A model generated the notes under the pieces. The model worked only from the letters and a program-made list of their open reading frames with translations, was not told where the DNA came from and ran no database searches. From the NCBI GenBank assembly GCA_013288485.1, contig JABDBW010000027.1, forward strand, positions 1 to 32,068: a stretch of 32,068 bases of DNA, in the 5' to 3' direction. The stretch is from Bacteroidota bacterium (GTDB lineage: Bacteria > Bacteroidota > Bacteroidia > Sphingobacteriales > Sphingobacteriaceae). Shown here in pieces: positions 1-32,068 of the stretch. The position numbers were made by a program, and so were the translations under genes. Position 1 is the first letter of the stretch; each line of letters begins with the position of its first letter.

Positions 1-1439
1 ATGAATTAAGGCGAAATTTAATAGCCCAGCTGCAAAAAAAGCAAGAGGGCGGATTTGAGGGTATAATCGGGTTTGAAGATACCGTGATCCCCGACCTGCA
101 AACAGCTATTTTATCAAGGCATAATATTTTACTGCTCGGCTTGCGCGGGCAGGCCAAAACGCGTATAGCACGGTTGATGGTAAATTTGCTGGATGAGTAT
201 ATCCCCTATATTGAAGGGGCGGAATTGTTTGATGACCCGCTCAACCCCATATCCTGGTTCGGGCATCATCAAATTGAGACCAGGGGCGACGACACACCAA
301 TTGCCTGGATACACCGATCCGAACGCTATACCGAAAAACTGGCTACCCCAGATGTTACCGTTGCCGACCTTATAGGCGATGTTGACCCCATTAAAGCGGC
401 TACTATGAAATTGACTTATTCGGATGAGCGGGTTATACATTTCGGTTTAATACCGCGTGCCCACCGGGGTATTTTTGTAATTAATGAGCTGCCCGACCTG
501 CAGGCAAGGATACAGGTTTCGCTGTTCAATATTTTGCAGGAAAGAGATATACAGATACGCGGCTTTAAACTGCGGTTACCGCTTGATATTCAGTTTGTAT
601 TTACCGCCAACCCCGAAGATTATACCAACCGCGGGTCGATTGTTACCCCGTTGAAAGACCGTATAGAAAGCCAGATATTAACACATTACCCGCGCTCGGT
701 AGATATATCGCGCAAAATAACCCAGCAGGAAGCGTCGCTTACCCCCGAACAAAGGGTGGCGGTTGAGGCTGATGGTTTGGTAAAAGATTTGGTTGAGCAA
801 ATTGCTTTTGAAGCGCGAAACTCGGAATATATTGACAAGAAATCGGGCGTATCGGCGCGATTAACTATATCTGCTTTTGAGAATTTAATAAGCAATGCCG
901 AACGCCGCATGATCATTAACCACGAGGCTAAAACTTTTGTGCGTATTGCCGATTTCCTGGGGGTTATCCCGGCTATCACCGGTAAAATAGAACTGGTTTA
1001 TGAAGGTGAGTTAGAGGGCCCTGCCAAAGTTGCCAATATATTAATAGGCAAGGCCATCAAAACCCTATTACTTAAATATTTCCCCGATCCCGAAAAAACA
1101 AAAAAGGCAAAAGCACCCAACCCTTATGCCGAGATCATTAACTGGTTCAGCGACGGCAACAGCCTGGCTGTAATTGACGACCTGCCGCTTGCAGAATATA
1201 AAAAACTGTTAAACTCGGTTACCGGGTTGAAAGACCTGGTTAAAAAGTTCCACCCCAATTTAATAGAAAGCCAGCAGTTAATATTAATGGAATTTGTTTT
1301 GCATGGCCTGGCCGAATTTTCGCAGCTAAGCAAAGGCTTCCTTGATAACGGCTTCGCGTTCTCTGATATGTTTAACAGCCTGTTTAACCTGCAGCCTGAC
1401 GACGATGATGACCTAGATATTGACAATGACCGTTATTAA
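1..1439 (+). CDS. MoxR-type AAA+ ATPase (magnesium chelatase family), 5' truncated by the window edge
   Basis: The open frame has no stop back to base 3, so the GTG at 84 is not the real start; the residues encoded at 3-83 (ending GIIGFEDT) look like normal family sequence and the gene begins upstream. Walker A is GLRGQAKT at 138-161. The Walker B-like segment reads GIFVINELPDL, with Asn-Glu in place of the usual Asp-Glu, followed by a sensor-1 segment FTANPEDYTNRG and an arginine-bearing LKDRIES. The C-terminus is a run of acidic residues (DDDDDLDIDND). MoxR ATPases are AAA+ chaperone-like proteins that often act with a VWA-domain partner to insert metals or mature complexes. Here the next gene, 7 bases on, is a phosphoesterase and not a VWA protein, so the client is unknown. 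Family assignment is firm; the precise role is not. Confidence 0.88.
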   Translation, partial: ELRRNLIAQLQKKQEGGFEGIIGFEDTVIPDLQTAILSRHNILLLGLRGQAKTRIARLMVNLLDEYIPYIEGAELFDDPLNPISWFGHHQIETRGDDTPIAWIHRSERYTEKLATPDVTVADLIGDVDPIKAATMKLTYSDERVIHFGLIPRAHRGIFVINELPDLQARIQVSLFNILQERDIQIRGFKLRLPLDIQFVFTANPEDYTNRGSIVTPLKDRIESQILTHYPRSVDISRKITQQEASLTPEQRVAVEADGLVKDLVEQIAFEARNSEYIDKKSGVSARLTISAFENLISNAERRMIINHEAKTFVRIADFLGVIPAITGKIELVYEGELEGPAKVANILIGKAIKTLLLKYFPDPEKTKKAKAPNPYAEIINWFSDGNSLAVIDDLPLAEYKKLLNSVTGLKDLVKKFHPNLIESQQLILMEFVLHGLAEFSQLSKGFLDNGFAFSDMFNSLFNLQPDDDDDLDIDNDRY

Positions 1440-1446
1440 TTAATAT

Positions 1447-2712
1447 ATGCAGGGACAACTATTCACCCTAATTTTAATTGGTATTGGCCTTTTCCTGATC
1501 GATCTGTATTTAGCCAATGGTTTTGCCGCGGCTTTTAAACGCTTATCTTTTTCCAATAAAAGAGGTATTAAATTGGGGTATCGGATATTTTCATTATTGC
1601 TGATAGCCGGTACTATTGTAAGTATTTATTTTAAAATACCTCTAGGAGCACGTGCCGGTATATTGATGGTATTTTTTGTATTGGCAATAGTAAAAGTTAC
1701 GTTACTACCCTTTGTTTTATTTGATGATGCCCGGCGCTTATTTATTTGGATAAAAAGACGCACAAAAAAATCAACCGATCAAGTTAATGCGAACGCCATA
1801 ACACGTTCAGAATTTCTGATGAAGGCCGGGTTAATTGCAGGTGCTGTTCCATTAGCGGCAATAGGGGTCGGCATAGTTTCGGGTGCTTATGATTACCGGG
1901 TACGCTATCAAACTTTATATCTGCCCAATTTACCCAAAGCGTTTGACGGTATTAAATTAGGGCAGATATCTGACATACATTCCGGCAGTTTTTATAATAA
2001 AAAAGCAGTTGCTGGGGGTGTGGGGATGCTGCTGCGCGAAAAACCCGACTTTATTTTCTTTACCGGCGACCTGGTTAACCGGCGCACCGATGAAGTTTAT
2101 GGCTACCAGGATATATTCAGCAAGGTAAAAGCGCCGCTGGGTGTTTTCTCCTCATTAGGGAATCATGATTATGGTGATTATGATAACTGGCCATCACTTG
2201 CAGCCAAACAAAAAAACCTGGACGACCTGATCGCTACCCATAAAAACATGGGTTGGGACTTACTGCTTAATGAAAACCGCCGCCTCAAAGTTAATGGCGA
2301 AGAGATAGGCATTTTAGGCTGTGAAAACTGGGGTGAACTAACGCGTTTTCCAAAATACGGACGTATGGAACCTACTGTAAAAAACACGGATGACCTACCC
2401 GTAAAATTATTATTATCCCACGATCCCTCACATTGGCGGGCGCAGATATTGCCCCATTACCCGCAAATTGATGTCATGTTCTCGGGCCACACGCATGGTA
2501 TGCAGTTTGGTGTGCGCGCCGAACATTTTCAATGGAGTCCGGTAGAATATGTGTATAAAGAATGGGCCGGTCTTTACCACGAAGGCAACCAGCAGTTATA
2601 TGTAAATGTTGGCTATGGGTTTTTAGGCTTCCCGGGTAGGGTTGGAATATTGCCCGAGATTACGATATTTACATTGAAATCCGCTCATAATCCTTTACTT
2701 AAAAAAGTTTAA
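1447..2712 (+). CDS. Membrane-anchored metallophosphoesterase (YkuE-like, calcineurin fold)
   Basis: The 421-residue protein has an N-terminal membrane part with about four hydrophobic segments (near residues 5-24, 46-63, 70-92 and 127-147) and a C-terminal calcineurin-like phosphoesterase domain. The full metal-binding set is visible: D176-x-H178, G207-D208, GNHD at 238-241, H325 and GHTH at 347-350. This is the layout of YkuE-like enzymes, dinuclear metal phosphoesterases whose substrates are mostly unknown; some family members act on lipids or UDP-diacylglucosamine. The ATG at 1447 follows the ATPase stop by 7 bases, suggesting co-transcription. The catalytic domain probably lies outside the cytoplasm, but I infer this only from the membrane segments. 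The substrate cannot be told from sequence. Confidence 0.9.
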   Translation: MQGQLFTLILIGIGLFLIDLYLANGFAAAFKRLSFSNKRGIKLGYRIFSLLLIAGTIVSIYFKIPLGARAGILMVFFVLAIVKVTLLPFVLFDDARRLFIWIKRRTKKSTDQVNANAITRSEFLMKAGLIAGAVPLAAIGVGIVSGAYDYRVRYQTLYLPNLPKAFDGIKLGQISDIHSGSFYNKKAVAGGVGMLLREKPDFIFFTGDLVNRRTDEVYGYQDIFSKVKAPLGVFSSLGNHDYGDYDNWPSLAAKQKNLDDLIATHKNMGWDLLLNENRRLKVNGEEIGILGCENWGELTRFPKYGRMEPTVKNTDDLPVKLLLSHDPSHWRAQILPHYPQIDVMFSGHTHGMQFGVRAEHFQWSPVEYVYKEWAGLYHEGNQQLYVNVGYGFLGFPGRVGILPEITIFTLKSAHNPLLKKV

Positions 2713-2739
2713 AATTACCAGGCGGTCGTTTCACCATAA

Positions 2740-3615
2740 ATGAAAAAATTAGTTAAGCCTGTTGTTGACTTTTTGCTGTTTAGCAACGTTTTTATGGCTT
2801 TGTGCGCTGTTGCCCAGGCGCTGGTTACCTTTCATTTAATAGGGTCAAAACCGCAGTATACCGTACTTGCTTTGTTGTTCACTTCAACAATTGGCGTTTA
2901 TAATTTTTCCATTCTCTTATCCAAACCAACAGAACCCAAAAAATCAGAATACGTGCGTATACGCTGGTTTTTTTCACATCACCGACTTATGGTTACTTTT
3001 ACTATCGTATCCATTCTTTCGCTGGTGCCCTTATTTTTTTTAATATCGACTGAATCCAGGCTACTACTTATTTTTTTGGGCATTATATCTTTTTCTTACA
3101 GTATTCCGATGTTTACGCTGGGCGATAAAAAATTCGGGTTGCGCCATATCCCGGGTTTAAAGCAATTTTTGATTACGTTGGTTTGGACTATGGGCAGTGT
3201 GCTGTTACCCATTTTAGAGGCCAAAAATATGCACCTCACCAATATCTCCATGCGTGATATTAGTATTTTGTTAGCCAAACGGTTCTTATTCATAGGCGCG
3301 CTAACTGTCCCTTTTGATATCCGCGACCTTTTTGACGACCGCAGATTGGGCGTAAGAACCATCCCGGTAATATGGGGCGAAAAACGGGCCTACCTGTTTT
3401 GCCAGGTACTGCTGGCAGGTTATATAGTGCTAATGTTCCTTTACCGGAACAATGGTTTCAACCACGATTTTTGGGCGCTTACGCTAACCGCAATTTTAGC
3501 AGGATGGCTCATATTTAAATCTGAATGGGAAAAGAATGAGTATTATTATTTCTTTTACATGGATGGGGTATTAATACTGCAATACCTGCTACTATTGCTA
3601 TTTAACCAATTTTAA
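2740..3615 (+). CDS. UbiA-fold membrane protein lacking the first Asp-rich motif
   Basis: A 291-residue protein dominated by hydrophobic segments, about eight to nine membrane helices. The second prenyltransferase Asp motif is clear: D193-I-R-D196-L-F-D-D200, followed by RRLGVRTIPV, as in UbiA enzymes. The first motif, normally (N/D)DxxDxxxD, should lie near residue 55 but reads YNFSILLSKP, with only the Asn kept. UbiA enzymes move a prenyl group onto an aromatic or lipid acceptor and use both motifs to hold magnesium-diphosphate, so standard activity is doubtful. The gene sits 27 bases after the phosphoesterase and 4 bases before a methyltransferase, so a shared lipid or quinone-like substrate is possible but unproven. 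The ATG at 2740 is the first in frame and gives a plausible cytoplasmic N-terminus (MKKLVK). Confidence 0.75.
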   Translation: MKKLVKPVVDFLLFSNVFMALCAVAQALVTFHLIGSKPQYTVLALLFTSTIGVYNFSILLSKPTEPKKSEYVRIRWFFSHHRLMVTFTIVSILSLVPLFFLISTESRLLLIFLGIISFSYSIPMFTLGDKKFGLRHIPGLKQFLITLVWTMGSVLLPILEAKNMHLTNISMRDISILLAKRFLFIGALTVPFDIRDLFDDRRLGVRTIPVIWGEKRAYLFCQVLLAGYIVLMFLYRNNGFNHDFWALTLTAILAGWLIFKSEWEKNEYYYFFYMDGVLILQYLLLLLFNQF

Positions 3616-3619
3616 TAAA

Positions 3620-4237
3620 ATGGCTGCCAACTATAATAATTCTGCCTGGTTTTATGATAGCCTGGCAGGGTTAGTTTATGGCCGGGCACTAATTAATGCC
3701 CAGATATATTTACTGCAATTTGTACCGGAAAATGCAGACATTTTGATCGTTGGTGGGGGTACGGGTCGCATACTGGAAGAATTAACACACCTGCATCCAT
3801 CCGGTTTAACTATTACTTATGTAGAGGTAGCTGTAAATATGGTGGCACTTTCACGAAAAAGAAATGCAGGGGCAAACCAGGTAAATTTTATTACTGAGGC
3901 GATAGAAAATGTTGCATTAGCCATTGGTTTTGATGTGATCATTACTCCTTTTTTATTTGATAATTTCACCGAACAAACCTTACAGAAAGTGTTTAAGCAT
4001 TTGCATCCCCAACTTAAACCGGGCGGCCTATGGCTTAATACCGATTTTCAGTTAACCGGGAAATGGTGGCAGAATGTGCTGCTAAAAACCATGTTCGCAT
4101 TTTTCAAACTCATATGCCATATTGAAGCGTCGGCATTGCCCGAGATAGACAGCAAATTTGCGCGAAACAATTATAGTGTAATTGCTCAAAAAACTTTTTT
4201 TAGGGATTTTATAACCTCAACAGCTTATCGGAAATAA
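3620..4237 (+). CDS. Class I SAM-dependent methyltransferase
   Basis: A 205-residue protein with the Rossmann-fold motif I ILIVGGGTGRILEEL near residues 40-54, an acidic strand-2 end (YVEVA) that would bind the ribose, and a motif IV-like segment DVIITPFLFDNF. No signal peptide or membrane segment is evident. It begins 4 bases after the UbiA-fold gene and probably shares its mRNA. The pairing of a UbiA-like protein with a methyltransferase is reminiscent of quinone or isoprenoid-ring modification, but this protein does not carry diagnostic UbiE/MenG motifs, so the acceptor is unknown. Its stop codon abuts the stop of the convergent response regulator: TAA at 4235-4237 is followed directly by TTA at 4238-4240, leaving no room for a terminator between them. 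Confidence 0.8.
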   Translation: MAANYNNSAWFYDSLAGLVYGRALINAQIYLLQFVPENADILIVGGGTGRILEELTHLHPSGLTITYVEVAVNMVALSRKRNAGANQVNFITEAIENVALAIGFDVIITPFLFDNFTEQTLQKVFKHLHPQLKPGGLWLNTDFQLTGKWWQNVLLKTMFAFFKLICHIEASALPEIDSKFARNNYSVIAQKTFFRDFITSTAYRK

Positions 4238-4930
4238 TTATGGCTGGTAAGCAAACTTATACCCAATACCCCGCACGGTTTGTAAATATTGTGGGTAATC
4301 GGGATTTGTTTCTATCTTTTTACGCAGCCTTACAATGTGCATATCCAGCGTGCGCGTGTTTACATCGGCGTTATAACCCCATACTTCCATCATCAGTTCT
4401 TCGCGGTTAATCACCTTGTTCTTGTTTTTCAGGAAGTACAATAATATGCGGTTCTCCAATATGGTGAGTTCTATTTTTTTACCATCGCGTATCAGCAAAT
4501 GCGTATTGGGGTGATGCTCCATATTAGCAAAGTTGTACGACTCTGACTTTTCATTGTTCAACGCGAACTTTATCCGGTTATCTATCAACGCTACCAAAAC
4601 ATCCATGTTAAATGGTTTGGTTATATAATCAGATACGCCTAAATTATAAGCTGATATTTTGTCAATATCCTGCTGTTTCGCCGTAATCATGATCACCAGT
4701 TTATCAAACCCTTTAGCACGTATGCTGCTGCAAACTTCCGCCCCTTGCTTACCGGGCAGCATCCAGTCTAACAAAACAATATCCGGCTGTTCGGCCAGTA
4801 TCATTGTTTCGGCATCGTCGCCATTACTGGCTTCCAATACCTTATAACCCTCTGATTGTAAACGCTCGGCAACCAGGAAACGCAGGTTTTCATCATCTTC
4901 TACAAGCGCTATCTTTATTTCTTTGTTCAT
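4238..4930 (-). CDS. OmpR/PhoB-family response regulator
   Basis: 230 residues in two domains. The receiver domain (about 5-120) has the acidic pair D12-D13, phospho-acceptor D55 in LLDWMLPG, T83 and K105 (TKPF), all intact. The C-terminal winged-helix DNA-binding domain (about 135-228) shows the typical LTILENRILLYF, VINREELMMEVW and TRTLDMHIVRLRKKI segments and ends with the RGIGYKF wing. It should be phosphorylated by the kinase encoded just upstream, whose stop lies 2 bases before this start, and act as a DNA-binding transcription factor. No target site can be recognised in the window. It is the last gene of the lipoprotein-kinase-regulator operon and converges on the methyltransferase with zero spacing. 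Confidence 0.93.
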   Translation of the reverse strand: MNKEIKIALVEDDENLRFLVAERLQSEGYKVLEASNGDDAETMILAEQPDIVLLDWMLPGKQGAEVCSSIRAKGFDKLVIMITAKQQDIDKISAYNLGVSDYITKPFNMDVLVALIDNRIKFALNNEKSESYNFANMEHHPNTHLLIRDGKKIELTILENRILLYFLKNKNKVINREELMMEVWGYNADVNTRTLDMHIVRLRKKIETNPDYPQYLQTVRGIGYKFAYQP

Positions 4931-4932
4931 AT

Positions 4933-6576
4933 CTAATTTTCGTATGGAAATGTAACCACAAATTCCGAGCCCTTGTCAACTTTGCTTTTTACGGATATTT
5001 CACCATCCATAAAATTAACCAGTTCTTTGCAAAATGCCAGGCCGAGGCCTACGCTTCCGTTTTGGTTATATTGGTTTTCTAATCTATAAAACTTTTTGAA
5101 TATGTTATTTAATTCATTTTTGGGTACACCAATTCCTTTATCAATAAATGAAAATATAATATTACGTTTTTCGAGCGTAATATTTATAAAAAGCTCCTTT
5201 TTTTCGGGGTGCGAATATTTATAGGCATTTTCTACCAGGTTTTGAAATATACTGCCAAGCAACACCTCATCGGTATAAAAAAAATTCACGTTATTAATGT
5301 TATAGCTTAATTTAAAATCCGGATATTTTATTTTAAAAGTATTAATATAGCCTTTCACAAAGTGATCAATATCTATTTTGTCCTTGTTAATTTGGATAGA
5401 TTTATTTTCCAGCTGGGTGAATGATAGCAGCTTGTTCATTAATTCATTCAACTTATCGGCCTCTTCATCTAAAATCCGTCCATAGTGCTTACGTTGCCTG
5501 TCGGTAAGCTCATTGTCGCCTTTTAAATTAGAGCCTGCTATTTTTATTACGCTAACCGGTGTTTTAAACTCATGCGTAAAGTTATTTATAAAATCGTATT
5601 GCAATTTAAACAGCTTAAGGTTAACGTTGAGGTTACGGTAAATAAGCCAGCCTATCAGTATAAAAAAGAAATAGACCAATAATATAATACCACCAATAGG
5701 CATAAAGCGGCGGTTAATTTCGGCTGTAAGGTAATCGCGGGGCGAACTAAAATATAGCTTATAATCAGAAAGTGCCCCCGGAAATGCAACTTCGTTAGTG
5801 ATCGTTTTATCGGGGTCAATATCGATCGGGTCGTAATTTATCTGCCTGACAGATATTTTTTGATATAATTCGGGGTGTATGTTCTTAAATGTAATCTTAT
5901 GCGGATCGAGATAAAAAGTCATCATATTTTGCTTATATAATGATGTAGTGCGCCCGCTTTGCTGAAGCTCATGATAGGTTTTAAGCCCCTCGTTATTGGG
6001 TACATTCAAATAGCTGATCTTACCGGGCCGGGTATTATAAAATGTGCCCTGCTCTTCCTGACCTGGGCCTCTTGAAGTATCATAAGCTGTAATATAATCG
6101 CTTAGTTTATCGGCCATTTGACTGAAATCGTTCTTATTGATCTCGTTTTCATTTTTGGAACCTTTTACTTTGCGTTTGTTCGGATAGTATTGATAAGTGG
6201 CTTTAACCGATATGCCCAGGTTATTCCCCTTAGCACGCCCTGATAGGCGGTTACCTACAACGATCTGGTAAAAAACTATTTTTGTTACAAAATTAAAATC
6301 GTGAAAAATCGAATCGGCATAATTTGCCGCTAACGCTGAATCAAGTGACCCTGAATAATTAGTTATTTCGCGTATTTTACTTCTTGAAAAATAATTGTAA
6401 GGGCTAATAATTTGGTCAGCCACATCATTTTTTTTAGCAGCAAAATCGTTATTTACATTTTGTGCCGTAAACCTGTAAGCTACAATTAATACAACAATTA
6501 AAGTAACAGATACCAGCACCAAAAAAGCAACAATAAGTGAGAAGTTTTTCCGGTAAGCAGTGTTTGGGCCTTTCAT
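4933..6576 (-). CDS. Membrane sensor histidine kinase with a large unrecognised periplasmic domain
   Basis: I start it at the ATG at 6576 (protein MKGPNTAY..., 547 residues). The frame reaches a TTG at 6615, but that would overlap the upstream gene and adds unlikely residues. A membrane helix at about 12-34 and another at about 293-313 bracket a sensor domain of roughly 258 residues that I cannot assign. The kinase core follows: H-box FTHEFKTPVSV with phospho-acceptor H335, N-box NLVENAYKYSHP around 447-457, G1 DKGIGVP near 479-485 and G2 GSVGLGLAF near 507-515. All catalytic elements look intact. It begins 10 bases after the S9-like lipoprotein stop and ends 2 bases before its cognate regulator. 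The signal is unknown; the upstream lipoprotein is a candidate partner by position only. Confidence 0.92.
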   Translation of the reverse strand: MKGPNTAYRKNFSLIVAFLVLVSVTLIVVLIVAYRFTAQNVNNDFAAKKNDVADQIISPYNYFSRSKIREITNYSGSLDSALAANYADSIFHDFNFVTKIVFYQIVVGNRLSGRAKGNNLGISVKATYQYYPNKRKVKGSKNENEINKNDFSQMADKLSDYITAYDTSRGPGQEEQGTFYNTRPGKISYLNVPNNEGLKTYHELQQSGRTTSLYKQNMMTFYLDPHKITFKNIHPELYQKISVRQINYDPIDIDPDKTITNEVAFPGALSDYKLYFSSPRDYLTAEINRRFMPIGGIILLVYFFFILIGWLIYRNLNVNLKLFKLQYDFINNFTHEFKTPVSVIKIAGSNLKGDNELTDRQRKHYGRILDEEADKLNELMNKLLSFTQLENKSIQINKDKIDIDHFVKGYINTFKIKYPDFKLSYNINNVNFFYTDEVLLGSIFQNLVENAYKYSHPEKKELFINITLEKRNIIFSFIDKGIGVPKNELNNIFKKFYRLENQYNQNGSVGLGLAFCKELVNFMDGEISVKSKVDKGSEFVVTFPYEN

Positions 6577-6586
6577 TACCGTGGGA

Positions 6587-8527
6587 TTAATGCTTAACCC
6601 GCATGTTATTATCAAGGAATTTTTCTATCTGGGTATACCTGTCTACCCTCATACTATCAATTTCTGCAGTTGTTCTCGCCTTTTCATATTTTTTATAAAT
6701 TACCTGTACTTTTCGCTTTCTCAGGTCACGAACATAATCCTCTAATGCCAGAATATTTGCCTGTAGGTCCAACCTGTCCTGAAATATAATTACAGGCACC
6801 TTAATTTTATCGGGATGAAAAACGGGTGATATATCGATCAAATTATTGTTATCTTTTTTATTTGAAGGGTCGCCAATCATTTCATACATTCTTTGCAGGT
6901 ACATTTTTTGCAATGATGATTTATAAAAATCTGGGATTGTATTAATATACGAAAAAAAGTTAATAAGCCCATCCTGCACTATCGCGCAATTGTACATCTT
7001 CGGATTAAAAGAAACACCGTATAAAGCCGAAAAACCACCAAAACCCCGGCCATATATAGCAATTTTTTTAGCGTTAGCTATTTTATTGGCAATAAGCCAA
7101 TTTACGCCATCTGTAATATCCTGTTGCACTTTTCCTCCAACTTCTCTAAAACCAGCGTTTAAAAACTTTTTACCATAGCCGGATGAGCCCCTGTAATTAA
7201 CCTGTAAAACCGCGAAACCTCTGCTGGCTAAAAATTGCACATCGGCGTTATAGCCCCATGAGTTGCGCCCACCAAAAGGCCCGTCGTGCGGCATTACTAT
7301 TACCGGTAAATTTGTTTTATTAACACCCAGCGGTAGGGTAAGGTACCCATTTATATTAGTTATTCCATCGCTTGCTATGTAGTGAATAGGCTGCATGGCA
7401 CATAATTCGGCAGGATTGATGGTCGAGTTGTCGGCAAGCTTAGTTAGCTTACCGCCCAAACGTTCATAAAGGTAAACTGCGCCCCGGCTGCGGTCGTTAT
7501 ATGTAGTAACAATAAATTTATTTTCAGCGGTATCTCTGTCAATAATATTTATTTCGGCAGTATCCCTGCCGGCAATGTTTGACTCGCTGCCGTTTATCTG
7601 TTTATCAAGGTCATCATATATAGCTTTAATGGCAGCATCTAAAAAATGCTTCTTCGGTTTGGCTTCATCCCAGGCAGCCAATTCAAGGCGGTGTTTACTT
7701 CTTACATAGTCAACACGCTGTATATCGGCTTTATCATTTGCATAAATTACCCGTTCTTCTTTTGTATTTTCAGCATTAATTTCAACAAATTCCGTCCTGT
7801 CACGGTCAACATTCGATAAGGCATAGAAGTAGTTTTTCTTGCCCGTAAAGCCTATAGGTATTACTGAATTTTTAAAGTTGTTTTGTATAATAGCTTTAAA
7901 AGGCATCTTATCATTAGCCCTGTATAATATACTTTCATTGATACCGTCAGATGATTTGGCCAGCCGTATGCTTCCATCAGCATCTACAAACCAATCTTTT
8001 ATGTTTCCCGGATTGAGCAGGTACGTTTTTAATTCGCCGTTTTTAATGTTCAACCGGTATACGTCAGATTTAGCCGAATCCCGCTTATTCATAGCGATGG
8101 TTATTATATCGGGTGTTTGTCTGCTTTTATTTAATACCCTCACCCTAACTTTTTCTTCTGATAATAGCGGTTTTTTTTGTAAAGTCTTAACATCCAATAC
8201 ATACATCAGGTATTTATCATTAGGAAGGTTTATACTGAAAATGATCTGATCATCAAATGCCCAGCTGTAATCACGTACCGGAAAATCGGCGTAAGCAGTT
8301 GCCATTCGCTCTTTTCCATCTTCCAGTGATTGAATAAAAATATTTTGCCTTTTTTTATATTTTTTTAGGTATGAAATATATTTCCCATCCGGAGATATTT
8401 TAAAATAGCTTTTTTCAGGTGTATTAAAAAAATCGCTTACAGGTATTTCATTTGCTCCTTTATCCTTACAGGCATATAAAGCAACCGTAATAAAAATTAA
8501 AATTAATGTTTTCAGTCTGCCCACCAT
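6587..8527 (-). CDS. S9 prolyl-oligopeptidase-like lipoprotein, predicted catalytically inactive
   Basis: 646 residues. The N-terminus has a lipoprotein signal with lipobox L17-Y-A-C20. Residues about 30-390 resemble the beta-propeller of S9 peptidases (SPDGKYISYLKK) and about 400-646 the alpha/beta-hydrolase domain (NYRGSSGYGKKF). The nucleophile elbow, expected as GxSxGG, reads G-R-G-F-G-G: the Ser position is Gly495, codon GGT on the minus strand at 7045-7043. The acid D587 seems kept (QDRLD), but the segment where GHGF would give the His reads YKKYEKARTT, and the only His after D587 is the last residue. The frame is open on both sides, so this is not a frameshift. It heads an operon with a histidine kinase and regulator. 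An inactive binding or sensing protein is my inference; a non-canonical hydrolase is not excluded. Two imperfect RDTAE copies, 30 bases apart, lie around 7531-7570. Confidence 0.85.
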   Translation of the reverse strand: MVGRLKTLILIFITVALYACKDKGANEIPVSDFFNTPEKSYFKISPDGKYISYLKKYKKRQNIFIQSLEDGKERMATAYADFPVRDYSWAFDDQIIFSINLPNDKYLMYVLDVKTLQKKPLLSEEKVRVRVLNKSRQTPDIITIAMNKRDSAKSDVYRLNIKNGELKTYLLNPGNIKDWFVDADGSIRLAKSSDGINESILYRANDKMPFKAIIQNNFKNSVIPIGFTGKKNYFYALSNVDRDRTEFVEINAENTKEERVIYANDKADIQRVDYVRSKHRLELAAWDEAKPKKHFLDAAIKAIYDDLDKQINGSESNIAGRDTAEINIIDRDTAENKFIVTTYNDRSRGAVYLYERLGGKLTKLADNSTINPAELCAMQPIHYIASDGITNINGYLTLPLGVNKTNLPVIVMPHDGPFGGRNSWGYNADVQFLASRGFAVLQVNYRGSSGYGKKFLNAGFREVGGKVQQDITDGVNWLIANKIANAKKIAIYGRGFGGFSALYGVSFNPKMYNCAIVQDGLINFFSYINTIPDFYKSSLQKMYLQRMYEMIGDPSNKKDNNNLIDISPVFHPDKIKVPVIIFQDRLDLQANILALEDYVRDLRKRKVQVIYKKYEKARTTAEIDSMRVDRYTQIEKFLDNNMRVKH

Positions 8528-8678
8528 TTTTATTGTTAACCCAGGTTATAATCAGGTTAAATTATATAAATTACTTAGGTTTTTTAAAATGTCACTACAA
8601 TTTTACCCTATATAAACGTTATGTAAATATTCGGCGATATAAATGTGTGATTGATTTTTTATTAATTATTTTTAACAA
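8528..8678. promoter_or_regulatory. Divergent intergenic region between the S9-like operon and the TPR gene
   Basis: This A+T-rich stretch of 151 bases separates two genes transcribed away from each other, so it must hold the promoters of both the lipoprotein-kinase-regulator operon (leftward) and the TPR gene (rightward). I searched both strands by eye for the Bacteroidota -7 box TAnnTTTG and found no exact match. No strong hairpin or direct repeat is evident. Confidence 0.5.
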
Positions 8679-10481
8679 ATGAAAAGAATATTGGCTTATA
8701 TTTTTCTGGTTGCCATAAGTTGTTCCAAACTGTTGGCGCAAAGCGATGAATTGCTGCTGGCAAAGCAATATAACGCCAATGGGGAGCATGAAAAAGCGCT
8801 CGAAATATATCAAAAATTGTATAAGCAGGATAATGACACTTACTATAAAGAATATGTAAGCACATTGATAGCGATCAAAAAATTTGATGATGCGGAAAAC
8901 ATAACCAAAAAAATAATACGAAAACACCCTAATGCCACCGAGTATGTTATCACTTTAGGGGCCATTTACACCCAGCATGGCGGTGTTGATAAAGCTAATG
9001 CCTTGTACGACGGTCTGATTAAAAGCCTGCCTGCCAATCAGAACGCGATTGCCACACTCGCTTCCCAGTTTTACCAGGGCTTGAACCCTGATTATGCGAT
9101 AAAAACTTTTTTGCAGGGCCGCAAATTATTGCATGATGATAATCAGTTTGCGTATGAACTTATAACACTTTACCGTTTTAAAAGAAATAAAGTTGCCCTG
9201 ATCGAGGAGTATTTAAACATACTACCCGCAAATAACAGTTTTCTGAACCAGGCCGAAAATTCGCTCGCCACTCTATTTGAAGGTGATGCTGATTATGATA
9301 CTTTACGGGTAGCTTTATTAAAACGGATACAAAAATATCCACAGGAAACCGTTTTTGTTAATTTTTTAACCTGGCAATTTTTACAGCAAAAAGATTTTGA
9401 CCAGGCGTTAAACCAAGCCCTCGCATTAAGCAGAAGGACCAATGACGATGGCGGCGATATTTTTGAACTATGCCGCACACTGGTTGCCAATGAGGCCTAT
9501 GACACGGCCATACGCGGGTATGACTACCTTATAAGCAAGGGGAAGGGGCAGCCATTTTATATAACGGCAAAAATTGAGTTAATAAACACTAAAAACTTAA
9601 AGGTAACATCAGGAAAATATGTACAAAGCGACCTTGTAGACCTTGAAAAAAACTATACAGACCTCATAGCTGAATTTGGCAGCAATAGTTCAACCGCTTT
9701 TGCCCTGCAAAAACTGGCCAACCTACAGACTTTTAAATTGCATAAATTAAATGAGGCGCAAAAAGTGCTGGAAGACGCTATAAAAATACCCGATATGCCG
9801 GCCAATTTGCGCGCCGCGTGTAAACTCGACCTGGGCGATGTATACTTATTAAATAACCAGCCCTGGGAAGCCACACTGCTGTATAGCCAGGTAGAAAAGG
9901 ATTATCCCAATACTACTATAGGGCAGGATGCTAAATTCAGAAATGCTAAATTTGCTTATTATACCGGCGATTTTACCTGGGCCAAGGGGCAGCTTGATGT
10001 TTTAAAAGCGGCAACATCACAATTGATAGCTAACGACGCGCTTAACCTATCGCTCTTAATTGCTGATAATGTAGCTGTTGATACCAGCGGTAGCGCATTG
10101 AAAATGTATGCCCGCGCAGATCTGCAAATATTTGCTGAACAACAGGAAAAAGCCATACAGGTTTTGGATAGCATTAACATCAAGTTCCCGAACAATACGT
10201 TGAGCGATGATATTTTAATGGCGAAAGCGCGTATAGCGATACAACAAAAAAATTATGCTGATGCCATGGCCGACCTTAAAAAAATAATAGCTGAGCACCC
10301 CGCCGATCTGTGGGCTGATGATGCTGTTTTTATGATCGGCGATATTTATGAAAATCAGCTCGCTGACAAAGAGCAGGCTAAAATTTATTATCAAAAAATA
10401 ATAACCGATTACCCCGGCAGTTTATGGATAAATGAAGCACGCAAGCGATTTAGAAAATTACGCGGCGATAGTGCATCCTGA
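8679..10481 (+). CDS. Secreted tetratricopeptide-repeat protein
   Basis: 600 residues beginning with a signal peptide (MKRILAYIFLVAISCSK) most likely cleaved after LLA, before QSDE; the Cys at 15 makes a lipoprotein a weaker alternative. TPR-like helical pairs run through most of the length: clear units lie near residues 23-60 (AKQYNANGEHEKALEIYQKL), 60-130, 310-400 and again in the last 110 residues (YADAMADLKKIIAEHP, KEQAKIYYQKIITDYPGS). The C-terminal part resembles the TPR regions of BamD/YbgF-type periplasmic proteins. TPR proteins act as scaffolds, and no catalytic domain is visible. It stands first in a rightward group with a DUF4286 gene 45 bases downstream. Its specific partner is unknown. 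Confidence 0.85.
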   Translation: MKRILAYIFLVAISCSKLLAQSDELLLAKQYNANGEHEKALEIYQKLYKQDNDTYYKEYVSTLIAIKKFDDAENITKKIIRKHPNATEYVITLGAIYTQHGGVDKANALYDGLIKSLPANQNAIATLASQFYQGLNPDYAIKTFLQGRKLLHDDNQFAYELITLYRFKRNKVALIEEYLNILPANNSFLNQAENSLATLFEGDADYDTLRVALLKRIQKYPQETVFVNFLTWQFLQQKDFDQALNQALALSRRTNDDGGDIFELCRTLVANEAYDTAIRGYDYLISKGKGQPFYITAKIELINTKNLKVTSGKYVQSDLVDLEKNYTDLIAEFGSNSSTAFALQKLANLQTFKLHKLNEAQKVLEDAIKIPDMPANLRAACKLDLGDVYLLNNQPWEATLLYSQVEKDYPNTTIGQDAKFRNAKFAYYTGDFTWAKGQLDVLKAATSQLIANDALNLSLLIADNVAVDTSGSALKMYARADLQIFAEQQEKAIQVLDSINIKFPNNTLSDDILMAKARIAIQQKNYADAMADLKKIIAEHPADLWADDAVFMIGDIYENQLADKEQAKIYYQKIITDYPGSLWINEARKRFRKLRGDSAS

Positions 10482-10514
10482 TCAAAACCTGTTAGTTCCT
10501 GTTATCTTAATTTG

Positions 10515-10522
10515 TATTTTTG
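10515..10522 (+). promoter_or_regulatory. Putative Bacteroidota -7 promoter box TATTTTTG
   Basis: The octamer matches the Bacteroidota sigma-70-type consensus TAnnTTTG. It ends only 4 bases before the ATG at 10527, so a transcript starting a few bases downstream would be leaderless or nearly so. I see no good TTG -33 element at 17-23 bases upstream, so confidence is limited. Confidence 0.4.
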
Positions 10523-10526
10523 CGGC

Positions 10527-10829
10527 ATGATCATATATAATGAAACCATAATTGTGGATGAAGCCATCCATAAACAATGGTTAAGCTGGATGCAAAGCGA
10601 ATACATCCCGATGGTGATGAATACCGGTTATTTTAAGTCGTACAATATATTGAACGTTATCGATTCGCCCAATGATGGCGTTACCTATTGTATTCAATAC
10701 CTGGCGGATAAATTGGAAAACTTTAAGCAATTTAATGATAAACACCTGCAAGCTTTACAGGCTATTCATCAGCAGCGTTTCGAAAACCAGTTGGTGCTAT
10801 TTAATACTTTAATGCAAACCGTACACTAA
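10527..10829 (+). CDS. DUF4286 family small protein
   Basis: 100 residues starting MIIYNETIIVDEAIHKQWL, with WMQSEYIPMVMNTGYF following; this pattern is typical of the DUF4286 family found across Bacteroidota, whose function is unknown. A fold related to ferredoxin-like or antibiotic-biosynthesis-monooxygenase domains is plausible but not shown by the sequence. I chose the ATG at 10527 over an in-frame TTG at 10512 because family members begin at this MIIYN and because a -7 promoter box occupies 10515-10522. There is no signal peptide, so it should be cytoplasmic. The RmlC gene starts 3 bases after its stop, so the two are probably co-transcribed. Confidence 0.82.
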   Translation: MIIYNETIIVDEAIHKQWLSWMQSEYIPMVMNTGYFKSYNILNVIDSPNDGVTYCIQYLADKLENFKQFNDKHLQALQAIHQQRFENQLVLFNTLMQTVH

Positions 10830-10832
10830 AAA

Positions 10833-11381
10833 ATGAAAATTACAGAAACCAGTATTAAGGGGTTAATAATAATTGAACCGCAGGTATTTAAAGATGGCCG
10901 CGGGTATTTTTTTGAGAGCTATAGTAAAGCAAAATTTGCCGCTTCGGGAATAAATATTGATTTTTTACAAGACAATCAATCTCTTTCACAAAAAGGCACC
11001 ATACGGGGCTTGCACGCGCAATCTGCACCACATGCGCAGACCAAGTTAGTACGTGTAATAAGGGGCAGCGTTTTGGATGTAGCGATAGATGTTCGTAAAG
11101 ACTCGCCCACCTATGGAAAATATGAAGCCATTGAACTAAGCGGCAATAACCAGTTACAACTGTTAATTCCCGAAGGATTTTTGCATGGTTTTGCCACGCT
11201 GGAGGATGATACCATTTTTACCTACAAAGTAAATAACTACTATAGCAAAGAATGCGAGGTCGGTGTAATATGGAACGACCCTGTATTGGCTATAAACTGG
11301 GGCATAGCCGAACAGGATGCATTAATATCGCCAAAGGATGTGGTATTGCCTGAGTTTAGCGAATTCGTGAATCCATTTTAA
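10833..11381 (+). CDS. rfbC: dTDP-4-dehydrorhamnose 3,5-epimerase (RmlC)
   Basis: 182 residues, the normal length for RmlC, which epimerises C3 and C5 of dTDP-4-keto-6-deoxyglucose on the way to dTDP-L-rhamnose for surface polysaccharides. Family landmarks are intact: FFESY near 26-30, TIRGLH with H61, TKLVRV with K71, PEGFLHGF with H118, Y131 in FTYK, WNDP at 147-150 and D169 in SPKD, corresponding to the catalytic His/Lys/Tyr/Asp set of known RmlC enzymes. The usual partners RmlA, RmlB and RmlD are not in the window, so this copy is separated from a complete rhamnose operon. It is cytoplasmic, with no signal sequence, and follows the DUF4286 gene by 3 bases. Confidence 0.93.
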   Translation: MKITETSIKGLIIIEPQVFKDGRGYFFESYSKAKFAASGINIDFLQDNQSLSQKGTIRGLHAQSAPHAQTKLVRVIRGSVLDVAIDVRKDSPTYGKYEAIELSGNNQLQLLIPEGFLHGFATLEDDTIFTYKVNNYYSKECEVGVIWNDPVLAINWGIAEQDALISPKDVVLPEFSEFVNPF

Positions 11382-11412
11382 GTCCTTAAGCCTTCTGTTT
11401 CGGGATGATGGG

Positions 11413-11629
11413 GTGATTCACAAAATAGTGAATCAGATGAATCACCTGAATCACTTTTTGCCTTTAAGTTACTGTAAATTAGCATTGTACAGAAACGGAG
11501 TGAATCACCCTGAATCAGTACAAATACTTTATATAACGCAGTTTAAAAATTGCAAATAAGATACTTAAAGAAATTTACTAAAATTTCAAAAAACCTGGTG
11601 AATCACTTTTTTGAATCAGCTGTGAATCA
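11413..11629. repeat. Array of nine TGAATCA heptamers between convergent genes
   Basis: The heptamer occurs directly at 11429, 11438, 11447, 11501, 11511, 11599, 11612 and 11623, and once inverted (TGATTCA) at 11414. The three at 11429-11453 follow each other at an exact 9-base period; the pair at 11501/11511 is 10 apart, and the last three are 13 and 11 apart. The inverted copy and its neighbour form an 8-base-pair hairpin, TGATTCAC (11414-11421) with GTGAATCA (11428-11435), and a 6-base loop. The element fills the 257-base gap between rfbC and the OmpA gene; no gene is visible in it. It may be a clustered protein-binding site or a degenerate mobile repeat, or it may mark mRNA ends. Confidence 0.8.
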
Positions 11630-11638
11630 CTCTTAAAT

Positions 11639-12508
11639 TTACTTCGTTATCAAATTATACAACTCATCTAATTTAGGACTAAGCACAATCTCTATCCTTC
11701 GGTTTTTAGTGCGTGCCTCGGCATTGTCGGCAGCATCAATAGGCTGGTATTCGCTTTTACCGGTGGCTGTTAACCTGTGAGGGTCAATTTTTTCAACTTC
11801 GGTCAAATACCGGGTAACTGATGTGGCGCGCAAAACGCTCAAATCCCAGTTATCTTTTATTTGGCCAAGGTTAATAACCTTTTTATCATCCGTATGGCCC
11901 TCAACAGCCATGTTAATGTCTGGCTCTTTATTCAATACCGCGGCTAATTGTTTTAACGCGGCTTTACCATGCTCATCAATAACAATACTACCCGATGGGA
12001 ACAATAATTTATCGGTTAATGAAACATAAACCTTACCATTCCTTATATCAACCGTTAAACCATTTTGCTGAAAGCCAAGCAACGCTTTTTGCAGTTTCTC
12101 TTTTAAAGCGTTGGTAGCCGCATCGCGTTTACGCAATATATCTTCCACTTCTTTTAAACGCTGTTCTCTTTTTTGCAGATCGCTTGATAACTGGCTTACC
12201 TTTGAGGAGGCTGAACCAAAGTTGGTATTTAAGGCGTCGTAATTACCCTTTAAAACATCGTAGTTGTTTTTTAATGTGGCGTAACTTGCCTGTTGGTCGG
12301 CCAGGTCATGCCTTAAGCCTGCGAGTTCGCGGTGCAGCCGCGCCGTATCAGCCTGCAATTGTGCTACCTGCGTTTCTAAATTACTGCTGCGGGTAAAGAG
12401 CGAGTCGCGCTGGGTAAGCATTGCTTTATATTTTTTAGTAGATAATACCACGCATGAGTGCAGGGTTATACCTAAAAGTGCAGCGAATAAAAAAAGCTTT
12501 ATTTTCAT
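11639..12508 (-). CDS. OmpA-family outer-membrane lipoprotein with coiled coil
   Basis: 289 residues. A lipoprotein signal ends in L16-H-S-C19. Residues about 33-140 are a long heptad-rich coiled coil (KTLKNNYDVLKGNYDAL and similar). The C-terminal OmpA-like peptidoglycan-binding domain covers about 150-282, with VEGHTDD, the NWDLSVLRATSVTRYL helix, TATGKSEYQPI and the terminal NRRIEIVL containing the conserved Arg. Such proteins tether the outer membrane to peptidoglycan. It is the last gene of a three-gene leftward group, 17 bases after the DUF2461 gene, and its 3' end faces the TGAATCA repeat region. Confidence 0.92.
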   Translation of the reverse strand: MKIKLFLFAALLGITLHSCVVLSTKKYKAMLTQRDSLFTRSSNLETQVAQLQADTARLHRELAGLRHDLADQQASYATLKNNYDVLKGNYDALNTNFGSASSKVSQLSSDLQKREQRLKEVEDILRKRDAATNALKEKLQKALLGFQQNGLTVDIRNGKVYVSLTDKLLFPSGSIVIDEHGKAALKQLAAVLNKEPDINMAVEGHTDDKKVINLGQIKDNWDLSVLRATSVTRYLTEVEKIDPHRLTATGKSEYQPIDAADNAEARTKNRRIEIVLSPKLDELYNLITK

Positions 12509-12525
12509 GATAGAGGGGTTATATG

Positions 12526-13188
12526 TTAAACAATCGCGTTTCGTAAAAAAACATTAAGCGGGTATATTTTACTGCATATTAACGCTATATTTTCGGCGGC
12601 ATTGCTGCTTAATATTTCTTTATCCTTTATTTGGTGCATCACAATAAAGCTTTTCAGCTTTAACAATTCAATATTTTCATTATCGGCGCTATAATCGCGG
12701 GGTATGGTTTTTAACTGGTCCTGGCTGCGAAACTCGCCAAACAGCTTTACAAATTCGGCATCGTCAATTATTGCTTTCAAATCCTTGGCATTATAATCAA
12801 TTTCCTGCCGTATAGCTTTTAAATGCGCGGCCTCGGGCATCCAGTAACCTCCTGCCATGAACGATTTACCGGGCTGGATGTGTAAATAATATTCTGCTCC
12901 CCCGGCTTTTGTACCGGATGTGGGTATGCTTACGCCAAAATTATTTTTATAAGGTGTTTTGTTTTTACTAAATCGTATATCACGGTAAATACGCATCACA
13001 CATTTTTTGGGGTCAAGCTCGGCCGACACTCCAGGGTCAAGTTTATGCACCAGTTTTAACAGTTCGCCCGCAAACTCAATTACATTTTCGCGGGCAGTGT
13101 CATGGCGCTCTTTGTTGGCCATAAACCATTCGCGGTTGTTATTTTCAACAAGCTCCTTTAAAAAATTAAGTGTTTGCTGTTGTATCAT
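12526..13188 (-). CDS. TIGR02453/DUF2461 family protein
   Basis: 220 residues with the family signature at the N-terminus (TLNFLKELVENNNREWFMANKE), then KCVMRIYRDIRFSKNKTPYKNNFG and a segment YYLHIQPGKSFMAGGYW. This matches the DUF2461/TIGR02453 family, widespread in bacteria and fungi and of unknown biochemical function. There is no signal or membrane segment. The ATG at 13188 lies inside the end of the DUF983 gene, a 23-base overlap that suggests translational coupling. No catalytic residues are established for the family. Confidence 0.9.
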   Translation of the reverse strand: MIQQQTLNFLKELVENNNREWFMANKERHDTARENVIEFAGELLKLVHKLDPGVSAELDPKKCVMRIYRDIRFSKNKTPYKNNFGVSIPTSGTKAGGAEYYLHIQPGKSFMAGGYWMPEAAHLKAIRQEIDYNAKDLKAIIDDAEFVKLFGEFRSQDQLKTIPRDYSADNENIELLKLKSFIVMHQIKDKEILSSNAAENIALICSKIYPLNVFLRNAIV

Positions 13189-13573
13189 CTACATCTAAAT
13201 AAGGCTGATAATGTATTTTAGGCGATAACCAGTATAAAAGCAATACCCTCGAAGTTCTGAAAATTACCGGGGCCAGCAAAAAACATCCGCCAATAATTAC
13301 TCCCGTGTACAACCACGGCGAGGTGGTATTGTTTGTTACCAGGTAAGTGATAAGGGCAAAGGCGCATGAGGCGCCTACATTTAAGGCATAGCTTACATAC
13401 ATAGCCGCGTAAAAATATCCGGGTTCAATTTCAAAGTGCATACCGCACCGGGGGCAATCCTCGTTAATTTTATTGGTTGCTAAACTGTATACATTACCGC
13501 TAAACATATCGCCCCGGCGGCAGCGCGGGCATTTGGCATGTAACATTGCCCATATTTTGGAAGTAGCAGCCAT
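13166..13573 (-). CDS. DUF983 small membrane protein with zinc-ribbon cysteines
   Basis: 135 residues. The N-terminal part has two CPRC motifs (KCPRCRRGDMF near 14-24 and CPRCGMHFEIEPGYFY near 39-54), which would hold one zinc. Two membrane segments follow (about 55-80 and 87-115). This is the DUF983 family, conserved in Bacteroidota and Alphaproteobacteria and often found close to cytochrome oxidase genes, as here, although the gap of 36 bases to the 91-residue gene leaves room for either read-through or a separate promoter. The function is not established. A cytoplasmic zinc ribbon with two helices is what the sequence supports. Confidence 0.88.
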   Translation of the reverse strand: MAATSKIWAMLHAKCPRCRRGDMFSGNVYSLATNKINEDCPRCGMHFEIEPGYFYAAMYVSYALNVGASCAFALITYLVTNNTTSPWLYTGVIIGGCFLLAPVIFRTSRVLLLYWLSPKIHYQPYLDVDDTTANT

Positions 13574-13609
13574 TTTATAAATTAATACCGCAGAACGGCC
13601 CGGATAAGT

Positions 13610-13885
13610 TTAGTTTAAATGAAGTTTCTCGTCGCGCATGTTGATGTTCACATTTTTGCGGCGATATTTTTTATACCAGATAAAGGCTATAGCGGCAACT
13701 GCCAGGTATGGAGCAGCAAGTAAATATAGTATGCCATTATTTAAGCCATTGGTTGTAGTATTGCCGTTTTTCGCGTTTGATTCGACCGCTGTTGTGCACA
13801 TGGCGCATTGTGCCCTTACTGGTTCAATACTGTATATTAGTATACCTGTAACCAAAAGTATCAATCCTATTTTTAGCGCTTTCAT
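13610..13885 (-). CDS. Small exported CxxC membrane protein next to the oxidase genes
   Basis: 91 residues. An N-terminal hydrophobic signal (MKALKIGLILLVTGILIYS) is followed by RAQCAMCTTAVESN, so cleavage after RAQ or RA would put the CAMC pair at the mature N-terminus. A second hydrophobic segment (GILYLLAAPYLAVAAIAFIWY, about 51-70) anchors the protein, and a basic tail follows. I do not recognise a named family; proteins of this build are common next to cytochrome oxidase operons in Bacteroidota. The CxxC placed outside the membrane could bind copper or be redox-active, which is inference. A -7 box lies 5 bases upstream of its ATG, so it may have its own promoter. The DUF420 gene ends 25 bases upstream of its start. 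Confidence 0.72.
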   Translation of the reverse strand: MKALKIGLILLVTGILIYSIEPVRAQCAMCTTAVESNAKNGNTTTNGLNNGILYLLAAPYLAVAAIAFIWYKKYRRKNVNINMRDEKLHLN

Positions 13886-13890
13886 CTTTG

Positions 13891-13898
13891 CAAAATTA
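13891..13898 (-). promoter_or_regulatory. Putative -7 promoter box TAATTTTG (minus strand)
   Basis: On the minus strand TAATTTTG matches TAnnTTTG and ends 5 bases before the ATG (complement at 13883-13885) of the 91-residue CxxC protein gene. It lies in the 25-base gap after the DUF420 gene and would be an internal promoter giving a near-leaderless transcript. No clear TTG -33 element is seen at the right distance. Confidence 0.35.
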
Positions 13899-13910
13899 AC
13901 TAATTATTAA

Positions 13911-14486
13911 TTAGAAACGGTAATAAGGCGAGATAAGTATATACACAATTACACCCGTAACGGTCACATAAAACCATATGGGGAATGCCCAGCGCACCAG
14001 TTTTTTATGCTTTTCAACCTGCATTTGCAAGCCTCTGTAGAAACTTAATAAAATAAGTGGAAGCACAGCCGCTGCCAAAATAATATGTGAAATTAAAATA
14101 GCTAAGTAAACAATACGCGTTCCGCCAACGGCATCGAGTTCCATAGGCGACAATTTACCGTCGCCATCCAGATCGCCGTATACGGTTTCTGTCTTCATCA
14201 GGTAATGAAACGTGATATAAGAAATAAGAAATAGTGATGATAGGCAAAAAGCTAATATGTTAACACGCTTATGCCAGGTAACATTACCATGCATTATGAG
14301 GTACAATGATATTAGCAAAAGTATACTGCAGGTGCCATTTAATATAGCATTAAGCAAGGGCAGGTAAGGAGTAAAAGAAGGCGTTACATCAGGAACGGGC
14401 AATATCTTCCTGTTAAGAATTAATACCACAGCGAATACAAATACAGATACCGCGGCTATAAAACGAAATATATATTTATCAGTCAT
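13911..14486 (-). CDS. DUF420 membrane protein (oxidase assembly, CtaM/YozB-like) with an EF-hand loop
   Basis: 191 residues with five predicted helices (about 7-24, 41-65, 75-95, 124-148 and 166-188) and conserved His residues (H66, H72, H94, H134). The DUF420 family includes CtaM of Staphylococcus aureus, required for aa3-type oxidase activity, so an assembly role fits the location at the end of the oxidase cluster. Unusual is the loop between helices 3 and 4: D105-L-D107-G-D109-G-K-L-S-P-M-E116 (bases 14139-14174), which fits the 12-residue EF-hand loop consensus at positions 1, 3, 5, 6, 8, 9 and 12. Charge distribution places this loop in the periplasm. Calcium binding is predicted from the motif only. 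The gene follows sco after a 104-base gap containing an inverted repeat. Confidence 0.85.
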   Translation of the reverse strand: MTDKYIFRFIAAVSVFVFAVVLILNRKILPVPDVTPSFTPYLPLLNAILNGTCSILLLISLYLIMHGNVTWHKRVNILAFCLSSLFLISYITFHYLMKTETVYGDLDGDGKLSPMELDAVGGTRIVYLAILISHIILAAAVLPLILLSFYRGLQMQVEKHKKLVRWAFPIWFYVTVTGVIVYILISPYYRF

Positions 14487-14497
14487 TTCTTTGAAAG

Positions 14498-14588
14498 TCA
14501 GGAATCAAGATGCAAGAATCAAGACCCAATCTGCTTTTATTTTATCCCCGGCTCACCTTTCTCTTGATTCTTGACTCTTGCTTCTTGA
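14498..14588. repeat. Imperfect inverted repeat built from ATCAAGA units
   Basis: Arms of 27 bases at 14498-14524 and 14562-14588 pair at 23 of 27 positions across a 37-base loop. The left arm itself contains AATCAAGA, GCAAGA and AATCAAGA in tandem, so the repeat is both direct and inverted. It fills the gap between the sco stop (14591) and the DUF420 start (14486), both on the minus strand. There is no T-run after the stem on the minus strand, so it is not a standard intrinsic terminator. Confidence 0.75.
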
Positions 14589-14590
14589 AT

Positions 14591-15292
14591 CTAATACAAA
14601 GGTTTATCATTCTTCCTCAATTCTTCTGCTATCAGCACTTTAATTTCATCATTCAATTTGGCTATATCATCGTTTGATGTGCCCGAATAATATCCTCTTA
14701 TGCGTTTTTCCTTATCAATCAGTATCAACTTGTCACTGTATATAAAATCGTCCTCACCAGCCTTAAAAGCGTTAACTAAAAACCCTTGCCGTGCGAGCGG
14801 ATATATCATCGCCGTATCGCCGGTTAAAAACAACCATTTTATACCGGGAGGGTTATATTTTTGCGCGTACTTATTTAATACTACTACCGAGTCTCTTTGC
14901 GGGTCCACAGTAATTGAGGCAAAATAAACCATGGTATTTTTGGTATAATCAGCCAGCAACGCATTAACGTTTTTATTTATGGTATTGCAAACCGAAGGAC
15001 AATTTGTATAAAAAAAACTCGCTACAAATATTTTATTATCAAAGCTCTTTTCGGTTACTACTTCGCCATGCTGGTCATACAATTTAAAAGCGGGCAAATG
15101 ATGGTATATCGTATCCGGTATATCTTTGCCGTTAATTTTATGACTGGTTTTGGCCAACTGTTTGGGTCCGTAAATTGGCAGGGGTTTGTACCTGTTTCTG
15201 CCTTCGGCGGTAAGTAAATAATATAAAAATCCCGGTAACGCTAAAATGAGTACCAGGATCAAAATTTTTTTTACAATACCAATACCCTTCAT
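14591..15292 (-). CDS. SCO1/SenC-family protein with Tyr in place of the copper-ligand His
   Basis: 233 residues with an N-terminal membrane anchor (about 8-27) and a thioredoxin-fold domain outside the membrane. The copper-binding C98-P-S-V-C102 motif is intact and SITVDPQRDS matches the family. The third copper ligand, a conserved His in an xHSxxxxLID context, is replaced: the protein reads F-I-Y185-S-D-K-L-I-L-I-D, codon TAC on the minus strand at 14740-14738. Sco proteins deliver copper to, or reduce, the CuA site of oxidase subunit II, and the location in the oxidase cluster fits. With only the two Cys it might act mainly as a thiol-disulfide reductase or bind copper differently; that is inference. 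Its ATG overlaps the subunit IV stop by one base (TAATG), indicating coupling. Confidence 0.9.
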   Translation of the reverse strand: MKGIGIVKKILILVLILALPGFLYYLLTAEGRNRYKPLPIYGPKQLAKTSHKINGKDIPDTIYHHLPAFKLYDQHGEVVTEKSFDNKIFVASFFYTNCPSVCNTINKNVNALLADYTKNTMVYFASITVDPQRDSVVVLNKYAQKYNPPGIKWLFLTGDTAMIYPLARQGFLVNAFKAGEDDFIYSDKLILIDKEKRIRGYYSGTSNDDIAKLNDEIKVLIAEELRKNDKPLY

Positions 15293-15636
15293 TATCCCCT
15301 CAGGCCAATCCAGTAGTGACTTTCGTTAGTAAGCACCAGGATCAAACCGATAATAAAAAGAATAGGCACCAATATGGCATAAACCAGGGCTACCCTTTCA
15401 AACTTTAAGTGCATAAAATAAGCAACAATATAAAATGCTTTTAACAGGGTTAAAACAATGTATACCGGGTTGGCAATTTTACCTTCCAGTATGCCATGAG
15501 GCACCAGGTAAAGCGCAATTATAAACTCAACGGTAGTAATACCCAGCAATACGAAAAACACGTTCCATATTTTTTTCCTGGTCATTGTATCGTGTTCTCC
15601 ACCTTCGGCGTGAACTTCTGTAGGTTCTGATGACAT
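15292..15636 (-). CDS. Cytochrome c oxidase subunit IV
   Basis: 114 residues with three membrane helices (about 25-45, 52-72 and 80-104) after a short His/Glu-rich cytoplasmic start (EPTEVHAEGGEHDTM). The pattern IANPVYIVLTLLKAFYIVAYFMHLKFE is characteristic of the prokaryotic subunit IV family (CoxD/CtaF/CyoD type), a small non-catalytic subunit of the aa3 oxidase. It lies 20 bases downstream of the subunit III gene and overlaps the sco start by one base, so it is well within the same transcription unit. Confidence 0.9.
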   Translation of the reverse strand: MSSEPTEVHAEGGEHDTMTRKKIWNVFFVLLGITTVEFIIALYLVPHGILEGKIANPVYIVLTLLKAFYIVAYFMHLKFERVALVYAILVPILFIIGLILVLTNESHYWIGLRG

Positions 15637-15656
15637 ATATATCAGTTAAGGTTGTT

Positions 15657-16394
15657 TTAAATTAAGTAAAAGAAAGTAAATACAAATACCCAAACAAGGT
15701 CTACAAAGTGCCAGTACAGGCCAACTTTTTCTATCATCAAATAACTGCCCCGTTTTTTATAGGTACCAAATAAAACATTAATGGTGATAATAATATTAAT
15801 GATAACCCCGCTAAATACGTGGAAACCATGAAAGCCTGTTATGGTAAAAAATAAATTAGCAAACTGGTGCGACGACATTTGCTGCTGCCCCAACGGTACG
15901 CCACTTTTAAAAAACTCTTGCAAGGTTTCTTTATTAGGGATAGCAGACCACCAGAAACCTTCGCTATGCAGGTGGTTCCACTCCAAAGCCTGGCAGCTTA
16001 AAAACATTAAGCCGCCAATAATAGTGCCTATCATCCACCAAACCACTTCTTTTTTTGAATTGCGATGGCCGGCTTCAACAGCCAGTACCATAGTAACAGA
16101 ACTCATGATGAGGATAAAGGTCATTAAACCCACAAAAACCAGCGGGGCGCCATGTTCAATTGATGTTCCGGGAACTGACTGGAACACTAAAGAAGGCGAT
16201 GGCCAGGTTGGCGCACTGAAGCGCAGGGAACCGTAAGAGATCAATAATGAAGAAAAGGTAAACGCATCCGAAAGGAGAAAAAACCACATCATCATTTTAC
16301 CATACTCTACATTGAACGGAGATCTTCCGCCCGACCATGGCGTTGTTTTTACCTCATCAATTTGTGATACTGCTGGTGATACTGCTGCACTCAT
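15657..16394 (-). CDS. coxC: Cytochrome c oxidase subunit III
   Basis: 245 residues with about six to seven helices. Family segments include KMMMWFFLLSDAFTFSSLLISYG, a HRNSKKEVVWWM turn, ALEWNHLHSEGFWW and the C-terminal FTITGFHGFHVFSG ... YWHFVDLVWVFVFTFFYL block that defines heme-copper oxidase subunit III. It lacks metal centres and stabilises subunit I. It is the longer of two adjacent subunit III genes; the shorter lies 26 bases upstream. Paired subunit III paralogues are a usual feature of Bacteroidota aa3 oxidases. Confidence 0.93.
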   Translation of the reverse strand: MSAAVSPAVSQIDEVKTTPWSGGRSPFNVEYGKMMMWFFLLSDAFTFSSLLISYGSLRFSAPTWPSPSLVFQSVPGTSIEHGAPLVFVGLMTFILIMSSVTMVLAVEAGHRNSKKEVVWWMIGTIIGGLMFLSCQALEWNHLHSEGFWWSAIPNKETLQEFFKSGVPLGQQQMSSHQFANLFFTITGFHGFHVFSGVIINIIITINVLFGTYKKRGSYLMIEKVGLYWHFVDLVWVFVFTFFYLI

Positions 16395-16420
16395 TTGTAG
16401 TTAGCTATAATGTTATAAAA

Positions 16421-16987
16421 TTATTGGTTCAAAAGTAAAAAAACATACAGATATATCCATATAATATCGATAAAATGCCAAAAAATAGAAGACATCTCCA
16501 TGTTGAATAAATTTTTAACCTGCGGTTTGTTACGATAACTGGCCATTAAGGTGTTCCCCAACAGCAATAACCCGGCTAAAATATGTATTAAATGCATCCC
16601 GGTGAACACATAGATGAATGATTGCGAGGCATTGGGATTAACAAAATAAACACCCATTTTCACCAATATGCTCCAGGCATACACCTGAATAATAAAGAAC
16701 AGTATGCCCAACGCTATGGTTAAGCCTAAATAAAGCCGTTGTTTAGCAAACTGCAACCGTTTAGCGGCCCTTGAAGCTATAAATAAAGTAATACTGCTCA
16801 ACACCATAGCCGTTGTGCTGTACATAAATGCTTTTGGCAATATAATATGTATGCCATGCCCGCTGCCGCCCGCGTAAACAATGAACCCGCTGGTAAGCGC
16901 CGCAAAAAACATAAAAGAGGTGAATATAAATATCCACATATTAAATTTTTTGGCGTTCAGGTTTACCTTATCTTCTTGTTGGGCCAT
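16421..16987 (-). CDS. Second cytochrome c oxidase subunit III-like protein
   Basis: 188 residues with five helices, starting MAQQEDKVNLNAKKFNMWIF. The end shows the subunit III hallmark FIYVFTGMHLIHILAGLLLL and SIFWHFIDIIWIYLYVFLLL, parallel to the downstream coxC. Other helices are TSFMFFAALTSGFIVYAGG and VLSSITLFIASRAAKRL. It probably forms part of the same oxidase as coxC; whether both are present in one enzyme cannot be told from sequence. Its first base overlaps the last base of ctaB, indicating tight coupling. Confidence 0.9.
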   Translation of the reverse strand: MAQQEDKVNLNAKKFNMWIFIFTSFMFFAALTSGFIVYAGGSGHGIHIILPKAFMYSTTAMVLSSITLFIASRAAKRLQFAKQRLYLGLTIALGILFFIIQVYAWSILVKMGVYFVNPNASQSFIYVFTGMHLIHILAGLLLLGNTLMASYRNKPQVKNLFNMEMSSIFWHFIDIIWIYLYVFLLLNQ

Positions 16988-17844
16988 TACTTTGCTATAA
17001 AATCAAATAAAAATAGGAGCTGCACTACCGGCAAATAAAAAAATGAACCAAACATGAGCTTACGCGCAGATTCTATTTGCAGGGTGCGCATTAACATAAA
17101 TGCCTGGCATAAAAATATAAGGCTGCAAATTAATGATACGCCGCCTACAAAATAACCGCCATACCCGTAAATAGTTGGCAGTAAACTAACGGGTAACAAT
17201 ATCAATGTAAATATAAAAGTAATTATCGCGCTGGCGCGATCTCTTTTTTGGGTGGGCAGCAGCCGGAAACCTGCCAGTTTATAATCGTCGTCCAATACCC
17301 ATGCAATTGCCCAAAAATGCGGGAACTGCCATACAAACTGTATGCCGAACAATATTAGCGCTATACTATCTATTTTTCCATGCGCGGCCACATAACCAAT
17401 AAGCGGCGGCAAAGCGCCCGGTATAGCGCCCACAAATACCGCTATTGGCGATTTTCGTTTTAACGGCGTATAAGCAAAGGCATATAGTATAATGGAAAAT
17501 ACCGAGAGCAGCCCGGTTAATACATTCAGGCTTCCTAATAAATAAGTACCGGTTATAGCCATAAATAACCCCAAAACCAATGCCTGCCCGGTAGTCATAC
17601 GGCCTGCGGGGATAGGGCGGTCGGCCGTACGTTTCATCAGGCGGTCCAGGTCTTTTTCAATGATCTCGTTAAAACAGTTTGCTGCCGATGTTACCAAAAA
17701 CCCGCCAACTATCAGCTTTGCCCAATCGGCCCATATAATACTGCCGTTCTCCTTGCTCCCGATCAAATAAGATATGGAAGCCGAAAACACCACCAGAAAG
17801 GTTAGCCGTAGTTTTATCAATTTTGAAAAATCGCTTCCCTTCAT
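16987..17844 (-). CDS. ctaB: Protoheme IX farnesyltransferase (heme O synthase)
   Basis: 285 residues of UbiA fold with nine helices. The first Asp-rich motif is N56-x2-N59-E-I-I-E63-K-D65-L-D67-R-L-M-K-R-T with ADRPIPAGR after it, and the second is VLDDDYKLAGFRLLP near 195-209. The enzyme transfers a farnesyl group from farnesyl diphosphate to heme B, giving heme O, the substrate of CtaA. Its start overlaps the ctaA stop by 4 bases and its end overlaps the next gene by one base, so heme A synthesis is translationally linked to the oxidase subunits. Nothing in the active-site motifs suggests loss of function. Confidence 0.95.
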   Translation of the reverse strand: MKGSDFSKLIKLRLTFLVVFSASISYLIGSKENGSIIWADWAKLIVGGFLVTSAANCFNEIIEKDLDRLMKRTADRPIPAGRMTTGQALVLGLFMAITGTYLLGSLNVLTGLLSVFSIILYAFAYTPLKRKSPIAVFVGAIPGALPPLIGYVAAHGKIDSIALILFGIQFVWQFPHFWAIAWVLDDDYKLAGFRLLPTQKRDRASAIITFIFTLILLPVSLLPTIYGYGGYFVGGVSLICSLIFLCQAFMLMRTLQIESARKLMFGSFFYLPVVQLLFLFDFIAK

Positions 17845-18902
17845 TTACGCGCCCCCTGTATATTAACCGATTGATATAAATTAAGCATTAAATAAAACTG
17901 TCCGCCAAATACCAATGCCGCCAATAAAATGTGTGTAGCCTGCGCAAACGGCGGTAATGATAAATAGGATAATATAATACCCGTAACAATTTGCAAAGCG
18001 ATCATTAAAAAAGTAAAACTCATTATTTGCTGTTGCAGCGAATGCCTGTTAAACGTGCGTCGTATAAGCGCATATAAAGCCAGGTTGATCAATAATACCA
18101 ACAAGGCTATATCCCTGTGCTGCACAAATATTGCCCCCGCGTCGGTTATCCAGTCTGCCCGGTAACCGCTTTGCAAGCGGTTGGCTACCGCGTCAATTTT
18201 TTCACGTACTTCTGCACCAAAAGCTACCTGGACTATACTTAGCACTAATGCCAGTAAAGTAACTACATGAGTAACTGAACCGGTATTTAATTTAGGTCTG
18301 CCGTAAACTTTTGCCAAATGATAGGTAGTTATGCTGATAGTCAGTATGGCTAACGCCAGTAACAGGTGTACCGTTATTATCCACGCCACCAGGTTAGTTG
18401 ATACTACTATGGAACCGAGCCAAGCCTGGAAACCTATCAGTATTAAATTGAAAACGCTTAAAAAAGGTATCAACTTATTGCTGTCGCTATAGCTAAAAGA
18501 ATATATAGCAGCCAATAATAAAAATATGCCTGATGCGGCCCCTATTAAGCGGTTAATATATTCTGTCCAGGTTTTGGCGGCATTAAATTCTTCGGGTACC
18601 AGTATCGACCTGTCTTCGCGGATGCGGCGGGCGAGGTCGCTGTAGCCAAATATATCCAAGGTTTTGGCAAAGCGCTGGTTTTTAGCTAAACGGCCTGCTA
18701 CATATTTTTGTTTATAATCAGCCGGTAATTGTGAACTATTTGTTGGAGGGATATATCCACCAAAACATTTGGGCCAGTCGGGGCAACCCATTCCTGAGCC
18801 GGTGCTGCGCACTACCCCACCTGCTAATATCAATACAAAAAGCAGGGCGATACTTAAAAGGTTAATTTTTCGAAATCTGTTTTTTGATGTGGTATTGCTC
18901 AT
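17841..18902 (-). CDS. ctaA: Heme A synthase (CtaA/COX15)
   Basis: 353 residues with eight helices. Landmarks: GGVVRSTGSGMGCPDWPKC (C40, C46), the EYINRLIG segment at 114-121, VHLLLALAIL, QHRDIALLVLL and QATHILLAALVFGGQ, which carry heme-ligand His residues of the family. In Bacillus-type enzymes the helix-2 motif is ExxH; here it is E114-Y-I-N117, with Asn replacing His. I believe Asn is usual in Bacteroidota, but cannot check. A long loop of about 60 residues separates helices 1 and 2. The enzyme oxidises the C8 methyl of heme O to the formyl group of heme A. It overlaps ctaB by 4 bases and is separated from coxA by 148 bases holding a large inverted repeat. Confidence 0.93.
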   Translation of the reverse strand: MSNTTSKNRFRKINLLSIALLFVLILAGGVVRSTGSGMGCPDWPKCFGGYIPPTNSSQLPADYKQKYVAGRLAKNQRFAKTLDIFGYSDLARRIREDRSILVPEEFNAAKTWTEYINRLIGAASGIFLLLAAIYSFSYSDSNKLIPFLSVFNLILIGFQAWLGSIVVSTNLVAWIITVHLLLALAILTISITTYHLAKVYGRPKLNTGSVTHVVTLLALVLSIVQVAFGAEVREKIDAVANRLQSGYRADWITDAGAIFVQHRDIALLVLLINLALYALIRRTFNRHSLQQQIMSFTFLMIALQIVTGIILSYLSLPPFAQATHILLAALVFGGQFYLMLNLYQSVNIQGARK

Positions 18903-18934
18903 CTATATATTTCTAACAAATTAGGGCACCTATT

Positions 18935-19011
18935 TTTAGTCTTGAGTCCTAAGTCTTAAGTCGAAAGAGCCGTAATGACTTTTGACTTAAGGCTTAGGAC
19001 TCCGGACTAAA
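18935..19011. repeat. Large near-perfect inverted repeat between coxA and ctaA
   Basis: Arms of 33 bases at 18935-18967 and 18979-19011 match at 29 of 33 positions, with an 11-base loop. The four differences are at 18942-18943, 18954 and 18963; in plus-strand RNA three of them would be G-U pairs, so the plus-strand stem is the stronger. The arms are built from short related words (AGTCTTGAGTC, CTAAGTCTTAAGTC). It lies downstream of coxA and upstream of ctaA, which are both on the minus strand. No T-run follows on the minus strand. Possible roles are partial termination, protection of the coxA mRNA 3' end, or a remnant of a palindromic mobile repeat. Confidence 0.88.
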
Positions 19012-19050
19012 GAAAACAGCTACCCTAAAAGATCAGACCGGTAAATACTA

Positions 19051-20937
19051 TTATTTTACTGCTTCGTTAGCCTTATGTGTGCTTGTCCACTTTTTAAGCT
19101 CTTCCAACCCGGCAGGGTTATCTTCAAAATCATGCGGAAGATTTGAACTCATTGTTTGTGAAAAAGGAGTTGTTTGCGGTATAAAGTCTTCTTCCGCCCC
19201 CGGCTTGCTGTAATCGTACGGCCAGCGGTAAACGGTTGGTATCTCGCCCGGCCAGTTGCCGTGCATATGCTCTATTGGTGCGGTCCACTCCAGTGTATTG
19301 GCGCCCCAAGGGTTTTGTACCGTAGGCTTACCCCAGAAAATAGAGTGTATAAAGTTGTATAAAAACGCTACCTGTGCGCAGGCCGACATGATAGCCGCCC
19401 AGGTAATAAACATATTTACTGATAACCAACGCTGCATGGAAGCAAACTCGGTAAAGGCATAATAACGGCGGGGTACGCCATCCACGCCCATAAAGTGCAT
19501 GGGGAAGAATACCAGGTAAGCGCCTATAAAGGTTAGCCAAAAATGCAGGTAGCCCAGTTTTTCGTCCATCATGCGCCTGAACATTTTAGGGAACCAATGG
19601 TAAACACCCGCAAGCATACCAAAAATAGCTGCCGAGCCCATAACCAGGTGGAAGTGGGCCACAACAAAATAAGTATCGTGCAGGTTGATGTCCAAAGCGG
19701 CATTACCTAAAAATATACCGGTTAAACCACCCGATATAAAGAAAGAAACCATACCGATAGCGAACAGCATAGCCGGTGTAAACCTGATATTGCCGCGCCA
19801 AAGCGTTGCCAGCCAGTTAAACGTTTTAACAGCCGATGGCACCGCGATAATTAAAGTAGTGATCATGAACACTCCGCCCAAAAACGGATTCATACCGGTT
19901 ATAAACATGTGGTGGCCCCATACAATGAACGATAGCACGGTAATACCTATCAATGAATAAACCATGGCGTGATAGCCAAATATAGGCTTACGTGAATTTA
20001 CCGACATTACCTCAGACGAGATACCCATTGCCGGCATAATTACAATATAAACTTCGGGGTGACCCAAGAACCAGAATAAGTGCTGAAATAATATAGGGCT
20101 GCCGCCTTCGTAAGGCATTACTTTCCCCAGAACAACAATATCCGAAAGGTAAAAGCTGGTACCGAAACTGCGGTCGAAAATTAACAATACAACACCTGCT
20201 ACCAATACCGGGAATGATAGAACACCCAATACGGCTGTTAAAAAGAAGGCCCATATAGTTAACGGCATTTTCCAAAGGTCCATGCCTTTTGTACGCATGT
20301 TTAATACCGTACTAACATAGTTGATACCCCCCATTAATGAGGAGCCAACAAAGCATACCATACTAACCAACCAAAGCGTCATACCCAAACCCGAACCTTT
20401 CATAGCTGTTGGCAGGGCAGATAAAGGTGGATATACAGTCCATCCGGCGCCCGCGGGGCCCTTTTGTACAAAGAACGATGATATCATGATAACACACGCC
20501 GTAAAAAAGAACCAGTACGACAACATATTAACAAATGGCGAAGCCATATCGCGTGAGCCTACCTGCAGCGGGATCAATAAGTTACTGAAAGTTCCGCTCA
20601 GGCCCGCTGTCAGTACAAAAAATACCATGATGGTACCGTGTATGGTAACTAACGATAAGTAAAATTCAGGGTCTAAACGTCCCTCAGGGGCGAAACGGCC
20701 CAGCAATGTTTCTAATAACGGGAATGATTTATCAGGATAAGCTAATTGTATACGGAATAATACAGATAACAACATAGCGATAACAGCCATAGTAATCCCT
20801 GTTATCAGGAATTGCTTGGCAATCATTTTATGGTCCTGGCTAAATACGTATGTATTTAAAAAAGTTGCTTTAGGATGGTGTTCGTGACCCTCTTCGTGAT
20901 GTACTACCCCGTGATCGTGAACTGCTGCTGTTGACAT
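19051..20937 (-). CDS. coxA: Cytochrome c oxidase subunit I (aa3 type)
   Basis: 628 residues, twelve or more helices. All redox-centre residues are present: H100 (TIHGTIM) and H430 for low-spin heme a, H428 (VAHFH) for heme a3, and H293, H342 and H343 for CuB. The G-H293-P-E295-V-Y297 motif gives the cross-linked Tyr and the D-channel Glu of A1-type enzymes, and K371 (AVPSAVK) matches the K-channel Lys. The N-terminus is His-rich, with seven His in the first 21 residues, and may bind metal. The enzyme reduces oxygen to water and pumps protons across the inner membrane. It follows coxB by 9 bases. The C-terminal tail of about 60 residues after the last helix is hydrophilic. Confidence 0.97.
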   Translation of the reverse strand: MSTAAVHDHGVVHHEEGHEHHPKATFLNTYVFSQDHKMIAKQFLITGITMAVIAMLLSVLFRIQLAYPDKSFPLLETLLGRFAPEGRLDPEFYLSLVTIHGTIMVFFVLTAGLSGTFSNLLIPLQVGSRDMASPFVNMLSYWFFFTACVIMISSFFVQKGPAGAGWTVYPPLSALPTAMKGSGLGMTLWLVSMVCFVGSSLMGGINYVSTVLNMRTKGMDLWKMPLTIWAFFLTAVLGVLSFPVLVAGVVLLIFDRSFGTSFYLSDIVVLGKVMPYEGGSPILFQHLFWFLGHPEVYIVIMPAMGISSEVMSVNSRKPIFGYHAMVYSLIGITVLSFIVWGHHMFITGMNPFLGGVFMITTLIIAVPSAVKTFNWLATLWRGNIRFTPAMLFAIGMVSFFISGGLTGIFLGNAALDINLHDTYFVVAHFHLVMGSAAIFGMLAGVYHWFPKMFRRMMDEKLGYLHFWLTFIGAYLVFFPMHFMGVDGVPRRYYAFTEFASMQRWLSVNMFITWAAIMSACAQVAFLYNFIHSIFWGKPTVQNPWGANTLEWTAPIEHMHGNWPGEIPTVYRWPYDYSKPGAEEDFIPQTTPFSQTMSSNLPHDFEDNPAGLEELKKWTSTHKANEAVK

Positions 20938-20946
20938 AATCGCTAA

Positions 20947-22125
20947 TTAATTGTTTAACGCTAACGTGTTTTGTGAAATACTTTTTTTCTGATCTGCTGC
21001 TGCCGCCAATTTTAATTCCTGCCTTAACTGGTAAGTTAAGTAAGGTTTTTGTTTGGCTATCCATTGGTTGTATTCGCCCTGCGTAACTACGCGTACAACT
21101 TTTTGCATGTTATAGTGGCTGCCTCCGCATATTTTATTGCAATAAAGCAGGTATTCAAATTTAGGGTCTTCCACTTTTCTCTGCATTTCTGCTGTGGTAA
21201 TGGTTGGCGTAAATTTGAAAAAGGTTGGCAATCCCGGTACCGCGTTTTGCTGTACCCTGAAGTGAGGCATATAAACGCTATGAATTACATCCTGGGCAAA
21301 AATGTTTATACGTATTGATTTGTTCACGGGCAATACCAACGTATCGGCACTCAGATCATCAAAGCTGTTTTTATCTGTATAATCAATACCTAATGCATTA
21401 CTGCCGCCAATTAACCTAAAATTTTTCTTTCCTAATATTCCGTCGGGGCCGGGGTAACGCAAATACCATGCAAACTGGTGGCCGGTAATATCAATGTTTA
21501 TATCGCCTTTAGTATTGGTAGTGTTCTCCACTTCCTGCCAGGTAAAAAATCCAAATATCACCAGTACGGTCAACACAATGGCGGGAATAATCGTCCATAC
21601 CTTTTCAATGGTATTATTATGGGGCAAAAAGTAAGCCCTGCGTTTTTCTGAGTGCCTGTACCTGAACAGGAACGTGAATAACAATACCTGGGTAATAACA
21701 AACACTATAAAGGTAATAACGGTAGTTGTCCAGAACATATCGTCTATCTTAACTCCGTGTTTTGAAGCAGCTTCGGGCAATGACATAGCCCCCTGTACCG
21801 CGAATTCCCACCAGGCGCCTATACCGCCGACTATAAGGAACAGGATACAAACCACACCCATCACATTATTCCAATTGATGCCTTTTTTACCTTGTATTTG
21901 CTGGGTAAGGTCGTAAACCTTTAATATTTTACCTGCAATAGCTATTGATACTGCGAGCAAAAGAAAAAGTAATACGTAATAACTCACGTTTAACCAGTCT
22001 ACACCGGGTTTAGCCGGATCGGCGGCAGTTGCAGTTTGCGCCATTAACAGGTTTGTGCCCAAAAGCATAAACGCGGCAAAGAACGCAGGTATTTTTTTAG
22101 AGGTTATTAATCGTTTGAATGCCAT
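20947..22125 (-). CDS. coxB: Cytochrome c oxidase subunit II with CuA site
   Basis: I start at the ATG at 22125 (MAFKRLITSKKIP, 392 residues); the frame reaches 22170, but the extra residues (MLNLQHHTEY) precede a clear signal-like sequence. After a signal (about 10-30, ending near LLMAQTATA) come four hydrophobic segments, two more than in the common subunit II, and then the periplasmic CuA domain. CuA ligands are H282 and C329-N-K-I-C333-G-G-S-H337-Y-N-M340. The usual Glu between the cysteines (CxExC) is Lys331. There is no fused cytochrome c domain, so electrons must come from a separate c-heme, presumably of the Act complex encoded upstream. The actF stop lies about 50 bases upstream. Confidence 0.95.
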   Translation of the reverse strand: MAFKRLITSKKIPAFFAAFMLLGTNLLMAQTATAADPAKPGVDWLNVSYYVLLFLLLAVSIAIAGKILKVYDLTQQIQGKKGINWNNVMGVVCILFLIVGGIGAWWEFAVQGAMSLPEAASKHGVKIDDMFWTTTVITFIVFVITQVLLFTFLFRYRHSEKRRAYFLPHNNTIEKVWTIIPAIVLTVLVIFGFFTWQEVENTTNTKGDINIDITGHQFAWYLRYPGPDGILGKKNFRLIGGSNALGIDYTDKNSFDDLSADTLVLPVNKSIRINIFAQDVIHSVYMPHFRVQQNAVPGLPTFFKFTPTITTAEMQRKVEDPKFEYLLYCNKICGGSHYNMQKVVRVVTQGEYNQWIAKQKPYLTYQLRQELKLAAAADQKKSISQNTLALNN

Positions 22126-22173
22126 TATATTGGTGATTTGGTATTCTGTATGGTGTTGCAAATTTAACAATTA

Positions 22174-23445
22174 TTATATGTGATGATGTAAACTCTCCTG
22201 CAGGAAAGGGTGATTTTTAGGCACCAGCGATTTCACTTTGCTTAACGCATTGAAAAACAAAAAGCTAAATAGCCCGGCAAATCCTATAAATGTACCCACT
22301 TCTATCCAGCCTATCTCGGTATACCAGTACGATTGCGGGCCTACCGTACCCGGCATAACCATCATAAAGTAATCCAACCAGTGGCCCAGTATTAAAATAA
22401 CGCAGGCGGCCTGCAATACGCCAACGGCACGTTTCGAATCACGGGCCATTAGTACTAAAAATGGTGCAAGGAAGTTTATAACAATATTGAACCAGAACCA
22501 GGGTTGAAACTCGGGCTCCCATCTTTTATAAAAATAAGCGGCTTCTTCCGGTATGTTAGCATAATACATCAACAGGTATTGGGCAAACCATAGGTACGTC
22601 CAGAATATTGAGAAGCCGAACATGAACTGGCCCATGTTATGCAAATGGTCAGTGGTTATCCATGTAAAATATCCCTGTTTTTTTAGATAGATCATCAGCA
22701 GCGTCATTACTGATAAACCACTTACCCACATGGCCGCGAAATTATACCAGCCAAACATGGTAGAGAACCAATGCGCGTCTAACGACATGATGGTATCAAA
22801 AGCGAACAGGGGTACAGTAAAACCAAATACCGCTAAAAAGGCGCAGGCTATGGTAAAGCTCTTTTTGTAGTTAAACATTCCGCCCAACTCATCTTCATTG
22901 TTCGAGTATTTTACCAGCAGCAATCCAAATATGCTGTAGCCGCCCAAATAACCTAATAAGCGTATAAAGAAAAAAGGAATGTTCAGGTAGCCCGATTTAC
23001 CCGCAATTTTAGCATCGTAAACATCGCTGCCCGGCGTGGTAATACCTTTTAGCGCCCACTCTTTATATAAATACGGGCCTGTTACATGCTTACTGGTTTC
23101 TTCGGTAATTATAGGATGCGTAAAATAAATACCTGCTGCAACGATCAGCAATAAGAGAACGGCAGCATAAGGCAACACTTTTATAAACGTTTGCGGAATC
23201 CGCAGCAACGAAGCCGACCACCCAGCCTGCGCGGCATATTGTATGGCGCAAAAAACTACACCCACTATACAAACACAGGTAAAATAATAACCCATTAGTA
23301 ATAAGTTTGCAAAGGTGCGCTCGGCATAACCGGTAAAAAATCCAAGTGCAATCACTAAAACACCTATAGCTATAGCTACCAGGCTCCGGGTTTTTGCTTT
23401 ACCGCTAAATTCAAATTGTTCGTTAAAACTATTAGGAGTTTCCAT
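22174..23445 (-). CDS. actF: Alternative complex III subunit ActF
   Basis: 423 residues with about ten helices and no cofactor motifs. Sequence such as GWYNFAAMWVSGLSVMTLLMIYL, GQFMFGFSIFWTYLWFAQYLLMYYANIPEE and the GHWLDYFMMVMPG stretch is typical of the ActF quinol:cytochrome c oxidoreductase membrane subunit, distantly similar to NrfD proteins. In the structures of the complex this subunit pairs with ActC in the membrane and may take part in proton movement. It begins 13 bases after actE ends and is followed by coxB, so the quinol oxidoreductase and the terminal oxidase are directly joined in one gene cluster. Confidence 0.9.
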   Translation of the reverse strand: METPNSFNEQFEFSGKAKTRSLVAIAIGVLVIALGFFTGYAERTFANLLLMGYYFTCVCIVGVVFCAIQYAAQAGWSASLLRIPQTFIKVLPYAAVLLLLIVAAGIYFTHPIITEETSKHVTGPYLYKEWALKGITTPGSDVYDAKIAGKSGYLNIPFFFIRLLGYLGGYSIFGLLLVKYSNNEDELGGMFNYKKSFTIACAFLAVFGFTVPLFAFDTIMSLDAHWFSTMFGWYNFAAMWVSGLSVMTLLMIYLKKQGYFTWITTDHLHNMGQFMFGFSIFWTYLWFAQYLLMYYANIPEEAAYFYKRWEPEFQPWFWFNIVINFLAPFLVLMARDSKRAVGVLQAACVILILGHWLDYFMMVMPGTVGPQSYWYTEIGWIEVGTFIGFAGLFSFLFFNALSKVKSLVPKNHPFLQESLHHHI

Positions 23446-23458
23446 TAAATTTCAATTC

Positions 23459-24034
23459 TTATAAAGTTTGTAAATGGTGAACGTACATAACTACTTTCCA
23501 GCGTTCTATCGGTTCCAGCTGCGAAGCGTATGACCCCATAGCACCGTTACCGTAAGTTATTGTATGATATATTTTACCATCAGTAAGATCTTTCATCGCA
23601 CCTCCGCGTGATGACTGCCCTTTTGAGTATGATGGCGGCGGCGGAAAGCCATGTTGTACAACCAAGCCATCCCCCTGCCCGGTCATGCCATGACACGGAG
23701 AGCAAAAATGTTCAAATAACACTTTTCCGTCAGCCAAATTTTGCGGGGTTTGCTCAAGCATGCTTTTTACTTCTATACTTGCCTGGTCATATCCTGCACG
23801 TGTGCCGGGGTAATCAAACCGTACAAATCCTACAGGGGTGGTGCCTGCCGGCGGAACCTGTGCTGTTTTACCATCCTTAAAATTCGGGTTTTTCTGATCC
23901 GGATCAAAGGCAATGTGTTCATACATATTGGGGGCATATTCCCAACCGGTACTACGCTTACTATCGCATGATGTAACTAACACCGATGCAGTAATAGTGA
24001 TAACCGCTAAACCCAATATTCTAAATTTATTCAT
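23459..24034 (-). CDS. actE: Monoheme cytochrome c lipoprotein ActE
   Basis: Started at the ATG at 24034 (MNKFRILGLA, 191 residues), which gives a standard lipoprotein signal with V20-T-S-C23; in-frame starts at 24043, 24055 and 24070 would lengthen the signal and deepen the overlap with actD. The heme site is C111-S-P-C114-H115 and the likely distal ligand is M166 in GNGAMGSYA. It should be lipid-anchored on the periplasmic side and carry electrons out of the Act complex toward the oxidase. The chosen start overlaps the actD stop by 8 bases, indicating translational coupling. Confidence 0.92.
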   Translation of the reverse strand: MNKFRILGLAVITITASVLVTSCDSKRSTGWEYAPNMYEHIAFDPDQKNPNFKDGKTAQVPPAGTTPVGFVRFDYPGTRAGYDQASIEVKSMLEQTPQNLADGKVLFEHFCSPCHGMTGQGDGLVVQHGFPPPPSYSKGQSSRGGAMKDLTDGKIYHTITYGNGAMGSYASQLEPIERWKVVMYVHHLQTL

Positions 24035-24563
24035 AGCTAACATATTTTCTGTCATTATGCTTAACTTCAACTGCTCCTGCTTCTTTTAGTAAATTAGTAA
24101 TGTCGTCGTGAGGTATATTTCCTTTAGCGTCAATAGCTATCACAAAACGGTCGTTGGTTGCCCTGAAATCCATTACCCGCGGCGCACGGCCCGGGAACAG
24201 GTGTGTGGCATAAAAAAACGTGAAGCCCATTCCGAACGACGCAAATAATACCGACCATTCAAATGTAGCCGGGATAAAATCGGGTACGGCAAAGTGCGGC
24301 TTTCCGCCTATGTTCATTGGCCAGTCATGTACAAGGAAATAATAGATCAAAATAAATATGGTTGTTCCGCCTAAACACCCAAACATAAAGGCCGCATAGC
24401 CTAAGCGGGAATCTTTTATACCCAATTTTGCTTCAATGCCGTGAATAGGCATAGGTGTATACACATCATAAATAGGGATACTATTTTTTTGCAGTTTGTC
24501 AATCCCGTGCATCATATCATCCGGGTCGTCAAAAAGGCCTAATATAAATTTCGTGCTGCTCAT
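24027..24563 (-). CDS. actD: Alternative complex III subunit ActD (DUF3341)
   Basis: 178 residues. The N-terminal FILGLFDDPDDMMHGIDKLQ and the ...YTPMPIHGIEAKLGIKDSRLGYAAF stretch are diagnostic of DUF3341/ActD. Two membrane helices follow (about 57-78 and 97-115), then a cytoplasmic domain of about 60 residues ending DRFVIAIDAKG and a KEAGAVEV segment. ActD is a structural membrane subunit without cofactors. It lies 3 bases after actC and overlaps actE, in the canonical actABCDEF order. Confidence 0.92.
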   Translation of the reverse strand: MSSTKFILGLFDDPDDMMHGIDKLQKNSIPIYDVYTPMPIHGIEAKLGIKDSRLGYAAFMFGCLGGTTIFILIYYFLVHDWPMNIGGKPHFAVPDFIPATFEWSVLFASFGMGFTFFYATHLFPGRAPRVMDFRATNDRFVIAIDAKGNIPHDDITNLLKEAGAVEVKHNDRKYVSYE

Positions 24564-24566
24564 AGT

Positions 24567-26039
24567 TTATGCGTTTTCGTATTCTGATACCTCAACACTA
24601 TCAAATTTTATTAAATTTTTCTTGTAGAACGCCGTTTTCTCTGCCTCAAGGTGCCCTTCTTCCAGTTCCTTACGCTTGGCCTGTTCGCTTTGTTCTTTCA
24701 GCAATAGTTTTACTTCGGCCATCGCTATCGAAAGGAATACCCGTATAAACAACAGGAATAAAGTAAAGAATACGCCTATTGAACCAATAAATACGCTTAC
24801 ATCAACCCAGGTTGGATAAAACATGGCCCAGCTTGACGGAAGATAATCGCGGTGCAGCGAAGTAACAATGATAACAAAGCGCTCAAACCACATCCCGATA
24901 TTTACGATAATGGATAACACCCATGACATTGGGATATTGGTACGCACCTTTTTGAACCACATTACCTGCGTCATGAGCACGTTACAGCCATACATCATAC
25001 AGCCTGCCCACCAGTAGGGGCCAATAAACCTGTTCAGGAAAGTATATTGTTCATACTCTCCGCCCGAGTAATAAGCGATAAAAAATTCCGTAATATAAGC
25101 TACGCCTACAATTGATCCCGTTAACAAAATTATCTTGTTCATGGATTCAATATGGAACATGGTAATATAGTTCTCTAAGCCTAATACCTTACGTGTAACC
25201 AACAACAAGGTTTGCACCATGGCAAAACCTGAGAAAATGGCCCCGGCAACAAAGTATGGAGGGAAAATGGTAGTATGCCATCCCGGTTCAAGGGATGTTG
25301 CAAAGTCCATTGATACCACACTGTGAACTGATAATACAAGCGGGGTTGATATACCTGCTAATATTAACGATACCGTTTCAAAGCGCTGCCAGGTTTTTAC
25401 CGAACCTGTCCATCCGAAGGAAAGTACAGAATATACTCGGCGGTACCAGCCTTTTCCGCGGTCGCGGATGGTAGCAATATCAGGCAATAATCCTGTGTAC
25501 CAGAAGAGTAATGATACGGAAAAATAAGTGGAGATGGCAAACACGTCCCAGATCAACGGTGAGTTAAAGTTAACCCATAACGAACCGTATTGGTTAGGTA
25601 ATGGTAAGCAATAAAGAGCCATCCAGGGGCGGCCCATGTGGCAAACCACATAAGTAGCCGCACAAATTACCGCGAAGATGGTCATCGCCTCTGCAGACCG
25701 GTTAATAGAGTTGCGCCATTTTTGACGGAACAATAAAAGCACGGCCGAAATAAGCGTTCCGGCGTGGCCTATACCTACCCACCACACGAAACCTGTAATA
25801 TCCCAGGCCCAACCTACTGTTTTATTCAGTCCCCATGAGCCTATACCGTACCAAAACGTCCAGCTTACGGCAAACACCCAAAGGCACGCGCCCAATGATG
25901 CTACCGTAAAACCTATCCACCAGGCTTTATTAGGTTTATTTTCAACAGGGAACAGAACATCCTCTGTAACTTTGGCATAGGTGATGTCTTTACCCGTTAC
26001 CAGTGGTTCCCTTATTATCGATTCTTTATGAGATGCCAT
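24567..26039 (-). CDS. actC: Alternative complex III quinol-binding subunit ActC (NrfD-like)
   Basis: 490 residues with about ten helices of the NrfD/PsrC type. Recognisable segments are WDITGFVWWVGIGHAGTLISA, CHMGRPWMALYCLPLPNQYG and SLHRDYLPSSW. In the known complexes ActC holds the menaquinol site at the periplasmic face, next to ActB iron-sulfur clusters. The C-terminal tail (AEVKLLLKEQSEQAKRKELEEG and on) is charged and probably helical in the cytoplasm. It lies 18 bases after actB and 3 bases before actD. Confidence 0.94.
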   Translation of the reverse strand: MASHKESIIREPLVTGKDITYAKVTEDVLFPVENKPNKAWWIGFTVASLGACLWVFAVSWTFWYGIGSWGLNKTVGWAWDITGFVWWVGIGHAGTLISAVLLLFRQKWRNSINRSAEAMTIFAVICAATYVVCHMGRPWMALYCLPLPNQYGSLWVNFNSPLIWDVFAISTYFSVSLLFWYTGLLPDIATIRDRGKGWYRRVYSVLSFGWTGSVKTWQRFETVSLILAGISTPLVLSVHSVVSMDFATSLEPGWHTTIFPPYFVAGAIFSGFAMVQTLLLVTRKVLGLENYITMFHIESMNKIILLTGSIVGVAYITEFFIAYYSGGEYEQYTFLNRFIGPYWWAGCMMYGCNVLMTQVMWFKKVRTNIPMSWVLSIIVNIGMWFERFVIIVTSLHRDYLPSSWAMFYPTWVDVSVFIGSIGVFFTLFLLFIRVFLSIAMAEVKLLLKEQSEQAKRKELEEGHLEAEKTAFYKKNLIKFDSVEVSEYENA

Positions 26040-26057
26040 ATATAGCTATTGTAAATA

Positions 26058-29000
26058 TTAAGCTTCTAATTCGGTTGTATTTCTAACTTTAACCTGGTAA
26101 CCAATACCGGGCTGTACGTTTAACTCTTCCAGTACATAATAGGTTCTTTCGCTCCTTAATGCTTTTGACACTTCCGAGTTCGGGTCATTTCCGTTACCGA
26201 AAACGATCGCGTTGGCAGGGCATGTTTGCTGGCAAGCCACCTTAATATCGCCGTCTTTAACAGGGCGTTTTTCAATTTTAGCTTTTAATTTACCTGCCTG
26301 TATACGTTGTATACACATAGAACATTTTTCCATAACCCCACGGAAACGGGTAGTTACATCGGGGTTTAATACTAACTGGGTATGTTGCTCGGCCAGGTAG
26401 TTTTCAAAGCGCGAATCGTTCCAGTAGTTAAACCAGTTAAAGCGGCGAACTTTGTACGGACAGTTGTTAGCGCAATAACGTGTACCCACGCAACGGTTAT
26501 AAGCCATGTGGTTCAACCCTTCTGACGAGTGAACGGTAGCTAATACCGGGCATACTGTTTCGCAGGGTGCATGTTCGCAATGCTGGCAAAGCATAGGCTG
26601 GTGAACAACCGATACATTATTTAAATTAGCCAGTTTATCAATTTCTCTTTCTTCGGTAATGCTTTTACCTTCTTCGTTAAAGCTGTAGTAACGGTCAATG
26701 CGTATCCAGTGCATTTCGCGGCGGCGGCGCACCTCATCACGGCCTACAACAGGCACGTTATTTTCGGCGTTACAGGCAACCACGCAGGCACCGCAACCGG
26801 TACAGGCGTTAAGGTCAATGGCCATTACCCAGTTGTACGGTGAGTTTTTATATTCTGTGTCGCTGTAATCTTCCCACAAACTCTTGTAATCTTTATGCGC
26901 GCCATCCTTACCGCTGTTTTTGTAAGGATTTTTCTTGTATTCGGTAAATGATGCTTCGCGGATATTGTTACGGCCTTCGTACGAATGGTGTGTTTGAGTT
27001 TGAGCCAAAATTATATTATCGCCCGTTGCCGAAACTGCGGCCACACCGGTTGTTTGGAAAGTACCGTTACGGAAGCTATGGAAAGGAAAGGCATTTTTAC
27101 CCACACCCGATTCAATTACCACACCGCCTTTTGCACGGCCATAACCAACCGCCACTGATATGGCACCCTCGGCCTGGCCGGGTTGCAATAATACCGGTAA
27201 AGCAATAGAAGTTCCGTTTACATCAATAGTAATTATGTCGCCTTCCTGCAGGTTTAATTTTTTAATATCGGTTAATGAAATAGCGGCAAAGTTATCCCAT
27301 GTTACTTTGGATACCGGATCAGGCAATTCCTGTAACCACGGGTTGTTTGCACGTTTACCATCGCGCATGGCTACGGTTTGGTACAGGTGCAGTTCCATTT
27401 TACTATCGCCCGAAGCGGCCAACTGCGCGCTTTGCGCCAAAATGGTTTGCGCAACAGCATTCAGGTCGCGGCTAAACGAATAAGAACCCGCTGGCTTGCC
27501 GGCTGCTTTAATAAAGCCGGTTTGCAACAAGGTTTCCCAGCCTTTCTGGCCCGATAGGCCGCCTTGTGCTAAAATAGTCTTGTCCCAGTTATTTCTAACA
27601 TAAGTATAATAAACAGGTACCGTATTACCCGACCATATTAGCAGGCTTTCTTCGGCCTGGCGCGTATTGTATACCGGGTTAATAGTTGGTTGTAATACTG
27701 TGTAATAACCTGCTACCGCATTATCATCGCCCCATGACTCTAAATAATGGTGATTTGGCGCTACAACATTGCAAACCGCGGCTGTTTCGTCCATGTGATC
27801 GGCAAAAGATATTTTCAACGGCACTTTAGCAAGCGCGCCTGTTAATTCTTTTGCATTATAATAATCATAAACGGGGTTAGCGTTCAGGAATAATACCGCG
27901 GCAACATCGCCTGTTTTGGCTTCATTAATAAACTCAACCAGGTCGGCATCGTTACCGGTATATTGGTTTGAGTTGTTATCCAGGTCGATGGTAGTTCCAT
28001 AGCTGCCTAAAGCGGCGTTTATGGCATTAACCAATATTTGTGCAGCAACATCATTCGTACCGGCTACTACCAGCGCTTTGCCTTTTGCTTTCTGTAATTC
28101 TTTCGCGGCAAGTATAATAGCGTTGTTGGTAGCGTTATCGCTTAATTTTTTTGTACCCGACAGCGAAGTGCCTGTAATAGCGTTGTATAAATTAATTAAA
28201 GCTATGCCTTCTTCTGAAGGTTTAAGCGGAATACGCACGTCGGCATTGGTACCGGCCAAACTCATACCCGTTTCAAACTGGATATGACGCGACATTTTTT
28301 TGCCTTGCAGCGATTTGTTATTCCGGTTTTGTACGTATTGCGCGGTAAATTCAACCGGCGATATCCATGATCCCAGGAAATCAGCGCCGAAACTTACAAT
28401 AACATCAGCCTTGTCAAAATGATAATGCGGCAATACGGCTTTACCAAAGCTATTTTGATTGGCCTGTATAATACCTGTATATGATACCGCGTCGTAAGTA
28501 ACGTGTTTCGCACCAGGGAACTGGACCACAAAATCGGCAATTACCGCCAGTGTTGACGGGCTGGTAACAGTTGATGATACGATACGCACTTTTTTACCCG
28601 CATCCTTAATTTTAGCTAATTCTAATTTAACATAATCATCCAGGTCGCTCCATTCTTTTTCAGCACCATCTTGGATGGGCGTCTTTACACGGCTAACATC
28701 ATACAGATCCAAAACAGATGCCTGGGCCTGAGCGCTTAAACCGCCCTTTGCTAAAGCGTCATTGGGATTGCCTTCAATTTTAATAGGACGGCCCTCGCGG
28801 GTTTTAACCAAAATGGCATGGCCCTCAAAAGTTGACGCGTAATAGTTGGCTACCCCGGGGGTTATCTCCTCAGGTTTAATTAAATAAGGTATAGATTTAT
28901 GTACAGGTACTCTTTGGCAGGCAGCCAGCGTAACCGCTCCCACACCATAGCCTACCGCCTTTAAAAAGTCGCGCCGGGGCGTTTTGCCTAATAAACCTTC

Positions 29001-29120
29001 TCCGCTTAAAACATCTTCGATAGGAATAGGTTCCGCGAACTCATGTTTATTTTTCTCAACAAATTCTGGCGTGTTGTTTAGCTCTTCTAAACCTTTCCAG
29101 TATTTTTTATTGCTATCCAT
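26058..29120 (-). CDS. actB: Alternative complex III iron-sulfur subunit ActB (Tat lipoprotein)
   Basis: 1020 residues. A twin-arginine signal is visible (R49-R-D-F-L-K54) and is followed by a lipobox L65-A-A-C68, so the protein should be folded before export and then lipidated. Residues about 90-700 resemble a molybdopterin oxidoreductase domain, which in ActB proteins holds no cofactor. The C-terminal third is a four-cluster ferredoxin part: CTGCGACVVAC, CQHCEHAPCETVC, CVGTRYCANNC, and CSMC with CQQTC. That gives 15 Cys, fitting three [4Fe-4S] and one [3Fe-4S] as in characterised ActB. It takes electrons from menaquinol at ActC toward the ActA hemes. It lies 39 bases after actA. Confidence 0.96.
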   Translation of the reverse strand: MDSNKKYWKGLEELNNTPEFVEKNKHEFAEPIPIEDVLSGEGLLGKTPRRDFLKAVGYGVGAVTLAACQRVPVHKSIPYLIKPEEITPGVANYYASTFEGHAILVKTREGRPIKIEGNPNDALAKGGLSAQAQASVLDLYDVSRVKTPIQDGAEKEWSDLDDYVKLELAKIKDAGKKVRIVSSTVTSPSTLAVIADFVVQFPGAKHVTYDAVSYTGIIQANQNSFGKAVLPHYHFDKADVIVSFGADFLGSWISPVEFTAQYVQNRNNKSLQGKKMSRHIQFETGMSLAGTNADVRIPLKPSEEGIALINLYNAITGTSLSGTKKLSDNATNNAIILAAKELQKAKGKALVVAGTNDVAAQILVNAINAALGSYGTTIDLDNNSNQYTGNDADLVEFINEAKTGDVAAVLFLNANPVYDYYNAKELTGALAKVPLKISFADHMDETAAVCNVVAPNHHYLESWGDDNAVAGYYTVLQPTINPVYNTRQAEESLLIWSGNTVPVYYTYVRNNWDKTILAQGGLSGQKGWETLLQTGFIKAAGKPAGSYSFSRDLNAVAQTILAQSAQLAASGDSKMELHLYQTVAMRDGKRANNPWLQELPDPVSKVTWDNFAAISLTDIKKLNLQEGDIITIDVNGTSIALPVLLQPGQAEGAISVAVGYGRAKGGVVIESGVGKNAFPFHSFRNGTFQTTGVAAVSATGDNIILAQTQTHHSYEGRNNIREASFTEYKKNPYKNSGKDGAHKDYKSLWEDYSDTEYKNSPYNWVMAIDLNACTGCGACVVACNAENNVPVVGRDEVRRRREMHWIRIDRYYSFNEEGKSITEEREIDKLANLNNVSVVHQPMLCQHCEHAPCETVCPVLATVHSSEGLNHMAYNRCVGTRYCANNCPYKVRRFNWFNYWNDSRFENYLAEQHTQLVLNPDVTTRFRGVMEKCSMCIQRIQAGKLKAKIEKRPVKDGDIKVACQQTCPANAIVFGNGNDPNSEVSKALRSERTYYVLEELNVQPGIGYQVKVRNTTELEA

Positions 29121-29159
29121 TTAAGCTGTACTATAAACTGTTATGCTAAGTTCTTTTAA

Positions 29160-30428
29160 TTAATAATGGCACTTGCCGCATTCAATACCACCCAATTGCG
29201 CCGGGGTAACTTTTACGCCTCTTTTAATCAAGTCATGCACCTGTATCATATTTTCATAATAGGCATTGCCTTTCATATTAATGTCTGTGCGTTTATGGCA
29301 CTGTATACACCATTTCATGGTAAGCGGCGAGTATTGGTAAACCTCTTTCATGGTTTGTACCGGCCCATGGCAGGTTTGACACTTTATGCCGCCAACTTTT
29401 ACGTGCTGCGAGTGATTAAAATAGGCAAAATCAGGCAGGTTATGAACACGTATCCATTGTATGGGCCTTGCTTTGGAACTATCGTATTTTGTAGTTTGAG
29501 GGTCATAACCCAGCGCATCGTAAATTTTATGTATTTCGGGCGATTCGGTTTTAACTACCTTATGGCAGTTCATACAAACGTTTAATGAGGGTATAGACGC
29601 GTTTTTTGATTTATAAGCGCCCGAATGGCAATACTGGCAATCAATTTTCATGATGCCCGCGTGCAGATCGTGGGGGAATTTTATGGGCTGCACCGGCTGA
29701 TAACCCTGGTGCACATTGGTATTCCATAAAGCAAACCAGGTCCAGCTACCTAAAGCAAACGTACCACAGAACAGGATAAAGAATACCAGTTTTTTATTTT
29801 TTGCCAGCTTTTTTACAGTGGCCCAACGGTCAACAGGAATAACATCTTCGCTAACTACTTCTTCAACTAACGATACGCCACCTTTCGATAATAACCGCTC
29901 TAAAGTGGCTATAACCCTATTTAATACCAGTATAATTATAAACGCCAGCACAATAACGCCTATCAGGCAAAAAACCACCAGGTCGCTCGGGCCTGTTTCT
30001 GCAGCAACGGCTCCTACGGCTGCTGCCGGTTTGGCGGCTTGCATAGTTTTCCAGTCGGCGCGTACATAGGCTATAATATTAGCCACATCGCCGTCTGACA
30101 GGCTGGGGAAGACAGACATTGCCCCCTGGCCATTATCATTGTAAACCTTCAACGCTTTCGGGTCCTTGGCCGCTATTAAAGCCTGGTTATTCTGTATCCA
30201 GTGCGTTAAGAATTTATCATCGGTTTCTTCCGTAATGACCGGGCCCAAGGCAGGGCCAGTCAACTTTACATCGATCTTATGACAACCGGTACAACCAACG
30301 GATTTAAATAAGGCCTCGCCTTTTGCAGGGTCGCCTTGTGCCTTAGCAGAAAATCCCCAAACAGTAAAACAGGCAAGCAGTAGAACCGATCCGGAAAATT
30401 GTTTAAAAATTAATGAGATGCTTCTCAT
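29160..30428 (-). CDS. actA: Multiheme cytochrome c ActA with an extra N-terminal monoheme domain
   Basis: 422 residues. A signal peptide (about 1-31) precedes a small cytochrome c domain with C46-T-G-C-H50 and a probable distal Met near 104 (GAMSVFP). Two hydrophobic segments (about 150-170 and 213-235) follow, and then the five CxxCH sites of the standard pentaheme ActA: at C264, C285, C350, C374 and C417, the last ending CGKCHY at the C-terminus. The classic ActA has five hemes, so this one has six. The N-terminal domain may be an extra electron carrier to the oxidase; it could also be how this lineage normally builds ActA. It is the first gene of the cluster, with a -7 promoter box 84 bases upstream. 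Confidence 0.94.
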   Translation of the reverse strand: MRSISLIFKQFSGSVLLLACFTVWGFSAKAQGDPAKGEALFKSVGCTGCHKIDVKLTGPALGPVITEETDDKFLTHWIQNNQALIAAKDPKALKVYNDNGQGAMSVFPSLSDGDVANIIAYVRADWKTMQAAKPAAAVGAVAAETGPSDLVVFCLIGVIVLAFIIILVLNRVIATLERLLSKGGVSLVEEVVSEDVIPVDRWATVKKLAKNKKLVFFILFCGTFALGSWTWFALWNTNVHQGYQPVQPIKFPHDLHAGIMKIDCQYCHSGAYKSKNASIPSLNVCMNCHKVVKTESPEIHKIYDALGYDPQTTKYDSSKARPIQWIRVHNLPDFAYFNHSQHVKVGGIKCQTCHGPVQTMKEVYQYSPLTMKWCIQCHKRTDINMKGNAYYENMIQVHDLIKRGVKVTPAQLGGIECGKCHY

Positions 30429-30512
30429 AAAGTGTATTGATGCTAAATATTAATTGTATAAGTGTTTTTGAAACTGATTAAAGACTACAGCTTTTATCGG
30501 ATTTTTCAGCCA

Positions 30513-30545
30513 CAAAAGTATAATTTATTAAATAATCGCTGACAA
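30513..30545 (-). promoter_or_regulatory. Putative promoter of the act-cox cluster (TTG / TACTTTTG)
   Basis: On the minus strand TACTTTTG (30520-30513) matches the Bacteroidota -7 consensus TAnnTTTG and TTG (30545-30543) lies 22 bases upstream of it, within the accepted 17-23 spacing for the -33 element. The predicted leader before the actA ATG is about 80 bases. It is the only promoter-like site I found upstream of the respiratory cluster. Confidence 0.5.
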
Positions 30546-30613
30546 CTAAATGACAGTAATAACTAATTTATAATTATTCTAAATAAATAAGAAAAAGAAC
30601 TTTGAGCACCGGT

Positions 30614-30637
30614 AATTTCCCTCTACAGGGGGAAATT
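30614..30637. terminator. Hairpin in the gap between speY and actA
   Basis: AATTTCCCTC (30614-30623) and GGGGGAAATT (30628-30637) form a 10-base-pair stem with one G-U pair and a 4-base loop TACA. It starts 10 bases beyond the speY stop on the minus strand, the right place for a transcription end, but there is no T-run after it. The remaining bases of the 219-base gap hold the actA promoter and no gene. Confidence 0.5.
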
Positions 30638-30647
30638 TAGAGGAAGC

Positions 30648-31628
30648 TTATTGCCCTAACAGCCAGGCAAATATCAATGGAACAACAATAGTAGCATCTG
30701 ATTCAACAATAAATTTGGGGGTATGGATGTCCAGTTTCCCCCAGGTAATTTTTTCGTTAGGTACGGCGCCTGAATAGGAACCATAAGAAGTTGTGGAGTC
30801 GGATACCTGGCAAAAATAACTCCAGAAAGGTATCTCGGGCATCTCCATATCCTGGTAAAGCATAGGCACTACGCATATCGGGAAATCGCCGGCTATACCA
30901 CCTCCCACCTGGAAAAAACCAATACCCTTGCCTGCCGAGTTTTTTATATACCAATTGGCCAGCCAGGCCATGTATTCAATACCGCTTTTCATAGTAACAG
31001 CTTTTATCTGCCCTTTTATAACGTATGAGGCAAAGATGTTGCCCATGGTTGAATCTTCCCAGCCGGGTACAACTATCGGCAGGTTCTTTTCGGCGGCAGC
31101 CAGCATCCATGAATTTTTAGGATCAATTTCATAATACTGTTCCAAATCGCCGCTTAACAGCATCTTATACATATACTCGTGCGGAAAATAACGCTCACCG
31201 CTATCATCGGCGTCTTTCCATAATTTATGGATATGTTTTTGTAAACGTCTGAAAGCCTCTTCTTCGGGTATGCAGGTATCGGTTACGCGGTTATAATGAT
31301 TTTCCAGCAGGTCCCATTCATCCTGCGGACTCAAATCGCGATAGTTAGGTACGCGCTTATAATGCGAGTGCGCCACCAAATTCATAATATCCTCTTCCAG
31401 GTTGGCGCCTGTACATGATATGATGGCTATTTTATCCTGCCGTATCATCTCGGCCAGCGAAATACCCAGTTCGGCGGTACTCATAGCCCCGGCAAGGGTT
31501 ACCATCATTTTACCGCCTTCGGCTAAATGGGTTTCATAACCTTTTGCAGCATCCATTAACGCGGCGGCATTAAAATGCAGGTAATTTTTTTCGATAAATT
31601 GAGATACGGGTCCTTTGGGAATACTCAT
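30648..31628 (-). CDS. speY: Deoxyhypusine synthase-like enzyme (bacterial SpeY type)
   Basis: 326 residues with the deoxyhypusine synthase fold signatures: MMVTLAGAMSTAELGISLAEM, IISCTGANLEED, HYKRVPNYRDL, GIGFFQVGGGIAGDFPICVVP and NEKITWGKL with the active-site Lys298. Eukaryotic enzymes transfer a butylamine group from spermidine to eIF5A, a protein bacteria lack. Characterised bacterial homologues are reported to make homospermidine, which suggests a role in polyamine synthesis here, but the substrate cannot be proven from sequence. It is cytoplasmic, transcribed alone, with its own -7 box at 31653-31660 and a divergent outer-membrane gene upstream. The hairpin at 30614-30637 follows its stop. 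Confidence 0.85.
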   Translation of the reverse strand: MSIPKGPVSQFIEKNYLHFNAAALMDAAKGYETHLAEGGKMMVTLAGAMSTAELGISLAEMIRQDKIAIISCTGANLEEDIMNLVAHSHYKRVPNYRDLSPQDEWDLLENHYNRVTDTCIPEEEAFRRLQKHIHKLWKDADDSGERYFPHEYMYKMLLSGDLEQYYEIDPKNSWMLAAAEKNLPIVVPGWEDSTMGNIFASYVIKGQIKAVTMKSGIEYMAWLANWYIKNSAGKGIGFFQVGGGIAGDFPICVVPMLYQDMEMPEIPFWSYFCQVSDSTTSYGSYSGAVPNEKITWGKLDIHTPKFIVESDATIVVPLIFAWLLGQ

Positions 31629-31652
31629 CTTTTATATAAATAGATACAGGCG

Positions 31653-31660
31653 CAAAAGTA
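31653..31660 (-). promoter_or_regulatory. Putative -7 promoter box TACTTTTG for the speY gene
   Basis: On the minus strand TACTTTTG matches TAnnTTTG and is identical to the box upstream of actA. It ends 24 bases before the ATG at 31628, giving a short leader. No TTG is present at 17-23 bases upstream, so only the -7 half is supported. Confidence 0.4.
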
Positions 31661-31734
31661 GGTATTTTGATGAAAAGAGAATTTTAAATTTCTCAAACAA
31701 TTTCTTAAAATTTATCTTCGTCCCTATATCATTC

Positions 31735-32068
31735 ATGAGAAAAGTTTTAGCGTTCCTTATTATAATTAGTATTGCAGAAGGTTTACAGTCGGTTAACGGG
31801 CAAAACATTGTACCCAAATTTATCCGGCGCATGTATTTTAATAAGGATACCAGCAAGCGCAGCAGCTTTATCTACCTCCCTATTCTTACTTCAGCACCCG
31901 AAACCGGGATTGAGATAGGCGGCGCGGGTTTATACTCTTTTTATACTGATACGCTTCGGCATGATACCCGCGTTTCGAGCATATATGGCTATGCTACTTT
32001 AACCACAAAAGGCCAGAACCGCCTGAGTTTAAACACCAGCTACTGGACATCAGGAAACGAACTTCATT
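31735..32068 (+). CDS. Outer-membrane beta-barrel protein, BamA/TamA-like (surface antigen D15 type), 3' truncated
   Basis: The frame is open from the ATG at 31735 to the window end, giving the first 111 residues. A signal peptide (MRKVLAFLIIISIAEGLQSVNG, cleavage about residue 22) is followed by RRMYFNKDTSKRSSF, then FIYLPILTSAPETGIEIGGAGLYSF, and alternating beta-strand sequence ending NTSYWTSGNELH. This resembles the start of Bacteroidota barrel proteins annotated as BamA/TamA family, without visible POTRA domains so far. It is divergent from speY with 106 bases between the starts. TATCTTCG at 31713-31720, one mismatch from TAnnTTTG, may be its -7 box. The rest of the gene lies outside the window, so the family call is tentative. 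Confidence 0.72.
   Translation, partial: MRKVLAFLIIISIAEGLQSVNGQNIVPKFIRRMYFNKDTSKRSSFIYLPILTSAPETGIEIGGAGLYSFYTDTLRHDTRVSSIYGYATLTTKGQNRLSLNTSYWTSGNELH

Follow-up and report, generated by a model that had tools for sequence, protein, structure and literature searches.

The window, by which we mean the whole stretch of 32,068 nt analysed here (contig JABDBW010000027.1 of assembly GCA_013288485.1), carries a gene, S9L, for a lipoprotein with the predicted fold of family S9 peptidases but without their catalytic Ser and His, followed by the genes of a histidine kinase and a response regulator (Table 1). The S9L frame runs from ATG to TAA with no internal stops and encodes 646 amino acids, with Cys20 placed in the motif LYAC, which confirms the intact frame and lipobox claimed in the initial annotation. 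The kinase, whose FTHEFKTP motif we take to be the His box, has an alternative TTG start at 6615 which would overlap S9L; the predicted structure of its sensor reached a pLDDT of 34.8. The three genes stand within a block (1447-11381: phosphoesterase, UbiA, methyltransferase, (regulator, kinase, S9L), TPR, DUF4286, RmlC) whose order is largely kept across genera of the family. The nearest named relative of S9L is that of Mucilaginibacter corticis (L001), lineage Sphingobacteriaceae; the genus and the family referred to below are those of the window, probably Mucilaginibacter and Sphingobacteriaceae.

Table 1. Features of the S9L locus (positions are those of the window).
Feature	Position	Strand	Basis or remark
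S9L, S9-fold lipoprotein lacking the catalytic Ser and His, 646 aa	6587..8527	-	ORF, PF00326, model, structural matches
Signal peptide and lipobox LYAC, lipidated Cys20 (TGT)	8468..8527	-	sequence; Cys column 139/139 genus sequences
S9L beta-propeller domain, about residues 39-375	7403..8413	-	model secondary structure, structural matches 26-646; boundary approximate
S9L alpha/beta-hydrolase domain, about residues 376-645	6593..7402	-	PF00326 424-642, model
Gly495 (GGT) at nucleophile position, elbow GRGFGG	7043..7045	-	alignment
Asp587 (GAC), catalytic acid kept	6767..6769	-	alignment
Arg618, near-constant in genus (129/139); Gly in 22/22 class-level relatives outside the family	6674..6676	-	
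Thr619 (ACA) in catalytic-His column	6671..6673	-	aligns without gaps to NEGHGF in intact relatives
Histidine kinase	4933..6576	-	HisKA, HATPase_c; ATG 10 nt after S9L stop
Kinase sensor half	about 5677-6477	-	
Response regulator, receiver and winged-helix domains	4238..4930	-	ATG 2 nt after kinase stop
Divergent TPR-repeat gene	8679..10481	+	conserved upstream neighbour; used as control

The S9 hydrolase-domain profile PF00326 matched residues 424-642 of S9L at 96.2 bits (cut-off 22.6), and at E ≤ 0.01 Pfam returned no family beyond three hydrolase ones; the scores for Dpp5 (NF053518; 63 of 900 bits) and for the Atxe2 lasso isopeptidase (NF033523; 50.3 of 400 bits) fell below their curated cut-offs. 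A structure model prepared from nine sequences (pLDDT 81.0, pTM 0.81) gave acylaminoacyl peptidases and other S9 enzymes as its top structural matches over residues 26-646, with 575 residues of 5l8s_A aligned at a Z of 29.5 and an rmsd of 4.3 and several S9 entries tied; in this model S9L has both the propeller and the alpha/beta-hydrolase fold of S9. The window's S9L alone (1/139 genus sequences) carries a 10-residue insertion at residues 315-324 (7556-7585), with a further copy of its motif RDTAE within a few residues, and resembles a recent short tandem duplication; a second, shorter insertion (about 5 residues) is found around residues 541-546. The lipobox pattern was recognized in 172/199 sequences, and 25 of the 27 that missed it were inspected and mostly have the Cys with a non-standard or cut N-terminus. 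Surface export of lipoproteins needs more acidic residues at +2 to +5; of the 172 in which the lipobox is clear, 91 have none at these positions and 68 have one.

We examined the catalytic positions throughout the genus. S9L was detected in 142/149 genus genomes (E ≤ 1e-20) and in 117/117 of those near complete (at least 90% complete, at most 5% contamination); the window's own assembly is 61.8% complete. Sequences from 140 of the 142 genomes (G138 and G087 left out), together with the named locus L001, gave 139 distinct sequences once identical cores were removed. Position 495 is G in 102 of these, R in 28, S in 7, A in 1 and W in 1, and position 619 is never His: three sequences have a gap there and the other 136 show eleven different residues, while position 587 is Asp in 136/139. 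The seven sequences with Ser at 495 (L029, L042, L046, L049, L050, L061 and L138) have no His, as if the column drifts freely. The His residues of S9L itself (279, 294, 382, 414, 571 and 646) all lie outside the catalytic-His column, and the alignment offers no conserved Ser or His that might serve as a replacement elsewhere in the pocket. An error in a single assembly as the cause of the missing Ser and His is ruled out, since the loss spans the genus. The initial annotation had read the nucleophile as Gly495 in GRGFGG with Asp587 kept and had seen no His at the expected GHGF; the alignment agrees on each point, and the genus set supports a loss of both residues across an entire clade. Whether Gly and the missing His are fixed in a clade, which was to be checked with homologues, received a divided answer: the absence of His is fixed in the genus, whereas Gly is common and not fixed.

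The surroundings of the catalytic positions have also changed. The HGGP loop reads HDGP in S9L, position 415 being Asp in 111/139 genus sequences versus Gly in 22/22 class-level relatives outside the family, and position 586 is Lys or Arg in 134/139, where the 22 outside relatives mostly carry Asn. The pocket segments NYRGSxGYG and FGGF are near-constant within the genus. Because the S9 profile and the modelled fold are present but the triad is incomplete, S9L was not filed as an S9 peptidase; judged by its sequence it is probably a non-catalytic homologue of family S9 (prolyl oligopeptidase).

S9L is under purifying selection. Over 84 genus pairs (80-97% identity, dS under 1.5, and not independent of each other) the median dN/dS was 0.043 and the highest 0.082, and over the 61 pairs where both copies are without the Ser the median was 0.035. 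A decayed gene in the genus is rejected by these ratios; together with the invariant lipobox Cys they uphold the earlier view of a maintained protein. Near-invariant columns within the genus number 62/270 in the hydrolase domain versus 35/332 in the propeller.

In the family sample, 240/251 genomes from 22/25 genera matched S9L at E ≤ 1e-50. Sixty orthologues from 21 other family genera comprise 23 with Ser and His, 27 with neither, 8 with His alone, none with Ser alone and 2 with gaps; at least one intact member was found among the sequences read in 11/22 genera and none in the other 11, many genera being sampled by one to three sequences. The nearest relatives outside the family are S9 peptidases of Bacteroidota and other groups (L002-L008, L278-L299; near full-length, 34-41% identity), and unlike S9L they have the Ser, Asp and His intact, in 22/22 class-level relatives (SYGGY, EGHGF; 22 of 40 outside-family matches were read) and in 7/7 further ones (L002-L008), with no such kinase adjoining. 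The residue that follows the nucleophile position is Phe (rarely Leu, Ile or Val) in the kinase-linked members, whereas it is Tyr in the unlinked relatives.

The history of the two residues was reconstructed upon a tree of 90 sequences (21 from the genus, 58 from other family genera excluding L216 and L248, 7 outside relatives and 4 paralogues), built without the active-site columns by a quick method, in which 50/87 inner branches are starred and four long rows are unsure. By parsimony an intact root was cheaper in every setting. Given that root, His was lost 9 times, or 8 times with one regain (fully resolved tree, equal costs). For Ser, the best tree gave losses/gains of 7/4, 9/2 or 13/1 depending upon the cost of regain; the range was 7-13 losses with 1-4 gains when the tree collapsed below 80 support was included, and collapse below 95 support gave losses/gains of 3/12, 12/3 or 16/1. 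Ser and His have been lost repeatedly in the family, and not in a single event. In nine independent pairs on starred branches the two residues changed in the same way 5.3 times on average and in opposite ways 0 times, which is not significant for joint direction (median p 0.06). Two intact kinase-linked members on long branches, L204 (g24) and L214 (g23), would serve as living examples of the presumed early, active form.

The kinase gene lies directly downstream of S9L in 87/87 testable family orthologues (at least 600 nt of downstream DNA; the window not counted; two others too short), and the regulator belongs to the unit in 20/20 family orthologues with enough DNA. Active and dead forms are linked to the kinase alike, 13/69 distinct linked sequences being intact. 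No kinase was found beside unlinked S9 paralogues (0/7) or beside the testable outside relatives (0/28: 0/7 for L002-L008 and 0/21 of the 22 class-level ones, L283 having just 230 nt downstream); at L007 a response-regulator-like match lies 1.5 kb away on the other strand. A wider kinase-linked system beyond the family was considered and rejected because, among 237 genomes sampled from the class, those kinase matches that lie beyond the family chiefly cover the catalytic half, starting at residue 199 or later and mostly near 285, and because none of the 20 kinase-like loci fetched from outside the family had an S9 neighbour. None of the best 25 of 76 NCBIfam families listed for the kinase and regulator reaches its cut-off: MtrB scored 88.2 of 450 bits and MtrA 190.9 of 300, PhoB 139.8 of 270, RprY 126.7 of 370 and PhoR 103.5 of 500, with RprX absent among the best 25 of the 76, so that the pair is assigned neither to MtrB/MtrA nor to PhoBR or RprXY.

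There are lineages in which S9L is missing or broken. Genus g11, which has small genomes, has the kinase in 5/6 genomes and no S9L, and at its five kinase loci (L249-L253) the TPR gene adjoins the kinase in 5/5 with no S9 match, the regulator being kept. Six genomes of g16 were inspected; in G305 S9L falls into two separate frames, and in G273 it is interrupted by two stops. The g16 copy in G217 has one stop (g16 loci L213, L216, L222 and L225). Genome G211 of g21, rated 100% complete, has neither S9L nor the kinase. The seven genomes of the window's own genus without S9L are 58-86% complete, and the kinase match is missing from them too. The loss in g11 and the broken g16 copies make S9L dispensable in some lineages though useful, and a modulator fits these data better than an obligate receptor.

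Within the genus, S9L diverges in step with the sensor half of the kinase. Over 45 loci (the nearest to the window by search rank, the window itself left out) S9L distances correlated with those of the sensor half at a rho of 0.856, versus 0.34 for the kinase core and 0.51 for the TPR gene, whose protein matches S9L in speed of divergence (means 0.459 and 0.452); the partial correlation of S9L with the sensor half was 0.81 and was matched by 0/2000 permutations. Sliding windows placed the drop in co-divergence where the HisKA region starts. With 16 spaced sequences the value was 0.74, and without the seven loci nearest the window it was 0.49 (controls 0.25 and 0.29). Across other genera the co-divergence was not specific: the partial correlation was 0.47 (n=19), with the kinase core correlating equally, and -0.21 (n=24). 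The within-genus signal could also arise by strain-to-strain exchange of a contiguous block of DNA holding S9L and the sensor region.

We propose, at a probability of about 0.55, that S9L is the lipoprotein third component of this kinase-regulator pair, acting outside the cytoplasm to control the histidine kinase with which it is presumably co-transcribed. The grounds are the linkage to the kinase, the repeated loss of the catalytic residues, the purifying selection and the within-genus co-divergence with the sensor half. The hydrolase pocket, catalytically dead as judged from the alignment, would hold either a partner from the envelope or a ligand in the periplasm, possibly a peptide; S9L would then contact the sensor domain and shift the activity of the kinase, and the regulator would alter transcription. 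The ancestor would have been a catalytically active S9 peptidase whose gene already adjoined that of the kinase, with catalysis lost repeatedly once the regulatory role sufficed. The presence of the kinase without S9L in g11, the broken g16 copies and the unspecific co-divergence across genera all speak against this proposal. The notion of sensing put forward in the initial annotation does gain support from the invariable kinase neighbour and from the sensor co-divergence within the genus.

Gene adjacency fits equally well with S9L as the output of the pair and not its input, i.e., an envelope chaperone, scaffold or binding lipoprotein controlled by the regulator through autoregulation of the operon, with no contact to the kinase. 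The kinase pair that persists without S9L in g11, and the cross-genus comparison, in which the sensor had no special part, would suit such a role; however, within the genus S9L distances track the sensor half over the core of the same kinase, and we regard an output role as unlikely. Erosion of a gene with little function left would account for its absence beside the g11 kinase, for the breakage in 2/6 g16 genomes and for a nucleophile column free to vary within the genus, but it seems highly improbable for a gene with dN/dS ratios this low (at most 0.082 in any of the pairs) that keeps Cys20 in every genus sequence and is present in every near-complete genus genome.

S9L might still be an enzyme, its pocket either using a different nucleophile or carrying out a hydrolysis other than that of a peptidase. 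The near-constant NYRGSxGYG and FGGF segments, the retention of Asp587 and the seven genus sequences with Ser at 495 would suit such an activity, which nevertheless appears improbable when the alignment offers no conserved Ser or His substitute, position 495 may be G, R, S, A or W, position 619 takes its eleven residues, and the HGGP loop is altered as well.

Returning to the third-component proposal, its nearest parallels include DPP6 and DPP10, which, in PMC4350108 and PMC4873792, are described as inactive S9B proteins that serve as subunits of Kv4 channels, with fly DPP10 still holding both roles. These proteins, as portrayed there, combine a propeller and a hydrolase domain in which the nucleophile Ser is replaced and are kept for a regulatory partnership; S9L likewise has its Ser replaced, by Gly495, in a fold that its model predicts to be kept. 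DPP6 and DPP10 show that the S9 fold can make the change from enzyme to regulatory subunit, and intact kinase-linked S9L orthologues might hold both roles as fly DPP10 does. The nucleophile is Gly in both DPP10 and S9L (elbow GKGYGG in human DPP10, GRGFGG in S9L). By the same account, DPP10 retains its His (His-759) and Asp whereas S9L has lost the His too (Thr619), and DPP10 is a channel subunit and type II membrane protein whereas S9L is a lipoprotein linked to a histidine kinase. Inactive DPP10 (4wjl) matched S9L at E 2.5e-4 over residues 437-535, with no close sequence kinship.

LpqB, the lipoprotein of the actinobacterial MtrAB-LpqB system, has a propeller. According to PMC5845573 and PMC10714768, MtrAB-LpqB is a conserved gene unit in Actinobacteria with the regulator as its most conserved part, and LpqB interacts with MtrB and lowers its activity in M. 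smegmatis; the S9L unit resembles it in having a lipoprotein gene in a unit with those of a kinase and a regulator, and differs in gene order and phylum. Prc of Xanthomonas is, according to PMC6237974, a peptidase of the periplasm that binds the sensor of the histidine kinase VgrS and controls it, and by analogy could be a model for what an intact S9L does; as presented there it is a PDZ-domain protease of another fold that acts by cutting, and dead S9L would not be expected to cut. By analogy S9L may work like the DPP6/10 and LpqB cases, and we claim membership in neither group. Literature searches, within a collection that lacks most subscription journals, turned up no histidine-kinase unit containing a dead S9 protein.

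Dead S9 proteins are already known as animal channel subunits and lipoprotein-controlled kinases are known in Actinobacteria; a dead peptidase that stays beside the same signalling pair suggests a peptidase turned into a sensor part. Tentatively, and with more doubt than confidence, this can be taken further: within this one family, an S9 peptidase encoded beside a histidine kinase may have changed, on at least eight occasions, into a lipoprotein that binds a ligand in its vacated active site and so provides the input to three-component signalling, a bacterial counterpart of DPP10 with all stages alive. Genes annotated as S9 peptidase in the family would, from their sequences, often not encode peptidases. 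If the proposal is true, the family offers, next to a single conserved kinase, a natural series of proteins with both residues, without the Ser and without either, and the change from enzyme to receptor would become testable in soil bacteria.
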